From NCBI RefSeq assembly GCF_003751945.1, contig NZ_RJKL01000001.1, positions 6,882,001 to 6,946,000 of the forward strand: DNA of 64,000 bases, written 5' to 3'. The notes under the pieces are model-generated. The model was not told the origin of the DNA, did not search any database, and saw nothing but the letters and a program-made list of their open reading frames with translations. Below are positions 1 to 64,000 of this stretch, piece after piece (positions within the stretch are counted from its first letter, which is position 1; each line of letters opens with the position of its first letter). The DNA is from Couchioplanes caeruleus (lineage in GTDB: Bacteria; Actinomycetota; Actinomycetes; Mycobacteriales; Micromonosporaceae). The position numbers and the translations under genes are program-made.

Positions 1-732
1 CTGCCGGACGACGCCGCCGGCCTGGAACGCTTCAGCTTTACGGTTGTCGAAGCACTGGCCGATCGGGTTGCCGTCCTGAAGCCGCAGTCGGCGTTTTTCG
101 AGAGATTTGGATCACGCGGCATCGCCATCCTTGAGTCAACTATCCGACAGTCACGAGAGGCCGGTGCGCTCGTGCTTCTGGACGTCAAAAGGGGCGACAT
201 CGGCTCGACGATGGCCGCGTACGCGAGTGCATATCTCGATCCGGACAGTTCTCTGCGTGCTGACGCGATTACTGTGAGTCCCTATCTCGGCGTCGGCTCG
301 CTGCGGCCGGCATTCGACGCGGCGGCCGCGCACGGCGGCGGTGTCTTCGTCCTGGCGCTCACCTCGAACCCCGAGGGCCCGTCCGTCCAACATGCGCAGA
401 CGGCCGCCGGCCGGACCGTCGCGCAGACCGTAATCGACGAGATTTCCCAGCTCAACGCGGGTGCGAGCGATCTCGGAAGCGTGGGGTTGGTGGTCGGCGC
501 GACGATCGGCCGGACCGGTCACGACCTCTCCGCGGTCAACGGCCCGCTGCTCGCCCCGGGCCTCGGGGCCCAGGGCGGCGACCCCGCCGGGCTCGCGGCG
601 ATCTTCGGCGGGAGCCTGCGGAACGTGCTGCCGTCGTACTCACGCGAGGTTCTCTCCGCGGGCCCGGACGCGGCCGCGCTGCGGGCCGCCGCGGAGCGCG
701 CCGCGACCGCCTGCGGGGCCGTGATCGGGTGA
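1..732 (+). CDS. pyrF: Orotidine 5'-phosphate decarboxylase (5' end outside window)
   Basis: Last enzyme of de novo UMP synthesis; decarboxylates OMP to UMP in the cytoplasm. The reading frame is open from base 1 and the start codon lies upstream, so about 243 residues of the C-terminal part are seen. The catalytic Lys-Asp motif reads LDVKRGDIGSTMAAYA (bases 175-222), the form found in the mycobacterial-type (type 2) PyrF. A later ATG-free stretch rules out a start inside the window. The gene is followed by mihF on the same strand, the usual actinobacterial order in which pyrF closes the pyrimidine operon. Identity is secure; only the N-terminus is unknown. Confidence 0.95.
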   Translation: MPDDAAGLERFSFTVVEALADRVAVLKPQSAFFERFGSRGIAILESTIRQSREAGALVLLDVKRGDIGSTMAAYASAYLDPDSSLRADAITVSPYLGVGSLRPAFDAAAAHGGGVFVLALTSNPEGPSVQHAQTAAGRTVAQTVIDEISQLNAGASDLGSVGLVVGATIGRTGHDLSAVNGPLLAPGLGAQGGDPAGLAAIFGGSLRNVLPSYSREVLSAGPDAAALRAAAERAATACGAVIG

Positions 733-870
733 AACGGGCCGCTTACCAGGCCCGGCCGCACGCCGGTGAGGGGTACCCCCACGTTGCCGAATGCGCCATT
801 GACCGCTAGTTTTCCCGGCGCCGGGAACCACATGCCCCTTTGGTTCCCAGGCACACCACGTTTCACAGAA

Positions 871-893
871 GCGCCGGTATTCACTACCGGCGC
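871..893 (+). other. Hairpin in the mihF 5' region
   Basis: A perfect 9-bp inverted repeat (GCGCCGGTA / TACCGGCGC) with a 5-base loop TTCAC ends 12 bases before the Shine-Dalgarno sequence of mihF. It has no T-tract. It could end the pyrF transcript, or stabilise or regulate the mihF mRNA; the sequence does not decide. Confidence 0.5.
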
Positions 894-915
894 GATAGGG
901 ACCTGAGGAGAACTG

Positions 916-1233
916 GTGCCGCTCCCGTCACTGAGCCCCGAGCAGCGTGCCGCCGCGCTGGAGAAGGCTGCGGAGATTCGCAAGGCCCGGGCCGAGCTGA
1001 AGGATCAGCTCAAGTCTGGCAAGACCACCCTCGCCGCCGTGCTCGACCGGGCCGAGGGCGACGACGTCGTCGGCAAGCTGAAGGTCTCGGCCGTGCTCCA
1101 GGCGCTGCCGGGCATCGGCAAGATCCGGGCTACCCAGATCATGGAGAAGCTCAAGATCGCCGACAGTCGTCGCCTTCGTGGCCTCGGCGAGCAGCAGCGT
1201 AAGGCCCTCCTGGGGGAGTTCGCTGCGAACTGA
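916..1233 (+). CDS. mihF: Actinobacterial integration host factor MihF
   Basis: Small nucleoid-associated DNA-binding protein, 105 residues, unrelated in sequence to enterobacterial IHF but named for the same role in mycobacteriophage L5 integration. Essential in mycobacteria. The sequence is highly charged and ends with the helix-two-turn-helix segment LPGIGKIRATQIMEKLKI (about residues 64-81), the conserved DNA-binding part. The GTG start follows GAGGAG by about 6 bases. Position between pyrF and gmk is the conserved one in actinobacteria. The family normally has this length, so the gene is complete. Confidence 0.95.
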   Translation: MPLPSLSPEQRAAALEKAAEIRKARAELKDQLKSGKTTLAAVLDRAEGDDVVGKLKVSAVLQALPGIGKIRATQIMEKLKIADSRRLRGLGEQQRKALLGEFAAN

Positions 1234-1260
1234 CTCACCGGCTCGTGTAGGAATGAGCCT

Positions 1261-1866
1261 GTGAGCATGGATGACGACGCGCGCCCGGCGGCCCGACTCA
1301 CCGTCCTGTCCGGCCCCTCGGGGGTGGGCAAGGACAGCGTGATCGAGCTGATCCGGGCGCGCTCGCCATGGATCAAGCTGTCGGTGTCGGTGACCACGCG
1401 CAAGAAGCGCGACTACGAGACCGACGGTGAGCACTATCACTTCGTCACCCGCTCGGAGTTCCAGCGCCTCGTCGACGGCGACCAGCTCCTGGAATGGGCG
1501 GAGTTCGCCGGCAACCTCTACGGCACACCTCGGGCCCAGGTCGAGGGGTGGCTGTCGCAGGGCCGGCCGGTGCTGCTGAAGATCGACCTGCAGGGCGCCC
1601 GTCAGGTCCGCGGCTCGATGCCCGACGCCCAGCTCGTCTTCCTGGCCCCGCCCAGCGTCGAGGAGCTCCGCCGCCGACTCATCGGGCGCGGCACCGACGA
1701 CGAGGAGACCATCCGCCGCCGCCTCGCCCACGCCGACGAGGAGCTGGCCGCGGAGAAGGAATTCGACCGTACGGTGGTCAACGACTTCGTCGAGCGCGCC
1801 GCGGATGAGCTGGTAGGATTGCTCGGTTCGTCATTCCTGACCCCCGCCCAGGCGCCGGAGTCCTAG
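1261..1866 (+). CDS. gmk: Guanylate kinase
   Basis: Phosphorylates GMP to GDP using ATP. 201 residues, the normal size. The P-loop GPSGVGKDS lies at residues 18-26; the usual S-T after the lysine is D-S here, which keeps the last serine. The GMP-binding segment [17 protein letters not shown] and the [13 protein letters not shown] block follow in family order. The start chosen is GTG at 1261; an ATG two codons later is possible. It sits between mihF and rpoZ, so it is probably co-transcribed with the RNA polymerase omega gene. Confidence 0.96.
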
Positions 1867-1944
1867 GCCGCCAGTCCCTGGCCCGGAGTGGGCAGGAGCG
1901 CGAATCCGCAGGCTCAGCTCCCGAATCGTGAGGAAATCAATTCC

Positions 1945-2208
1945 GTGGGAACCATCGCCAACCCCGAAGGCATCACCAACCCGCCGATCGACGAGCTGCT
2001 CGACAAGACCTCGTCGAAGTACTCTCTGGTGATCTTCGCGGCCAAGCGCGCCCGCCAGGTCAACGCCTACTACAGCCAGCTCGGTGAGGGTCTCCTCGAG
2101 TACGTCGGCCCCCTGGTAGAGACGACGCCGCAGGAGAAGCCGCTCTCCATCGCGATGCGTGAGATCAACGCGGGCTTGCTGACCGCCGAGGCCACCGACC
2201 AGCCCTGA
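1945..2208 (+). CDS. rpoZ: RNA polymerase omega subunit
   Basis: Omega binds the beta-prime subunit and helps assemble RNA polymerase. The start is placed at GTG 1945, preceded by AGGAAA at a good distance, giving 87 residues that begin [19 protein letters not shown]. An in-frame ATG at 1888 would add 19 residues with no family match and a poor ribosome site, so it was not used. The core segment [20 protein letters not shown] is the typical omega signature. The gene lies directly after gmk, as in other actinobacteria. Confidence 0.95.
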
Positions 2209-2238
2209 GCGCCCTCCGGGCACCTTCGAGCAGGTTCC

Positions 2239-2270
2239 GACCCGCGTCCGCTCTGCTGCGGCCGCGGGTC
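2239..2270 (+). terminator. Candidate terminator after rpoZ
   Basis: GACCCGCG (2239-2246) pairs with CGCGGGTC (2263-2270), followed by TTCT. It lies between rpoZ and coaBC and is a plausible intrinsic terminator or attenuator with a short T-tract. Seen by eye only. Confidence 0.5.
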
Positions 2271-2293
2271 TTCTCGTATGACGGGAGTGGGTC

Positions 2294-3517
2294 ATGACCG
2301 AGGTCGTGCTCGGCGTGTGCGGCGGCATCGCCGCCTACAAGGCCTGTGAGCTGCTGCGGCTCTTCACCGAGTCCGGGCACGGGGTCCGGGTCGTCCCGAC
2401 CGCCTCGGCGCTGCGGTTCGTCGGGGAGCCCACCTGGTCGGCGCTGTCCGGGCGACCGGTCACCGCCGGCGTGTGGGACGACGTGCACGAGGTGCCGCAC
2501 GTCCGGATCGGACGGCATGCCGAGCTCGTCGTCGTCGCGCCCGCCACCGCCGACGTGCTCGCCAAGGCCGCCCACGGCATCGCCGACGACCTGCTGACCA
2601 ACACGCTGCTGACGGCGACCTGCCCGGTGGTCTTCGCGCCCGCCATGCACACCGAGATGTGGGAGAACGCCGCCACCCGGGCGAACGTGACCACGCTGCG
2701 CCGACGCGGCCACGTCGTCATCGAGCCCGCGGTCGGGCGGCTGACGGGTGCCGACACCGGCAAGGGGCGGCTGCCCGATCCCCAGGAGATCTTCACGACC
2801 GCGCTGCGGGTGCTGCGGCGCGGCACCGCCGCCGGCGCCGATCTGGCCGGCCGACACGTGGTGGTCACCGCGGGCGGCACCCGGGAGCCGCTCGACCCGG
2901 TCCGCTTCCTCGGCAACCGGTCGTCGGGCAAGCAGGGGTACGCCCTCGCGCGCGCGGCGGTCGCCCGCGGCGCCCGGGTGACTCTGGTTGCGGCGAACGT
3001 CACACTGGGCGCGCCGGCGGGCGCCGACGTCGTAGCGGTCGGCACCACCGAGGAGCTGCGCAAGGCCACGGTCGAGGCCGCCGCCGGAGCCGACGTCGTG
3101 GTCATGGCCGCCGCCCCGGCCGACTTCCGCCCCGCCGACCTGGCCGAACACAAGATCAAGAAGGCGGATGACGGTACGGCGCCGACCATCGCGCTCGTCA
3201 CCAACCCGGACATCGCGGCCGAGATCGGCGCCGCCAAGGGCCCCGGTCAGTTGCTGGTGGCGTTCGCCGCCGAGACCCGTGACGCGCTGGAGAACGCCCG
3301 CGGCAAGCTCACCCGGAAACGCGCCGACCTCATCGTCGTTAACGAGGTGGGCACCGACCTTGTCTTCGGCGCCGACCACAACACGGTGACCATCCTGGGC
3401 GCCGACGGCAGCACCCGCGAGCTCGGCGAACTACCTAAAGACGATGTGGCCGATGCGATATGGGACGAGGTCGTGTCGCGCCTCGAGCCGCAGGCCAGGC
3501 AGGATGGGACGGCGTGA
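2294..3517 (+). CDS. coaBC: Bifunctional phosphopantothenoylcysteine decarboxylase/synthetase
   Basis: Two consecutive steps of coenzyme A synthesis: CTP-dependent joining of phosphopantothenate to cysteine (C-terminal CoaB half) and FMN-dependent decarboxylation (N-terminal CoaC half). The CoaC substrate clamp reads PAMHTEMW near residues 116-123; the usual PAMN is PAMH here. The CoaB half starts with VVTAGGTREPLDPVRFLGN and the following RSSGKQG nucleotide-binding segment, and contains the KIKK motif. 407 residues is normal for the fused protein. ATG 2294 is used. The next gene is metK, with about 76 bases between. Confidence 0.95.
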   Translation: MTEVVLGVCGGIAAYKACELLRLFTESGHGVRVVPTASALRFVGEPTWSALSGRPVTAGVWDDVHEVPHVRIGRHAELVVVAPATADVLAKAAHGIADDLLTNTLLTATCPVVFAPAMHTEMWENAATRANVTTLRRRGHVVIEPAVGRLTGADTGKGRLPDPQEIFTTALRVLRRGTAAGADLAGRHVVVTAGGTREPLDPVRFLGNRSSGKQGYALARAAVARGARVTLVAANVTLGAPAGADVVAVGTTEELRKATVEAAAGADVVVMAAAPADFRPADLAEHKIKKADDGTAPTIALVTNPDIAAEIGAAKGPGQLLVAFAAETRDALENARGKLTRKRADLIVVNEVGTDLVFGADHNTVTILGADGSTRELGELPKDDVADAIWDEVVSRLEPQARQDGTA

Positions 3518-3593
3518 GGCCGGGCCTGCACCCAATGCGCGGCGGTGACTACACTGCCGCGGAACGAACCTTCGACGAAATCCAAGGAGCACC

Positions 3594-4784
3594 GTGGCAC
3601 GCCGCCTGTTCACTTCCGAGTCGGTCACGGAAGGCCACCCGGACAAGATCGCTGATCAGATCAGCGACGGTATTCTCGACGCCCTGCTCTCGCAGGACCC
3701 GCGCAGCCGCGTTGCGGTGGAGACCCTGATCACGACCGGTCAGGTGCACGTCGCCGGCGAGGTGACGACCCAGGCGTACGCGGACATTCCCAGCATCGTG
3801 CGCGAAACCATCCTCGGCATCGGCTACGACTCGTCGAAGAAGGGTTTCGACGGCGCGTCCTGCGGCGTCAGCGTCTCCATCGGCTCGCAGTCGCCGGACA
3901 TCGCCCAGGGCGTGGACAGCGCGGTCGAGCTGCGCGAGGGCAACTCCGAGCACGTCCTGGACGCGCAGGGTGCGGGCGATCAGGGCATGATGTTCGGCTT
4001 CGCCTGCTCGGAGACGCCGGAGCTGATGCCGTTGCCGATCGCGCTCGCCCACCGCCTGGCGCGGCGCCTGTCGGCCGCCCGCAAGGACGGCACGATCCCC
4101 TACCTGCGGCCGGACGGTAAGACCCAGGTCACCATCGAGTACGACGGCCTGCGCCCGGTCCGCCTCGACACGGTCGTCGTGTCGTCGCAGCACGCCGCGG
4201 ACATCTCGCTCGAGTCGCTGCTGACCCCCGACGTCCGCGAGCACGTCATCGCCCCCGAGCTCGAGGGCCTGGGCCTGGACACCGGTGGCTACCGCCTGCT
4301 GGTCAACCCGACCGGCCGGTTCGAGATCGGCGGGCCGATGGGCGACGCCGGCCTGACCGGTCGCAAGATCATCGTGGATACGTACGGTGGCTACGCCCGT
4401 CATGGTGGTGGCGCGTTCTCCGGCAAGGATCCGTCCAAGGTGGACCGGTCGGCCGCGTACGCGATGCGGTGGGTGGCCAAGAACGTGGTGGCGGCGGGCC
4501 TTGCCGAGCGGTGTGAGACGCAGGTCGCGTACGCGATCGGTAAGGCGCACCCGGTGAGCCTGTTCGTGGAGACGTTCGGCACGGAGAACGTGCCGGTGGA
4601 GCGGATCGAGAAGGCCATTCACGAGGTGTTCGACCTGCGCCCGGCCGCGATCATCCGCGATCTGGATCTGCTGCGTCCGATCTACCAGCAGACCGCGGCG
4701 TACGGTCACTTCGGCCGTGAGCTTCCGGAACTGCTCTGGGAGAACACGGACCGCGCCCAGGACCTCAAGTCCGCGGCGGCCTGA
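3594..4784 (+). CDS. metK: S-adenosylmethionine synthetase
   Basis: Makes SAM from methionine and ATP. 396 residues, normal size. Diagnostic segments are GHPDKIADQ (residues 14-22, His15 being catalytic), [12 protein letters not shown], and [19 protein letters not shown]. The start is GTG 3594, after AAGGAG at the right distance. TACACT at 3550-3555 resembles an actinobacterial -10 hexamer, though no good -35 is seen. The 76-base upstream gap is too short for a SAM riboswitch and shows none. Confidence 0.96.
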
Positions 4785-4906
4785 TCCACGCCACCATGCC
4801 CGGCGGGCGGTCTGGCACCGCCGGGCCGTCCGGTCGTCGGGCATGCTCGGTCAGGGGATCGAGCCTGTCGGTCCGCGGGAGAGTTCGATCGCATTGACGC
4901 AGGAGA

Positions 4907-4936
4907 AGGGTGTCCCGGCCGAGCCCGGGGCACCCT
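4907..4936 (+). terminator. Candidate terminator after metK
   Basis: AGGGTGTCCCGG (4907-4918) pairs with CCGGGGCACCCT (4925-4936), a 12-bp stem with one G-U pair, followed by TTCC. It lies 123 bases after the metK stop and before the chosen priA start, so it may separate the two transcription units. Confidence 0.55.
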
Positions 4937-5034
4937 TTCCGTCTGCCGGGGCGGCCGCGGTTCCGTCTGCCGAGTCGGAGGCTGAGCCCGCGCTGTTCGC
5001 CGGGGGTGTCGTACCCCGGCGCCAGAATGGGCGC

Positions 5035-7182
5035 GTGACGGCGAAGGGCGGAGATCGGGAACCGGCGGCGCTGCTGCCGGTCGCGCGCGTCTGCGTCGAC
5101 GTGCCGCTGCCCCACCTCGACCGGCCCTTCGACTACCTCGTCGCGGCCGCCGACGACGTCGCCGCGCAGCCCGGCGTGCGGGTGAAGGTGCGGTTCGCGG
5201 GCCAGCTCGTCAACGGCTTCCTGCTCGAGCGGGTGGAGTCCAGCTCACACGCCAAACTCGCCTATATCGACAAAGTGGTCTCGGCCGAGCGCGTCCTCGA
5301 CCCCGAGATCGCCCGCCTCGCTCGCGCGATCGCCGACCGATACTCCGGAAGTCTTCCCGACGTCCTGCGGCTCGCGGTGCCGCCCCGGCACGCCCGCGTC
5401 GAGGCCGAGACCACCACCGCCGGCCCTGGGGTCGCTGCGCCTGCGTCCGGTGCGCCTGTGTCCGGCGAGCCGGCGCCTGCCGAGCGCGCCGAACCCGCCG
5501 AGCCGGTCGGTCCCGCCGAGCCGGTCGGTCCTGCCGTGCCCGTCGGCCCTGCCGAGCCGGTCGGTCCTGGCGTGTCGGCGGGCCTTGCTACGTCTGCTGG
5601 TCCCGCTGCGCTCGTTGGTTCCGCTCCGCCGGCCGGTTCCGGCTGGGGCGCCTATCGCGCGGGTGGTCCGTTCCTTCGGGCGCTGGCCCAGGGGAGCGCG
5701 GCGCGGGCGGTGTGGTCCGCGTTGCCCGGTGAGGACTGGCCGGCGCGAATCGCCGAGGCCGCGGCGGCCACGGTGCGGGCGGGGCGGGGTGTGGTCGCCG
5801 TCGTGGCGGATGCCCGGGATCTCGACCGGCTCGATCGTGCGCTGACCACCGCGCTCGGTGACGGACGGCATGTGGCGCTCCATGCCGCCGCCGGGCCCTC
5901 CGAGCGGTACCGACGGTTTCTGGCGGCGAGCCGCCACCGGGTTCCCGTCGTCGCCGGGACGCGGGCGGCCATGTTCGCGCCCGTCGCCGATCTCGGGCTC
6001 GTGGTCATCTGGGACGACGGCGACGACCTGCACGCCGAGCCGCGGGCGCCCTATCCGCACGCCCGGGAGGTGCTGCTCACCCGGGCCCAACTGGCCGGGT
6101 GCGCTGCGCTCGTCGGGGGCTTCGCGCGTACGGGCGAAGCGCAGCAGCTCGTGGAAACCGGGTGGGCGAAGGAGATCACGGCCGCCCGGGACGTGCTGCG
6201 GGCGCGGTGTCCCGCCATCGCGCCCACGGGTGACGATCCGCAGCTCGCCCGGGACCCCGGTGCGGTGACCGCGCGGCTGCCGAGCCTGGCCTGGCAAACC
6301 GCCCGGCAGGCGTTGCAGGCCGGCACGCCGGTGCTCGTCCAGGTGCCCCGGCGAGGCTATCTGCCGTCGGTGGCCTGTGCCGAGTGCCGTACGCCCGCCC
6401 GATGCCCGCACTGTTCCGGGCCGCTCGGGCTGGCCGGTGCCCGCTCGGTGCCGGCCTGTCACTGGTGCGGGCGCGCCGCCGCTGCGTACGCGTGCCCCGC
6501 CTGCGGTGGCCGCCGCCTGCGCGCCTCGGTGACCGGCGCCCGGCGGACGGCCGAAGAGCTGGGGCGGGCCTTTCCGGGAGTGCCGGTGCGCACCTCCGGG
6601 CGCGACGAGATTCTCGACACCGTCCCGGGTGACGCCGCGGTGGTCGTGGCCACGCCGGGCGCCGAGCCGATCGCCGAGGGCGGGTACGGCGCGGTGCTGC
6701 TGCTGGACACCTGGGCGCTGCTGACCCGTGCCGACCTGCGCGCGGCGGAGGAGACGATGCGCCGGTGGCTGTCCGCCGCCGCGCTCGCCCGGCCGGGCCC
6801 GGCGGGCGGAAGGGTCGTGGTCGTCGCCGATGGGTCGCTCGCCCCGGTGCAGGCCCTGCTGCGGTGGGATCCGGGCTGGTTCGCGGCCCGCGAGCTGGCC
6901 GAGCGCCGCGAGCTGCGCTTTCCGCCGGCGGCCCGGTTCGCGAGCCTCACGGGCCGGGCCGAGGCGGTCGCCGAGCTGCTCGCGGCGACCCGCCTGCCCG
7001 ACGACGCGGAGGTGCTCGGGCCCGTACCGGCCCCCGACGAGCAGGAACGCATGCTGGTGCGCGTCTCCCGCGGCCACGCCGCCGCTCTCGCCCGCGCCCT
7101 GCACGAGGGCGCCGCGGTGCGCAGCGCGAAGAAGGCGCCACTACCCGTGCGCGTACAGATCGACCCGGCGGAGCTGTTGTGA
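5035..7182 (+). CDS. priA: Primosomal protein N' (PriA), helicase motifs degenerate
   Basis: PriA recognises stalled forks and starts replication restart. The start is placed at GTG 5035 (715 residues), where PriA homology begins; the frame is open further upstream but that part overlaps metK. The N-terminal 3'-DNA-binding domain (about residues 15-125) is followed by a Pro/Ala/Gly/Val-rich linker (about 127-202), the helicase-like core, and a zinc region with paired cysteines CAECRTPARCPHC and CHWCGRA...CPAC near 447-500. No Walker A GxxGxGKT is present, and the DEEH position reads WDDGDD. Loss of these motifs is known for actinobacterial PriA, which probably acts without ATP-driven unwinding. 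Confidence 0.9.
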   Translation: MTAKGGDREPAALLPVARVCVDVPLPHLDRPFDYLVAAADDVAAQPGVRVKVRFAGQLVNGFLLERVESSSHAKLAYIDKVVSAERVLDPEIARLARAIADRYSGSLPDVLRLAVPPRHARVEAETTTAGPGVAAPASGAPVSGEPAPAERAEPAEPVGPAEPVGPAVPVGPAEPVGPGVSAGLATSAGPAALVGSAPPAGSGWGAYRAGGPFLRALAQGSAARAVWSALPGEDWPARIAEAAAATVRAGRGVVAVVADARDLDRLDRALTTALGDGRHVALHAAAGPSERYRRFLAASRHRVPVVAGTRAAMFAPVADLGLVVIWDDGDDLHAEPRAPYPHAREVLLTRAQLAGCAALVGGFARTGEAQQLVETGWAKEITAARDVLRARCPAIAPTGDDPQLARDPGAVTARLPSLAWQTARQALQAGTPVLVQVPRRGYLPSVACAECRTPARCPHCSGPLGLAGARSVPACHWCGRAAAAYACPACGGRRLRASVTGARRTAEELGRAFPGVPVRTSGRDEILDTVPGDAAVVVATPGAEPIAEGGYGAVLLLDTWALLTRADLRAAEETMRRWLSAAALARPGPAGGRVVVVADGSLAPVQALLRWDPGWFAARELAERRELRFPPAARFASLTGRAEAVAELLAATRLPDDAEVLGPVPAPDEQERMLVRVSRGHAAALARALHEGAAVRSAKKAPLPVRVQIDPAELL
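5497..5568 (+). repeat. Four tandem 18-bp units inside priA
   Basis: Units 5497-5514, 5515-5532, 5533-5550 and 5551-5568 encode AEPVGP, AEPVGP, AVPVGP and AEPVGP, with the third unit the most diverged. They form the core of the linker between the DNA-binding and helicase-like parts of PriA. The repeat is in frame, so copy-number change would alter linker length without breaking the gene. Confidence 0.85.
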
Positions 7183-7260
7183 GCTGAGCGGCGGTGCGAC
7201 CCAGCCGCTGCGCGTACATCCGGTCCGGGCCGCCCACCGCCGCGACCGGCGCGCGGCCGG

Positions 7261-7327
7261 TTGTCGGCGGCTGGTGTCGTCGCGGCCGGTTGTCCACAGC
7301 CGGTCTTACCGTGACCGGTTGTCCACA
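7261..7327 (+). promoter_or_regulatory. 29-bp periodic DnaA-box cluster
   Basis: TTGTCCACA, the DnaA-box consensus of high-GC actinobacteria, occurs at 7290-7298 and 7319-7327 in the same orientation. A third, weaker copy TTGTCGGCG is at 7261-7269. The three are spaced exactly 29 bp, and each is preceded by CCGG. They lie between priA and def, in the only sizeable gap there. Confidence 0.7.
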
Positions 7328-7411
7328 GCCCGGGACGGGCGACTCTGCCGGTCGGGCCGGGCTCCGTAGACTGAGGCTCCCAGTCTTCTCCCGAGTCAGG
7401 AGTGGCACCGC

Positions 7412-7969
7412 GTGACCGTCCAGCCCATCCGTCTCTTCGGCGACCCGGTGCTGCGCACGCAGGCCGACCCGGTCACCGGTTTCGACAAGGAACTGCGCAC
7501 CCTCGTGAAGGACCTCACCGACACCATGCTCGACGAGGGCGGCGCGGGGCTGGCCGCTCCGCAGCTCGGGGTCGGACTCCGGGTGTTCGCCTTCGACGTC
7601 GACGACGTGGTGGGCCACATCGTCAATCCGGTGCTCAGCTTCCCCGACGACGAGGAACAGGACGGCCCCGAGGGCTGCCTGTCCATTCCCGGTGTCTACG
7701 TCGACACCAAACGCCGCCAGAATGTGGTCGCGGAGGGCTTCAACCAGCATGGTGACCCGATCCGCCTGGTCGGCACCGGGCTCATGGCCCGCTGTGTGCA
7801 GCACGAGACCGATCATCTCGACGGGGTGCTCTTCCTGGACCGCCTCGACGCCGCCGCCCGGAAGGACGCGATGAAGCAGATCCGGTCCGCCGACTGGTAT
7901 GACGCCGGCAACCCACCCGTGGTCAAGGCGAGCCCGCACGGCCGCGGCATCTTCGGTCTGGGGCGGTGA
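7412..7969 (+). CDS. def: Peptide deformylase
   Basis: Removes the formyl group from the N-terminal methionine of new proteins. 185 residues. All three metal-site motifs are intact: GAGLAAPQ (44-51), EGCLS (87-91) and HETDH (131-135). GTG 7412 is the first start in the family-conserved frame. TAGACT at 7367-7372 resembles a -10 hexamer, so transcription may begin near 7379. The gene is followed at once by fmt and rsmB, an operon that pairs removal and addition of the formyl group. Confidence 0.95.
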
Positions 7970-7971
7970 CC

Positions 7972-8898
7972 ATGCGCCTGGTTTTCGCCGGTACGCCGGA
8001 GGTCACGCTGCCGTCCCTCGACGCCATCGCGGCGTCCTCGCACGAGCTGGTCGCCGTGGTGACCCGCCCCGACGCCCCTGCCGGGCGGGGCCGGCGGCTG
8101 GTCCGCTCGCCCGCCGGTGCCTGGGCCGACGAGCGTGGCATCGAGGTGCTCACCCCGCAGCGGCCGCGGGAGCCCGAGTTCCAGGAGCGCCTGCGCGAGC
8201 TCGCTCCCGACTGTGTGCCCGTGGTCGCGTACGGCGCACTGGTGCCGCCTCCCGCCCTGGCCATCCCGCGGCACGGCTGGATCAACCTGCACTTCTCGCT
8301 GCTGCCCGCCTGGCGCGGCGCCGCGCCGGTGCAGCACGCCGTCCTGCACGGCGACGAGGTCACCGGCGCGAGCGTGTTCGAGTTGGAGGAGGGCATGGAC
8401 ACCGGCCCGGTGTACGGCACCCTCACCGAGCGGATCCGCGCCACCGACACCTCCGGCGATCTGCTGGGCCGGCTCGCGACCGAGGGCGCGGGACTGCTGA
8501 TCGCCGTGCTCGACGCGATCGAGGCGGGCACGGCCCGGGCCCATCCGCAGCCCGCGGACGGCGTGAGCATGGCCCCGAAGATCACGGTCGAGGATGCGCG
8601 GGTGCGCTGGGACGACCCGGCGTTCGCGGTCGACCGGCGGATCCGCGCCTGCACGCCCGCGCCCGGCGCGTGGACCACCCTGCGTGGCGAGCGGCTCAAG
8701 CTCGGCCCGGTGCGCCCGGTCGCGAACGCGGCCGCGCTCAAGCCGGGCGAGCTGCTGGTCGAGCGCACCCAGGTGCTCGCCGGCACGGCCACGACCCCGG
8801 TCATCCTCGGCGAGGTCCGGGCCGCCGGCAAGAAGCCCATGTCCGCGAGCGACTGGGCGCGCGGCCTGCGGATCAACCCAGGAGAGCAGCTTCAGTGA
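7972..8898 (+). CDS. fmt: Methionyl-tRNA formyltransferase
   Basis: Formylates initiator Met-tRNA using 10-formyl-tetrahydrofolate. 308 residues from ATG 7972. A GTG at 7966 overlaps the def stop but leaves no room for the GGGGCGG ribosome site (7960-7966), which fits the ATG with a 5-base gap. Catalytic residues are in INLHFS (Asn105, His107) and EGMDTGPV (Asp143), with the [11 protein letters not shown] loop at 109-119. It is tightly linked to def and overlaps rsmB by the GTGA junction. Confidence 0.95.
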
Positions 8899-10442
8899 GT
8901 TCCGAGCACCGCGCCGATCGCCCGGACAACCCGGAGCGTCCCGCCGACCGGCCGAGCGGTTCCGAGCATCGTGCCGACCGGCCGCACAACTCCGGGCGTC
9001 CGCGGCGCCCGGGCGGGCCCGGCTACGGCCGGACCCAGGACCGCGACGCCCGCACCGGCCGGGGACCGCGCGGCGGCCGGCCGCCGTCGGATCCGGCACG
9101 CCAGGCCGCGTACGAGGCGATCGCCGCCGTGCACCGCGACGATGCGTACGCCAACCTGGTGCTCGGCGACATCCTGCGCGGCATGGGCCTGCACGGGCGG
9201 GATGCGGCGTTCGCCACCGAGCTCACGTACGGCACGCTGCGCGCGGTCGGAACCCTCGACCTGATCATCGCGGCGGCGGCCGGGCGGGACGTGGCGCGCA
9301 TCGACCCGCCGGCCCGGGACGCGCTGCGGCTCGGCGCGTACCAGTTGCTCTTCACCCGGGTCCCCGCGCATGCCGCGGTGAACCAGACCGTCGACCTGGT
9401 CCGCTCGGTCGCGCCGGGCGCGGCCGGGTTCGCCAACGCGGTCATGCGCGGCATCTCCGAGACCAGCCTCGACGACTGGCTGGCCCGGGTGGCGCCCGGG
9501 TACGACGAGGATCCGGTCGGCCATCTCGCGGTGGTCCACCATCACCCGGAGTGGATCATCCGGGCGTTCTCGGAGGCGCTGGGCGGTGACCTGGACGACA
9601 CCGCGCGCCTGCTGCTGGAGGACAACCAGCCGCCGACCGTTCATCTTTGCGCCCGGCCGGGCCGGGCCGACGCGATCGAGCTCGCGGACGCGGTCGGCGG
9701 GGTGCCGGGCGCGTTCTCGCCGTACGCGGTCTATCTGCACGGCGGCGCGCCGTCGGACATCCCCGAGGTCCGTGACGGTCGGGCACACGTGCAGGACGAG
9801 GGTTCCCAGCTAGTCGCCGCCGCCCTGCTCGCCGCGCCGATCGAGGGCAGGGACACCCGCTGGCTCGACCTGTGCGCCGGGCCGGGCGGCAAGGCGGGTC
9901 TGCTCGGTTCGATCGCCGCACAGCGCGGCGCAGAGGTGACCGCGGTCGAGGTCGCCGACCATCGGGCCCGGCTGGTCGAGCAGGCCACCGCCGGGCTGCC
10001 GGTTACGGTTCTGCCGACCGACGGGCGTACGGTCGGCCGCGATCCCGATCTGCCGGAGGAGTCGTTCGACCGGGTCCTGGTCGACGCGCCGTGCACGGGC
10101 CTGGGTTCGCTGCGCCGGCGTCCCGAGTCGCGCTGGCGCCGCCAGCCGGCCGACCTGCCGCCGCTGACCCGGCTGCAGCGCGAGCTGCTGGTGGCGGCGC
10201 TGCGGGCGGTTCGTCCGGGCGGGGTGGTGGCCTACGTGACCTGCTCGCCGCACATGGTGGAGACCCAGGTGACGGTGACCGAGGGCTCGCGGCGTAGCGG
10301 GGTCGAGGTGGACTTCGTGGACGCGCGCCCACTGCTGCCGCCGGGCATGCCGAAGCTGGGGCCGGGCCCGACGGTGCAGCTCTGGCCGCACCGGCACGGC
10401 ACGGATGCCATGTTCCTGGCGGTCCTGCGCCGCACAAGCTGA
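8895..10442 (+). CDS. rsmB: 16S rRNA m5C967 methyltransferase
   Basis: NusB-like plus NOL1/NOP2/sun methyltransferase that modifies C967 of 16S rRNA. 515 residues from GTG 8895, which overlaps the fmt stop. Residues 1-70 are Arg/Pro-rich and low complexity, with SEHRADRP occurring twice; this tail looks disordered. The NusB-type RNA-binding domain follows, then the SAM site DLCAGPGGK (about 325-333), DAPCTGLG (about 397-404) and the catalytic TCSP near 449. Alternative later starts would trim only the tail. Confidence 0.93.
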
Positions 10443-10468
10443 TCCCGCCCGCAAGGTGGGTCGGGCAG

Positions 10469-10548
10469 GGTGGTCCGGCGCGGTGAGGTGGTTCGGGCGA
10501 GGTGGTCCTGCGCGGTGAGGTGGTTCGGACGAGCTGGTCCTGCGCGGC
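10469..10548 (+). repeat. 2.5 copies of a 32-bp tandem repeat between convergent genes
   Basis: Units at 10469-10500 and 10501-10532 share the core GCGCGGTGAGGTGGTTCGG, with a partial third copy (GGTCCTGCGCGG) from 10533. They fill the gap between rsmB and the convergent lipoprotein gene. No terminator-like inverted repeat is obvious within them. Confidence 0.75.
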
Positions 10549-10552
10549 AAGA

Positions 10553-11422
10553 TCAGTCGACCGGGAGGGCCGCGGGGCCGGCGTTCTTGAGTGACCGGGT
10601 CACCGTGCGTTCGGCGAAGTAGATGAAGCAGCGCACCCGCCGCTCGCCGGCCAGCCACTCCGTGCGGGTCGGATTGTAGGAGATCCAGCCGCTGCGGTAC
10701 TGCATGTCCGAGTCGTCGGGCACCCCCGCGAACCGGGCGATCACGCTCCGGCAGGCCGCCGCGCTGCGGGTGGTGCCGGCCCGCAACTCCGCGTACGAGA
10801 TGTCCGGGGCCCGCCACAGGCCGGCGAACTCGGCGCGGTGCTTGCCGGTGCACGGCACCGGGCGCATCTCGGTCACCGTCTGGCCGTCGACGACCGGGTC
10901 GAAGCAGCCCAGGCGCAGCGGGGACGGCCCGGCCAGCTCGCCCTCGAGGCTGCCGCGGCGGCCGCTCTGGCCGTACCCGTCGAGGTCGGACTGGGTGACG
11001 TCGCAGCGGAACCAGCGCGCCCCGCCGGACCAGGCGCGCCGGGTCGGCCAGACCACGTGCACCGCGATGCCGGCGGTGCGCCAGTCGCCGCGGAGGAAGT
11101 CCTCCGCCTGCGTCGCGCACTCCCGGTAGGCCGCCCTCGCGCCCGCGGTGCCCGGCGCGGGTGGCACGTCGGTGCTGGGCGGGGTGCCGACGTGGAAGGT
11201 CTCGCTGACGTGGACCTCGTCGCATCCCGTGGGCCGGTCGTCGCCCGGTCCGGCGGTCGACGCCAGCGTCTCGTGGCAGGCGCCCGCCGCCGGACGGTAC
11301 GGCGCCGGCGCCGGCGGCGGGGCCCAGTCGTCGGTGAGGTCCGCGTCCACGAGGCCCCGGGGCGCGCCGGTGCATCCGGCGGCGAGCATCACCGCCGTCA
11401 GCGCCATGGCGAACCGCCGCAT
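10553..11422 (-). CDS. Septum-formation-family lipoprotein
   Basis: Probable membrane-anchored exported protein of 289 residues. The N-terminus MRRFAMALTAVMLAAGC is a lipoprotein signal with the lipidated Cys at 17. The start at 11422 is preceded by GGGAGG. Three Cys-containing blocks follow, of which GCFDPVVDGQTV and VPCTGKHRAEFAGLW match the pattern of the Septum_form domain of actinobacterial secreted proteins. The frame is open further upstream but that part overlaps rpe antisense. The exact role is unknown; the domain name comes from a proposed link to septation. It converges with rsmB. Confidence 0.7.
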   Translation of the reverse strand: MRRFAMALTAVMLAAGCTGAPRGLVDADLTDDWAPPPAPAPYRPAAGACHETLASTAGPGDDRPTGCDEVHVSETFHVGTPPSTDVPPAPGTAGARAAYRECATQAEDFLRGDWRTAGIAVHVVWPTRRAWSGGARWFRCDVTQSDLDGYGQSGRRGSLEGELAGPSPLRLGCFDPVVDGQTVTEMRPVPCTGKHRAEFAGLWRAPDISYAELRAGTTRSAAACRSVIARFAGVPDDSDMQYRSGWISYNPTRTEWLAGERRVRCFIYFAERTVTRSLKNAGPAALPVD

Positions 11423-11486
11423 GCCGTCCTCCCGGAGAACACCATGAGTATCCCGGCCCGGCGGACGAAGGCCATACACTTCAGCG

Positions 11487-12164
11487 GTGGAGTCATCCCC
11501 GATCATCGCCCCCAGCATCCTGGCCGCCGACTTCGCGCATCTCGCGGACGCCGTGCACGACATCGAGGGTGCCGCCGACTGGGTGCACGTCGACGTCATG
11601 GACAACCATTTCGTTCCCAACCTGACCATCGGCCTGCCGGTCGTGCAGAGCCTGCGCAAGGCGACGACGATCCCGTTCGACGTGCACCTCATGATCGCCG
11701 ACCCGGAGCGCTGGGCGCCCGGGTACGCCGAGGCCGGCGCCTACAACGTGACCTTCCATGCCGAGGCCTGCGAGGACCCGGTGGCGCTGGCGAAGAGGCT
11801 GCGCGCGGCCGGCGCGAAGGCGGGGCTCGCCATCGACCGGGACACTCCCGTCGAGCCGTACCTGGAGCTGCTGCCCTACGTGGACACGGTGCTCATCATG
11901 ACGATCAAGGCCGGCTTCGGCGGCCAGAAGTTCCTGCCCGAGATGCTCGACAAGGTCCGCGACGTGCGCCGCCGCATCACCGCCAAGAACCTGGAGGTCC
12001 GCCTGGAGGTCGACGGCGGCATCGCGGCCGACACGATCGAGCAGGCCGCCGAGGCCGGCGCCGACGCGTTCGTCGCGGGCACGGCCGTCTACGGTGCCGA
12101 GGACCCGGCCGAGGCGGTCCGCAAGCTACGGGCGCTCGCCGCGCGCACCGCCGTACGAGCATGA
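11487..12164 (+). CDS. rpe: Ribulose-phosphate 3-epimerase
   Basis: Interconverts ribulose 5-phosphate and xylulose 5-phosphate in the pentose phosphate pathway. 225 residues with the TIM-barrel metal motifs [12 protein letters not shown] (from His34), DVHLMI and the phosphate-binding EVDGGI segment. Its start, GTG 11487, is 64 bases from the divergent lipoprotein start. The stop overlaps the next gene by ATGA. Ribulose 5-phosphate is also the substrate of RibBA downstream, which fits the conserved rpe-rib neighbourhood. Confidence 0.95.
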
Positions 12165-13180
12165 ACACCGGCGTCGCGCGCCCGCCCGGGGACGGACCCG
12201 GCTCGGAGCCGGAGGCCCGGCCCGACCTCGTCATGGTCGTCGACGACGACGATGACATCGCCGGCTTCGTGGCCTTCAACCTCGAGGTGCACGGCTTCGA
12301 GGTGATGCGGGCCCGCGACGGCCAGGAGGCGCTCGAGCTGATGGAGACCCGCCGCCCCGACCTGGCGGTGATCGACTGGATGATGCCGCGGATGGACGGG
12401 GTCGAGCTGACCCGCCGGCTGCGCGCCGAGCCGCTCACCTCCGCCCTGCCGGTGATCATGCTGACCGCCAAGGCCATGACCGTGGACAAGGTCGTCGGCC
12501 TCACCGCAGGCGTCGACGACTACCTGGTCAAGCCGTTCGACACCGCGGAGCTGATCGCCCGCGTCTCCTCGACGTTGCGGCGCACCAAGGAGTTCCGCGA
12601 GGTGTCGCCGCTGACCGGCCTGCCCGGCAACGCGCGGGTGACCCGCGAGATCGCCGAACGGATGAAGGCCGGCGGGGATTTCTCCGTCGGCTACGTCGAC
12701 ATCGACCGCTTCAAACCGGTCAACGACGTGTACGGCTTCGACCGCGGTGACGAGTTCATCACGGCCCTGGCGCGGAGCCTGCACCGCGCCGCGACCGCCG
12801 CCGGGCGCCCTCCGGTGTTCCTCGGCCACATCGGCGGCGACGACTTCGTCTTCATCTGCCATCCCGACCAGGTGTTGCCGCTGACCAAGCACATGGTCAC
12901 CGACTTCGAGGCCTCCGCCGACCAGCTCTACGACCCCGTGGACGCCCGCCGGGGCTATGTCGAGGTGCCGGACCGCCGGGGCGGCAAGCAGCGGGCCGCG
13001 CTGGTCACCCTCTCCATCGGGGTCGCCCAGTCCACGGTCGGTGGGCGCCCCTATCCCGATCATCGTGCGGTGGTCGCGGTCGCCTCCGAGATGAAGAAGG
13101 TCGCCAAGAGCCAGCCCGGCTCGTACGTCGCCATCGACCGCCGCCGCAGCGACTCCGAGAACATCGACGACCCGATGTGA
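12161..13180 (+). CDS. Response regulator with GGDEF-family output domain
   Basis: 339 residues. The receiver domain carries the acidic pocket VVDDDDD (26-32), the phospho-acceptor Asp72 in [10 protein letters not shown], and KPFD. The GGDEF-family domain begins near 140, with SPLTGLPGN and the metal segment [14 protein letters not shown]. The signature reads GGDDF (225-229) instead of GG[DE]EF, and no RxxD inhibitory site precedes it, so cyclase activity is doubtful; it may bind GTP or c-di-GMP. ATG 12161 overlaps rpe. No kinase gene is adjacent. Confidence 0.88.
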
Positions 13181-13245
13181 CAGGAATCGCCCTGTGGCAT
13201 TCCGGCGAACCCGTGCAAGACTGATCGGTAACCCACCACGCGCTG

Positions 13246-13412
13246 GCGGGACTCGGTGAAATTCCGAACCGGCGGTGATCCTCCCTTTGCGGGGAGGTAA
13301 GCCCGCGACCCGGACGTCGCTCTTCGGCGGACGGTGGACCTGGTGAGAATCCGGGGCCGACGGTTGATCGACCGGCACACGCCGATCGGTCAGACAGTCC
13401 GGATGGGAGACA
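13246..13412 (+). promoter_or_regulatory. FMN riboswitch (RFN element)
   Basis: The conserved RFN blocks are present in order: GGTGAAATTCCGAACCGGCGGT (13255-13276 region), AAGCCCGCGACCC (13299-13311), GGACCTGGTGAGAATCC (13336-13352) with GGCCGACGGT after it, and AGTCCGGATGGGAGA at the 3' end (13396-13410). It binds FMN and turns off riboflavin synthesis genes. It lies 140 bases before ribD, filling most of the 13181-13549 gap. The variable stem CCTCCC/GGGGAGG is also visible at 13280-13298. Confidence 0.92.
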
Positions 13413-13505
13413 GCGCGCGGAGCAGGACCGGGGCTCGTCGCGGCGTGCCCGGCCCGGGGTGGCGCGAAGCGTCCCCTGATGTCCTGTTCCCGGCGTTTTC
13501 TCCCC

Positions 13506-13539
13506 TTCCCTCGGCGCGTGACCGTACCGCGTCAGGGAA
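13506..13539 (+). promoter_or_regulatory. Likely expression platform: hairpin hiding the ribD ribosome site
   Basis: TTCCCT (13506-13511) can pair with AGGGAA (13534-13539), which is the Shine-Dalgarno sequence of ribD. This suggests that the riboswitch acts on translation initiation. The pairing is an inference; no T-tract terminator is seen between 13412 and 13550. Confidence 0.45.
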
Positions 13540-13549
13540 AGGCACTGAG

Positions 13550-14644
13550 ATGGTCACCGAGCACGAGGCGATGGGCCGCGCGATCGCGCTTGCCGCCCGT
13601 GGCCTCGGCACGACGAGTCCCAATCCGGTCGTCGGCTGCCTGCTGCTCGACCCGGACGGCGAGGTCGTCGGGGAGGGCTTCCACGTCTACGCGGGCGGGC
13701 CGCACGCCGAGATCGTGGCGCTCGCCCAGGCCGGCAAGCGTGCCCGGGGCGGCACCGCGGTCGTCACCCTCGAGCCCTGCAACCACACCGGGCGCACCGG
13801 GCCGTGCGCCCAGGCGCTCATCGCCGCCGGCATCCGGCGGGTGGTCATCGCCGTCGACGACCCCACGCCGGTCGCGACCGGTGGCGCGGAGACGCTGCGC
13901 GCCGCCGGGATCGAGATCGAGACGGGGATGCGCCGCGAGGAGGCGGAGGCCGGCAACGTCGCCTGGCTGACCGCCGTCCGCCGCGGCCGCCCGTTCGTGA
14001 CGTGGAAGTTCGCGGCGACCCTCGACGGGCGTTCGGCGGCGGCCGACGGCACCAGCATGTGGATCACCTCCGAGCCGGCCCGCGCCGACGTGCACCGCCT
14101 GCGCGCCACGGTGGACGCGATCATCGTCGGCGTGGGCACCGTGCTCGCCGACGATCCCCAGCTCACCGTCCGGTATCTGCGCGACGGCAGCCTCGCGATC
14201 AAGCAGCCGCTGCGGGTGGTCGCCGACTCCGCCGGGCGTACCCCCGCGAAGGCCCGCGTGCGCGACGCCGCCGCCGAGAGCTGGATCGCGACGGCGGCCG
14301 CGGTCGGCGCCGGCCCGGACGGCCGCCTCGACCTCTCTGCCCTGCTGACCGAGCTGTACGCCCGCGGCATCCGCGCGGCGCTCCTGGAGGGCGGCCCGAC
14401 GCTGGCCGGCGCGTTCCTCGCCGCCGGGCTGGTCGACCGGGTCGTCGGGTACGTCGCGCCGAAGCTGTTGGGCACCGGCCGGGCCGCCCTGGTGGACGCC
14501 GGCATCGGCACGATCGCCGAGGCGATCGACCTGGACCTCACCGACGTCGCGCAGGTCGGCGCCGACCTGCGCTTCACCGCCACGCTGCGGCAGAAGCCGT
14601 CCGACAACTCTGCTCGCCCGGAAACCGGAATGAAGGAGCTTTGA
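13550..14644 (+). CDS. ribD: Bifunctional riboflavin deaminase/reductase RibD
   Basis: Second and third steps of riboflavin synthesis: deamination of the pyrimidinone, then NADPH reduction of the ribosyl chain. 364 residues from ATG 13550 after AGGGAAAGG. The N-terminal zinc deaminase has HAE (52-54) and LEPCNHTGRTGPC (Cys77, Cys86). The reductase half starts near 150 with FVTWKFAATLDGR and ends with the LLEGGPTLAGAFL segment. A longer frame reaches into the riboswitch but has no ribosome site there. The stop overlaps ribE (TGATG). Confidence 0.95.
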   Translation: MVTEHEAMGRAIALAARGLGTTSPNPVVGCLLLDPDGEVVGEGFHVYAGGPHAEIVALAQAGKRARGGTAVVTLEPCNHTGRTGPCAQALIAAGIRRVVIAVDDPTPVATGGAETLRAAGIEIETGMRREEAEAGNVAWLTAVRRGRPFVTWKFAATLDGRSAAADGTSMWITSEPARADVHRLRATVDAIIVGVGTVLADDPQLTVRYLRDGSLAIKQPLRVVADSAGRTPAKARVRDAAAESWIATAAAVGAGPDGRLDLSALLTELYARGIRAALLEGGPTLAGAFLAAGLVDRVVGYVAPKLLGTGRAALVDAGIGTIAEAIDLDLTDVAQVGADLRFTATLRQKPSDNSARPETGMKEL

Positions 14645-15246
14645 TGTTCACGGGAATCGTCGAGGAACTCGGTGAGGTCGTGCACCTCACCGACGCGGGG
14701 GGTGACTCGGCCGTGCTCGCGGTACGCGGGCCCGTCGTCACGTCGGACGCACGGCACGGCGACTCGATCGCGGTCAACGGGGTCTGTCTCACGGTCCTGG
14801 ACAACGTCGACGGCGTCTTCACCGCCGACGTCATGGGTGAGACGCTGCGGCGCTCCTCGCTGGGGGCGTTGCATGCCGGCAGCGCGGTCAACCTGGAGCG
14901 GGCGGCCACCGTGGGCAGCCGGCTCGGCGGCCATCTCGTGCAGGGCCACGTCGACGGCGTCGCCACGATCATCGCCCGGGAGCCCGCCGACCAGTGGGAG
15001 GTGCTGCGCTTCTCCCTGCCGCCGGAGCTGTCCCGGTACGTGGTGGAGAAGGGTTCGATCACCGTCGACGGGGTCTCGCTGACCGTCATGGCGGTGACCA
15101 CCGACACGTTCAGCGTGGGTCTGATCCCGACCACGCTCAAGCTCACCGTCCTGGGGTCCAAGGACGTCGGCGACCCGGTCAACCTCGAGGTCGACGTCAT
15201 CGCGAAGTATGTCGAGAAGATGCTGGGGGGACGTCATGCTGGATGA
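14644..15246 (+). CDS. ribE: Riboflavin synthase alpha chain
   Basis: Dismutates two molecules of 6,7-dimethyl-8-ribityllumazine to riboflavin. 200 residues made of two lumazine-binding repeats, each with the motif ...[12 protein letters not shown] (first) and [12 protein letters not shown] (second). It begins with [10 protein letters not shown], as expected. The start overlaps the ribD stop by one base, and the end overlaps ribBA by 11 bases, so it is translationally coupled on both sides. Confidence 0.95.
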
Positions 15247-16441
15247 CATCGAGAGGGCCGTCGCCGACATCGCGGCCGGTCGGCCGGTCATCGTCGTGGA
15301 CGACGAGGACCGGGAGAACGAGGGCGACCTGATCTTCGCCGCCGAGCACGCCACGCCCGAGCTGCTCGCGTTCATGGTGCGCTACACCTCGGGGTACATC
15401 TGCGTGCCGCTGACCGAGGAGGAGGCCGACCGCCTCGACCTGCCGCCGATGTTCCACACCAACCAGGACCGGCGCGGCACGGCGTACACGGTGACCGTCG
15501 ACGCCCGCGAGGGCGTGAGCACCGGCATCTCGGCCGCCGACCGGGCGCACACGATCCGGCTGCTGGCGGGCGCCGACACCCAGCCGACCGACCTGTCGCG
15601 TCCCGGCCACGTGGTGCCGCTGCGGGCGAAGCCCGGCGGGGTGCTGCGCCGGCCCGGGCACACCGAGGCGGCGATCGACCTGGCGGTGCTCGCGGGACTG
15701 CGTCCGGCCGGCGTGCTCTGCGAGATGGTCAACGACGACGGCACCATGATGCGCCTGCCCGACCTCGAGAAGTTCGCCGTCGAGCACGACCTGGCGCTGA
15801 TCAGCATCGCCGACCTGATCGCGTACCGGCGGCGGCACGAGCAGCAGGTGGAGCGGGTCGTGGAGACCCGGCTCCCGACCGAGCACGGCGACTTCACCGC
15901 GGTGGGCTACCGCGCCGGCGTCGACGGCGCCGAGCACGTTGCGCTGGTGTACGGCGACCTCGGCGCCGGCGACGACGTCCTGGTGCGTGTGCACTCGGAA
16001 TGCCTCACCGGCGACGTCTTCGGCTCGGTGCGCTGCGACTGCGGGCCCCAGCTCGACGCCGCCCTGGAGCGGGTGGCGCAGGCCGGGCGCGGTGTCGTGC
16101 TCTACATGCGCGGGCACGAGGGCCGGGGGATCGGGCTGCTGCACAAGCTGCAGGCGTACCAGTTGCAGGACCGTGGCCTGGACACCGTGGACGCGAACCT
16201 GGAGCTGGGCCTGCCGGCCGACGCCCGTGACTATGGCACCGGCGCGCAGATCCTCTACGACCTGGGCGTGCGTTCGATGCGGCTGCTCACCAACAATCCG
16301 GCGAAGCGGGCCGGGCTGGAGGGGTACGGCCTGACGATCACCGGCCGCGAGGCGTTGCCCGTACGCCTGCACCCGGAGAACGTCCGGTACCTGCGGACCA
16401 AACGGGACCGCATGGGGCACCTGTTCGAGGCGTTGGGCTGA
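15236..16441 (+). CDS. ribBA: Bifunctional DHBP synthase/GTP cyclohydrolase II
   Basis: Supplies both precursors of riboflavin. The N-terminal half makes 3,4-dihydroxy-2-butanone 4-phosphate from ribulose 5-phosphate and shows [14 protein letters not shown] (from residue 21). The C-terminal GTP cyclohydrolase II half has the zinc cysteines in [15 protein letters not shown] (about 256, 267 and 269) and [10 protein letters not shown]. 401 residues from ATG 15236; an earlier in-frame start is unlikely because it lies deeper in ribE. The link to rpe upstream fits the shared substrate. Confidence 0.95.
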
Positions 16442-16486
16442 TAAGCGCCCTCGGGGCGTGGAAGCATTCATCTGAAAGGGGGCAAC

Positions 16487-16963
16487 ATGGCCGGTTTCGG
16501 TGACCCGCACCTGGAGACCGTCGACGGCGCCGGGCTCAAGCTCGGCATCGTCGGCTCGCGCTGGCATGCGGACCTGGTCGACCACATGGTCGAGCGGGCG
16601 CAGGAGGCGGCGAAGGCGTGCGGCGTGGACGACGTGGTCGTGACCCGGGTGGCGGGCTCGGTGGAGTTGCCGGTGGTCGCGCAGGCCTTGGCGAAGAAGT
16701 GCGACGCGGTCGTGGCGCTCGGCGTGGTCATCCGGGGGGAGACGGCCCACTTCGACTACGTCTGCGACGCCGTGACCGCCGGGCTGACCCGGGTGTCCCT
16801 GGACGAGCGCACCCCGGTGGCGCACGGCGTGCTGACCGTGGAGAGCCTGGGCCAGGCCAAGGACCGGGCCGGGCTGGAGGACTCGATCGAGGACAAGGGC
16901 TGGCAGAGCACCGTCGCCGTGCTCGACGCCGTCCTCGCGATCCGCGGCGTCGAGAAGGCCTAG
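16487..16963 (+). CDS. ribH: 6,7-dimethyl-8-ribityllumazine synthase
   Basis: Condenses the two RibBA/RibD products to lumazine; forms icosahedral or pentameric particles. 158 residues with the family blocks IVGSRWHADLV, VAGSVELPVVAQ and VIRGETAHFDYVCD. ATG 16487 follows GAAAGGGGG. It closes the riboflavin operon; its TAG stop overlaps the stop of the convergent ABC gene in a shared CTAG. Confidence 0.95.
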   Translation: MAGFGDPHLETVDGAGLKLGIVGSRWHADLVDHMVERAQEAAKACGVDDVVVTRVAGSVELPVVAQALAKKCDAVVALGVVIRGETAHFDYVCDAVTAGLTRVSLDERTPVAHGVLTVESLGQAKDRAGLEDSIEDKGWQSTVAVLDAVLAIRGVEKA

Positions 16964-17700
16964 AGCCTTCCCGCCTCGATGATGCGGGCCAGGAACTGCC
17001 GGGTCCGCGCCTCGACCGGGTCGCCGAGCACCTGCTCCGGCGGCCCGGCCTCGAGCACCCGGCCACCGTCGAGGAAGACGACCCGGTCGGCGACCTGCCG
17101 GGCGAAACCCATCTCGTGGGTGGCCAGCACCATGGTCATGCCCTCGTCCTTGAGCCCGCGGATCATCGTGAGCACCTCGCCGACGAGCTCCGGGTCGAGC
17201 GCCGAGGTGACCTCGTCGAGCAGTAGCAGTCGTGGGCCGTTGACCAGGGCCCGGACGATGGCGACGCGCTGCTGCTGGCCGCCGGAGAGCCGGTCCGGGT
17301 AGCTGTCGGCCTTGCCGGCGAGCCCCACGCGGTCCAGCCATTGCATGGCCTGGTCCTTGATCTCCGCGGCCGCGCGCCCGTGCACCTTGTCCGGCGCGAG
17401 CGTGATGTTGCGCAGCACGGTCATGTGCGGGAACAGGTTGTAGGACTGGAACACCATGCCGATGCGGCGGCGGACCAGGTCCGGGTTCACCCGCGGGTCG
17501 GTGATGTCCTCCCCGTCAAGCCGGATGACGCCGTCGTCGACCTCGGTCAGTAGGTTGACGCAGCGCAGCAGGGTGGACTTGCCCGAGCCGGAGGCGCCGA
17601 TCAGCGCCACCACCTGGTGCTCGTCCACCTCCAGCGACAGGTCGTCGAGGACCACGGAGGGCCCGAAGGTCTTGCGCAGATTCTCGCAGGACAGCAGCAT
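16960..17700 (-). CDS. Polar amino-acid ABC transporter, ATP-binding subunit
   Basis: Energises import of a polar amino acid, probably glutamine or glutamate. 246 residues. Walker A is GASGSGKST (35-43), the signature is LSGGQQQRVAIVRAL, and Walker B ends in LLLLDEVTSALD. The residues around the Q-loop (MVFQSYNLFPHMTVL) are those of the GlnQ/HisP group. It is the last gene of a three-gene minus-strand operon with permease and binding protein. Confidence 0.92.
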   Translation of the reverse strand: MLLSCENLRKTFGPSVVLDDLSLEVDEHQVVALIGASGSGKSTLLRCVNLLTEVDDGVIRLDGEDITDPRVNPDLVRRRIGMVFQSYNLFPHMTVLRNITLAPDKVHGRAAAEIKDQAMQWLDRVGLAGKADSYPDRLSGGQQQRVAIVRALVNGPRLLLLDEVTSALDPELVGEVLTMIRGLKDEGMTMVLATHEMGFARQVADRVVFLDGGRVLEAGPPEQVLGDPVEARTRQFLARIIEAGRL

Positions 17701-17701
17701 C

Positions 17702-18568
17702 TCAGGACCCCGCGGACTGGCGGCGGGCCGCGCGCAGCGTGACCCAGTCGGTCACGCCGATGAGCGGCAGGGCGAGCAGAACGAAGAGCACCCCGGCCAC
17801 GATGTACGGGGTGAAGTTGGCATCCTGCGCGGTGGCGATCTGGGCCGCGCGCACGGCGTCGATCGGACCGGCCAGCGACACCAGGCCCACGTCCTTCTGC
17901 AGCGCCACGGTGTCGTTGAGCAGCGGCGGGGCGACTCGGCGTACCGCCTGGGGCAGTACCACGTGGCGCATCGTCTGCCGGTAGGTCAGCCCCAGCGACC
18001 GCGCGGCGGCGAGCTGGCTGGGGTGCACCGACTCGATGCCGGCCCGGAACACCTCGGCCAGGTACGCCCCGTACGTGATCACCAGCGCCGTCCCGCCGAG
18101 CACCAGCACGCTCGGCATCCCCTGGAGGCGCAGTCCCGGCACGCCGAGGGTGCACACGTACAGCACGATGATCAGCGGGAGGCCGCGGAACGCGTACGTG
18201 TATCCGGTGGCCAGCGCCCGTACCGGGAAGAAGACCGGGCCGCGCAGCGTGCGCAGCACCGCGACCAGCAGGCCGAGCGCCAGCGCGGCGGCCGCGCAGA
18301 CGGCCAGCAGCCGGATGTTGAGCCACAGCCCGGCGAGCACGTCGGGCAGATATTTCTTCGCGACCTGCCAGTCGAAGAACGACGCCTTCACCCGCTCCCA
18401 GCCCGGCGCGCCGGTGACCGCGAGGGCCAGCGCGCCGCCCACGACCGCCGTGGACAGCGCGGCGAGCAGCACCGAGCGGATCGTCTGCCGCCTGCGGTAG
18501 GCGATCCGCCCGCGCCGGATGTCGCTGGGCCCCGTACGTGCGCCGGTCCGGTGGAGCTCGGCGGTCAC
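17702..18568 (-). CDS. Polar amino-acid ABC transporter, permease subunit
   Basis: Inner-membrane channel of the importer, 288 residues from GTG 18568, which overlaps the binding-protein stop by GTGA. An Arg-rich cytoplasmic N-terminus is followed by one membrane segment (about 30-52), then a His/Glu/Gln/Arg/opine-type core with four to five more. The EAA loop is [19 protein letters not shown], which contacts the ATPase. Only one permease gene is present, so it would act as a homodimer. The open frame further upstream overlaps the binding protein and is not coding. Confidence 0.92.
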
Positions 18569-19431
18569 GACAGCTCGGGTGCCCCGGCGGAGCCGGCCAG
18601 CCAGGTCTTCTCCAGCGTGGCGAGGGTGCCGTCCTGGCGGAGCTGGTCCACCGCCTTGCTGACGCACGGGGTCAGCTTCGAGCCCAGATCCAGCACCAGG
18701 CCGAACTGCTCGGGCACGCCCACCTGCGGCAACTGCCCCACGATGACCCCGCCCTCGAGTTCGGCGCCGGTCATGTAGAAGGCGGTCGGCAGGTCCACGA
18801 CGATGCCGTCGACCTGCTTGTTCTCCAGGGCCTTCTTGGCGTCGTCGTTGTTGTTGAAGACCTGCGGCTTCGCGGTCGGCTTGAGCACGTCGGTGATCGC
18901 CTTGTAGCTGGTCGTGCCGACCTGGGCGCCCAGCGTGGCGTCCTTGAGCTCGGCGATCGTCTTCGCTCCGGCGATCTTCGAGCCCTTGATCGTGATCACG
19001 GTCTGCCGTACGAGGTAGTACGGCGACGAGAAGTCGACCGCCTTCTTGCGCTCCGGCGTGATCGAGAACTGGTTGATGTCGAAGTCGAAGGCCTTGGGTC
19101 CGGGCGCGATCGCGTTGTTGAACGTCACCTGCGTCCAGACCACGTTCTCCGCGGGATAGCCCAGCCGCTTGGCGACCTCGTAGGCCACCGCCGACTCGAA
19201 GCCCTTGCCGTTGCCGGGCGTGTTCTCGCTGAACCAGGGCTCGTACGCCGGGATGTCGGTGCCGATCGTCAGCTTGCCCGGCGTCCGGGTGCCGAGCGCT
19301 CCGCTCGTGCAGTCGGTGGCGGTCGCCGCGCCGCCGTTCGGCGAGGGGGCCTCGTCCGCCGGCGCGCACGCGGCCAGGGCGAGGAGCACGGCGGCGCCGG
19401 TCAGCGCCGCGACGGTGTTTCTGCTGACCAT
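18565..19431 (-). CDS. Polar amino-acid ABC transporter, substrate-binding lipoprotein
   Basis: Captures the amino acid outside the membrane. 288 residues from ATG 19431. The signal peptide ends with the lipobox LAAC (Cys22). The mature protein has the SBP type 3 pattern: [34 protein letters not shown], and [11 protein letters not shown] longer frame reaches 19866 but would lack a signal and overlap hisE-hisG. It is divergent from hisE with a gap of 102 bases, where promoters for both should lie. Confidence 0.93.
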
Positions 19432-19533
19432 GTGCCGCAGGCTAACCCTGGCGGCGTCCGGCGGGCCAACCCGAATCCCAAGGGTTGGGGGCGTCCGCCG
19501 CCCGGGGCGCATGAGCTGCCACAATCGGCTCCC

Positions 19534-19797
19534 GTGAAGACGTTCGAAGAGTTGTTCGCCGAGCTGCAGACGAAGGCGGCGGAACGGCCCGCGGGTTCGG
19601 GCACTGTCGCGGCGCTGGACGCCGGCGTGCACTTCATCGGGAAGAAGGTCGTCGAGGAGGCCGCCGAGTCCTGGATGGCCGCCGAGCACGAGGGGCCGCA
19701 GCGGGCCGCCGAGGAGATCTCGCAGCTCCTCTACCAGGCGCAGGTCCTCATGATCGCCACCGGTCTCGAGCTCAAGGACGTCTATCGACATCTCTGA
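19534..19797 (+). CDS. hisE: Phosphoribosyl-ATP pyrophosphohydrolase
   Basis: Second step of histidine synthesis; hydrolyses phosphoribosyl-ATP to phosphoribosyl-AMP. 87 residues, all-alpha MazG-like fold, with the metal-binding glutamates in [14 protein letters not shown] and [11 protein letters not shown]. The start is GTG 19534; no strong ribosome site is visible, so the message may be nearly leaderless. hisG follows 43 bases later, the usual actinobacterial pair. Confidence 0.94.
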
Positions 19798-19840
19798 CGT
19801 GCCCTCCGCCCGCATCGTCTCGATCGAAGGAGCACGTCCG

Positions 19841-20683
19841 ATGCTGCGCATCGCCGTACCGAACAAAGGAACCCTGTCCGCCCCGGCCGCACAGATGCTG
19901 CGCGACGCCGGTTACCGCCAGCGTACCGACGGCAAGGACCTCGTCTGCCGGGACGAGGACAATGCCGTCGAGTTCTTCTACCTGCGTCCCCGCGACATCG
20001 CCACGTACGTCGGCTCCGGCGACCTGGATCTCGGCATCACCGGCCGGGACCTGCTGGTCGACTCGGGCGTGCCGGCCCGGGAAGTGCTGGACCTCGGCTT
20101 CGGCGGGGCCACGTTCCGCTGGGCCGCCCCGGCCGGCTCGCTGGCCTCGGCGGCCGACATCGGCGGCCGGCGCATCGCCACCGCCTATCCCGGCGTGGTC
20201 GAGCGTTACCTGGACGAGCACGACCTCAAGGCCGACGTCGTCCGCCTCGACGGTGCGGTGGAGAACGCCGTGCGCCTGGGCGTGGCCGACCTCATCGCCG
20301 ATGTGGTGGAGACCGGCACCACGCTGCGCCAGGCCGGGCTGGTTACCGTCGGCGAGCCGCTGCTGCGCTCGTCGGCGATCCTGATCGGCCGGCACGAGGT
20401 GACCGAGCCCCGGGCCGCGCAGCTCGTCCGGCGCCTGCAGGGCGTGCTGGTGGCCCGCAGCTACGTGATGCTCGCCTACGACGTCCGGGCCGACCTGCTG
20501 GAGAACGCCACCGCGCTGACGCCCGGCATCGAGTCGCCGACGATCTCCCCGCTGCACCGCGAGGGGTGGGTCGCCGTCCAGGCCATGGTCCGCCGGGTGG
20601 ACGTGCACCGGATCATGGACGAGCTGTACGAGCTGGGCGCCCGCGCCATCCTGGTCACCGACATCGCCAACTGCCGGCTGTGA
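19841..20683 (+). CDS. hisG: ATP phosphoribosyltransferase (long form)
   Basis: First, feedback-regulated step of histidine synthesis, joining ATP and PRPP. 280 residues from ATG 19841, preceded by GAAGGAG; an in-frame start at 19799 lacks a ribosome site. The catalytic domain has LRIAVPNKGTL, GDLDLGITGRDLL and the PRPP loop ADVVETGTTLRQAGL. The extra C-terminal ACT-like domain (about 210-280) marks the long form, which works without HisZ and binds histidine. Confidence 0.95.
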   Translation: MLRIAVPNKGTLSAPAAQMLRDAGYRQRTDGKDLVCRDEDNAVEFFYLRPRDIATYVGSGDLDLGITGRDLLVDSGVPAREVLDLGFGGATFRWAAPAGSLASAADIGGRRIATAYPGVVERYLDEHDLKADVVRLDGAVENAVRLGVADLIADVVETGTTLRQAGLVTVGEPLLRSSAILIGRHEVTEPRAAQLVRRLQGVLVARSYVMLAYDVRADLLENATALTPGIESPTISPLHREGWVAVQAMVRRVDVHRIMDELYELGARAILVTDIANCRL

Positions 20684-20751
20684 GAGGCCGTTTCGCCGGG
20701 CGGGGGGACCTGCCCGGCGGGACGGGCCGCCGCAGTGGCAGAGTGGTGCAC

Positions 20752-21204
20752 GTGAGTACTCCCACGCATGAGGCGGTCGCGTTCCGGCCGCGTCGCATCC
20801 GCTGGGTGGCCGGCGTCTCCGCCGCCGCGGTGGTGATCCTCTTCACCGTGCTCAGCTTCGGGCTGCACGGCTCGACCGGCAGCGGCCTCGGGCAGTTCGC
20901 GCGTGGTGACCAGAGCGCGATGATCGGCCTCGGTGTGCTCGCCGCCCTGGGCATCCTGGCCTTCACCCGCCCCCGGGTACGCGCGGACGCCGACCACGTG
21001 CAGATCCGCAACGTCGTCGGCAACTTCGATCTGCCCTGGTCGGCGGTGCGCGCGGTGCGCTTCGACCGCAACTCGGCCTGGGCGATGCTGGAGCTGCACG
21101 ACGACGAGACGGTGCCGGTGCACGCGCTCCAGGCGGCCGACAAGGAGTACGCCGTCGAAGGGGTCCGGACGCTGCGGGCCCTTCATTCGGCCGCTTCCTC
21201 GTGA
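20752..21204 (+). CDS. Small membrane protein with bacterial PH domain
   Basis: 150 residues from GTG 20752; GTG codons at 20743 and 20746 are also in frame. Two predicted membrane helices (about residues 20-40 and 58-76) are followed by a cytoplasmic domain, RPRVRADADHVQIRNVVG onward. This matches the bPH_6 family (mycobacterial CFP-6 type). The function of the family is not established. It lies between hisG and the infC leader. Confidence 0.75.
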   Translation: MSTPTHEAVAFRPRRIRWVAGVSAAAVVILFTVLSFGLHGSTGSGLGQFARGDQSAMIGLGVLAALGILAFTRPRVRADADHVQIRNVVGNFDLPWSAVRAVRFDRNSAWAMLELHDDETVPVHALQAADKEYAVEGVRTLRALHSAASS

Positions 21205-21231
21205 GCTGGTAGACTTCCTCGCAGTCGACCA

Positions 21232-21250
21232 CGCCCGCGTCTCGCGGGCG
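21232..21250 (+). other. Hairpin 1 in the infC leader
   Basis: CGCCCGCG (21232-21239) and CGCGGGCG (21243-21250) form a perfect 8-bp stem with a 3-base loop. Confidence 0.55.
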
Positions 21251-21372
21251 CGAAAGAGGAGCCCGCTGGTTCCCACCCGAATCGCTCTCGCGGCGGTCGG
21301 GTCCGGTCAACCGATTCCGGGAGGTTCCGGGGTGGGTGTGCGTCCTCATGGGCGCCGATGACCGGTCGAGCG

Positions 21373-21394
21373 GGCCCCGGCATGTGCCGGGGCC
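21373..21394 (+). terminator. Candidate attenuator in the infC leader
   Basis: GGCCCCGGCA and TGCCGGGGCC form a perfect 10-bp inverted repeat separated by 2 bases, followed by TTCTGCTTT. This resembles an intrinsic terminator inside the leader, 119 bases before the infC start. Confidence 0.55.
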
Positions 21395-21512
21395 TTCTGC
21401 TTTCCCGTCGCCCGTGATTCCGGGGGTGGCGCGAGGCCGACCGACATTGGCAGGGCTTTCCGCGGCATGGCCGGGGACGGCCCACAACATGACATCGTTC
21501 TGAGGAGGCCCC

Positions 21513-22136
21513 ATCAGCGTCGAACCACGCGTTAACGAACAGATCCGGGCACGAGAGGTCCGACTGGTCGGCCCCGAGGGTGAGCAGGTGGGCATCGTCC
21601 CGCTCGAGCGCGCCCTGCAGTTGGCCGCGGACGTCGACCTGGATCTGGTCGAGGTCGCGCCGATGGCACGTCCGCCGGTGTGCAAGCTCATGGACTTCGG
21701 CAAGTTCAAGTACGAGAGTGCACTCAAGGCGCGCGAAGCCCGGCGCAACCAGCAACAGACCGTCATCAAGGAGATGAAGCTCCGTCCGAAGATCGACCCG
21801 CACGACTACGAGACCAAGAAGGGTCACGTGGTGCGGTTCCTCAAGGCGGGCGACAAGGTCAAGGTGACGATCATGTTCCGCGGTCGCGAGCAGAGCCGCC
21901 CCGAGCTGGGTTTCCGGCTCCTGCGCCGGCTCAGCGAGGAGATCTCGGAACTGGGCTTCGTCGAGGCCAGTCCCAAGCAGGACGGCCGCAACATGATCAT
22001 GGTGCTGGCTCCCCACCGGGCGACCAAGGCCGCCGCCGCGGCGACCATCGCGGCCAACGCCCGCCCGCCCCGGGAACCGCGCGAGGGCGATGGTGCCGAG
22101 GCGCCGGCCGCACCCGCGGACACCACCGCCGAATGA
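21513..22136 (+). CDS. infC: Translation initiation factor IF-3, ATC start codon
   Basis: IF3 checks start-codon/anticodon pairing on the 30S subunit. The family N-terminus [19 protein letters not shown] is encoded from ATC at 21513. In that frame a TGA stop lies at 21501-21503, and only GGA GGC CCC separate it from the ATC, so no ATG, GTG or TTG start upstream is possible. A strong GAGGAGG (21502-21508) sits 4 bases before. The next GTG (21588) would remove 25 conserved residues. 207 residues; C-terminal domain has the [11 protein letters not shown] block and an acidic Ala-rich tail. A rare start codon is the known basis of IF3 autoregulation. Confidence 0.93.
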
Positions 22137-22187
22137 GGTTTTCCCTCGGTTTTCCGCCGCGGGCAAGCTCAGAGTAGCTACGAAAAT

Positions 22188-22212
22188 CCCCGCCGGTCCC
22201 CGGCCGGCGGGG
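22188..22212 (+). other. Hairpin between infC and rpmI
   Basis: CCCCGCCGG (22188-22196) pairs with CCGGCGGGG (22204-22212) across a 7-base loop, 21 bases before the rpmI start. It could be an RNA-processing or translational control element. Confidence 0.5.
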
Positions 22213-22232
22213 CAGAGAGAGTAGGCGTTCAA

Positions 22233-22427
22233 GTGCCGAAGATGAAGAGCCACACCGGCATGGGCAAGCGGGTGAAGGTCACCGGCAAGGGCAAGATCGT
22301 CCGTGAGCAGGCCGGCAAGCGCCACCTGCTCGAGGGCAAGTCCTCCCACGTCACGCGCCGGATGACCGGTACGGTCGTCGTGGCCAAGGCTGACACCAAG
22401 CGAGTCAAGAAGCTGCTGGGCCGCTGA
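22233..22427 (+). CDS. rpmI: 50S ribosomal protein L35
   Basis: Small basic 64-residue component of the large ribosomal subunit. MPKMKSHTGMGKRVKVTG is the usual N-terminus. The start is GTG 22233. Second gene of the conserved infC-rpmI-rplT operon. Confidence 0.96.
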   Translation: MPKMKSHTGMGKRVKVTGKGKIVREQAGKRHLLEGKSSHVTRRMTGTVVVAKADTKRVKKLLGR

Positions 22428-22466
22428 CGCGCGCGCCACACCCGTTCCCCTGTTAGGAGTACCGAA

Positions 22467-22859
22467 ATGGCACGCGTCAAGCGGGCAGTGAACGCCCAGA
22501 AGAAGCGTCGCACGTTGCTGGAGACCGCCAGCGGATACCGCGGTCAGCGCTCACGGCTGTACCGCAAGGCCAAGGAGCAGATGCTGCACTCGATGCAGTA
22601 CTCGTACCGCGACCGCCGTGACCGCAAGGGCGACTTCCGTCAGCTCTGGATCACGCGCATCAACGCGGGCGCCCGGGCCAACGGCCTGACCTACAACCGC
22701 CTCATCCAGGGCCTGAAGCTGGCCGGCGTCGAGGTGGACCGCAAGATCCTGGCCGACATGGCCGTCAACGACGCCGCCTCGTTCGCGGCGATCGTGGAGA
22801 TCGCTCGCGCCGCCGTCGCGGCCGAGGGCACGGGCGGCGCCGCCGCCCAGGCCGCCTGA
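22467..22859 (+). CDS. rplT: 50S ribosomal protein L20
   Basis: Early-assembly protein of the large subunit that binds 23S rRNA; in other bacteria it represses its own operon. 130 residues, with [19 protein letters not shown] and the [20 protein letters not shown] block. A ribosome site TTAGGAG precedes ATG 22467. The C-terminal Ala/Gly-rich tail (about 120-130) is a minor extension. Confidence 0.96.
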
Positions 22860-22869
22860 GCACATCCTC

Positions 22870-22906
22870 TCGGGGCGTCTTCCGGTTCGTCCGGGAGGCG
22901 CCCCGA
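22870..22906 (+). terminator. Candidate terminator after rplT
   Basis: TCGGGGCG (22870-22877) pairs with CGCCCCGA (22899-22906), and an inner CCGG/CCGG stem extends it. It follows the rplT stop by about 10 bases and ends 21 bases before the next start. Confidence 0.55.
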
Positions 22907-22926
22907 TGCTGTACCCCGGAGGAAGC

Positions 22927-23721
22927 GTGACCTTCACCCCCCGTACGCCCCGGGTCGTCACGGCCCGGCGCCTGCAGCGCCGCCGCGACCGCGACCAGAC
23001 CGGCCGCTTCCTCGCGGAAGGGCCGCAGGCGGTGCGGGCCGCCCTGGCCGCGGGGGTCGTCCTCGAGCTGTTCGGTACGGACGCCGCCCTGGCCCGCCAC
23101 GGTGACCTGGCGGCGCAGGCGCCCGTGGTGTCCCCGGTGACCGACGAGGGGCTGGCCGCCCTGGCCGAGACCGTGCAGCCGCAGGGCCTCGTCGCCGTCT
23201 GCGAGCAGGTCGACGTGCCTCTGGCCGAGGCGCTGGCCAAGCAACCCCGGCTGGTGGCGGTCGTCGCGGAGATCCGCGACCCGGGCAACGCGGGTACGGT
23301 GCTGCGCACGGCCGACGCCGCCGGAGCCGGTGCGGTGGTGTTCGCGGGCGATGCCGTGGACCCGTACAACGGCAAATGTGTGCGGTCCTCCGCGGGCAGT
23401 CTGTTCCACGTGGACGTGGTGCGGGCGCCGCTGACGGTCGCCGGCGAACTGCGCGCCGCCGGGCTTCAGGTGCTGGGCACCACCGGCTACGGCGACGCCG
23501 ATCTGGACGGGCTGCTCGACGACGGGTCGCTCGCCCGGCCGACCGCCTGGCTGTTCGGTTCTGAGGCCCACGGTCTGCCCGACGACGTGCTCAAGGCCGC
23601 GGACAAGCGGGTCCGCGTACCGATCTACGGCGGGGCGGAGAGCCTTAACCTGGCTGCCGCCGCGGCGGTCTGCTTGTATGCTTCGGCGAGAGCGCAGCGC
23701 TCCCCGAGGAGTCAGTCATGA
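22927..23721 (+). CDS. TrmH/SpoU-family 23S rRNA ribose methyltransferase
   Basis: Probable 2'-O-ribose methyltransferase with a trefoil-knot SPOUT domain. 264 residues from GTG 22927, which has GGAGGA 4 bases upstream; the earlier ATG 22906 lies inside the terminator stem. The N-terminal substrate-binding domain begins RRLQRRRDRDQTGRFLAEGP. SPOUT motifs are EIRDPGNAGTVLRTADA, FGSEAHGLP and the SLNLAAAAAVCLY C-terminus. The RNA target cannot be named. Placement between rplT and pheS is common in actinobacteria. Confidence 0.9.
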   Translation: MTFTPRTPRVVTARRLQRRRDRDQTGRFLAEGPQAVRAALAAGVVLELFGTDAALARHGDLAAQAPVVSPVTDEGLAALAETVQPQGLVAVCEQVDVPLAEALAKQPRLVAVVAEIRDPGNAGTVLRTADAAGAGAVVFAGDAVDPYNGKCVRSSAGSLFHVDVVRAPLTVAGELRAAGLQVLGTTGYGDADLDGLLDDGSLARPTAWLFGSEAHGLPDDVLKAADKRVRVPIYGGAESLNLAAAAAVCLYASARAQRSPRSQS

Positions 23722-23765
23722 GTCAGATGTTTAGCCGGCCCGCTGGTCGCGGGCGCGTGCTCTGA
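23718..23765 (+). CDS. Possible 15-residue leader peptide before pheST
   Basis: ATG 23718 overlaps the methyltransferase stop (ATGA) and has GAGGA 7 bases upstream. The frame encodes MSQMFSRPAGRGRVL and stops at 23763-23765. It contains one Phe, too few for a classical phenylalanine attenuator. The 146 bases to pheS contain only a short stem (GCGG CTTCG CCGC near 23783-23795). It may be a coupling or leader peptide, or chance. Confidence 0.35.
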   Translation: MSQMFSRPAGRGRVL

Positions 23766-23821
23766 CTCGAGTTTGCCGAGAAGCGGCTTCGCCGCACTGC
23801 GAGCAACAAGAGACTGGATAG

Positions 23822-24973
<1,152 letters not shown>

Positions 24974-24975
24974 TC

Positions 24976-27453
24976 ATGAAGCTGTCCCTGTCCTGGCTGC
25001 GCGAGTACGTCGAGCTGCCGGCGCCCGTCGACGTCGCCGAGCTCGAACGGCGGCTGATCGGCCTCGGCATCGAGGTGGAGTCCATCGTCGACCAGGCCGC
25101 GACGATCAAGGGTGACCTGGTCGTCGGCCGGGTGCTGGAGATCGAGGAGCTGACCGGCTTCAAGAAGCCGATCCGCTTCTGCCGCGTCGACGTCGGCAAC
25201 CCGACGCCGCAGGAGATCGTCTGCGGCGCCCGCAACTTCGTGGCCGGCGACCTCGTCGTGGTGGTCCTGCCCGGCGGCGAGCTGCCCGGCGGCTTCACCA
25301 TCGGTGCGCGCAAGACGTACGGGCGCAACTCCCACGGCATGATCTGCTCCGCGGCCGAGCTCGGGATCAGCGACGACCACTCCGGCATCATCGTGCTCCC
25401 GCCGGAGACGGCCACGCCCGGCGCCGACGCCCGCCCGGTGATCGGCCTCGACGACGTCATCGTCGACCTGGAGATCACCCCGGACCGCGGCTACCAGATG
25501 AGTGTGCGAGGGATCGCCCGCGAGCTCGCGTACGCGTACGGCACGGCGTACACCGACCCGGGTCTCTCCCCGGCCGCGACCGCCACGGACGAGGTCCCGT
25601 ACGAGGTCACCATCGAGGACACGTACGGCTGTGACCGTTTCGCGGCGCGCGTGGTCCGGGGCATCGACCCGTCCGCGCCGTCGCCGGCCTGGATGCAGCG
25701 CCGGCTCATCGCGGCCGGCGTCCGGACCATCTCGCTCGCCGTCGACATCACCAACTACGTGATGCTCGAGCTGGGCCAGCCCATGCACGTGTTCGACCTC
25801 AATCTGCTGCGCGGCGGCCTGGTCGTGCGCCGCGCCAGGCCGGGGGAGAAGCTGACCACCCTGGACGGTGTCGCGCGTGTGCTCGACGCCGAGGACATGG
25901 TGATCTGCGACGACACCGGCCCGATCTCGCTCGCCGCGGTCATGGGCGGCGAGACCAGCGAGGTCCAGCCGGGCACGGTGGACGTCCTGCTCGAGGCCGC
26001 CCACTGGGACCCGGTCATGGTCGGCCGTACGGCCCGGCGGCACAAGCTGTTCAGCGAGGCCGCCAAGCGCTGGGAGCGCGGCGTCGACCCGCGGCTGCCC
26101 CTGGTCGCGCTCCAGCGGGCGGTCGACCTGCTCACCGCCCACGCCGGCGGCACGGTCGACGAGCGGGTGCTCGACCTCGACCACGTGGCGGGGCCCGCGC
26201 CGGTGCACCTGCCGACCGACCTGGCGAGCAACCGGATCGGTCTGGCGTACCCGCCTCAGCAGGTCGCCGAGCTGCTGGGCCAGGTCGGCTGCACGGTCGC
26301 CGGCGCCGAGCCGCTCGAGGTGACGCCGCCGTCGTGGCGCCCCGACCTGGTCGCGCCCATCGACCTGGTCGAGGAGGTGGCCCGGCTCGGCGGCTACGAC
26401 GCCATCCCGAGCGTGCTCCCGCCCGCCCGCGGCGGCCGCGGCCTGACCGAGCAGCAGTTGCGGCGGCGTACGGTCGGCCGGGCCCTGGCGGAGAACGGCT
26501 ACGTCGAGGTGCTGTCGTACCCGTTCGTCGCCCCCGGCGCGGCGGACGCATTCGGCCTGGCGCCCGACGACCCGCGCCGCAGCGCGGTCAAGCTGACCAA
26601 CCCGCTGTCGGAGCAGGAGCCGCTGCTGCGCACTTCGCTGCTGCCGCCGCTGCTGGCGACGCTGAGGCGCAACCTGGGCCGCGGCGAGCGTGACCTGGCG
26701 ATCTACGAGACGGGTACGGTGTTCCTGCCGCACCTGACGACCACGGCACCGCCGGCGCTCGGCGTGGACCACGGGCCGTCCGAAGAGGACTGGGCCGCGG
26801 CGAATGCGATCGTCCCGGAGCAGCCGTGGCACCTCGCGGCGGTGCTCACCGGCGACGTGACCCCGGCCGGCTGGTGGGGCGCGGGACGCCCGGCCACCTG
26901 GTCGGACGCCGTCGAGGCGGCCCGCATCGCCCTGTCGGCGGCCGGCATGACCCCGCAGCGTGTCACGGTCGAGGCGGCCGCGTACGCGCCGTGGCACCCC
27001 GGCCGCTGCGCCGCGATCGCCGTCGACGGCAAGGTCATCGGTCACGCGGGCGAGCTGCACCCGGCCGTCCTGTCCGCGCTCGAACTGCCCAAGCGCACCT
27101 GCGCGATGGAGCTCGACCTCGACGCGATCCCGGCCCGGCCGGTCACCCAGGCCACGAAGATCTCCAGCTTCCCGCCGGCCCTCATCGACGTCGCCCTGGT
27201 GGTGCAGTCGGGGGTGCCGGCGGCCACGGTGGAGGCGGCGCTGGCGGCGGGCGCGGGCGAGCTGCTCGAGTCGGTACGACTCTTCGACGTGTACGCCTCG
27301 GAGCAGCTCGGCGAGGGGCTGAAGAGCCTGGCGTACAAGCTGACCTTCCGCGCCGCGGACCGTACGCTGACCGTCGAGGAAGCCGTGGCGGCCCGCGACG
27401 CCGCGGTGGCCGAGGCCTCGGCCCGCACGGGGGCGACCCTGCGCGGCGCCTGA
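24976..27453 (+). CDS. pheT: Phenylalanyl-tRNA synthetase beta subunit
   Basis: Non-catalytic subunit that binds tRNA and edits Tyr-tRNA-Phe. 825 residues, normal length. Domains in order: N-terminal OB-fold tRNA-binding domain (about 40-150), B3/B4 editing domain with QPMHVFDLNLL, B5 domain with the WRPDLVAPIDLVEEVARLGGY segment, catalytic-like core, and a C-terminal ferredoxin-like anticodon domain (last 90 residues, starting ISSFPPALIDVALVV). Confidence 0.96.
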   Translation: MKLSLSWLREYVELPAPVDVAELERRLIGLGIEVESIVDQAATIKGDLVVGRVLEIEELTGFKKPIRFCRVDVGNPTPQEIVCGARNFVAGDLVVVVLPGGELPGGFTIGARKTYGRNSHGMICSAAELGISDDHSGIIVLPPETATPGADARPVIGLDDVIVDLEITPDRGYQMSVRGIARELAYAYGTAYTDPGLSPAATATDEVPYEVTIEDTYGCDRFAARVVRGIDPSAPSPAWMQRRLIAAGVRTISLAVDITNYVMLELGQPMHVFDLNLLRGGLVVRRARPGEKLTTLDGVARVLDAEDMVICDDTGPISLAAVMGGETSEVQPGTVDVLLEAAHWDPVMVGRTARRHKLFSEAAKRWERGVDPRLPLVALQRAVDLLTAHAGGTVDERVLDLDHVAGPAPVHLPTDLASNRIGLAYPPQQVAELLGQVGCTVAGAEPLEVTPPSWRPDLVAPIDLVEEVARLGGYDAIPSVLPPARGGRGLTEQQLRRRTVGRALAENGYVEVLSYPFVAPGAADAFGLAPDDPRRSAVKLTNPLSEQEPLLRTSLLPPLLATLRRNLGRGERDLAIYETGTVFLPHLTTTAPPALGVDHGPSEEDWAAANAIVPEQPWHLAAVLTGDVTPAGWWGAGRPATWSDAVEAARIALSAAGMTPQRVTVEAAAYAPWHPGRCAAIAVDGKVIGHAGELHPAVLSALELPKRTCAMELDLDAIPARPVTQATKISSFPPALIDVALVVQSGVPAATVEAALAAGAGELLESVRLFDVYASEQLGEGLKSLAYKLTFRAADRTLTVEEAVAARDAAVAEASARTGATLRGA

Positions 27454-27467
27454 GTGACCGTCGTGAT

Positions 27468-27493
27468 GGCCGGGTCCCACCAGGGGCCCGGCC
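27468..27493 (+). terminator. Terminator between convergent pheT and the next gene
   Basis: GGCCGGGTCC (27468-27477) pairs with GGGCCCGGCC (27484-27493) with one G-U pair, followed by TTCTCGT. It lies 14 bases after pheT and could serve both strands. Confidence 0.65.
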
Positions 27494-27499
27494 TTCTCG

Positions 27500-28258
27500 T
27501 CAACGTGCGATCTCGATCGGTGTGCCAGCGGGAGGATTCCCGAAGATCTCTGCCGCATTCCCGCCCCGCGCGAACAACTCGTAGCAGGCCCGCCCCGCCC
27601 ATCCGGAGCTGCCCGGCGCGAACGAGATCGTTCCGGAGGCAACGGTGAAGACGCCGTCGCTGACCATCGCCTCGGCCTCGGCGTCACCGATGCGCACCCG
27701 GACCGTCGTGCCGGCCTCGGCCGGGGCGTCGTACCAGCTCGTCTTCAGGTTGCCGTACCCGTCGGTGTAGACCACAGCCCGCTCGGGGGCGGGCGCGACG
27801 CTCACCGGCTCGCCGAGCAGACTGCCGTCTCCGCGCGCCAGCCGCGCGACGGCGGCGGGAAAGACGTCCCGGGAACGGAACTGCGACCCCGCGTCCGGCA
27901 CGTTCACCGCCCGCAGCGGCACCCCCGCGGCGGCGAGGAACGACAGGCTGGCCCCGGCCGCCACCCCCACCACCAGCACCCCGGAATCGAGGCGTGCGGC
28001 GACTAGCCGCTCCCCGGCGTTGTCCTCCCGCGGATCGTCCTCATCCTGACGAGGGGCGACGTTGGCGTACACGACCCGGTCGTCCGGCCCCTCCCCGAAG
28101 GCGAGTTGAGCCACGCAGAACCCGGCGCTGACGGTATCGAACGGCGGCACCGGAATGGCGGCGACGTCGGCTCCCGGAAGCATCAGCGCGAACCGCTGCC
28201 GCACCTCGGCGAAAGCGAGATCCCCGATGCCATAGTCGGCGACGACGGTCACAAGCAT
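27500..28258 (-). CDS. SAM-hydroxide adenosyltransferase (DUF62) family protein, divergent
   Basis: 252 residues. The family includes fluorinase and chlorinase, but most members cleave SAM with hydroxide to adenosine and methionine. Family landmarks are recognisable though diverged: VADYGIGDLAFAEVR at the N-terminus (usually TDFG.xD), SQFRSRDVFPAAVARLARG in place of the FxGRDxFAPxAAxLA block, and YTDGYGNLKTSW for the DxFGNLxTN segment. It was assigned by motif order, not by a search. It converges with pheT. No halogenase cluster is nearby. Confidence 0.65.
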   Translation of the reverse strand: MLVTVVADYGIGDLAFAEVRQRFALMLPGADVAAIPVPPFDTVSAGFCVAQLAFGEGPDDRVVYANVAPRQDEDDPREDNAGERLVAARLDSGVLVVGVAAGASLSFLAAAGVPLRAVNVPDAGSQFRSRDVFPAAVARLARGDGSLLGEPVSVAPAPERAVVYTDGYGNLKTSWYDAPAEAGTTVRVRIGDAEAEAMVSDGVFTVASGTISFAPGSSGWAGRACYELFARGGNAAEIFGNPPAGTPIEIAR

Positions 28259-28334
28259 GGCTCCAACCTACGGGAAGACCACGGCCGTGCCTGTCGAGTA
28301 CTGCGAGTCCATCGCCTCAGGGAGGGCGCGGCTA

Positions 28335-28796
28335 CTACTGAGCTGCGATGAAGTGCTGGGCGTTGATCTCGCGGACCAGGGGGCCGAGGTCGTCGATCTC
28401 GTCGACGTCGACGCCGGCTTCGCGAAGGGATTCGGCGCCGCGGCAGTCGGCGAGGATGAGTGGTTCGCGCAGGGCGAAGACGACGCGGCCGATGCCTCGG
28501 GCGAGGATCAGGCCGGTGCAGGTGCCAGGACGGGATCTCCGTGCGGTGCAGGGTTCCAGGGTGCTGTAGATGGTTGCCTTCGCCAGGTCGGGGCGCGGCA
28601 CGGCGGCGAGCTTGGCGAGGGCGACTTCCTCCGCGTGGTCGCGCGGGTTCCACTCGCCGGTGTAGCCGGTGGCCAGCGCGTGGCCGTGGTGGTCGACGAC
28701 GATGGCACCGACGGCGTAGTTGGTGGGTGTCGGCAGTGACAGCCGCGACAGGTCGATCGCGGCGGTCAACCAGCGGCGATCCTCGGAGGAGGCCAT
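28335..28796 (-). CDS. Cytidine/deoxycytidylate deaminase-family protein
   Basis: 153-residue zinc deaminase. The metal site is HAEE (His54, with catalytic Glu56) and LEPCTARRSRPGTC (Cys83, Cys93). The long PCTxRxSxPxxC spacing resembles the deaminase half of RibD and related pyrimidine deaminases more than tRNA-editing TadA. The substrate cannot be set. It stands alone between the DUF62-type gene and the beta-lactamase-fold gene, same strand. Confidence 0.8.
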   Translation of the reverse strand: MASSEDRRWLTAAIDLSRLSLPTPTNYAVGAIVVDHHGHALATGYTGEWNPRDHAEEVALAKLAAVPRPDLAKATIYSTLEPCTARRSRPGTCTGLILARGIGRVVFALREPLILADCRGAESLREAGVDVDEIDDLGPLVREINAQHFIAAQ

Positions 28797-28823
28797 GATC
28801 GCAAGACTACGGTCCCGGTCGGT

Positions 28824-29780
28824 TCAGCCGGCCGGGAGGTGGTCGAGGAGGGTACGGCCGATCACCGCGTGGGCCTGGACCGCGGGATGGGTCGAGCCGT
28901 AGTTGTCGCGGTCGTCCAGGCCCTCGGCGAACAGCGCGTACGTGAGCTTCGGCTTGCCGTCGCGCCCGAACATGATGCCGGCCTCGTGGCGGGAGGCGCC
29001 GAGGTCGTTGAAGTCGGCGCCGTACTTGGTGGCGATGCGGCTGCGTTCCTCCGAGGACATCGTGCGGCGGATGCCGTCGTGGTAGCCGTTGATCGAGCGG
29101 GCGATGCTCAGCAGGAATCGGCACGAGGCGGGGGCGAGCAGGGTGCCGGTGGCGAGGCGCCAGAGCAGGTCGTGCATCTCGCGGGGCGTGGTGGTGCCGA
29201 GGAAGAAGCGGTGCGGGTTCTCGACCGGTTCCACTCGGGTGTGGGTGAAGCCCTTCGCCGCGAGGATGTCGTTGATCTCGGCCGCCGGTACGACGCGACC
29301 GCACATACGGACGGCGGTGTTGTCCGACATCAGCAGCATCGCGGTGAGGAAGTTGGCGACCGTGATCTCGTCACCCCAGACCGCGTGCAGGAAGTAGATG
29401 CCGGAGCCTTCGAGGATGATGTCCTGCTGAAGGTCCAGTTTGGTGCCCAGGGTGAGCTGGCCTCGGTCGATCTTGTCCATGACGGCCGCGGCGACGGCGA
29501 GCTTCTGCACGCTGTAGCCCTCGGTCACATGGTCGGCGTCGTCCTCGACGATCGGCCGGGGGACACCTGCCGGGTCGACGGCGGCGATATGCGTGTGCCA
29601 GGTGCCGCCTGCCTTCGCCTTCTCCTGCTCGTACACGCGGCGGATGACGCGGGGCCCGCCGGTGGAGGCCACGCCGTCGTCGGGTCGCGCGGCGGCGGCA
29701 GGGCCGCTCATGCCGGCGGAGACGGCCGCCGCGGCGGCGCCCAGCCCGAGTGCGGAACGGCGGGACAGGTGGGCTGGCAT
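28824..29780 (-). CDS. Tat-exported class A beta-lactamase-fold protein
   Basis: 318 residues from ATG 29780. The N-terminus LSRRSALGLGAAAAAVSAGM is a twin-arginine signal. The serine-hydrolase motifs SxxK (SVQK, 90-93) and SDN (152-154) are intact. The third motif, usually KTG, appears to be HEAG (265-268), so true beta-lactamase activity is uncertain. It may act on peptidoglycan or another amide. The frame is open far upstream but overlaps the response regulator. It lies just downstream of the two-component operon. Confidence 0.8.
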   Translation of the reverse strand: MPAHLSRRSALGLGAAAAAVSAGMSGPAAAARPDDGVASTGGPRVIRRVYEQEKAKAGGTWHTHIAAVDPAGVPRPIVEDDADHVTEGYSVQKLAVAAAVMDKIDRGQLTLGTKLDLQQDIILEGSGIYFLHAVWGDEITVANFLTAMLLMSDNTAVRMCGRVVPAAEINDILAAKGFTHTRVEPVENPHRFFLGTTTPREMHDLLWRLATGTLLAPASCRFLLSIARSINGYHDGIRRTMSSEERSRIATKYGADFNDLGASRHEAGIMFGRDGKPKLTYALFAEGLDDRDNYGSTHPAVQAHAVIGRTLLDHLPAG

Positions 29781-29871
29781 TGCGCTCCCTCGATGATCCG
29801 GTGGTCCGTCGGCACGGTAACGCACAACGGACGAGGGCCGCGAGACGATACGGTCTGACCGCGGCGCGTGA

Positions 29872-30517
29872 TTATGAGCGCAGGAACCGGAGGACGGCCA
29901 GGACGCGCCGGTGATCCGTACGGTCGCGGGGGAAGGTCGAGTTTGGTGAAGATCGCCGTGACGTGCTTCTCGACGCTGCGCTCGGCGAGGTGCAGCGCGT
30001 CGGCGATGGCCACGTTGGAGCGGCCCTCGGCGAGCAGCCCGAGGATCTCGCGTTCGCGGGTGGACAGCCGGGCCAACCCCGCGTCGACCGAGGGCGCGGC
30101 GAGAAGCTGCCGGACCACCTCGGGGTCGAGGGCGGTGCCGCCGGCCGCGACGCGCCGCAGCGCCTCGACGAACTCGCCGGTGCTGACGATCCGGTCCTTG
30201 AGCAGGTAGCCCACGTGGCCGGCGTGCTCGGCCAGCAGCCGCCGCGCGTAGCTCGTCTCGACCCACTGCGAGAAGACGAGAACCCCGATCTCCGGGTACG
30301 CCGACCGGATGGTCAACGCGGCGCGCAGCCCCTCGTCGGTGTGCGAGGGCGGCATCCGCACGTCGACCACGGCGGCGTCCGGCCGCTCGGCCGCGACGGC
30401 GTCGAGCAGGGCATCGGCGTCGGCGACCGCGGCGACGACGTCGATGTCGTGCTCACCCAGCAGCAGCACGATGCCCTCCCGCAGCAGCGGATTGTCCTCC
30501 GCGATGACGACGCGCAC
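29872..30517 (-). pseudogene. LuxR/NarL response regulator with apparent C-terminal frameshift
   Basis: The receiver domain begins MRVVIAEDNPLLREGI with phospho-Asp52 in VVDVRMPPSHTDEG. The helix-turn-helix runs from LSTREREILGLLAEGRSN to KHVTAIFTKLDL. Right after it, in a run of five G (29928-29932, plus strand), the frame seems to slip: the shifted frame reads DRTDHRRVLAVLRFLRS then TAA (29872-29874), the normal family ending. Unshifted, the frame runs on to 29708 and overlaps the next gene by 73 bases with non-family sequence. The domains needed for function precede the slip. GTG 30517. Confidence 0.75.
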
Positions 30518-30518
30518 G

Positions 30519-31988
30519 TCAATCCTTCCGGGGTAGCAGCATGGTCACGGTCGTCGGCCCGCCCACCGGCGAGTCGACCTCGAGGCGGCCGTCAAGGGCG
30601 GCGGCCCGCCGAGCCAACCCGGCCAGCCCGGTCCCGGCCGACCCGGCGGCCCGCCCGGCCCCGCCCGGCCCCGCCCCGGTCGGCGCGGGCTGCGCGGGCA
30701 CCGCGTGCGCGGTGGGCTGCACGGGCGTCGCGTGTGGGGCGGGCGGCACCTGCGAGGCAGGTCGCGCCTGCAAGGCGGACAAAGCGGGCGGCACGAGTCC
30801 GGTCGGCGTGGGGACGGGCGGCGCGGGCCGGGGCGGCGCAGGGACGGGCGGCGCGGAGGTGGGCGGTGCGGGCCCGGTCGGCGTGGGGACGGGTGGTGTG
30901 GGAGCGGCTCCGCCGTGGCCGTCGTCGGTCACCGTCAATTCCAGCCAGCGGCCCTGCTCGTGGACGGCTATCGCCGCGCGGGTGGCGCCGGAGTGCCGGG
31001 CGATGTTGGTCAGCAGCTCCGCCACCGCGAAGTACACCGCCGACGCCGTCTCGTCCGGCGGGCGCCGGGGCAGGTCGACGATGACCGACGCCGGGACCGC
31101 GCTGCGCCCGGCCAGAGTGGACAGGGCCACCTCGAGGCCGTCGTCCAGGGCCGGAGGGTGCAGGCCGCGGACGATGTCGCGCAGTTCCGCGAGGGCCTCG
31201 GTCACGGTGCCGCGGGCATCGGCGGCCAGGGCGCGGACGGCGTCGTCGGCGCTGCGGTGCTCGATGCGGGCCAGCGTCAGCCCCAGGGAGACCAGCCGGG
31301 CCTGGGTGCCGTCGTGCAGGTCTCGCTCGACGCGGCGCATCAGCGCCGTCGCGTCCTGCTGCAGGGCGGCGCGACCCGCCTCGAGCTGGGCGATGCGGCG
31401 GGCCGCGCGGCCGGGCCACAGCAGTCCACGGGCGAGCGCGCCGTCGGCCCACACCACGAGGCGCAGGAACCAGGGCAGAGCCAGCAGCAGGGCCGCACCT
31501 TGGGCGGCGACCCACCAGCTCGCGGGCCAGCTACGGCCGTCGAAACCCAGCTCGGCCGGCAGGAGGAACCACCACACCGGATAGGTGAGCCCCATCGTTC
31601 CGAGGCCGAGGGCGATGACCGTCCCGTACGCCCCCACGCAGATCAGCGGGAACCGCAGGAAGAAGTACGTCAGCGCCCGCCATGCCGTCGCGTCGCCGAA
31701 GAGGGCGACGATCCGGGCCCGGCGGGTGGTTCCCGGAAGCGGCGGCGGGTCGGGCCAGTCGTGGGCGAGCAGCCGGCGGGCGAACAGGCGGAAGTATCGC
31801 GGCATCAGTCGCGCGAGTGCCAGCACCCCGGCCAGCAGCGCCAGGCCGAAGACGACGACCGACAACGCCACGGAGACGATGCCCAGCAGCGACAGGACGA
31901 ACGCCGGCAGGCTGAGCAGCAGGCCGCTGAGCACGAAGCCCATCTCCCGCCACATGCGGCCACCGCCCCAGACACGCAGCACAATCAT
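30519..31988 (-). CDS. NarL-type sensor histidine kinase with large ATP-lid insert
   Basis: 489 residues from ATG 31988. Four or more membrane segments occupy about 15-60 and 108-185. The HisKA_3 domain has ERDLHDGTQARL with phospho-His225; the ATPase has LLTNIARHSGA (N box) and DDG (355-357). Between the G1 box and GTGLAGL (452-458) lie about 90 Pro/Ala/Thr/Gly-rich residues (361-450), where family members have about 5 to 10. The pair with the response regulator and the adjacent ABC exporter suggests sensing of, and response to, a membrane-active compound. It overlaps the permease stop (ATGA). Confidence 0.88.
   Translation of the reverse strand: MIVLRVWGGGRMWREMGFVLSGLLLSLPAFVLSLLGIVSVALSVVVFGLALLAGVLALARLMPRYFRLFARRLLAHDWPDPPPLPGTTRRARIVALFGDATAWRALTYFFLRFPLICVGAYGTVIALGLGTMGLTYPVWWFLLPAELGFDGRSWPASWWVAAQGAALLLALPWFLRLVVWADGALARGLLWPGRAARRIAQLEAGRAALQQDATALMRRVERDLHDGTQARLVSLGLTLARIEHRSADDAVRALAADARGTVTEALAELRDIVRGLHPPALDDGLEVALSTLAGRSAVPASVIVDLPRRPPDETASAVYFAVAELLTNIARHSGATRAAIAVHEQGRWLELTVTDDGHGGAAPTPPVPTPTGPAPPTSAPPVPAPPRPAPPVPTPTGLVPPALSALQARPASQVPPAPHATPVQPTAHAVPAQPAPTGAGPGGAGRAAGSAGTGLAGLARRAAALDGRLEVDSPVGGPTTVTMLLPRKD
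30635..30912 (-). repeat. Low-complexity GC-rich segment in the kinase gene
   Basis: Degenerate short repeats of the type GGCGGCGCGGG / GGTGGGGACGGGCGG encode the Pro/Ala/Thr/Gly-rich insert of the histidine kinase. PVPTPTG occurs twice in the translation. The segment length is a multiple of three and the downstream frame is intact. Confidence 0.75.
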
Positions 31989-33304
31989 CCGACGACCTCG
32001 GTCGGCGGGCGCCGTAGTGCCAGGGCGGCCGGCAGGACGGTGCCCGCCGCGACCAGTGTGGCCACCGCCGCGATGCCCGCCGCCAGCCAGGAGCCGGGCA
32101 GCCACGGCTTCCAGGTGCCCAGGGCCGTGTGCAGCAGAGGCAGGAGGGTCACCGCCGCCACGGCCGCGGCGACCGCCAGGGCTGTGCCGGTCACCACCAG
32201 AGCCTCGCAGATCACGATCGCGAGCGTGCGCCCGCGGGTGCCGCCGGTGAGCCGGGTGACTGCCAGGTCGCGCCGGCGGGCGAGGATCGCCGTGACGAGC
32301 GTGTTGACCGCCGCGATCGCGGCGAAGGACGCGTAGGCGCCCGTGCCGAAGAACTCGAGCCAGCGGACCTCGGCCGGGGCGGGGATGCCGGTGACGTGGG
32401 TGGTGGTCGCGGTGCGCACGAGTGTCACCGCGGTGAAGGCGATCGCCAGGGTGAGCGGGACGAGCGCGCCGGACAGGGCCCTGGCGTTGACCGCGACCGT
32501 GTCGGCGGCCAGCCGGCCGGTGTCGCCCATAAGCCGGGCGAGCGGCGCGGCGACCCGCAGCAGCGCCGGCCCGAGGAGCCCCGCGCCGACGCAGAGGGCG
32601 AGCATGACGAACAGCCCGGCCTGGTCGGCGGTGTCGGCGTCGAGGTCCGCGATCACCACCGAGAACACGACGCCGCCCGTGACCAGCATCAGGCCCATGG
32701 CGACACGGATCACGCCGATGCGGGACCGGGGCGCCACCGCCTCGGTCAGGGCGACCGCGGGCCGCATCCGGGACGGGCGGACCGCGGCGGCGAGGGCACC
32801 GAGCAGGGAGGTGCCGACGGTGACCGCGAACGCGATCGGCAGGGCTCCACCGTGGGCGTGGAAGGTCACCTCGGCCGGCACGATGCCGTGGCCGACGAGG
32901 CCGCCGACCCAGGCGCGTCCGGCCAGCATGCCCAGCGGGACGCCGGCGAGCGTGGCCGGCACGGCGACGACGGCGGCCTGCGCGGCGATGGCGCGCCGGA
33001 CCCGCCCCGGGGTGGCGCCGATCGCCCGGACCAGCGCGATGTCGCGGGCCTGGTGGCGGATCGCGGCGCTCATCGTGACGCCGACGATGATGATCGACAG
33101 GTAGATCGACGCCATCAGGAAGAGCAGGCCGATGTCGCCGACGCCGCTGTCGGTCAGGGCCCGGCGCTGGGCCGCGTCCAGCGGTGCCTCCGCCAGCGAC
33201 GCCGTCAGGCAGAGCCCGGCGGTGACCAGTGCGGCGGCGAGGCCCTGGGTGGCCGCCGGGCCGAGGAACGACCAGGGGTTGCGTCGCAGCGCCTGCCGGA
33301 TCAC
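31985..33304 (-). CDS. FtsX-family ABC transporter permease
   Basis: 439 residues from GTG 33304. Two FtsX-type units are fused: each contains a membrane core plus the cytoplasmic motif, RDIALVRAIGATPGRVRRAI in the first and RDLAVTRLTGGTRGRTLAIV in the second. About eight membrane segments are visible. The first extracytoplasmic domain is short. It probably works with the ATPase encoded directly upstream (GTGA overlap) to move a lipid, peptide or antibiotic out of the membrane. Confidence 0.88.
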   Translation of the reverse strand: MIRQALRRNPWSFLGPAATQGLAAALVTAGLCLTASLAEAPLDAAQRRALTDSGVGDIGLLFLMASIYLSIIIVGVTMSAAIRHQARDIALVRAIGATPGRVRRAIAAQAAVVAVPATLAGVPLGMLAGRAWVGGLVGHGIVPAEVTFHAHGGALPIAFAVTVGTSLLGALAAAVRPSRMRPAVALTEAVAPRSRIGVIRVAMGLMLVTGGVVFSVVIADLDADTADQAGLFVMLALCVGAGLLGPALLRVAAPLARLMGDTGRLAADTVAVNARALSGALVPLTLAIAFTAVTLVRTATTTHVTGIPAPAEVRWLEFFGTGAYASFAAIAAVNTLVTAILARRRDLAVTRLTGGTRGRTLAIVICEALVVTGTALAVAAAVAAVTLLPLLHTALGTWKPWLPGSWLAAGIAAVATLVAAGTVLPAALALRRPPTEVVG

Positions 33305-34020
33305 GCGGCCACCGCCGATACGCCGCGCAGCCGGTCGGCGATCTCCCGGGCGTCCGGCGCCGGGCCGTCGGCCGCGATGACGCCGTCGCGCAGCAGGACG
33401 AGACGGTCGGTCCAGGCGGCCGCCGCCGGGTCGTGGGTGACCATCAGCACCGTGACGCCTTCGCGGTCGGCCGCGTCGCGCAGCAGGCCGAGGATCTGCG
33501 CGCCGGTGGACGGGTCGAGGGCCCCGGTGGGCTCGTCGGCGAAGATCACGGCGGGGCCGGTGACCAGCGCCCGTGCGATCGCGACCCGTTGCCGCTGGCC
33601 GCCGGAGAGCTCGCCGACGGGCCGGCGGCCGAGCCCGCCGAGGCCCACCGCCTCGAGCACGTCGTCGATCCGGCGGGCGCGGGGGCCGCCGAGGCGGGCG
33701 GGGAGGGCGACGTTCTGACCCACGGTCAGCTCGGACAGCAGGTTGTAGGACTGGAAGACGAATCCGACCCGGTCGCGTCGCAGCCGGGTGAGTCTCGCCT
33801 CACGCATCCGCGTCACGTCGCGGCCCGTCAGGTGCACCCGGCCGGAGCTGGGCCGGTCGAGCCCCGCCGCGCAGTGCAGCAGGGTGCTCTTGCCGGAGCC
33901 GGTCGCGCCCATCACGGCGACGAACTGGCCGGACGGGACGTCGAGGGACACCTCGCGCAGGGCGACGACGCCGCGCGGGTAGCGCCGGGACACGGCGGTC
34001 AGGGAGATCACTGATTCCAT
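33301..34020 (-). CDS. MacB/LolD-type ABC transporter ATP-binding protein
   Basis: 239 residues from ATG 34020; the longer frame lacks a ribosome site. Walker [10 protein letters not shown] (38-46), signature [15 protein letters not shown], Walker [13 protein letters not shown]. The Q-loop [14 protein letters not shown] is typical of ATPases that drive FtsX/MacB permeases. First gene of the operon ATPase-permease-kinase-regulator, whose members overlap or nearly touch. Confidence 0.92.
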
Positions 34021-34072
34021 GCGTCCACCCTGGCGGCCGCGAGTCCGGCGCACAGCGGTGCTGTCCCGTCGA

Positions 34073-35002
34073 TCAAGGTGCGGTTGACCGCACCTCACTC
34101 TCCACGTTGGCCCGCAGGATGTTCCAGGACTCCTCGTCGTCGGCGGTTCCCGTGTGCGGGCGGCGGAAGCGATTCACATCCACGCACAGATCGTTGATCA
34201 GCCACCGGCGGCGATAGAGCTCCAGCAGCTCCGGCCGTACCTCGATGCCGGTGGCGGCGGTGTAGGCCGCGTGGTCGCCGCCGAGCAGCCACAGGTCGCG
34301 TTCCGGCGGGGCCAGCAGCGCGGTCTCCCAGTCGATCAGCTTCCAGCCCGCGGCGGTGTGCATGGTGTTGCCGGGATGAGGTTCACCGTGGGTCAGCACG
34401 GACCGTGAGTGGTCGGCCGAGGCGGCGAGCAGGTCGTAGCGTTCCAGCAGAGCGCGGATCGGTGCGGCATGCCGGGCGATCAGGTGGGACGCCCGGACCG
34501 CGTACGGTCCGGCGTCCGCGATCTCGTGGCCGGCCAGGGTCGCTTCGAGCGCGTCGCGGTGGGGGATGGCGAAGTCGTCGGTGGTCGCCCGCCGCCCGAC
34601 CTCTCGCGGTGCGGTGTGCAGGGCCACCAGCATGTCGCGGACGGCGCCTCGATGGTCCTCCGACGGGTAGTCGCCCCACGAGAAGCTTTCACCGTCCACG
34701 AACTCGTACAGCGCCGCCGCATACCGCGGGGTGACGCGCACCAGTGGCCGCACCGGGGCCACCACGAACGGCAGGTGCAGCGCGGCGGCGGCGTCGAGGG
34801 CCCGGCGCAGCCGCTCGTACGGTGCGTCCAGGTCCTCACCGTCGTGGCGTCGCTTGGCCTCCAGGTCGTCGACGGTGAGGAACCAGCGGTTCCCGGCCGC
34901 CCAGTGGTGGCTTCCCCAGCCGACCGGGCGGTAGTGCAGGGAGTCCAGCGAGAAGGCCTCGCGCAGGACCCGCTCGGGCAGATCTTCCGGTGGTGTCAGC
35001 AC
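34073..35002 (-). CDS. Aminoglycoside-phosphotransferase-fold kinase
   Basis: 309 residues. The catalytic loop reads HGEPHPGN (205-212), with Glu where most family members have Asp (HGDxHxGN). The metal-binding segment is IDWE (223-226), and the following PPERDLW is also typical. The fold is shared by antibiotic, choline and sugar kinases, so the substrate is open. Members with HGEPHPGN are common in actinobacteria and not known to me to give resistance. It lies 12 bases after the GH3 stop, same strand. Confidence 0.75.
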   Translation of the reverse strand: MLTPPEDLPERVLREAFSLDSLHYRPVGWGSHHWAAGNRWFLTVDDLEAKRRHDGEDLDAPYERLRRALDAAAALHLPFVVAPVRPLVRVTPRYAAALYEFVDGESFSWGDYPSEDHRGAVRDMLVALHTAPREVGRRATTDDFAIPHRDALEATLAGHEIADAGPYAVRASHLIARHAAPIRALLERYDLLAASADHSRSVLTHGEPHPGNTMHTAAGWKLIDWETALLAPPERDLWLLGGDHAAYTAATGIEVRPELLELYRRRWLINDLCVDVNRFRRPHTGTADDEESWNILRANVESEVRSTAP

Positions 35003-35014
35003 GCCAATGATGAT

Positions 35015-37258
35015 CTACGAGACCCGGAACCGGGCTCGCAGCAGGTTCCGGGGCCGCGAATCGGGGCCGACGAGCAGCTCGAAGTCGCCCGGCTCGACCA
35101 CGCGTCGCCCGTCCGCCGTCACCAGCGTGCAGTCGGCCGCCCGGATGTCGAGGGCGACCGTGACCGTCTCGCCCGGCGGCACCTCGACCTGCCGGTACGC
35201 CTTCAGTTCCCGGGTGGCCCAGGTGACGCTGGTGACGAGGTCGCTGACGTACGCCTGGACCGTCTCGAGCGTGGGACGCCCACCGGTGTTGCGCAGCCGT
35301 ACGGTGGCCCGGACCGTGCCGTGCATGGGCACGTCGGGTTCGTCGATGCGCAGGTCGGCGTACTCGATGGTGGTGTAGCTCAGGCCCTCGCCGAAGGCGA
35401 ACAGCGGATCCTGGTCGAGGTCGGCGTAGCGGTCGCCGTGCTGGCCGCGGATCTGGTTGTAGTAGATCGGCTGCTGGCCGACGTGCCGGGCGGCCGAGAC
35501 CGGCATCCGCCCGGACGGTTCGATGTGGCCGAGCAGCAGTTCGGCCAGGGCCCGGCCGCCGCGCATGCCGGGATTGAAGGCCTGCACGAGCGCGTGGGCG
35601 CCCAGCGCGGACGGCGGCAGCACGGCGGGCTTGGAGTTGAGGAGCACGACCACGGTGGGCGTGCCGGTGGCGGCGAGGGCGTCCAGCAGCGCGATCTGAC
35701 CGCCTTGCAGCTCCAGGGTGGCCGTGGACTTACTCTCGCCGGTCAGCGCCACGGTGTCACCGACCACGACCACCGCGTAGTCGGCGGCCCGGGCGCAGGC
35801 GACCGCCTCGGCGATCATCGCGGGCTCGGGCCCGGCGGGCTGCGAGATCGGCGGCCGCGGCTGGCCGTCCTGGTAGAACTCCCCGGCGGGGTCCGGCACC
35901 AGACGCTCGATGTCGGCGCCGCGGGCCGTGGTGATGGTCCAGTCCGCCGGGGCGACCGCGCGCAGGCCGTCGAGCACGGTCTCGATCAGCTCGCGCGGCT
36001 GGCCACCGGGCATCCAGTCGACCTGCCCGGACGCGCCGGCCCAGTCGCCGAGCTGGGCCTGCGGATCGTCGGCATTGGGGCCGATGACCGCGACCGTCCT
36101 CGGCGCGCCGGACGGCAGCGGCAGGGTGCCGTCGTTGCGCAGCAGGACCAGGGAACGGCGGGCCACCTCGAGGTTGAGCGCGGCGTGGTCCGGGTGCCCG
36201 ATGACCGCGCCCTGCCGGTCTGCGTCGGGGGCGCGCGGGTTCTCGAAGAGGCCGAGCTCGAACTTCAGCCGCAGGACCCGGCGTACGGCGGCGTCGACGT
36301 CCTTTTCGGCGAGCAGGCCGCGCCGCACCGCGGCCTGAGCACCCTCGAAGAACGCGGGGGTGGTCATGACCAGGTCGTTGCCGGCGCGGACCGCGACGGC
36401 GGCCGCCTCCACCTCGTCGGCGCAGACCTGCTGTTCCCACACCATGCGCCCGACGTTGTCCCAGTCGGTGACGAGCGTGCCGGTGAACCCCCATTCTCCC
36501 TTCAGGACGTCGTTGAGCAGCCACGTGTTCGCGGTGATCGGCACTCCGTCGATCGACTGGTAGCCGAGCATGAACGTGCGGCAGCCCGCGCGGGCTGCCC
36601 GCTCGAACGGTGGCAGGAACCAGGCCCGCAGCTTGCGTTGGCTCAGGTCGGCCTCGCTCGCGTCCCGGCCGCCCTGCGTCTCGGAATAGCCGGCGAAGTG
36701 CTTGGCGGACGCGAGGATCGCGGTCGGATCGGTGAGGCCGTCGCCCTGGTAGCCGCGGACCATCGCCGCGCCGAGCTCGCCGATGAGGAACGGGTCCTCG
36801 CCGAACGTCTCGTTCAGCCGTCCCCAGCGCAGGTCGCGGGCGATGCACAGCACCGGCGAGAACGTCCAGTGGACGCCGGTCGCGGACACCTCGACGGCGG
36901 TCACCCGGGCGATCCGCTCCACCAGGGCCGGGTCCCAGGTCGCGGCCATCGCGAGCTGAGTGGGGAAGACGGTGGCTCCGGGCCAGAAGCCGTGCCCGTG
37001 GATGCAGTCCTCGGCGGTGATCAGCGGAATGCCGAGCCGGGTCCGGGCGGCCAGGTCGATCGCCTCGAGCATCCGAGCCGGGGAGGCGTGCAGGATCGAG
37101 CCGGCCAGGCGCGTGATGACCGCGTCCTCGAGGTCCTGCCGGGCGTCGAGCTGGAGCATCTGCCCGACCTTCTCGGCGAGCGTCATCCGGCTCAGCAGAT
37201 CCTCGACGCGTTGGTCGACGCCCAGGGTGGGATCACGGTACGGGTCGCCAGCAGCCAT
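35015..37258 (-). CDS. Glycoside hydrolase family 3 (beta-glucosidase-like)
   Basis: 747 residues from ATG 37258, which has GGAGGAG upstream; two earlier ATGs lack this. No signal peptide, so probably cytoplasmic. The GH3 N-terminal barrel contains KHF (186-188) and the nucleophile Asp265 in LVTDWDNVG. The second alpha/beta domain follows from about 330 (SLVLLRND), with the likely acid/base Glu in DTVALTGESKS. A fibronectin-III-like domain ends the protein. It probably cleaves a beta-linked oligosaccharide imported by a transporter not in this window. Confidence 0.9.
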   Translation of the reverse strand: MAAGDPYRDPTLGVDQRVEDLLSRMTLAEKVGQMLQLDARQDLEDAVITRLAGSILHASPARMLEAIDLAARTRLGIPLITAEDCIHGHGFWPGATVFPTQLAMAATWDPALVERIARVTAVEVSATGVHWTFSPVLCIARDLRWGRLNETFGEDPFLIGELGAAMVRGYQGDGLTDPTAILASAKHFAGYSETQGGRDASEADLSQRKLRAWFLPPFERAARAGCRTFMLGYQSIDGVPITANTWLLNDVLKGEWGFTGTLVTDWDNVGRMVWEQQVCADEVEAAAVAVRAGNDLVMTTPAFFEGAQAAVRRGLLAEKDVDAAVRRVLRLKFELGLFENPRAPDADRQGAVIGHPDHAALNLEVARRSLVLLRNDGTLPLPSGAPRTVAVIGPNADDPQAQLGDWAGASGQVDWMPGGQPRELIETVLDGLRAVAPADWTITTARGADIERLVPDPAGEFYQDGQPRPPISQPAGPEPAMIAEAVACARAADYAVVVVGDTVALTGESKSTATLELQGGQIALLDALAATGTPTVVVLLNSKPAVLPPSALGAHALVQAFNPGMRGGRALAELLLGHIEPSGRMPVSAARHVGQQPIYYNQIRGQHGDRYADLDQDPLFAFGEGLSYTTIEYADLRIDEPDVPMHGTVRATVRLRNTGGRPTLETVQAYVSDLVTSVTWATRELKAYRQVEVPPGETVTVALDIRAADCTLVTADGRRVVEPGDFELLVGPDSRPRNLLRARFRVS

Positions 37259-37308
37259 CGCTCTCCTCCGATGCATCGCCCAGCGCCGGAAGTGTCGCAC
37301 GGCCGGAA

Positions 37309-37356
37309 CCGGTACCGGCGTCCGCGGGGATCGGCTTTTCGGTCAATTGGTACCGG
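37309..37356 (-). promoter_or_regulatory. Candidate operator pair upstream of the GH3 gene
   Basis: CCGGTACCGG (37309-37318, perfect palindrome) and TTGGTACCGG (37347-37356) share the GGTACC core 38 bp apart. TTGACC, a -35-like hexamer on the minus strand, lies just beside the distal copy. The arrangement suggests a repressor site for the glycosidase, as is common with LacI-family regulators, but no regulator gene is adjacent. Confidence 0.4.
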
Positions 37357-37405
37357 AACCGAAGCCCGTGGCCCGGGACCAGAGGCGGCGGTGTAGCGTC
37401 GGCCT

Positions 37406-37455
37406 GTCGACAGTCGTCGACAACTGTCGACAGTTGTCGACGCAGGACCTATGCT
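37406..37455 (+). promoter_or_regulatory. Promoter embedded in a 10-bp-phased GTCGAC array
   Basis: GTCGAC occurs at 37406, 37416, 37426 and 37436, exactly one helical turn apart. The last three form a perfect 26-bp palindrome (37416-37441; half-site GTCGACAACTGTC). A promoter fits the same DNA: -35 TCGACA (37427-37432), 17-base spacer, -10 TATGCT (37450-37455). A protein bound to the palindrome would cover the -35. Start and ribosome site of the downstream antitoxin-like gene follow at 37474-37487. Confidence 0.75.
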
Positions 37456-37486
37456 AGGGCGAAAGAGACCTCCGGGAGGAGTGGTC

Positions 37487-38122
37487 ATGAGAATGGTGAG
37501 CATCCGAAACCTCCGCGGCGAGGAACTGAAGCGGTGCGCCCACGCCGGCGAGTTGGTCGGCGTCATGAGGACCCGGCGACTGATCGGCGTCATGATTCCC
37601 ATAACCCCGAACTGGGTGGCCCACGTCATCGACAACAACTGGTCGCGGGTCCTGCAGAGCGTCACCGAGGGCGAGCGGGCGCTGGCGGACGGCGCCCCGT
37701 TGCGCACCCTGGAGAATGCGCTGACCGACGTCGAGATGCCGGTGCCGGCGGGCCGGGGACTGCCGGACCAGGCTCTGCCCATGATGCTGGCGTCCACCGG
37801 GCTGATGGACAGCGCGGAGGACGACCTGCCACCGGCGCGCAGCCTGCGGGTCGGCGACCTGTCCGCGGCCGCCATCGAGAAGGCCGGGGAGGCGGGCGAG
37901 ATCCTGGCCGTCACGCACGCTGGCGAGATGCTCGGCGTGCTCGTGCCGGTGACCCAGCGCCTGGTCGGCTACCTCGTCAACAAGAACATGAGCCGCGTGC
38001 TTTACAACATCGGCTACGGCGAGAAGGAAGCCGCCACCGGCGAGCCGATGAGGACGCTGGAGCGGGCGCTCGCCGAGCATTCGGACGTCCTTCGCGCCGG
38101 TTCCGCGTCCCCCCGCACCTGA
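37487..38122 (+). CDS. Protein with two tandem Phd/YefM antitoxin-like domains
   Basis: 211 residues from ATG 37487, six bases after GGGAGGA. Residues 4-81 and 119-197 are clearly related: both run from an L..L..A..AGE start through a hydrophobic (I/L)GV(M/L)(I/V)P(I/V)T strand to SRVL and (P)(L/M)RTLE.AL. The AGE-x-hydrophobic-T-x-x-G-hydrophobic-P pattern of the second copy resembles the DNA-binding half of Phd/YefM antitoxins. A fused pair could mimic the dimer that binds an operator, and the phased palindrome upstream suggests autoregulation. The family match is by eye. Confidence 0.6.
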   Translation: MRMVSIRNLRGEELKRCAHAGELVGVMRTRRLIGVMIPITPNWVAHVIDNNWSRVLQSVTEGERALADGAPLRTLENALTDVEMPVPAGRGLPDQALPMMLASTGLMDSAEDDLPPARSLRVGDLSAAAIEKAGEAGEILAVTHAGEMLGVLVPVTQRLVGYLVNKNMSRVLYNIGYGEKEAATGEPMRTLERALAEHSDVLRAGSASPRT

Positions 38123-38140
38123 GTTTCGCCGGCGTTTGCG

Positions 38141-38941
38141 ATGACGACGTCACGTCCGATCGCCGTGCCCGGCGTGCCTTTCCTGGACGGTGCCGTCCCG
38201 GCGGGGCCTGCGCCGGCCGATGCCTACCTCGCGGCCACCGAGGCCCTGCGCGCCACGACCCGCTGGCTGGTGACCGCCGCGGCCGGGGTGGGTGCGGTTC
38301 TGGTCGCGGGTCTGCAACTGACCGGCCTCGGCTCGCTCGGCAGCCAGGAGATACCGCGACTGGTGGCCGCGTTCGCCGGCCTGGTCGTCGCGCTGACCGG
38401 CGTCGGCTACATGGTCCTGCGGGCGAGTCAGATTCTGACCACCGAATGGGTGACCCTGGCCGACATCGAGAAAGACATCTTCGATCATCGCGTACGGCAG
38501 AGCGCGCAGCGGCAGAGCGGCGGGTCCCGCCCGAAATTCGGCGACCGGATCGGGCGCCTGCGGGATCGGCGGTATCGCCTGCGTGCGGCGATGATCGAAG
38601 GGCTCAAGGAGCGGCTCGAATTCATCGCCGAAGAGCTTTTCGGATCATTGGCGACCAGCGTGCCGGATCTTTACGCACAACTCGCCGACGCCAATGAGGC
38701 CGCTCGCGGTGCCCCCGATTCCGCCCCGGCCCGCTCCGCCGCCCTGCAGCAGGCGGCGGGCACGGTGGTGGCGTTCGCCAATTTCTACATCACCAAGGAA
38801 TGGTTCAAGGTGCTGCGGCGCCAGCTCGCGGCCGCGTCGGCGGTGGTGATCGCCGGGGTCCTGGTGTTCGCGTACGCGGCCAACCCGCCGAAGCCGGCCG
38901 AGGCCGCCAAGGAGAAGCCCGCAGCGGCGGTCAGCTTCTAG
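38141..38941 (+). CDS. Three-TM membrane protein of unknown function
   Basis: 266 residues. Two membrane helices near the N-terminus (about 42-62 and 73-95), a charged cytoplasmic middle of about 130 residues with coiled-coil character (RIGRLRDRRYRLRAAMIEGL onward), and a third helix near 229-246 followed by a Lys/Ala/Pro tail. No enzyme motif seen. It follows the tandem antitoxin-like gene by 18 bases, so the two are probably co-transcribed. The layout resembles membrane effectors of defence or toxin systems, but this is only a resemblance. No good ribosome site precedes ATG 38141. Confidence 0.65.
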   Translation: MTTSRPIAVPGVPFLDGAVPAGPAPADAYLAATEALRATTRWLVTAAAGVGAVLVAGLQLTGLGSLGSQEIPRLVAAFAGLVVALTGVGYMVLRASQILTTEWVTLADIEKDIFDHRVRQSAQRQSGGSRPKFGDRIGRLRDRRYRLRAAMIEGLKERLEFIAEELFGSLATSVPDLYAQLADANEAARGAPDSAPARSAALQQAAGTVVAFANFYITKEWFKVLRRQLAAASAVVIAGVLVFAYAANPPKPAEAAKEKPAAAVSF

Positions 38942-39279
38942 ACCTCGCTGTACGGGCCGATCTCGAAGGCGGTGTGCGGCGGCAGCAGGTCGTGGATCAG
39001 GAAGCCCATCGACTCGACCCGGCGGCCCTGCTCGTCGCCGAGGCGGTCCAGCTCGGCGCGGCTGAGCGGGCGGTGGATCGCCACCCAGCCCCGAAAGGTC
39101 AGCGGCGTAGCGGTGTAGTTCCTGTCGCCGATCTGGAAAACCCAAACATTTTCCGCATTGGGTCCTTGATCGAGCTCTTTGCCCAGGCAGTCGGCGAGAT
39201 CGTCACGGTCCTGAACCGTCCGGAGATCTCTGATGGCACGCCACGCCGCCGGGGAAAGCACCACTTCGTACTTCGCCAC
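38938..39279 (-). CDS. RelE/ParE-like small protein
   Basis: 113 residues from GTG 39279, with GAGGAGG upstream. The N-terminus MAKYEVVLSPAAWRAIRDL has the start of a RelE/ParE toxin (strand, then SPxAxxxxxxL helix), followed by a helix and strands ending near IHRPLSRAEL. The C-terminal 40 residues extend beyond the usual toxin length. It converges with the membrane protein and shares a CTAG stop overlap. No antitoxin gene is next to it on its own strand; the nearest candidate is the tandem Phd-like gene 0.8 kb away. Confidence 0.5.
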   Translation of the reverse strand: MAKYEVVLSPAAWRAIRDLRTVQDRDDLADCLGKELDQGPNAENVWVFQIGDRNYTATPLTFRGWVAIHRPLSRAELDRLGDEQGRRVESMGFLIHDLLPPHTAFEIGPYSEV

Positions 39280-39455
39280 GACGCCTCCTCACTTTGATGG
39301 TCAATTCATCGCGGAAGAGCCCCCGCTGTTCGAGTTTCCATACGAATGCATGAAGTGCACGATCACCAGTCGGCTATCCGTCCATAATTTGGATTCGGGC
39401 GTTCCCCGCGGGCGCCCGCGCGAGCACCGCGGGGGGTGATCGACGACATACCCGG

Positions 39456-39507
39456 TTGCCGGACGGTCCCCGGACGTTATACGGTCCTCTGCATAGTCAT
39501 GCGGAGG
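39456..39507 (+). promoter_or_regulatory. arg operon promoter with ARG-box-like operator
   Basis: -35 TTGCCG (39456-39461), 16-base spacer, -10 TATACG (39478-39483). Directly after it is the palindrome CCTCTGCAT-AGTC-ATGCGGAGG (39486-39507; 8 of 9 pairs), which contains the GCAT...ATGC core expected of actinobacterial ArgR sites and ends in the argC ribosome site. ArgR bound here would cover the transcription start. Confidence 0.7.
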
Positions 39508-39512
39508 TAGGT

Positions 39513-40514
39513 ATGGGAATCCGGGTCGCTGTCGTTGGCGCGAGTGGGTACGCGGGGGGTGAGCTGCTGCGGCTGATCGCCGGGCACCCCGAGCTCGACC
39601 TCGCCGCCGCCACCGCGCACACCCAGGCGGGTATGCCCGTCGCGGCCGTACACCCTCAGCTCGCGGGGATGGAACTGACGCTGAGCGCGACCGATGCAGC
39701 CGCGCTGGGCGACGCCGATCTAGTCTTCCTCGCCCTGCCGCACGGGCAGTCGGCGGCCCTGGCCGCTCAGCTCGGCGCCGGGGTCAAGGTCGTGGACCTG
39801 GGCGCGGACTTCCGGCTCCGAGACGCCGCGGCCTGGGAACGCTACTACGGTGGCCCGCACGCCGGCACGTGGACGTACGGCCTGCCGGAGCTGCCCGGCC
39901 AGCGGGAGGCGATCGCGGCGAGCGACCGCGTCGCGAACACCGGCTGCTACGCGGCGGCCGTCACCCTCGCGCTCGCGCCGCTGGTCGCCGCCGGTGTCGC
40001 CGATCCGGCCGACGTCGTGGTCGTGGCCGCGTCCGGGACCTCGGGCGCCGGACGGTCGGCGAAGACGCACCTGCTGGGCAGCGAGATCATGGGCGACCTG
40101 ACCCCCTACAAGGTCGGCGCGCACCAGCACGTGCCCGAGATCAAGCAGGCGTCCGGCGCGGACTCGCTGGCGATGACGCCGGTGCTCGCGCCGATGCCGC
40201 GGGGCATCCTCGCCACGGTGAACGCCCGGCCGATCGGCCGCACGCATCCGCGTGACGTGCTGCGGGCCGCGTACGCCGACGAGCCCTTCGTGCACGTACT
40301 GCCCGAGGGAGCGTGGCCGCACACCGGCGCCACCCTCGGCGCCAACACCTGCCACCTGCAGGCCACTCTGGACCTCGACTCCGGGCGCATCGTCGTGGTC
40401 AGCGCCATCGACAACCTCGGCAAGGGCGCCGCCGGACAGGCCGTCCAGTGCGCCAACCTGATGCTGGGCCTGCCCGAGACGACCGGCCTCTCCACGTTCG
40501 GGGTGGCGCCGTGA
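39513..40514 (+). CDS. argC: N-acetyl-gamma-glutamyl-phosphate reductase
   Basis: Third step of arginine synthesis; NADPH-dependent reduction of N-acetylglutamyl phosphate. 333 residues from ATG 39513, which follows GGAGG. NADP-binding VGASGYAGGELLRLI at the N-terminus; catalytic Cys145 in NTGCYAAAV; substrate segment GAHQHVPEI. First gene of the arg operon; its stop overlaps argJ (GTGA). Confidence 0.96.
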   Translation: MGIRVAVVGASGYAGGELLRLIAGHPELDLAAATAHTQAGMPVAAVHPQLAGMELTLSATDAAALGDADLVFLALPHGQSAALAAQLGAGVKVVDLGADFRLRDAAAWERYYGGPHAGTWTYGLPELPGQREAIAASDRVANTGCYAAAVTLALAPLVAAGVADPADVVVVAASGTSGAGRSAKTHLLGSEIMGDLTPYKVGAHQHVPEIKQASGADSLAMTPVLAPMPRGILATVNARPIGRTHPRDVLRAAYADEPFVHVLPEGAWPHTGATLGANTCHLQATLDLDSGRIVVVSAIDNLGKGAAGQAVQCANLMLGLPETTGLSTFGVAP

Positions 40515-41683
40515 CCGTCACCGCGCCCAAGGGGTTCCGGGCCTCGGGTGTCGCCGCCGGGCTCAAGGCCGGCGGCAACCTCGACGTGGCCCTGGTCGTC
40601 AACGACGGTCCCGACGCCGGAGTCGCCGGGGTCTTCACCGCCAACCGGGTCAAGGCCGCGCCCGTGCTCTGGAGCCAGCAGGTCGTCAAGGGCGGCGTGG
40701 TGCGCGTGGTCGTGCTGAACTCCGGAGGCGCCAACGCCTGCACCGGCTCCCAGGGCTTCCGCGACACCCACGCCACCGCCGAGCACACCGCGGCGGCGCT
40801 GCGCGGCAGGGCGAAGCCGCTGCTGATCGGCGCCGGCGACGTGGCGGTCTGCTCGACCGGCCTGATCGGCGAGCTGCTGCCGATGGACAAGCTGCTGCCC
40901 GGCGTGACCGCCGCGGTCAAGGCGCTGGACGCGAGCGGCGGGGAACGCGCCGCCGAGGCGATCATGACCACCGACACGGTCGCCAAGAACGTGCACGTCG
41001 TGCGGGACCGCTGGTCCGTGGGTGGCATCGCCAAGGGCGCCGGGATGCTCGCCCCGGCCCTGGCCACGATGCTGGTCGTGCTCACCACCGACGCGGTCGC
41101 CGGCCCGGAGGCACTGGACGTCGCGCTGCGCGAGGCGACCCGGCTGACCTTCGATCGGATCGATGCCGACGGGTGCATGTCCACCAACGACACCGTGCTG
41201 CTGATGGCCAGCGGGGCCTCCGACGTGCAGCCGACGCAGGAGGAGCTGACCGCCGCGGTCACCGAGGCGTGCGCCGACCTCGCGCGGCAACTCATCACCG
41301 ACGCCGAGGGCGCCACCAAGCACATCGCCATCGAGGTGCTCGGCGCGGCCAGTGAGGCGGACGCGGTCGAGGTCGGGCGCACGGTCGCCCGCAACAACCT
41401 GGTCAAGACGGCGCTGTTCGGCAACGACCCGAACTGGGGCCGGATCCTCGCCGCCGTGGGCACCACGACCGCGGCCTTCGCGCCGGACCGTATCGACGTC
41501 GGCATCAACGGCGTGTGGGTCTGCCGGGGCGGTGCGGCCGCGGAGGACCGCTCCAAGGTGGACCTCAGCGGGCGGGACGTCACCATCCAGGTGCACCTGC
41601 ACGAGGGGGAGATGGACGCGACGATCCGCACCACCGACCTGTCCCACGCGTACGTGCACGAGAACTCGGCGTACAGCACATGA
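40511..41683 (+). CDS. argJ: Bifunctional ornithine acetyltransferase/N-acetylglutamate synthase
   Basis: Recycles the acetyl group from acetylornithine to glutamate. 390 residues from GTG 40511. Self-cleavage occurs before the Thr of the ATML motif; the surrounding sequence here is [19 protein letters not shown]. Other family blocks are [10 protein letters not shown] and [11 protein letters not shown]. Its presence means that the cyclic pathway is used and a separate ArgE is not needed. It overlaps argC and argB by four bases each. Confidence 0.96.
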
Positions 41684-42546
41684 CCCCGGCGGAGAGGGCG
41701 TCCGTGCTGATCGAGTCGCTGCCGTGGCTCGAGCGTTTCCACGGTGCGACGGTGGTCGTCAAGTACGGCGGCAACGCCATGATCGATCCGGAGCTCCAGC
41801 GGGCCTTCGCGGCCGACATGGTCTTCCTCCGGTACGCCGGCATCAAGCCGGTCGTGGTGCACGGCGGCGGCCCGCAGATCTCCAGGATGCTCGACCGGCT
41901 GGGCATCGCGAGCGAGTTCCGCGGCGGCCTGCGCGTCACCACGCCGGAGGCGATGGACGTGGTCCGCATGGTGCTCGTCGGTCAGGTCGGGCGGGAGCTC
42001 GTCGGCCTCGTCAACGAGCACGGCCCGTTCGCCGTGGGCCTCTCCGGCGAGGATGCGCGCCTGTTCACCGCGGTCCGCCGGCCGGCCGTGATCGACGGCG
42101 AACCGGTCGACATCGGCCAGGTCGGCGACGTGGCCGAAGTGGACACCTCGGCGGTCGACGACCTCATCGCCGCCGGGCGCATCCCGGTGGTCGCCGGCGT
42201 GGCGCCCGACGCCGCCGGAGTGGTGCACAACGTCAACGCGGACACCGCCGCGTCCGCCCTCGCGGTGGCGCTCGGCGCCCGCAAGCTGGTCGTGCTCACC
42301 GACGTGCCGGGCCTCTACACCGACTGGCCCGACACGGGCTCGTTGGTCTCCCAGATCGACGCGGACACGCTGGAGAAGCTGCTGCCCGGCCTGGAGTCGG
42401 GCATGGCGCCCAAGATGGAGGCCTGCCTGCGGGCCGTCCGCGGCGGGGTGCCCGCGGCCCACGTCGTGGACGGCCGGGTGCCGCACTCGACATTGCTCGA
42501 AGTCTTCACCTCGGAAGGATCCGGAACGATGGTGGTCCCGTCATGA
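41680..42546 (+). CDS. argB: Acetylglutamate kinase
   Basis: Second step of arginine synthesis. 288 residues from ATG 41680. Amino-acid kinase fold with the ATP-site Lys in [10 protein letters not shown], the VVHGGGPQI loop, the NVNADTAAS block and the C-terminal [13 protein letters not shown]. An arginine-inhibition signature was not checked. It ends in an ATGA overlap with the small repeat-derived frame that precedes argD. Confidence 0.96.
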
Positions 42547-42622
42547 GCGAGCGCAGCGAGCGAATCATCAGACACAGTGCGTTCGTGCCTCATGGCGCCG
42601 GCGAGCGAAGCGAGGCGGCGTC

Positions 42623-42626
<4 letters not shown>
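42543..42626 (+). CDS. 27-residue repeat-derived mini-cistron bridging argB and argD
   Basis: ATG 42543 overlaps the argB stop, and the frame stops at 42626 overlapping the argD start, both as ATGA. It encodes [14 protein letters not shown]... ending GERSEAAS. The DNA is a repeat of the GAGCGAGCGCAGCGAGCG kind that is scattered between genes in Micromonosporaceae. The overlaps at both ends would keep ribosomes flowing through the inserted repeat. Whether the peptide has a function is unknown. Confidence 0.45.
42545..42615 (+). repeat. SERSER-type intergenic repeat
   Basis: GAGCGAGCGCAGCGAGCG (42545-42562) and the related GGCGAGCGAAGCGAGG (42600-42615) flank a 37-base centre. Such GCGAGC-rich repeats recur between genes in this family. 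Only this copy is seen in the window. Confidence 0.6.
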
Positions 42627-44702
<2,076 letters not shown>

Positions 44703-44703
<1 letters not shown>

Positions 44704-45206
44704 TGACCGGTCCGGGAACGCGGGCAGCGCGGCACGCGCGCATCGTGCAGTTGGTGCGGGACAAGGCCGTACGGTCGCAGACCGAGCTCGCCGACCTGCT
44801 CGCCGTCGAGGGCGTGCAGGTCACCCAGGCGACGTTGTCGCGCGACCTCGAGGAGCTGCGGGCCGTCAAGGCCGCGGGCGTCTACCTCATCCCCGAGGAC
44901 GGGCTGCCCGCGCTGCGCCCGGTCGAGCAGGCCCCGGCGCGGCTCGTCCGGCTGCTGCGCGAGTTGCTGAACTCGGTCGACGTCAGCGGCAACCTGGTCA
45001 TCCTGCGGGTGCCGCCGGGCGCCGCGCAGTTCCTGGCCAGCGCCCTGGACCGCTCCGGCCTGCCGGACGTCGTCGGCACCATCGCCGGCGACGACACCAT
45101 CCTCGTGGTGGCGCGCGAACCGGACTCCGACACCGGGTCCGGCGCCCGGCTCGCCGAGAAGCTCACGGCGTGGAGCCGTACGGACAACGAAGGGACCCTG
45201 CCGTGA
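44703..45206 (+). CDS. argR: Arginine repressor
   Basis: Hexameric arginine-sensing repressor of the arg genes. 167 residues from ATG 44703 (TGATG with argF). The winged-helix DNA-binding domain carries [20 protein letters not shown]; the C-terminal arginine-binding domain has [13 protein letters not shown] likely target is the palindrome just upstream of argC. Being inside the operon, it is probably autoregulated. Confidence 0.94.
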
Positions 45207-46105
45207 TCGCGCAGCAGCCCGCCGTCGAGGCCTTCTTTCCGGGTTTCGCCGACAATATGCAGAAGCTCCAGGCCCACGGGCTCGAGTTCTACCTGGCCTC
45301 CAACGACACGCTGCGCCCGTTCCTCAACGAGGCGCCGTACGGCCACAAGCTCACCTGGCTGGACTTCACCGACACGAGCGAGGACAAGGGCTGGGACACC
45401 GGCGAATTCCTCAACCTGTTCAACGTCATCAACGGCATCGCGTTCGGCGACCGGGGCATCCCGATGCCGCAGTGGGTGATGGTCGACCTGATCCTGATGC
45501 CGTCGGCCGCCGTGATCGCCGCCCTGCCGCAGGCGCAGTTCACCGAGACGCTGGAGACCAGCGCCTTCGACGACGACGCCAAGCGGCACCTGCGCGAGGT
45601 CTTCGACAGGGTGAAGCAGAGCGACTACCAGGGTCCCATCCCGATCGGCGGCTACTGCGCGGCGCCCAGCGCGGCGCCCGGCACCTGGGTCGGCTGGTCA
45701 CTGTGGTCGGTGATGACCAACGTCGGCCTCGGCCGGGCGCTCAAGGCCCTCGCGCTCTCGGTCTACCAGGCGCAGAAGCTCGACGGCGTCACGCAGTACG
45801 ACAACACCGCGCTGCGGGTGCACACCCGCTTCGGCCGGCTGCGCATCATGGTGGCCACCGTGCCTTTCCACACCGCGCCCGGATCGTTCGTCTATGAGAA
45901 CGACTTCACCGTTCCCGTGGCCGAGAGCGACCCGGAACCTACGTTCCTGCTGGACCCCTTCGACTACGAGCGTCAGCGGGCCATGCAGAAGGCGATCGAG
46001 GCCCGGAAGTGCACCTACTACGTGCTCGCTCCCGGCCACCTCGTCTCACACGGGACGTCATTCGTGCCGATCCTCGAACTCCCGTACCCGTCCGGAGGAA
46101 ACTGA
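45203..46105 (+). CDS. Unknown protein encoded inside the arg operon
   Basis: 300 residues from GTG 45203, which overlaps the argR stop and has GAAGGGA upstream. I do not recognise the family. No signal or membrane segment. The protein is rich in aromatic residues (WTYTSW-type content) with a Gly-Tyr-Cys segment [17 protein letters not shown] and a C-terminal part [18 protein letters not shown]. It is read without gap into argG (TGAATG). Tight coupling to argR and argG suggests a role tied to citrulline/arginine metabolism, or transfer together with the unusual argG. Confidence 0.75.
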
Positions 46106-47353
46106 ATGTCCCGCCGCTCGATCGTTCTCGCCTTCTCCGGCGGTCTCGACACCTCGTACGCCCTGGTATCGCTGCGTGAGCAGGGCTGGGAGGTTCTGAC
46201 CGCCAACATCGACACCGGTGGCCTGCACAGCGGCGAGGCGGACGCGGTCCGCAAGCGTGCCGAGGAGCTCGGCGCCGCGCGGCACTTCGTCGTCGACGCC
46301 CGCGAGGAGCTCTACTCCCGCGTGATCACGTACGCGATCAAGGCCAACTACCTGCGCAACAACGGCTACCCGTCCTGTGTGGGAGCCGAGCGCCTGGTGC
46401 AGGCCGAGAAGGTCGTGCAGGTCGCCCTCGACAACGGCGCGGACGCGGTCGCCCACGGCTCCACCGGCGCCGGCGCCGACCACGTGCGCTACGACTCGGT
46501 GATCCGCGCGCTCGCGCCGAAGCTGGAGATCATCACTCCGATCCGCGACGAGCGGCTGACCCGCGAGTACGAGCGCGACTACCTGAGCGAACGCGGCTTC
46601 GAGACGCCGGAGAAGGTCACCACGTACTCGATCAACGAAGGTCTGATCGGCACCTCGATCGGCGGCAAGGAGACGTACGGGTCCTGGGACTACCTGCCCG
46701 AGGACGCATGGACGTACACGAAGTCCATCGAGGACGCCCCTGCCTCGGGGGTGGAGCTGATCCTCGAGTTCGTGAAGGGCGAGGTCGTCTCCGCGACCCT
46801 GCCGGACGGCACCCCGATCGACGGCACCGGCCCCGGCACGCCCAACTACGCGATCCTGCGCTCGCTCAACGTCCTCGCCGCCGAGCACGGCGTCGGCCGG
46901 GGCATCCACATGGGATCGACCATGGTCGGCAACCTTGCCCGGGTGGGCTTCGAGGCGCCCGGCATGCTGACGCTCATCGCCGCGCACCGAGAGCTGGAGC
47001 GGCTGGTGCTCAGCAACCGGCAGCAGGCCACCAAGGCCCAGCTCGGGACCGCGTACGGCGACCTGCTGCACGAGGCCGTCTACTACGACCCGATCCTGGA
47101 CGACTACCGCGCGTTCCTGGACAGCAGCCAGAGCCGCGTCACCGGCCACGTACGGGTGAAGCTGATCAAGGGCAACGTCATTCCCCTGGGCAGCCGCAGC
47201 CCGTACAGCCTGCTGGACGCGGCCACCCGGCAGGGCGTCGTCTACGGCTACGGCTCGTCGCTGTGGAACGGCGAGCAGGCCCGGGCCTTCGCGCACATGT
47301 ACGCCATCCCGGGCGCCATCGCCAGGAACGCGAACTCGCAGGACACCCCCTGA
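46106..47353 (+). CDS. argG: Argininosuccinate synthase, non-typical subgroup
   Basis: Joins citrulline and aspartate using ATP. 415 residues with the ATP pyrophosphatase loop AFSGGLDTS (9-17), HGSTGAGADHVRYD and GKETYGSWDYLPEDAW. Sequence landmarks such as NYLRNNGYPSCVGAER and the HGSTGAG motif (not HGCTGKGND) resemble the subgroup known from Bacteroidetes rather than the common actinobacterial ArgG. The ribosome site GGAGGA precedes ATG 46106. With argR and the unknown gene it forms the end of the operon. Confidence 0.9.
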   Translation: MSRRSIVLAFSGGLDTSYALVSLREQGWEVLTANIDTGGLHSGEADAVRKRAEELGAARHFVVDAREELYSRVITYAIKANYLRNNGYPSCVGAERLVQAEKVVQVALDNGADAVAHGSTGAGADHVRYDSVIRALAPKLEIITPIRDERLTREYERDYLSERGFETPEKVTTYSINEGLIGTSIGGKETYGSWDYLPEDAWTYTKSIEDAPASGVELILEFVKGEVVSATLPDGTPIDGTGPGTPNYAILRSLNVLAAEHGVGRGIHMGSTMVGNLARVGFEAPGMLTLIAAHRELERLVLSNRQQATKAQLGTAYGDLLHEAVYYDPILDDYRAFLDSSQSRVTGHVRVKLIKGNVIPLGSRSPYSLLDAATRQGVVYGYGSSLWNGEQARAFAHMYAIPGAIARNANSQDTP

Positions 47354-47357
47354 GGTG

Positions 47358-48425
47358 TCAGCTCAGCCACGCCGCCAGGACGCGCTCGCATTCGCGGAGG
47401 TCCGCAGTGGGCAGGTTCTCCTCGTCGGTGTGGCAGAGCAGCGGGTCGCCCGGGCCGTAGTTGACGGCCGGGATGCCCAGCTCGGCGAAGCGGGCGACGT
47501 CCGTCCACCCGAATTTCGGGGCCGGTGCGCGGCCCACCGCGGCCACGAACTCCGCGGCGGCGGGTCGGTCCAGGCCGGGCCGGGCGGCCGCCGCCTGGTC
47601 GCGGATCTCCAGCTCGTAGCCGGCGAAGACCTCGCGGAGGTGGGCGTAGGCGCCGTCGACGTCGCGGTCCGGGGCGAAGCGGTGGTTGACGTCGATCGCG
47701 ACCTCGTCCGGGATCACGTTGTTGGCGATGCCGCCGTGGATCTGCACGGCATTGAGCCCCTCGCGGTACTCGAGGCCGTCGACCACGACCCGGCGCGGCT
47801 CGTAGGCCTTCAGGATCGCCAGCACGTCGGCTGCCGCGTGGATCGCGTTGATGCCGTGCCACGCCCGGGCGGGGTGGGCGGCCTTGCCCTTCAGGGTGAT
47901 CCGTACGCGCATCGTCCCCTGGCAGCCGCCCTCGACCGTGCCGTTGGACGGCTCGCCCAGGATGGCGAAGTCCCCGGCCAGCCAGTCCGGGTGGTGGCGC
48001 ACCAGCCGGCCCAGCCCGTTGCGCACCGAGGCGACCTCCTCGTTGTCGTAGAAGACGAAGGTGAGGTCGTGCCGGGGCTCCGGTACTGTGGCGGCGATCT
48101 TCAACAGGACGCCGACGCCGCCCTTCATGTCGACCGTCCCGCGGCCGTGCAGCAGCTCCGCGTCGCCTTCGCCGGTGAGCCGGGTCGGCAGATTGTCCTT
48201 GATGGGCACGGTGTCGAGGTGCCCGGCGAGCACGATGCGCCTCGCCCGCCCAAGCTGCGTGCGCGCGACCACGGCGTCGCCGTCGCGCAGCACCTCCAGA
48301 TGGCCCAGCGCGTGCAGGGCGGCCTCGACGGCGTCCGCGATCGCGGCCTCCGTCCCGCTGACCGAGGGTATGTCGCAGAGCGCGCGGGTCAATGAGACAA
48401 CATCATCGTGCAGGTCGAGCTTCAT
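47358..48425 (-). CDS. dapE: Succinyl-diaminopimelate desuccinylase (M20 family)
   Basis: Lysine/peptidoglycan pathway: releases succinate from N-succinyl-LL-diaminopimelate. 355 residues. Zinc-site segments are AGHLDTVPIKDN, GRGTVDMKGG and DNEEVAS; the dimerisation domain lies between about 175 and 285. It is on the minus strand between argG and argH. ArgE/DapE paralogues are hard to tell apart by eye; DapE is chosen because ArgJ makes ArgE unnecessary. Confidence 0.85.
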   Translation of the reverse strand: MKLDLHDDVVSLTRALCDIPSVSGTEAAIADAVEAALHALGHLEVLRDGDAVVARTQLGRARRIVLAGHLDTVPIKDNLPTRLTGEGDAELLHGRGTVDMKGGVGVLLKIAATVPEPRHDLTFVFYDNEEVASVRNGLGRLVRHHPDWLAGDFAILGEPSNGTVEGGCQGTMRVRITLKGKAAHPARAWHGINAIHAAADVLAILKAYEPRRVVVDGLEYREGLNAVQIHGGIANNVIPDEVAIDVNHRFAPDRDVDGAYAHLREVFAGYELEIRDQAAAARPGLDRPAAAEFVAAVGRAPAPKFGWTDVARFAELGIPAVNYGPGDPLLCHTDEENLPTADLRECERVLAAWLS

Positions 48426-48475
48426 GGAACGACCCTATCGTTGACAGATCCCACCGATTGCTGAGGAGTGAGGAC

Positions 48476-49906
48476 GTGCCGGAGACCGAAGGTCCGACCA
48501 GACTGTGGGGTGGCCGGTTCGCCGGTGGACCGGCCGACGCGTTGGCACGGCTGAGCGTCAGCGTGCACTTCGACTGGCGGCTGGCGCCGTACGACATCGC
48601 CGCCTCGCGCGCGCACGCCCGGGTGCTGGCCGGCGCCGGCCTGCTCGACGCCGACGAACTGGGCAGGATGCTGGCCGCCCTCGACGACCTGGAGTCGGCG
48701 TGCGCGGCGGGCGAATTCCGGCCCACCATCGAGGACGAGGACGTGCACACCGCGCTGGAACGCGGTCTGCTGGAACGCCTCGGCGCCCTCGGCGGCAAGC
48801 TGCGCGCGGGCCGCTCCCGCAACGACCAGGTCGCCACCGACCTGCGCCTCTACCTGCGCGACCACGCTCGCGGTGTGGCCGCCGCGGTGGTGGAGCTGGC
48901 CGACGCCCTGATCGAGCAGGCCGGCCGGCACATCGACACCCCGGCGCCGGGCCTGACCCATGTGCAGCATGCCCAGCCGGTCAGCTTCGGGCACTGGCTG
49001 CTGGCCCACGTCCAGCCGCTGCTGCGCGACCTGGAACGGCTGCGCGACTGGGACGAGCGCACGGCGATCTCGCCGCTGGGCTCCGGCGCGCTGGCCGGCT
49101 CGTCGCTGCCGCTGGACCCGGCCGCGGTCGCCAAGGAGCTGGGTTTCAAGGCCCCGGTGCAGAACTCCATGGACGGCGTCGCGGACCGCGACTTCGTGGC
49201 CGAGTTTCTCTTCATCACCAGCCTCGTCGGGGTGCACCTCTCCCGCCTCGGCGAGGAGGTGGTGCTCTGGACCTCCACCGAGTTCGGCTGGGTGATCCTC
49301 GACGACGCGTTCGCCACCGGCTCGTCGATCATGCCGCAGAAGAAGAACGCGGACATCGCCGAGCTGGCCCGGGGCAAGGCCGGGCGGCTCATCGGGGGCC
49401 TGGTCGCGGTGCTGACCATGCTCAAGGGCCTGCCGCTGACCTACGACCGCGACATGCAGGAGGACAAGGAACCCGTCTTCGACGCGGTCGACACGCTCCA
49501 GCTCCTGCTGCCGGCGCTGGCGGGCATGATCTCCACGATGACCGTACGGGTGGACAGGCTCGCCGCCGCGGCGCCGGTCGGCTTCTCCCTGGCCACCGAG
49601 GTCGCGGACTGGCTGGTGCGCAAGGGCGTCCCGTTCCGCGATGCGCACGAGATCACCGGTGGGCTGGTGGCCCTGTGCGCGGCCCGCGAGTGCGAGCTCG
49701 AGGACGTCACCGACGACGACCTGAAGACGGTCAGCGAGCATCTCGACCCGTCCGTCCGCGAGGTCCTGTCGGTCCGCAGCGCCCTGGCCGCACGGACCAC
49801 GCCGGGCTCGACCGGCCCCGGGCCGGTCGCCGACCAGCTCCGCACCGCCTCGGACAAGCTCGACGGCTGGCGTGAATGGGCGATCGAACGGGTCGTCCCG
49901 CGCTGA
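48476..49906 (+). CDS. argH: Argininosuccinate lyase
   Basis: Last step of arginine synthesis; splits argininosuccinate to arginine and fumarate. 476 residues from GTG 48476 after GAGGAGTGAGG. Fumarase-superfamily signature GSSIMPQKKN is intact, as are the RSRNDQVATD and THVQHAQPV segments. It is separated from argG by the opposite-strand dapE, so it has its own promoter. TTGACA (48441-48446) is a perfect -35 but lacks a good -10 at the right distance. It borders the decayed accessory region. Confidence 0.96.
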   Translation: MPETEGPTRLWGGRFAGGPADALARLSVSVHFDWRLAPYDIAASRAHARVLAGAGLLDADELGRMLAALDDLESACAAGEFRPTIEDEDVHTALERGLLERLGALGGKLRAGRSRNDQVATDLRLYLRDHARGVAAAVVELADALIEQAGRHIDTPAPGLTHVQHAQPVSFGHWLLAHVQPLLRDLERLRDWDERTAISPLGSGALAGSSLPLDPAAVAKELGFKAPVQNSMDGVADRDFVAEFLFITSLVGVHLSRLGEEVVLWTSTEFGWVILDDAFATGSSIMPQKKNADIAELARGKAGRLIGGLVAVLTMLKGLPLTYDRDMQEDKEPVFDAVDTLQLLLPALAGMISTMTVRVDRLAAAAPVGFSLATEVADWLVRKGVPFRDAHEITGGLVALCAARECELEDVTDDDLKTVSEHLDPSVREVLSVRSALAARTTPGSTGPGPVADQLRTASDKLDGWREWAIERVVPR

Positions 49907-49933
49907 GCGGACGGGCCCGGAACACAGGGAGTA

Positions 49934-50036
49934 AGGCGGGTGATCCTCGGGATCGTCCACAGATAGTCGATCATCATCCTGAGCAGTTTCTCCGGGACTT
50001 CGCAAGGATGCGGCGATGATCGGTGATCACCCGCCT
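49934..50036. repeat. 103-bp inverted-repeat element after argH
   Basis: AGGCGGGTGATC (49934-49945) and GATCACCCGCCT (50025-50036) are perfect 12-bp inverted repeats. Inside, CGATCATC and GATGATCG, then CATCCT and AGGATG, can also pair, so most of the segment could fold into one long hairpin. It resembles a small inverted-repeat element. No target duplication is obvious. It overlaps the end of the regulator pseudogene. Confidence 0.5.
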
Positions 50037-50530
50037 CACCCGCCTCACTGGCCTTGCTGGCCCCAGCTTCGCGGCGACCTGTGCCCGGAAGCCGGCTAGC
50101 TTGCGCTCATCAATGCGGAAAATCCGCGGCCAGACGGGCTCGTCGTTCGAGGCGCGAGCGAGCCGACCTTCGGCGTGATCCAACTTCGCCAGAGCGTTCC
50201 GGTCCCTATCTGGGCAAGGGCGAGCGACTCGATGGCGTCCATCCGGATTCCGGCGATGGCCGGAGACGAGCGCGGGAGCCGGTGGCGGGCATCTGCGATC
50301 AGTCGCACGCTTTCGCTCCTGTCACCGCAACTTGTGACAAATTGGCTCATGCCCAGGTGGCCCGACCGTTCTGCCGCGCGTACGGCAAGTTGATAGTGGG
50401 CGACGGGCGTTGGCTCCGTCTTCAACATCGACGTATAGCCAAGCGACTAGACCTGCCGTCTCACTGAGTACGGCAAACAGCCGGCGGGAGCCGGCGGTAG
50501 GTGGCGGATGCCGGACGACGAGAACGCGAG
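49974..50530 (-). pseudogene. Remnant of an XRE/TPR-type transcriptional regulator
   Basis: Three consecutive minus-strand frames join into one alpha-helical repeat protein. Frame A ends LFAVLSETAGLVAWLYVDVED near 50405. Frame B continues HYQLAVRAAERSG to MDAIESLALAQIG near 50210. Frame C gives DRNALAKLDHAEGRLA and ends after IDERKLAGFRAQVAAKLG. Each change needs one base. The joined product matches the C-terminal TPR part of actinobacterial XRE regulators; the DNA-binding N-terminus is gone. Such regulators commonly lie beside RiPP clusters like the one following. Confidence 0.7.
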
Positions 50531-50547
50531 CGCCGCGTAACCGGGAT

Positions 50548-50572
50548 CGGGCAACCCAACACGGGTTGCCCG
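50548..50572 (-). terminator. Hairpin after the acetyltransferase fragment
   Basis: CGGGCAACCC (50548-50557) and GGGTTGCCCG (50563-50572) form a perfect 10-bp stem with a 5-base loop. It lies just past the acetyltransferase stop on the minus strand. No T-tract follows. Confidence 0.5.
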
Positions 50573-50596
50573 CTCCACACTCTCCCGGGGAGTTCC

Positions 50597-50985
50597 CTAC
50601 GAGGGCGCGCCACTTGAATCGTCGCGCCACTCTCGATCTAGTAGTGAGTAGAGCAGAGAATCGCGCCAAGCGCCGTTGGTGAATACGTGGTCCCTCAATC
50701 GACCTTCGGGCATGAATCCGAGGCGTGCGAGAAGTCGTTGCGACGCCCGATTGTCTGGGCCACACGCAGCCTGTAGGCGGTGCAGACGAAGGGTGTCGAA
50801 CCCGAATGTGACCATGAGGTTGGTTGCCTCAGTCGCATAGCCCTTGCCCCAATCCGAACGTCGTATCGCGTAGCCGAGTTCACCGCTTCGGTCACGACCT
50901 AGTCCGATCCGCACGAAGCCGATCAGCGTGTCAGTGCTGTCCGCGACGGCTAGATTGCGTGACGGCCCGAAGCGGGCGCGCGCTC
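50597..50985 (-). pseudogene. 5'-truncated GNAT acetyltransferase (RimJ/RimL type)
   Basis: The C-terminal two thirds of a GNAT protein are clear: IGFVRIGLGRDRSGELGYAI, the acetyl-CoA loop RRSDWGKGYATEA, NRASQRLLARLGFMPEG, and the LLDREW ending. The first 60 to 70 residues and the start codon are missing; upstream of about 50985 the frame has no family sequence and abuts the ribosome site of the divergent small gene at 51008. It is therefore probably non-functional. Confidence 0.7.
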
Positions 50986-51007
50986 TGCCACCTGGGAGGG
51001 CGGACGG

Positions 51008-51205
51008 ATGGCGATGTATTCCGGCGGTGAGCTGATCGAAATGGCTCAAGCGATGCTGGAGCGGCACACGGTGTCGAGGGCCGATGGTCGATGCGTGTCC
51101 TGCGGCGTTCTCGGCCCGCGCGCAAGCCACGAGCGGGCGGCACGGGTGTTCGCGCTGGCGTTGCGCCTACCCCAGCGGGTGCCGGGGTTGACCAACCGCA
51201 TTTGA
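51008..51205 (+). CDS. Small CxxC protein, function unknown
   Basis: 65 residues from ATG 51008, 7 bases after GGAGGG. It contains GRCVSCGVLGP and a basic, helical C-terminus ARVFALALRLPQRVPG. Small proteins of this kind are common in actinobacterial accessory regions near XRE regulators. The two cysteines could be half of a metal site. No enzyme role is evident. Confidence 0.55.
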   Translation: MAMYSGGELIEMAQAMLERHTVSRADGRCVSCGVLGPRASHERAARVFALALRLPQRVPGLTNRI

Positions 51206-51256
51206 TCGGCACTCGCCGTGCGGATGCGCCTTCATGGTTCGAGGCGGCGAGTTGAG

Positions 51257-51577
51257 GTGCCAGCGGCACCGATGCCGCGCTCCGGTGACGTGGTGTACCT
51301 CGGCCTGGCCGCGAACGTGCAGTTCGGCGGGAACCGGGGCTTCTACTTCCGGGTGATCAGGGTCCATGACTGGACGACTTATGAGGGCTGGATGTGGCTA
51401 GACGGCTACCAGCTCAGCCAAGGAGGCGAGGCGGTAGAGCGACGTTCCGTCTTCGTCCAGATTGCCGGGCTACGGCCCGCGCCGCAGGTGCCGGCATGCA
51501 CGGCACCCCCGACGGGCGAGCGCGCACCGTTGGGGAGTGCGCGCCCGCTCCGGCGCGGCCGACACGAGCGACGGTGA
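51257..51577 (+). CDS. Small conserved hypothetical protein
   Basis: 106 residues from GTG 51257; ATG 51272 is an alternative. A compact beta-rich domain, GDVVYLGLAANVQFGGNRGF through WMWLDGYQLSQGGEAVERRSVF, ends at IAGLRPAP, followed by a variable tail of about 35 residues. I have seen this domain pattern in actinobacterial genomes without assigned function. It sits in the row of small genes leading to the graspetide precursor. Confidence 0.55.
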   Translation: MPAAPMPRSGDVVYLGLAANVQFGGNRGFYFRVIRVHDWTTYEGWMWLDGYQLSQGGEAVERRSVFVQIAGLRPAPQVPACTAPPTGERAPLGSARPLRRGRHERR

Positions 51578-51584
51578 GGGTCTG

Positions 51585-51845
51585 ATGCAGCAGCTTTCGA
51601 CCAGCGCGCGCGGCCTGGCCACCGTGGGCGCCCACACCCCAGATGCCGACTTGTGTGAAGTGCTGGCCCGCGCGGCGGCAATCGTCGCCGCGCACACCGT
51701 GCGCGACGGCCTGTGTGCCGGATGCCGCGATTGGTGGGCGCGATTGGCGCCGTTCCCGTGCGAACAGGTGCGGTGGGCGCGGGCAATCCGCGATCGGTAC
51801 GGCGACGCCTGTGCAACCGGGCGAGAGTCCGGCGGTGCCGCGTGA
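51585..51845 (+). CDS. Small Cys-containing protein, function unknown
   Basis: 86 residues from ATG 51585, 4 bases after GAGGG and 7 bases after the previous stop. Helical, with CAGCRDWWARLAPFPC in the second half, suggesting a three-cysteine site. Its spacing suggests co-transcription with the preceding and following small genes. No recognised family. Confidence 0.5.
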   Translation: MQQLSTSARGLATVGAHTPDADLCEVLARAAAIVAAHTVRDGLCAGCRDWWARLAPFPCEQVRWARAIRDRYGDACATGRESGGAA

Positions 51846-51930
51846 GCCGATCTCGCAGTACGCCACCCGCGCGGGCGCCTCCGGGAAACCGACCGCACAT
51901 CGCCCCGCACTACTCCTGCCAGGAGGCATG

Positions 51931-52272
51931 ATGTCCCCGACCGCCCCCGTTCTGTCCAGTCCAGTGACCGATGACCCGCTGTACCCGGCGGCCGGGTTCT
52001 TGCCGCTCGGCCGCCCGCTGGGTGCGGTCGACGGCGACGACATGGCGCCAACCTCGGCCGACCGGCGGCCGTTCGGGTTGCGCTTCGCCGTCGTGCCGGC
52101 GCACCCGATCCCGGTGGACCTGACGACGGTCCGCTACGACCCCGATCGACAGATGGCGGTCGACACCACCGGCGCGCCGGTGCTCGGCAAGCACTCGACC
52201 GGGGCGACAAGCACCCGCACCTCGGACGGGCACAAGAGCATGGATTCCGACACCGACCACACCGAGGACTGA
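51931..52272 (+). CDS. Graspetide (ATP-grasp RiPP) precursor peptide
   Basis: 113 residues from ATG 51931, four bases after AGGAGG. The leader has RPFGLRFAVVP and the tail is a Thr/Ser/Asp-rich core, GKHSTGATSTRTSDGHKS then MDSDTDHTED, the layout of the actinobacterial putative ATP-grasp-target RiPP family. In that family an ATP-grasp ligase links core Thr/Ser/Lys side chains to Asp/Glu. The ligase (damaged) starts 4 bases after its stop. The precursor itself shows no damage. Related products are fuscimiditide-type peptides. Confidence 0.8.
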   Translation: MSPTAPVLSSPVTDDPLYPAAGFLPLGRPLGAVDGDDMAPTSADRRPFGLRFAVVPAHPIPVDLTTVRYDPDRQMAVDTTGAPVLGKHSTGATSTRTSDGHKSMDSDTDHTED

Positions 52273-52276
52273 GCCG

Positions 52277-52735
52277 GTGAGCGACGGGCGCACGCTGCTA
52301 GTGCTGACCCAGCGATACGACGCAACCGCTGACTTCGTGGTGGCGGAACTGGCAGCACGGGACCGGCCGGTGTTCCGGTGCGACCCCGGCGACTTTCCGC
52401 AGACGTTGACGCTCGTCGCGCTGTGGGGCGAAGGCTGGCACGGCAGCCTCCGCCAGCCCGGCCGCCCTGAGGCCGCCGGGCTGGATTGGCGCACCGATTA
52501 CGACAGCCTGTCGTACTCCGTGGTCACCGTGCCCGACCCCGTACGCGAGGCGGTGCGGCGCCTGCTGGCCCGGCTGCGGCTGCGCTTCGGTGCGCTGGAC
52601 TTCATCGTCACCCCGCACGATGAATGGATCTTCCTGGAGATCAACCCCAACGGCCAATGGGCGTGGCTGCAAGACGCCACCGGACTACCCATCGCCGCCG
52701 CGATAGCGGACGCTCTGACCAAGGAGACGACATGA
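52277..52735 (+). pseudogene. ATP-grasp peptide maturase lacking its central region
   Basis: 152 residues in an open frame, about half the 300 to 330 expected. Residues 1-58 (RTLLVLTQRYDATADFVVAEL to GSLRQPGR) are the N-terminal domain of TgmB-type maturases. Residues from about 65 (GLDWRTDYDSLSYSVV) to the end are the C-terminal part with LRFGALDFIVTPHDEW and FLEINPNGQWAWLQD. The 150 to 170 residues between, which include most of the ATP site and substrate-facing part, are absent at about 52450-52485. The deletion is in frame. Activity is very unlikely. Confidence 0.75.
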
Positions 52736-53239
52736 CCGATACCGCCCAACAACTGCGTAGTGGGCTCGTGGACGAGCTGACCGGCCGTGGCTGGCTCACC
52801 GAGGCGTGGCGGCCCGCATTTGCCACCGTGCCCCGACCGCCTTCCTGTCCCGCTTCTTCCGTCAGACCCCGGACCGCACCCGGTGCGAAGCGGTCGACGC
52901 GGGCGAGCCCGGGGCGTTGGAGCTGATCTACTCCAACAGCGTGCTCCCTACCCAGCTCGACGGCGATGACGCCCGCTGGGATGAGGCCCGTCGCGACGGC
53001 CCGATCAAGGGCGTGCCGACCTGTTCGAGCACCCATCCGGGCCTCATGGCGATCATGCTGGACGCGCTCGACGTGGCCGACGGGCACCGTGTGTTGGAGG
53101 TCGGCGCCGGTACCGGCTACAACGCCGCGCTCATCGCCCACCGGCTCGGTTCGCCGCTGGTCACCACCGTCGACATCGACGCCGGTTCGGTGCAGCGGGC
53201 ACGCGAGGCGTTGAGCACGGTCGGGTATGCCGTCACTAA
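52732..53239 (+). pseudogene. Protein-isoaspartate-type methyltransferase, frameshifted and truncated
   Basis: ATG 52732 overlaps the ligase stop. The first 34 codons give MTDTAQQLRSGLVDELTGRG and stop making sense after ATVPR; one base missing near 52834-52837 moves the homology to the next frame, AFLSRFFRQTPDRTRCE. That frame continues through VLEVGAGTGYNAALIA (SAM site) and ends its match at VGYAVT near 53235. The last half of the enzyme is missing. In graspetide clusters such methyltransferases act on a core Asp to make aspartimide. Confidence 0.75.
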
Positions 53240-53989
53240 TACCGGGCCGACGGCATCCGCCGGCAATGGCTCGACGTCGGCCTCGACACCGGGCCCTCCG
53301 ACCGCGGAACCGCCGAACGGATCCTCACCCGCTTCTACCGGCGGCACGGCCGGGGACGGCCCCGGTTCGTCTGGGTGGACTCCCCGGCAGCCGCCCTGCC
53401 GCACACGACCGGCATCCCTGGCCACGACGACCTGCACGCGTGGCTGCGCCCGTTGCCGCCGCGCGGCCGTCCGCCCGTCGCCGTCGACATCGCCGCGAGC
53501 TGGTCCCACTTGTTGGCCGCCCTCGAGGCCGCCGCCGACCACCCGGATCTCGAACCGGCGCGGCACGTCCGCAAGGACGACAAGCCGTGGCCGGAGCTGC
53601 CGCCCGAGGCGGCCCTGGAGGCGGGCGTGCCCTTGCGCGTGGTGGTGCGCCGAGGCGTCCAGGACGCGTTGCGGACCGCGCTGATGGAGAACGTCGCGCT
53701 GCCGGTGCGGGCCGCCCTCGGGCCACCGGCCCGGCTGCCGATCTGCTGGTACGGCCAGCAGGACGCGTCCTGGATCGCCCAGCACGACGTCCTGCGCCGG
53801 CTGGGCCTGTCCCATCCGGCACCGTGTGACATCACGGACCTCGACGACTGGGCGGCCCTCGCCCGCGCCGCCGGCTGGTGGTGGCCCTGCCAGGAGGTCT
53901 GCGTGGCCGTGGAACGGCCGGCGCGCATCGGACCGGAGGTCGTCGTGTACCGCGACGGCAGTCGGCGCCGGGGTGGCTCAGACGGATAG
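53240..53989 (+). pseudogene. DUF6745-type protein, 5' truncated, fused behind the methyltransferase remnant
   Basis: The frame opens right after a TAA (53237-53239) with YRADGIRRQWLDVGLDTG and has no start codon near its beginning; the first is GTG 53375. The C-terminus has the family hallmark WYGQQDASWIAQHDVLRRLG and AGWWWPCQEVCVAVERP. The missing N-terminus and the abrupt junction with the methyltransferase at 53231-53240 indicate a deletion that removed the end of one gene and the start of the other. It ends 12 bases inside the convergent permease gene. Confidence 0.65.
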
Positions 53990-54895
53990 CCGGTGATCGT
54001 CCTCCGCCGGGCTGGTCTGCCCCGGGATCCGCGTCGCGTCCCGGGCTGCGGCCGCCCGGCGGACGAGCGTGACCGCGACCGTGACGAGGATCGCCGTGCC
54101 GGTGACGATGCCCACCGCGAGGGTCGGGACGTCGAGGAGCTTGAGGGCGCTGGCCAGCAGCACGACCACCAGGGCGGTGCGCACGATGCCGGCCGGAGCG
54201 CGCGAGGAGATGCGGGCGCCGAGCAGGACGCCCGGGATCGAGCCGAGCAGGACCGAAGCGGTGAGGTCGAGGTGCAGGTCGCCGAAGAAGGCGTGCCCGA
54301 CCGCGGCCGACAGGACCAGCGGGACCGCCTGCACGAGGTCGGTGCCGACGAGGTCGTTGGCGCGCAGCTTCGGGTAGAGCGCGAGCAGGGCGACGATGAT
54401 CAGGGATCCGGAGCCGACGCTGGTGAGCCCGACGATGATGCCGCCCACGACGCCCAGCAACAGCGTCGGCACCGGGCGTACGGTGATCGGCGCAGGCGGG
54501 CCGTCGCCGCGCTGGCGGCGGCTCACCCAGGCCTTGAGCAGCAGGCCGCCGGCGGCCAGCAGGAGCGCCACCCCGAGCGCCACCTTGATCGTGTGCTGCA
54601 CCGAGGCGTCGTCGCCGAGCAGCCGCAGCACGAGGACTCCGAGGAATGCGCTGGGCACGCTGCCCGCGCAGAGCCAGGCCACGAGCTTCCAGTTGACCGT
54701 CCCGCGCCGGGCGTGCACCCAGCCGCCGAAGGGCTTCATGACCGCGCTGGCGGCCAGGTCGCTGGAGACCGCCGCCACCGGCGGGACGCCGAAGACGAGC
54801 ACGAGCAGGGGGGTCATGAGGGCGCCGCCGCCCATCCCGGTGAGTCCGACCACGATGCCGACGCCGAGTCCGGCGAGCGCCAGGGTGAGATCCAT
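53978..54895 (-). CDS. TauE/SafE-family permease
   Basis: 305 residues from ATG 54895. About eight membrane segments. The two internally related halves start GLGVGIVVGLTGMGGGALMT and GVVGGIIVGLTSVGSGSLI, the repeat typical of the family, which exports sulfite or organosulfonates or moves other small anions. The substrate cannot be set. The frame continues upstream without ribosome site or homology. The C-terminal cytoplasmic tail is short. Confidence 0.88.
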   Translation of the reverse strand: MDLTLALAGLGVGIVVGLTGMGGGALMTPLLVLVFGVPPVAAVSSDLAASAVMKPFGGWVHARRGTVNWKLVAWLCAGSVPSAFLGVLVLRLLGDDASVQHTIKVALGVALLLAAGGLLLKAWVSRRQRGDGPPAPITVRPVPTLLLGVVGGIIVGLTSVGSGSLIIVALLALYPKLRANDLVGTDLVQAVPLVLSAAVGHAFFGDLHLDLTASVLLGSIPGVLLGARISSRAPAGIVRTALVVVLLASALKLLDVPTLAVGIVTGTAILVTVAVTLVRRAAAARDATRIPGQTSPAEDDHRLSV

Positions 54896-54989
54896 CGGTC
54901 GAGTCTCGGCAACAATCCCTGCTTTGTCTACTAACCGGGTCGAGTTTGTGGACTTTTCCTGCCGCCGTCCCACCCATTGGCACGACGGG

Positions 54990-57290
54990 TCAGGCGGGCA
55001 CCGGCCCGGCCGGGCGCAGCAACCCCGCGATCTCGTCGCCGGACATCGGCCGCGCGAAGTGGAAGCCCTGGGCGTAGCGGTAGCCCGCCTGGTGCAGCCG
55101 GTGTGCCTGGTCCGCGGTCTCGACGCCCTCGGCGACGGCCTGGATGCGCAGGCCCGAGGTGATGCCGATCAGGCTCTCGACGATGACCGCCTCCGGGCTC
55201 GCCGTGGTGACGCCGTCGACGAACGACTTGTCCACCTTGAGGACGTGCACCGGGCAGTCGACCAGCAGGCTCAGCGACGACTGGCCGGTGCCGAAGTCGT
55301 CCAGCGCGACCCGGATGCCCAGCTCGCTGAGCCCGTGGATCGCGGCCAGCGCGGCGCCGGTGCCCAGTACCGCCGTCTCGGTGACCTCGGCGACGATCAT
55401 GGCCGGGTCGACACCGGCATCCCGGATCGCGGCCTCCACCTCGGCGACGAACCCGGGCTCGCTGAGCTGGCGGGCCGACACGTTGACGCTGACCCGCGCC
55501 GGTGCGGCGTCGCCGTGGTCGCGCCGCCACGCCGCCGCCTGGGCGACCGCCTGCGCGAACACCCAGCGGCCCAGCTCGATGATGGCGCCGTTGCGTTCGG
55601 CCAGCGGGATGAACACCGCCGGAGAGATGTCGCCGTGCTGGGGGTGGTGCCAGCGCAGCAGCGCCTCGACGCCGGCGATGCGCCCGTCGGGCAGCTCGAC
55701 GATGGGCTGGTAGAGCACCCGGAGCTCGCCGCGGCCGAGCGCCTGGCGCAGGTCGGCGCCGAGGCGGGCGTCCTGGTCGGCGAGCCGGTCCATCGCCGGG
55801 TCGAACCACGCCCAGCGGCCGCCGCCGTCGTTCTTGGCCGCGTACATCGCCACGTCGGCGCGGCGCAGCAACTCGCCGGGAGTGTCGCCGGGCGCGCTGG
55901 CGGTGACGCCGATGCTGATCCGCGGCACCATCTCGTGCCCGTCGACGGTGAGCGGCTCCTGCACCGCGCTCACCAGCCGCCGCAACAAGGTGGCGGCTTC
56001 GTCGCCGGTCAGGCCGGGCAGCAGCAGGGTGAATTCGTCGCCGCCCAGCCGGGCGACCGTGTCGACGTCGCGCAGCCGCTCGTGCAGGCGCCGGCTGACG
56101 GCCTTCAGCAGGGCGTCGCCCGTGCCGTGCCCGAGCCGGTCGTTGACGACCTTGAAGTCGTCCAGGTCGAGAAGCGCCACGAGGAACTCCTCGCCCCCGG
56201 CGAGCTGGTCGGTGACCCGCTCCTCGAAGTTGGCCCGGTTGGCGATCTCGGTGAGCGTGTCGTGGCGCACCTGGTGTGCCAGCTGCGCCTGGTACTCGCG
56301 CAACTGGTGCAGGCTGGCGTCGACCGTACGCAGCAGATGGGAGTTCTCCCGCAGCGTGGTGACCTGACGGGCGACCACCAGCGCGGTGATCGCGACGGTG
56401 CAGGCGGCGATGACCTTGCCTTCGGCCGAGCGGGCGATGTCGGTGCCCAGCAGCATCGCGTCCATCGCGGCCACCGCCAGGTACGGCACCACGCTGAAGC
56501 GTCGCGGCGCGGGTCGCGTCCTCGCGGCGGCGAGGTCGCAGCGGACCTGGCGCCGACCGGCGAGCTGGGCGCAGAAGGTGGCGATCGGCACCGCGACGAA
56601 GGCCGAGTTGAGCCGGGGGTGGGACTCGAGGACCAGCGTCAGGCAGGTCGAGGCGCCCGCGGCGCCGATGCCGAACGACACCAGATGCATGGCACGCCGG
56701 TCCAGCGAGCCGGCGCCGGCGTATGCGACCTTGGCGAAGGCGATCATCGACACGGCCGCGGCGATCGCGATCAGCAGCGCCGGGACGGCCGAGCCGGTCA
56801 GCGAGGTCCACGCCTCCATCCTGCGCAGCGAGAAGTGCCACACCAGCAGGCCGCCGGTGATCAGGATGATCCCGGTGTCGAGACCGAAACGTACCCATTC
56901 GGCCCGGGACCGCTGCCACGTCGGCAGCCTCAGCAGCGCCCACACCGCCAGCCCGAGGACGACCAGGTAGAGGGTGACCGACACGGGGCCGAAACGCTGG
57001 GTCCCGCCGGGTACGGAGACCGCGTCGCGTGCGTTGGAGACGGACGCCACGGCCAGCACCACGCAGCAGAGCATGCCGTGGCGCCAGAACCTGCGCGTGG
57101 CGGCGTCGAGATCGACCCGGTGGGAGGCCTGCCGGCACGCGGAGGCCGCGAGCAGGCACATCACCGGCAGAGGCGTCCAGCCCGCCACGGGGTGCGGGAC
57201 GTCGGCGAAGAACCCGGCGACGAATCCGGCCGCGCTGAACGCCAGGAGTGAGGCTCCCACGATCAGGGGGAGGCGGGCGCGGACCGGCAT
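54990..57290 (-). CDS. Membrane GGDEF-EAL cyclic-di-GMP protein
   Basis: 766 residues. About nine membrane helices (residues 5-315) form the sensor, a short coiled coil follows (TTLRENSHLLRTVDASLHQL), then GGDEF (residues about 345-500, intact ARLGGDEF and DLDDFKVVNDRLGHGTGD) and EAL (about 515-760, with GVEALLRW, NVSARQL and DDFGTGQSSL). Both catalytic motifs look intact, so it could make or break c-di-GMP. It differs from the soluble GGDDF protein at 12161. No neighbours suggest the signal. Confidence 0.92.
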   Translation of the reverse strand: MPVRARLPLIVGASLLAFSAAGFVAGFFADVPHPVAGWTPLPVMCLLAASACRQASHRVDLDAATRRFWRHGMLCCVVLAVASVSNARDAVSVPGGTQRFGPVSVTLYLVVLGLAVWALLRLPTWQRSRAEWVRFGLDTGIILITGGLLVWHFSLRRMEAWTSLTGSAVPALLIAIAAAVSMIAFAKVAYAGAGSLDRRAMHLVSFGIGAAGASTCLTLVLESHPRLNSAFVAVPIATFCAQLAGRRQVRCDLAAARTRPAPRRFSVVPYLAVAAMDAMLLGTDIARSAEGKVIAACTVAITALVVARQVTTLRENSHLLRTVDASLHQLREYQAQLAHQVRHDTLTEIANRANFEERVTDQLAGGEEFLVALLDLDDFKVVNDRLGHGTGDALLKAVSRRLHERLRDVDTVARLGGDEFTLLLPGLTGDEAATLLRRLVSAVQEPLTVDGHEMVPRISIGVTASAPGDTPGELLRRADVAMYAAKNDGGGRWAWFDPAMDRLADQDARLGADLRQALGRGELRVLYQPIVELPDGRIAGVEALLRWHHPQHGDISPAVFIPLAERNGAIIELGRWVFAQAVAQAAAWRRDHGDAAPARVSVNVSARQLSEPGFVAEVEAAIRDAGVDPAMIVAEVTETAVLGTGAALAAIHGLSELGIRVALDDFGTGQSSLSLLVDCPVHVLKVDKSFVDGVTTASPEAVIVESLIGITSGLRIQAVAEGVETADQAHRLHQAGYRYAQGFHFARPMSGDEIAGLLRPAGPVPA

Positions 57291-57394
57291 AGCCGTACCT
57301 ATCGGTGGCGCCGGGGCGGGCTTGAACAGTTCGCCGCCACAGGACGGGCACAGGAGCCGGCGTAGCGCTCGCGCGGGCGGGTATTGGTCCCGCC

Positions 57395-58117
57395 ATGGAG
57401 CAACTGCGATGGTTGGCGGTCGTCCGGCACGGCCTGAGCACCGGCAACGCCCTCGCCGAGGCGGCGGAGACCGGCGGGTGCGAGGTCATCGACATTCCCG
57501 AGCGCGATGCCGACGTCCCGCTCTCGGACACCGGGCGTGAGCAGGCCCGCGCGGTCGGCAAGTGGCTCGCCGACCTGGACGAGCGTCCCGAGGTGGCCGT
57601 GGTGTCGCCGTACCTGCGTGCCCGGCAGACCGCGGAGATCGCGCTGGACGGCAGCGGCGTGCCGATGGTGGTGGACGAGCGGCTGCGCGACCGTGAGCTG
57701 GGCATCCTCGACCTGCTGACCGGCCGGGGCGTGCAGAACCGGCTGCCGGACGAGTTCGCCCGGCGGGCCCGGCTCGGCAAGTTCTACTACCGGCCGCCCG
57801 GCGGCGAGTCCTGGGCCGACGTGCTGCTGCGCCTGCGCGCGCTGCTGCGGGAGCTCGCCGAGGACCACCCGGGCGGGCGGGTCCTGCTCTTCGCCCACGA
57901 GGCCATCGTGCTGATGGTGCGCTACCTCGCCGAGCGGCTCAGCGAGGCCGAGCTGATGCGGATCGCCCACGACACGACGGTGGCCAACTGCTCGATCAGC
58001 ACGTGGCGGCGCCAGGACGCGACATTGCGGGCCGACCTCTTCAACGACGTCGGCCATCTGCACGCCGAGGGCGCCCCGCCGACCCGCCAGGAGGATGTCG
58101 ATGCCGAGCCGGTCTGA
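57395..58117 (+). CDS. Histidine phosphatase superfamily protein
   Basis: 240 residues. The RHG motif is VVRHGLSTGN (9-18), the conserved SPYLRARQTAEIA and the second His in LLFAHEAIVLMVRY follow. Phosphoglycerate-mutase-like branch; the substrate may be a small phosphate ester. The first start, ATG 57395, gives full family length. The end overlaps the next gene by 17 bases, implying co-translation. Confidence 0.85.
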   Translation: MEQLRWLAVVRHGLSTGNALAEAAETGGCEVIDIPERDADVPLSDTGREQARAVGKWLADLDERPEVAVVSPYLRARQTAEIALDGSGVPMVVDERLRDRELGILDLLTGRGVQNRLPDEFARRARLGKFYYRPPGGESWADVLLRLRALLRELAEDHPGGRVLLFAHEAIVLMVRYLAERLSEAELMRIAHDTTVANCSISTWRRQDATLRADLFNDVGHLHAEGAPPTRQEDVDAEPV

Positions 58118-58970
58118 GGAGCGCGTCATCACGCCCGCCGTGCTGCGGGAGTGGCCGCTGCCGGACCCGCAGGGTGACAAGGAGTCGCGGGGCACCGTGC
58201 TGGTCGTGGGCGGCTCGCGGCACACGCCCGGGGCGGTCCTGCTCGCCGGAGTCGCCGCGCTGCGGGCCGGGGCCGGGCGGCTGCAGCTCGCCGTGACCGA
58301 GTCGACGGCGGCGGCGCTGAGCATCGCCGTCCCCGAGGCGAAGGTCGTGGGGCTGGCCGAGACCGGCGGCGGCTCGGTCGCCGGAGACCTGCCGTCCGCC
58401 CTGCTCGAGCTGGCCGCCGGCGCGGACGTGCTCGCGATCGGGCCGGGCCTCGACGACGTGGCGGAGACCGGGCGGCTGCTGCACGCGATCCTCGACACCG
58501 CCGGCAAGGACGCGGCGGTCGTGCTCGACGCGTACGCCCTCGGCGCGCTCAGCAGGGAACCCGATCTGCTCGCCGGCCGGGCGCAGCGGGCGGTACTGAC
58601 GCCGAACCTCGTCGAGGCGGAGCATCTGCTGGGCCGGGAGCCCGGCGACGACCTGGCCGCCGCGACGATGGCGCTGGCTCACCGCTACGAGTGCACGGTG
58701 TCGCTCTTCGGGCACATCGCGGCCCCCGACGGCCGGGCCTGGCGCGAGGAGAGCGGGGATGCCGGACTGGGCACCTCCGGCAGCGGCGACGTGCGGGCCG
58801 GCATCGTGGCCGGGCTGCTCGGCCGGGGCGCCGACCCGGCACAGGCGGCCTGTTGGGGAGCCTTCGCCCACGCGGTCAGCGGGTTGCGGCTCGCCCCGCG
58901 CCACGGGCGCACCGGCTTCCTCGCCCGCGAACTCGTGGACGAGGTGGCCTACACGATTGCAACCGTCTGA
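58101..58970 (+). CDS. nnrD: ADP-dependent (S)-NAD(P)H-hydrate dehydratase
   Basis: Repairs hydrated NAD(P)H. 289 residues from ATG 58101, six bases after AGGAGG; ATG 58095 is too close. The ribokinase-like fold shows GTVLVVGGSRHTPGAVLLAG, IGPGLDD, LTPNLVEAEHLLG and the phosphate loop GTSGSGDVRAG (usual form GTGDVLAG). The epimerase partner domain NnrE is not fused and not in the window. Confidence 0.9.
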   Translation: MPSRSEERVITPAVLREWPLPDPQGDKESRGTVLVVGGSRHTPGAVLLAGVAALRAGAGRLQLAVTESTAAALSIAVPEAKVVGLAETGGGSVAGDLPSALLELAAGADVLAIGPGLDDVAETGRLLHAILDTAGKDAAVVLDAYALGALSREPDLLAGRAQRAVLTPNLVEAEHLLGREPGDDLAAATMALAHRYECTVSLFGHIAAPDGRAWREESGDAGLGTSGSGDVRAGIVAGLLGRGADPAQAACWGAFAHAVSGLRLAPRHGRTGFLARELVDEVAYTIATV

Positions 58971-59017
58971 AGCGGGTACGCCAGAAATACACCCGACCAC
59001 CCGAAGGGAGTACCACC

Positions 59018-59431
59018 ATGACCACCGCCCGCGAGATCATGACTCCGGACGTCACCTGCATCGGCGAGAAGGAATCCTTGGCGGAGGCCGCTCACAAGAT
59101 GGCCGACCTGGGCGTCGGCTCGCTGCCGATCTGCGGCGCCGACAACCGGCTCAAGGGAATGGTCACCGACCGCGACATCGTGGTCAAGGCTCTGGCCAAG
59201 GACCGCAACCCGGCCGAGATCACCGCCGGCGAGCTCGGCCAGGGCAAGCCGGTGACGATCGGCGCGGACGACGACGCCGCGGAGATTCTGCGCACCATGG
59301 GCCAGTACAAGGTCCGGCGGCTGCCGGTCATCGACGGCCACCAGCTCGTCGGCATCGTCGCGGTCGCCGACGTGGCCCGGGCCCTGTCCGACCGCAAGGT
59401 CGGCGACCTCGTCGACGCGATCTCCGAATAA
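59018..59431 (+). CDS. Two-CBS-domain protein
   Basis: 137 residues from ATG 59018 after GAAGGGAG. Two CBS motifs: TAREIMTPDVTCIGEKESL with RLKGMVTDRDIV, and KPVTIGADDDAAEIL with QLVGIVAVADVA. Such stand-alone pairs bind adenosine nucleotides and often appear in stress or dormancy regulons of actinobacteria. There is no fused effector domain. Promoter elements were not found. Confidence 0.9.
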   Translation: MTTAREIMTPDVTCIGEKESLAEAAHKMADLGVGSLPICGADNRLKGMVTDRDIVVKALAKDRNPAEITAGELGQGKPVTIGADDDAAEILRTMGQYKVRRLPVIDGHQLVGIVAVADVARALSDRKVGDLVDAISE

Positions 59432-59505
59432 GCCTGGATGAACCACAGTCGAATAACTGTCTGAAGGAGGTCGGGAACCCGGCAGTTTCTGCTAGATAGA
59501 TCTGC

Positions 59506-61152
59506 ATGACTGTCATTCCCCGCGCCGAGGGTGCGGTAGACCGCCGCACCCTTTTGCGTCTCGCCGGCCTCTCCGCCGGTGCCGGTCTCGTCACCGCGGC
59601 CACCCTGCCCGGTGTCGCGCACGCCGCTTCCGGTGCCTTCCAGCACGGTGTGGCCTCCGGCGATCCCCTTCCCGGCGGCATTCTGCTGTGGACCCGGGTC
59701 ACCCCGACCCCCGATTCCGTGCCGGGGTCCGGCGCCGGCCCCGAGGTCACCGTCTCCTGGCAGATCGCCGCCGACGCCGGCTTCGCGGCCGTCGTGGCCG
59801 CGGGCGAGGTCCGCACCGGGCCGGCGCGGGACCACACCGTGAAGGTCGACGTGTCCGGGCTGAGCCCCGCGACCACCTACTGGTTCCGCTTCGGCTACAA
59901 CGGGTCATGGTCACCCACCGGCCGCACCATGACGGCACCCACCGCCGACGCCGCGATCTCGCGGCTGCGGATGGGTGTCGTCTCGTGCGCCAACTGGGAG
60001 GCCGGATACTTCGCCGCATACCGGCACCTCGCCGAGCGCGGCGACCTCAACCTGGTCGTACATCTGGGTGACTACCTCTACGAGTACGGCACCGGAGACT
60101 TCGCCGCCGGCGACGTAGTGATCCGTCCCACGAAGCCGGAGCACGAGATCCTCACGCTGGCCGACTACCGGATCCGGCACGCGCTCTACAAGACCGACCC
60201 GGATCTGCAGGCGCTGCACGCCTCGGTGCCGTGGATCATCACCTGGGACGACCACGAGGTCGCCAACGACATGTGGAGCGACGGCGCCGAGAACCACACC
60301 CCCGGCACCGAGGGCGACTTCGGCGCGCGCGTCGCGGCCTCTCGGCAGGCGTACGCGGAGTGGATGCCGGTGCGCATGGGCGGCGACGGCGCCATCTACC
60401 GGCGGCTGCGCTACGGCAACCTGCTGGAGCTGTCCATGCTGGACCTGCGCTCGTACCGGTCGCAGCAGGTGGGCCGCGTCGACGGCGATGAGATCGACGA
60501 CCCGGACCGCACCATCGCCGGCGGCGACCAGCTCGCGTGGCTCACCGAGGGCCTGGTCACCAGCACGGCGAAGTGGAAGCTCGTCGGCAACCCGGTGATG
60601 ATCTCCCGGGTCGACCTGGCCTCCCTGCCCGCCTGGCTGCTCGGGCCCCTCGGCGACCTGCTCGGCATCCCGGACAACGGCATCGTGGTGAATCCGGACC
60701 AGTGGGACGGCTACAACGCCGACCGGGAACGGCTGGTCGACGCGCTGCGGGCGGCGCGCACCAAGGACGTGGTGTTCCTCACCGGTGACATCCACACCTC
60801 CTGGGCCATCGAGCTGACCACCAAGGACACCGGCAGCCGCAACCCGGCCGCCGCGGAGTTCGTGGTGCCGTCGGTGACCAGCGACAACCTCGACGACTTC
60901 CTGAACACCTCGCCGGGCGGGCCGCTGAGCCGGCTCGCCGCCGACCTGCTCCGGGCGACGAACCCGCACGTCAAGTGGGTGGAGACCGACGGGCACGGCT
61001 ACGGCGTCCTGGAGGTCACCCCCGAGCGCTGCCGGATGGACTGGTACTACCTCGCCGACCGCACCAAACGGGACACCTCCGCGAAATGGGCCACGGGCTG
61101 GTCCGTCGGCACCGGCTCCTCGAAGATCCGCAAGGAGTCCGCACCCTCGTAG
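59506..61152 (+). CDS. phoD: Tat-exported PhoD-family alkaline phosphatase
   Basis: 548 residues. Twin-arginine signal AVDRRTLLRLAGLSAGAGL with likely cleavage after AHA (about residue 40). A fibronectin-like N-terminal PhoD_N domain precedes the metallophosphatase core: VVSCANWEAGYF, HLGDYLYEY, WDDHEVANDMW and LTGDIHTSWA, the residues of the Fe/Ca site. Hydrolyses phosphomono- and diesters outside the cell, normally under phosphate control. I looked for direct PHO-box repeats upstream and found none convincing. Confidence 0.92.
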   Translation: MTVIPRAEGAVDRRTLLRLAGLSAGAGLVTAATLPGVAHAASGAFQHGVASGDPLPGGILLWTRVTPTPDSVPGSGAGPEVTVSWQIAADAGFAAVVAAGEVRTGPARDHTVKVDVSGLSPATTYWFRFGYNGSWSPTGRTMTAPTADAAISRLRMGVVSCANWEAGYFAAYRHLAERGDLNLVVHLGDYLYEYGTGDFAAGDVVIRPTKPEHEILTLADYRIRHALYKTDPDLQALHASVPWIITWDDHEVANDMWSDGAENHTPGTEGDFGARVAASRQAYAEWMPVRMGGDGAIYRRLRYGNLLELSMLDLRSYRSQQVGRVDGDEIDDPDRTIAGGDQLAWLTEGLVTSTAKWKLVGNPVMISRVDLASLPAWLLGPLGDLLGIPDNGIVVNPDQWDGYNADRERLVDALRAARTKDVVFLTGDIHTSWAIELTTKDTGSRNPAAAEFVVPSVTSDNLDDFLNTSPGGPLSRLAADLLRATNPHVKWVETDGHGYGVLEVTPERCRMDWYYLADRTKRDTSAKWATGWSVGTGSSKIRKESAPS

Positions 61153-61160
61153 GCGGCGGT

Positions 61161-61197
61161 CCCGGGGTGGGGTGGTGGGATCCCGCCCCACCCCGGG
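61161..61197. terminator. Bidirectional terminator between phoD and the GH92 gene
   Basis: CCCGGGGTGGGG (61161-61172) and CCCCACCCCGGG (61186-61197) form a perfect 12-bp stem with a 13-base loop that holds its own GGGATCCC. It lies between two convergent stops and can serve both. Confidence 0.75.
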
Positions 61198-61202
61198 CGT
61201 CG

Positions 61203-64000
61203 TCAGCTCACGATGATGTCGTAGATCCGCGTGGCGGAGTTCCCGTCCGAGGTGGGCGTGACCACGGAGACGCGCAGATAGCGAGCGTCGACGTTCACCG
61301 CCGTCGTGGTCGAGTCCGCGATGTTGCCGCGGACCTGCGCGCGGGTGGTCCAGGAGGAGCCGTCGTCCGAGGTCTGCACGTCGAAGTCCCGGGTGTTCCA
61401 CGCCGGGTACTCACCTCCCGCTCCGGCGTGTCGGATCACCACAGTGGACAGACTGCGGCGCGTGCCCAGGTCGGCCTGGACCCACGTGGTGGCGCCCAGC
61501 GAGCACCACTTGTCGCCCCAGCCGCCGAGCCAGCTTCCGTTGAACGCCTTGTCCGCGCCCTCGGCGGCGCTGCACGAGGAGTCGGCGGTGGCGGCCCGGC
61601 GCAGGGCCAGGTTCGCCGGTGCGTTCCCGTACACCTCGAGCGCATAGACGCGGGCCGTGCCGCTGCCGTCGTTGGCCGGCTGGGTCGCCTCGAAGCGGAC
61701 ATACCGCGCGGTGCGCGACTCCACCGGCGTGTACGTCCGGCTGGCGCGCGAACCGGTGACCGAGACCGCGGTGCTCCAGGCGGTGCCGTCCGTGCTGGTG
61801 GAGATCGTGTACGCGCCGGTGTTCCAGTTGGTCCCCTCCCCGCCGAGCCCGGCGTGCTTGACGACGAACGCGTTCACGGTGCGTGCCGAGCCGAGGTCGA
61901 CCTGGAGCTGCCGGGGTGCCGTACCGGAGCAGAACTTGCTGTTGCCGGCGATCGCCCCGTCGACGGCCCTGGCCGGGCCCTCGGCGCTGTTGCACGGCGA
62001 GGAACCGGTGACCGGACGGCCCAGGGCGAGGTCGGCGCCCAGGTCCGGTTCGGCGGCCGGCTGGGCGCGGCCGTCACCGAAGCTGGGGGGCACGTCGCCC
62101 GCGCCCGTGCCCCACGCCGACGGGCTGCCGCCCTGGGTGAACGCGATCGTGGCGCCGTTCGCGATGTCGCCGTACCGGAAGTAGCTGCGGCTGGTCGAGG
62201 TCCCGTCGACCGACAGGGTCTGCACGTAGCGGTTCGCGGCGCTGCCACCGGTGATGGTGATGTTCCCCGGCCCGCGCTGGATGAGCACGCTCGGGAACAG
62301 CGCGCCGTGCGCGGCCAGCGTGTCCGCGCCCGGAGTCACCGGGTAGAAGCCGAGCGCCGACCAGACGTACCACGCGGAGGTGGCGCCGAGGTCGTCGTTG
62401 CCGGGCAGGCCGCCGGCGCCGGTGGTGAAGGACTCGGCCATCACCCGGCGCACCGCGTCGCTCGCCCCGGCGGGCTTGCGGGCCGCGTGGTAGGTCCACG
62501 GCACGTTGTGCTCCGGCTCGTTGCCGATGTAGAAGTACGGCCGTGACAGACCGCCGTTGAGCTCGGTGAAGTGGTGGTCGAGGCGCTGCACGACGGTGGC
62601 CGGACCGCCCATCAGCGTGACGAGGGCGCCGAGGTTGTGCGGGACCATCCAGGTGTACTGGGCCGCGTTGCCCTCGACGTACGGGCTCTCCTGCGCCGGG
62701 TTCAGCGGCTGCCGCCAGCCGCCGTCCCGGGTGTGGATGTACGACGACTCCCCGTTGAACAGGCTGCGCCAGTACTGGGAGCGGGCGCTGTAGGTGGCGT
62801 ACGCGCCGGTGTCGCCGAGGGCCTTGGCGAACTGGGCGATGGCGAAGTCGGACGCCGCGTACTCCAGGGTCTCGGAGGGGTTACCGGGGATGAACTGGTT
62901 CGCGGCGTAGGTGGCGTGGTTGCCACGCAGCACCACGCCCTGCATGCTGCCGCCGGTCGCGCTCTTCTTCATCAGCGCCAGCGCGGCCGCCGTGTCGAAG
63001 CCGCGGACGCCGAACGCGTACGCGCTGCCGACGATGATCGGTCCGGGGTCGCCGGGCATGACGAAGTCCTCGACGCTCTGGTGCGACCACTTGGGCAGCA
63101 GCCCGCCCTGCTGTCCGTCCAGGACCATCGACTTGACGATGTCGCTCATCACGTCGGGGGCGATCAGCGCGACCAGGGCCGCCCACGAGCGGTAGACGTC
63201 CCAGCCGGAGTAGTTCTGGTACACCGGGTGTGAGGCGGTGTGCACGGCGCCGTCGAAGCCGCGGTACTGGCCGTTGGTGTCGCTGGAGACGTTGGGGTTC
63301 TGCATCACGTGGTACAGCGCCGTGTAGAACTTCTGCAGGTCGGTGGCGCTGCCGCCGGTGACCTGGATGCGGTTGAGGGCGGTGTTCCAGGCGGCGTCGG
63401 CGTTCGCGCGTACGGTCGCGAAGGGTGCCGTCTCGGCCGTGGCGTTGTTCTGGGCGTTGGCCACGCTGACGAACGAGATGCCCACGGTGGCGTTGACGAC
63501 CGCGTTCGAGGTGGTGTCGAAGGTGACGTACGCACCGCTCTGGGTGCCGCTCGTGCTCGCGGAGCCGGCGCTGACCGTGCCACCGCGGAAGGTGCCGAAG
63601 CCGGTGGGCGTGCGGTCGAACAGGATCGAGAAGTACATCTTGAAGGTCCGGCCGCCGCAGAAGCCGCCCGCGGTGTGCTCGCCCCAGACCCTGTTGCCGG
63701 CGATCGTGACGTTGCCGTCGCGGTCGCCGGTGGCGGACCGGCTGACGTTGATCAGGACGCGGGCGGTGGTGCTGGCCGGGTAGGTCAGCCTCAGTGCTCC
63801 GGTGCGGGTGGTGGCGCTGAGCTCGGCGTCCACGCCGTACCGGTCGAGCCGGTTGCGGTAGTAGCCGGGCGCGGCATTCTCGTTGCTCTTGGTGTACGCC
63901 GACGCGTAGCCGGTCCAGGCCGAGCCGGGCGACGAGCCCAGGGCGCCGGTGACCGGAAGGATCGGCAGGTCCTCGTTGTTGGGCAGCCCGCGCCGTTGAA
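61203..64000 (-). CDS. GH92-family alpha-mannosidase with two discoidin-type domains (5' end outside window)
   Basis: 932 codons are visible; the frame stays open to base 64000, so the start is upstream of the gene in the next window. The GH92 body includes GRTFKMYFSILFD, YQNYSGWDVYRSW, DPGPIIVGSAYAFGV and GNEPEHNVPW, ending with LSVDGTSTSRSYFRYGDI. The C-terminus has two F5/8 type C (discoidin) domains, from about ADLALGRPVTGSSPC and NLALRRAATADSSC, usual carbohydrate-binding modules. Calcium-dependent exo-mannosidase family; probably exported. Confidence 0.9.
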   Translation of the reverse strand, partial: QRRGLPNNEDLPILPVTGALGSSPGSAWTGYASAYTKSNENAAPGYYRNRLDRYGVDAELSATTRTGALRLTYPASTTARVLINVSRSATGDRDGNVTIAGNRVWGEHTAGGFCGGRTFKMYFSILFDRTPTGFGTFRGGTVSAGSASTSGTQSGAYVTFDTTSNAVVNATVGISFVSVANAQNNATAETAPFATVRANADAAWNTALNRIQVTGGSATDLQKFYTALYHVMQNPNVSSDTNGQYRGFDGAVHTASHPVYQNYSGWDVYRSWAALVALIAPDVMSDIVKSMVLDGQQGGLLPKWSHQSVEDFVMPGDPGPIIVGSAYAFGVRGFDTAAALALMKKSATGGSMQGVVLRGNHATYAANQFIPGNPSETLEYAASDFAIAQFAKALGDTGAYATYSARSQYWRSLFNGESSYIHTRDGGWRQPLNPAQESPYVEGNAAQYTWMVPHNLGALVTLMGGPATVVQRLDHHFTELNGGLSRPYFYIGNEPEHNVPWTYHAARKPAGASDAVRRVMAESFTTGAGGLPGNDDLGATSAWYVWSALGFYPVTPGADTLAAHGALFPSVLIQRGPGNITITGGSAANRYVQTLSVDGTSTSRSYFRYGDIANGATIAFTQGGSPSAWGTGAGDVPPSFGDGRAQPAAEPDLGADLALGRPVTGSSPCNSAEGPARAVDGAIAGNSKFCSGTAPRQLQVDLGSARTVNAFVVKHAGLGGEGTNWNTGAYTISTSTDGTAWSTAVSVTGSRASRTYTPVESRTARYVRFEATQPANDGSGTARVYALEVYGNAPANLALRRAATADSSCSAAEGADKAFNGSWLGGWGDKWCSLGATTWVQADLGTRRSLSTVVIRHAGAGGEYPAWNTRDFDVQTSDDGSSWTTRAQVRGNIADSTTTAVNVDARYLRVSVVTPTSDGNSATRIYDIIVS

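Follow-up and report, generated by a model that had tools for sequence, protein, structure and literature searches.

What is the array of gene fragments beside argH in Couchioplanes caeruleus, and do all its pieces share one history? The initial annotation described a graspetide locus in decay, with seven pieces pointing the same way. Within the window (the whole 64,000-nucleotide stretch analyzed, whose coordinates we use throughout), a 4.07-kb island separates argH from a convergent TauE/SafE (TSUP) gene. The features are as follows.

48476-49906, plus strand: argH, left flank; reading frame open and full length.
49910..53975, no strand: whole island, without counterpart at the same site in close relatives G006, G020 and G016.
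49935..50041, no strand: imperfect palindrome of 107 bp at the left edge of the island, with relatives in G050 (83%) and G060 (76%, partial).
50057..50488, minus strand: XRE/NsdA-family TPR regulator, a remnant covering roughly residues 173-325 of 418.
50597..50974, minus strand: GNAT acetyltransferase, 5'-truncated (PF13302, 77.1 bits).
51008..51205, plus strand: small gene A; relative to Micromonospora sp. WMMA1363 it has lost 1 bp near 51191.
51257..51577, plus strand: small gene B, open.
51585..51845, plus strand: small gene C, open, with relatives in Salinispora and Micromonospora clusters.
51931..52272, plus strand: graspetide precursor of 113 aa, intact, with C-terminal GKHSTGATSTRTSDGHKSMDSDTDHTED.
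52277..52735, plus strand: ATP-grasp ligase remnant, 152 aa, matching TIGR04187 positions 1-59 and 229-312 only.
52732..53231, plus strand: PIMT-type methyltransferase reduced to its N-terminal part, roughly residues 1-167 of 381.
53233..53966, plus strand: DUF6745-type gene piece (DUF6745, 31.4 bits, cut-off 27).
53978-54973, minus strand: TauE/SafE (TSUP) gene, right flank; reading frame open and full length.

All seven pieces named at the outset are present. The locus is a well-resolved, ordinary dead gene cluster beside argH, and lesions identified against WMMA1363 bear out the initial reading of decay. Two of the seven pieces, the GNAT and DUF6745 pieces, point elsewhere. The history that we consider highly probable is the import of a group-13-like graspetide cluster, followed by its decay and by the formation of junctions with unrelated gene pieces.

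The core of the island is a PIMT-type graspetide cluster comprising an NsdA-family regulator, small genes A, B and C, the precursor, the ATP-grasp ligase and the methyltransferase. Among relatives, the nearest intact form found is that of Micromonospora sp. WMMA1363, at 83-89% DNA identity, and of Salinispora, not of congeners; TIGR04186 occurs in 4 of 67 genomes of the host genus, and no intact copy at ≥95% identity was found. The WMMA1363 cluster (L119, G279:C1:4203742-4208760) is colinear with the window at 79-89% DNA identity, regulator included, with 83% identity over 50978-52469 and 89% over 52470-53231. It differs in being complete apart from a frame change in gene C and in having no match to the GNAT and DUF6745 stretches. 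Judged from the sequences, chance similarity is excluded, because colinear 83-89% DNA identity spans 2.2 kb. Four Salinispora-type genomes show 72-86% DNA identity to the window cluster. In the Salinispora clusters (S. fenicalii CNT-569, S. pacifica CNR114 and others) genes A and C, the precursor, the ligase and the methyltransferase are likewise colinear, but there is no match to gene B and no full-length relative of the regulator was found alongside; the Salinispora ligase shares 88% protein identity with that of WMMA1363. In a ligase tree of 33 rows, the window ligase falls inside a six-row clade with Micromonospora and Salinispora (support 100/99), and a separate seven-row clade includes Actinoplanes couchii, Symbioplanes lichenis and Actinoplanes sp. 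RD1; row L161 of this tree is misread (10 stops) and to be disregarded, and it also misplaces the drawn root.

By gene content, rather than by the published similarity network, the cluster is of the group 13 type. It shares with group 13 graspetide clusters the order precursor (TIGR04186), ATP-grasp ligase (TIGR04187) and PIMT-type methyltransferase (TIGR04188), as well as a Thr/Ser/Asp-rich C-terminal core with Asp-Gly (PMC10787088; PMC13097080). Pairs of XRE-type regulators have been reported as possible neighbors in groups 11 and 13, but the window regulator is of the NsdA/TPR type and not a DUF5753-DUF397 pair, and small genes A, B and C have no description in the available text of these papers (PMC10787088; PMC13097080). 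The broken state of ligase and methyltransferase is a further difference from group 13.

Comparison with WMMA1363 defines the lesions exactly. At about 52466-52470 the ligase is short of 166 codons, an in-frame net loss of 498 bp that is seen in each comparison with the five closest clusters. Its match to TIGR04187 falls short of a complete ligase (189.7 bits, cut-off 350, positions 60-228 absent), in agreement with the claim that its middle is missing; the WMMA1363 ligase, at 457.8 bits, is complete. The methyltransferase proved both frameshifted and truncated, as proposed: a 1-bp deletion lies near 52838, and homology ends at 53231 against all five closest clusters, WMMA1363 included. Its match to TIGR04188 scores 162 bits (cut-off 380; WMMA1363, 440.7 bits) and spans positions 27-160 of 363, too low and too short for a complete enzyme; it lies in a different frame from the methyltransferase start. 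The regulator had been described as carrying two frameshifts and lacking its N-terminus. Both features are real (one 1-bp insertion and one 1-bp deletion relative to WMMA1363), but the description was incomplete, as the C-terminus and a further 24 bp are also gone. Two minus-strand fragments give weak matches to the NsdA-family profile (17.4 and 18.7 bits against a cut-off of 75), and the identity of the remnant follows from its alignment with the WMMA1363 regulator (189.5 bits). WMMA1363 carries the unit together with a regulator, which supports the earlier proposal that a regulated RiPP system once existed. The small genes are present as described, but a frameshift in gene A had gone unnoticed; it removes the end of the gene, whose intact frame would reach about 51255. 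Gene B had no Pfam or NCBIfam match in profile searches, and its candidate homology to a 147-aa protein of the host's own pamtide-like locus found no support (BLASTP E 0.14). The precursor is intact (64.3 bits to TIGR04186, cut-off 25), as first noted, and its core is identical to the majority consensus among 12 aligned homologues.

Close relatives have nothing of the island between argH and TSUP. Matches to the two genes are 37 bp apart in G006 (argH identity 96%), 28 bp apart in G020 (93%) and 83 bp apart in G016 (89%). In the next-nearest genome, G009 (argH 92%), an interval of 11.9 kb takes the place of the empty site and has no match to the island; in G022 (argH 92%) the two genes lie on separate contigs, and the empty site is not visible. 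We therefore propose that a PIMT-associated cluster was gained horizontally and inserted into the short gap within the lineage of the host species; judged by similarity, the donor would have been of the Micromonospora/Salinispora type. The apparent import into an empty site had been missed by the initial annotation. A search of plasmid records gave no near copy of the island: the 37 records matched share 60-80% identity with it, and each covers less than 80% of its length.

Function would have been lost later through the internal ligase deletion and at least four 1-bp indels, with further loss of both regulator ends and most of the methyltransferase. In the intact, graspimiditide-like system, by analogy with published work on relatives, the ligase would tie Thr/Ser side chains to core Asp/Glu carboxylates, and the methyltransferase would then turn one Asp of the ringed peptide into aspartimide/isoaspartate; the XRE-TPR protein was presumably its regulator. 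No modified peptide is expected from the present locus, because the central ATP-grasp region is gone from the ligase and the methyltransferase breaks off within its catalytic domain.

Over 509 codons (gene B, of which 19 of 101 codons were alignable, gene C and the regulator being left aside), dN/dS is 0.31 on the window branch (bootstrap 0.21-0.48) versus 0.27 (0.15-0.48) on the WMMA1363 branch. Intervals for single genes are wide (for gene A 0.14-2.22, with values ≥1 in 25 of 300 bootstraps), and the ligase value on the WMMA1363 branch, 0.68 (0.17-3.01), is above that of the window. Changes specific to the window number 22, 20 and 35 at the three codon positions, and those specific to WMMA1363 number 9, 10 and 25; the window's weaker third-position bias is a mild sign of relaxed selection. 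Since dN/dS on the window branch is still low, breakage was probably late relative to divergence. This fits the earlier suggestion of a recent break, but the overlapping junction cited for it says nothing about age: the ATGA shared by ligase stop and methyltransferase start (52732-52735) is also found in the intact cluster and is thus the native arrangement. The cluster could have been damaged already on arrival; damage after arrival is favored because the DUF6745 junction joins congeneric-type DNA.

The GNAT and DUF6745 pieces would mark two junctions at which cluster remains abut unrelated DNA. The GNAT piece is cut about where cluster homology begins, and the DUF6745 piece begins where methyltransferase homology stops. 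The nearest relative found for the latter is another locus of the host chromosome (G000:C1:1672111-1672844, 86% identity over 734 ungapped bp), which scores highest among 354 family genomes, followed by two congeners (81% and 80%); outside the genus the highest-scoring match reaches 71%, and short stretches as much as 78%. The piece had been described as 5'-truncated, and indeed some 15 codons are missing from its start, provided that the paralogue begins at its TTG, but its last 8 codons are missing as well, and the second codon of the homologous stretch is TAA. If both genes were instead native to the graspetide system, and the whole unit were decaying, contiguity of all the pieces would be explained, and a Symbioplanes lichenis locus (G029) does have a GNAT relative about 2.4 kb from the local methyltransferase. 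That relative is relic-like, with two stop codons, and its single record (L049 = L173) supplies both GNAT occurrences among 91 graspetide locus entries, so that GNAT does not recur with precursor or ligase. Neither the GNAT nor the DUF6745 stretch has a match in the five closest clusters. DUF6745 occurs in 0 of 91 loci, and none of its 12 matches outside the window shares a contig with a precursor at a distance of 100 kb or less (27 precursor-bearing genomes; 8 of the 12 on other contigs). We regard a native origin of both genes as very improbable, and for DUF6745 it is refuted within the loci searched. The association of DUF6745 with graspetides, to which attention had been drawn, therefore does not hold, and its candidacy as a new graspetide gene was rejected. 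No paper on DUF6745 was found among the open-licence papers searched.

Could the cluster instead be a minimal working system, its precursor modified by the shortened ligase or by another ATP-grasp enzyme of the host? The precursor is intact with a consensus core and a window-branch dN/dS of 0.16 (0.03-0.67), and a distant ATP-grasp protein (324 aa) is encoded at G000:C1:7258532. A recent break alone would, however, give a low dN/dS; the shortened ligase lacks the region noted above, regulator and methyltransferase are destroyed, and the other protein lies 0.3 Mb off and scores 130.8 bits to TIGR04187, a long way under the cut-off of 350. We give this reading slightly less credence still, and hold it equally doubtful that the host continues to use the 113-aa precursor under selection, either as an unmodified peptide or after modification in trans by some other ATP-grasp enzyme of its genome. 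The least probable account is a sequencing or assembly artefact. Among the lesions in the assembly are four single-base indels, but base-call errors would not produce a 498-bp deletion, the truncations or the junctions with foreign pieces. Both flanking frames are open, with argH ungapped against G006 over the 510 bp tested; against the same genome, 53976-54999 has two gaps and equal total length. The chromosome is a single contig of 8,304,475 bases, and at 90% the precursor clusters as three members on two contigs.

Apparent import followed by decay makes the locus a clean natural case of gain and loss of a small RiPP cluster. It was seemingly gained at a site where close relatives have nothing, was disabled at a time when purifying selection can still be read from its substitutions, and became joined to gene scraps. 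It is also a warning that neighbor-based genome mining can invent an association, here with DUF6745, from the junction of a dead locus. The S. fenicalii cluster has its own methyltransferase frameshift and the ligase of Salinispora oceanensis is broken (both draft genomes), which suggests that this peptide family has been lost repeatedly. We found no paper on graspetide decay or pseudogenes among the open-licence papers searched.

A palindrome-bearing mobile element was considered as carrier of the island and rejected: the palindrome is present at E ≤ 1e-5 in only 3 of 354 family genomes, host included, and ARAGORN found no tRNA in loci L257, L258 and L259. An Rfam search at the palindrome gave one match, to a microRNA family, far below cut-off. 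The region 49930-50045 has a folding z of -2.6. Short palindrome matches (E 0.001-0.01) were seen in five further genomes, and the G050 copy adjoins what appears, by eye, to be a tRNA 3' end.

The interval between argH and a TauE/SafE (TSUP) gene consists mainly of fragments and a few small ORFs. Family scans recognised in it a complete graspetide precursor (TIGR04186), the ATP-grasp ligase (TIGR04187) as two non-adjacent parts within a single open frame, the N-terminal part of the PIMT-type methyltransferase (TIGR04188), weakly matching pieces of an NsdA-family regulator, a GNAT gene and a weak DUF6745 domain, in agreement with the initial annotation of a broken graspetide locus beside argH. 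We consider it very likely that this island (49910-53975) is an imported graspetide cluster that has since been broken, of a kind already known.

48476-49906, +, argH (TIGR00838, 561.5 bits)
50057-50488, regulator pieces
50597-50974, -, GNAT piece
51257-51577, small gene B
51931-52272, +, precursor
52277-52735, +, ligase
52732-53231, +, methyltransferase
53233-53966, DUF6745 piece
53978-54973, -, TauE/SafE (TSUP) gene (Pfam TauE, 159.1 bits)

That a regulated RiPP system once existed as a unit, as had been proposed, is borne out by Micromonospora sp. WMMA1363 (genome G279, locus L119), where the whole set, regulator included, was found in the order regulator, small genes A, B and C, precursor, ligase, methyltransferase:

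Regulator, XRE/TPR, divergent, 418 aa (NsdA family, 189.5 bits)
Small genes A, 82 aa; B, 116 aa; C, whose frame changes in WMMA1363
Precursor, 112 aa in the chosen frame (database entry: 101 aa)
Ligase, 318 aa (457.8 bits, cut-off 350)
Methyltransferase, 381 aa (440.7 bits, cut-off 380)

The ligase and methyltransferase genes overlap there as ATGA. Of the two junctions previously read as signs of recent damage, the overlapping one is this native overlap and the in-frame one is the ligase deletion. WMMA1363 carries a second cluster copy (L256); the paired ligases are 100% identical, the methyltransferases 98.7% and the precursors only 74%, a pattern that suggests a recent duplication or conversion event, the precursors being different. 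For gene B there are 80 database relatives, and the family has no Pfam or NCBIfam match; in eight loci viewed by eye rather than by HMM (L265-L272), apparent XRE regulators lie near it in seven and a small DUF397-like gene beside it in six.

The lesions are spread over the whole cluster. Regulator homology is limited to about residues 173-325, with +1, -1 and 24-bp deletion lesions; a 1-bp deletion makes the ORF of gene A 17 codons shorter; a net 498 bp is gone from the ligase near 52466-52470 against each of five relatives; and the methyltransferase has a 1-bp deletion near 52838, with no homology past 53231 in the alignment to relatives. Aligned to the solved graspetide ligases 5ig8, 9bou and 7m4s, the missing ligase part (profile positions 60-228) corresponds to their central region; in this family it would carry the ATP-binding lysines. 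The methyltransferase breaks off within its SAM domain and also lacks the C-terminal extension, which section 2.2 of PMC10787088 describes as common to RiPP-associated PIMT homologues. According to section 2.1 of the same paper, in a related PIMT-associated graspetide the ATP-grasp ligase forms side-chain esters first, and the methyltransferase then works on the ringed peptide, giving aspartimide and then isoaspartate at Asp-Gly in SsfA. By analogy, the ligase of the intact system would tie core side chains before the methyltransferase acted on the ringed peptide. The window core GKHSTGATSTRTSDGHKSMDSDTDHTED agrees at every position with the majority consensus of 12 homologues; it offers Thr and Ser as donors, Asp and Glu as acceptors, and a single Asp-Gly. 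Given the present ligase and methyltransferase, neither ring formation nor the methyltransferase step should occur here.

The most general point of this finding is the breakage in relatives, in the ligase of Salinispora oceanensis and the methyltransferase of S. fenicalii. In S. oceanensis DSM 45547 (L184, 5001-6748), ligase residues 1-141 and 142-189 lie in two frames, followed by the methyltransferase; this ligase was apparently broken independently, and no precursor match was found in the locus. The S. fenicalii methyltransferase (L156) is frameshifted at about residue 306. In L121 (G204:C1:95000-113000), perhaps another broken copy, the ligase query matched at residues 6-125 only, beside a TIGR04186 match. 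The Couchioplanes chromosome itself also carries, in L263 (G000:C1:3909000-3921000; 5824-7080, -), an open PIMT-type methyltransferase of 375 aa (TIGR04188, 329.8 bits, below the cut-off of 380). As seen by eye, a Gly/Asp/Lys-rich ORF of 42 codons (MAKHDTTGDGHKKGID...) lies immediately before it, with a divergent XRE-TPR-like gene nearby; methyltransferase and ORF resemble the type I pamtide pair in section 2.3 of PMC10787088.

The suggestion that the breakage may be recent is favoured by branch dN/dS, computed with WMMA1363 as sister, four outgroups and 300 bootstraps; gene A, the precursor, the ligase and the methyltransferase together contributed 509 codons. The window branch gave dN 0.054, dS 0.173 and a ratio of 0.31 (bootstrap 0.21-0.48; 0/300 at or above 1), near the 0.27 (0.15-0.48) of the WMMA1363 branch. 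By gene, window-branch ratios were 0.16 (0.03-0.67) for the precursor, 0.30 (0.13-0.65) for the ligase, 0.32 (0.15-0.63) for the methyltransferase and 0.39 (0.14-2.22) for gene A. Since the branch ratio is low, most of the divergence probably accrued while the genes worked, and the break came late. Counting against a late break, third codon positions take a smaller share of the window-specific changes (22, 20 and 35 at first, second and third) than of the WMMA1363-specific ones (9, 10 and 25), which hints mildly at relaxation. The DUF6745 piece has a branch ratio of 0.41-0.46, versus 0.22-0.24 on the branch of its paralogue. An intact precursor is to be expected after a late break, and its survival alone is no evidence of present use.

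Members of the precursor family are present in 4 of the 67 genomes from the genus and in 27 of the 354 from the family, and the closest relatives of the window copy belong to another genus of the same family, not to its three precursor-bearing congeners. DNA identity of the cluster is 83% and 89% to WMMA1363 and 72-86% to G148 (associated with a protein cluster bearing the S. arenicola name), G179 (S. fenicalii CNT-569), G213 (S. pacifica CNR114) and G292, which we take to be S. tropica CNB-440. A ligase tree of 33 rows (26 of 80 loci, six from further genomes and the window; row L161 was misread) placed the window ligase, which fills 47% of the columns, inside a six-row clade with support 100/99. 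A separate starred seven-row clade contains Actinoplanes couchii, Symbioplanes lichenis and Actinoplanes sp. RD1, along with a second Salinispora and Micromonospora type. The simplest reading is horizontal import from a Micromonospora-like donor. Several Streptomyces plasmids, NZ_CP108327.1 among them, are a possible route of spread, since distant matches there coincide with annotated genes for an ATP-grasp peptide maturase (tgmB) and a methyltransferase.

To compare the insertion site, window 48480-54980 served as query against 67 congeneric genomes, and spacings were read for the relatives named here. The argH-TSUP gap is 4.07 kb in the window, whereas the matches lie side by side in close relatives, separated by 37 bp in G006 (argH 96% identity), 28 bp in G020 (93%) and 83 bp in G016 (89%). 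The interval measures 11.9 kb in G009 (92%), with no match to the island across the 19 kb compared, and 14.9 kb in G058; in G022 (92%) the two genes are on different contigs. The site is thus variable among congeners, from tens of bases to more than 10 kb, and two near relatives without the empty site reduced our confidence in a dead import to its present, still high level. At the left island edge lies an imperfect palindrome of 107 bp (49935-50041), present in 3 of 354 family genomes; in one of them (L258 and L259 compared) the copy adjoins an apparent tRNA 3' end, judged by eye.

Two pieces probably do not belong to the cluster, contrary to what had been supposed. A DUF6745 association with graspetides found no support: the domain was absent from all 91 graspetide loci (80 + 11, five records occurring twice; 3.7-18 kb examined per locus), and of 12 further DUF6745 matches in the 27 precursor-bearing genomes, four share a contig with the precursor at a distance of at least 120 kb and eight are on other contigs. 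The proposed link reflects nothing more than where a junction happened to form. The piece starts one base past the end of methyltransferase homology and is identical at 632 of 734 bases, ungapped, to another gene of the same chromosome (L051), which extends further at both ends. Its top matches among 354 family genomes are this paralogue (86%), G020 (81%) and G024 (80%); outside the genus the best is 71%, with short stretches up to 78%. The DUF6745 piece is of the type found in this genus, whereas the cluster is of Micromonospora type, so the two were probably joined after the transfer. The GNAT piece, likewise counted as a cluster member, has its best relatives, in a search within the genus, in G048, G031 and G021 (67-73% protein identity), and beside graspetide clusters a relative of it turned up in a single record, as a relic in G029. 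In L051 (8800-8920), the own DUF6745-type gene has an apparent TTG start that overlaps, as TTGA, the stop of a 14-codon ORF; this ORF, MIITERKGVRALGR, is conserved by eye in G000, G020 and G024 (L051, L052 and L053).
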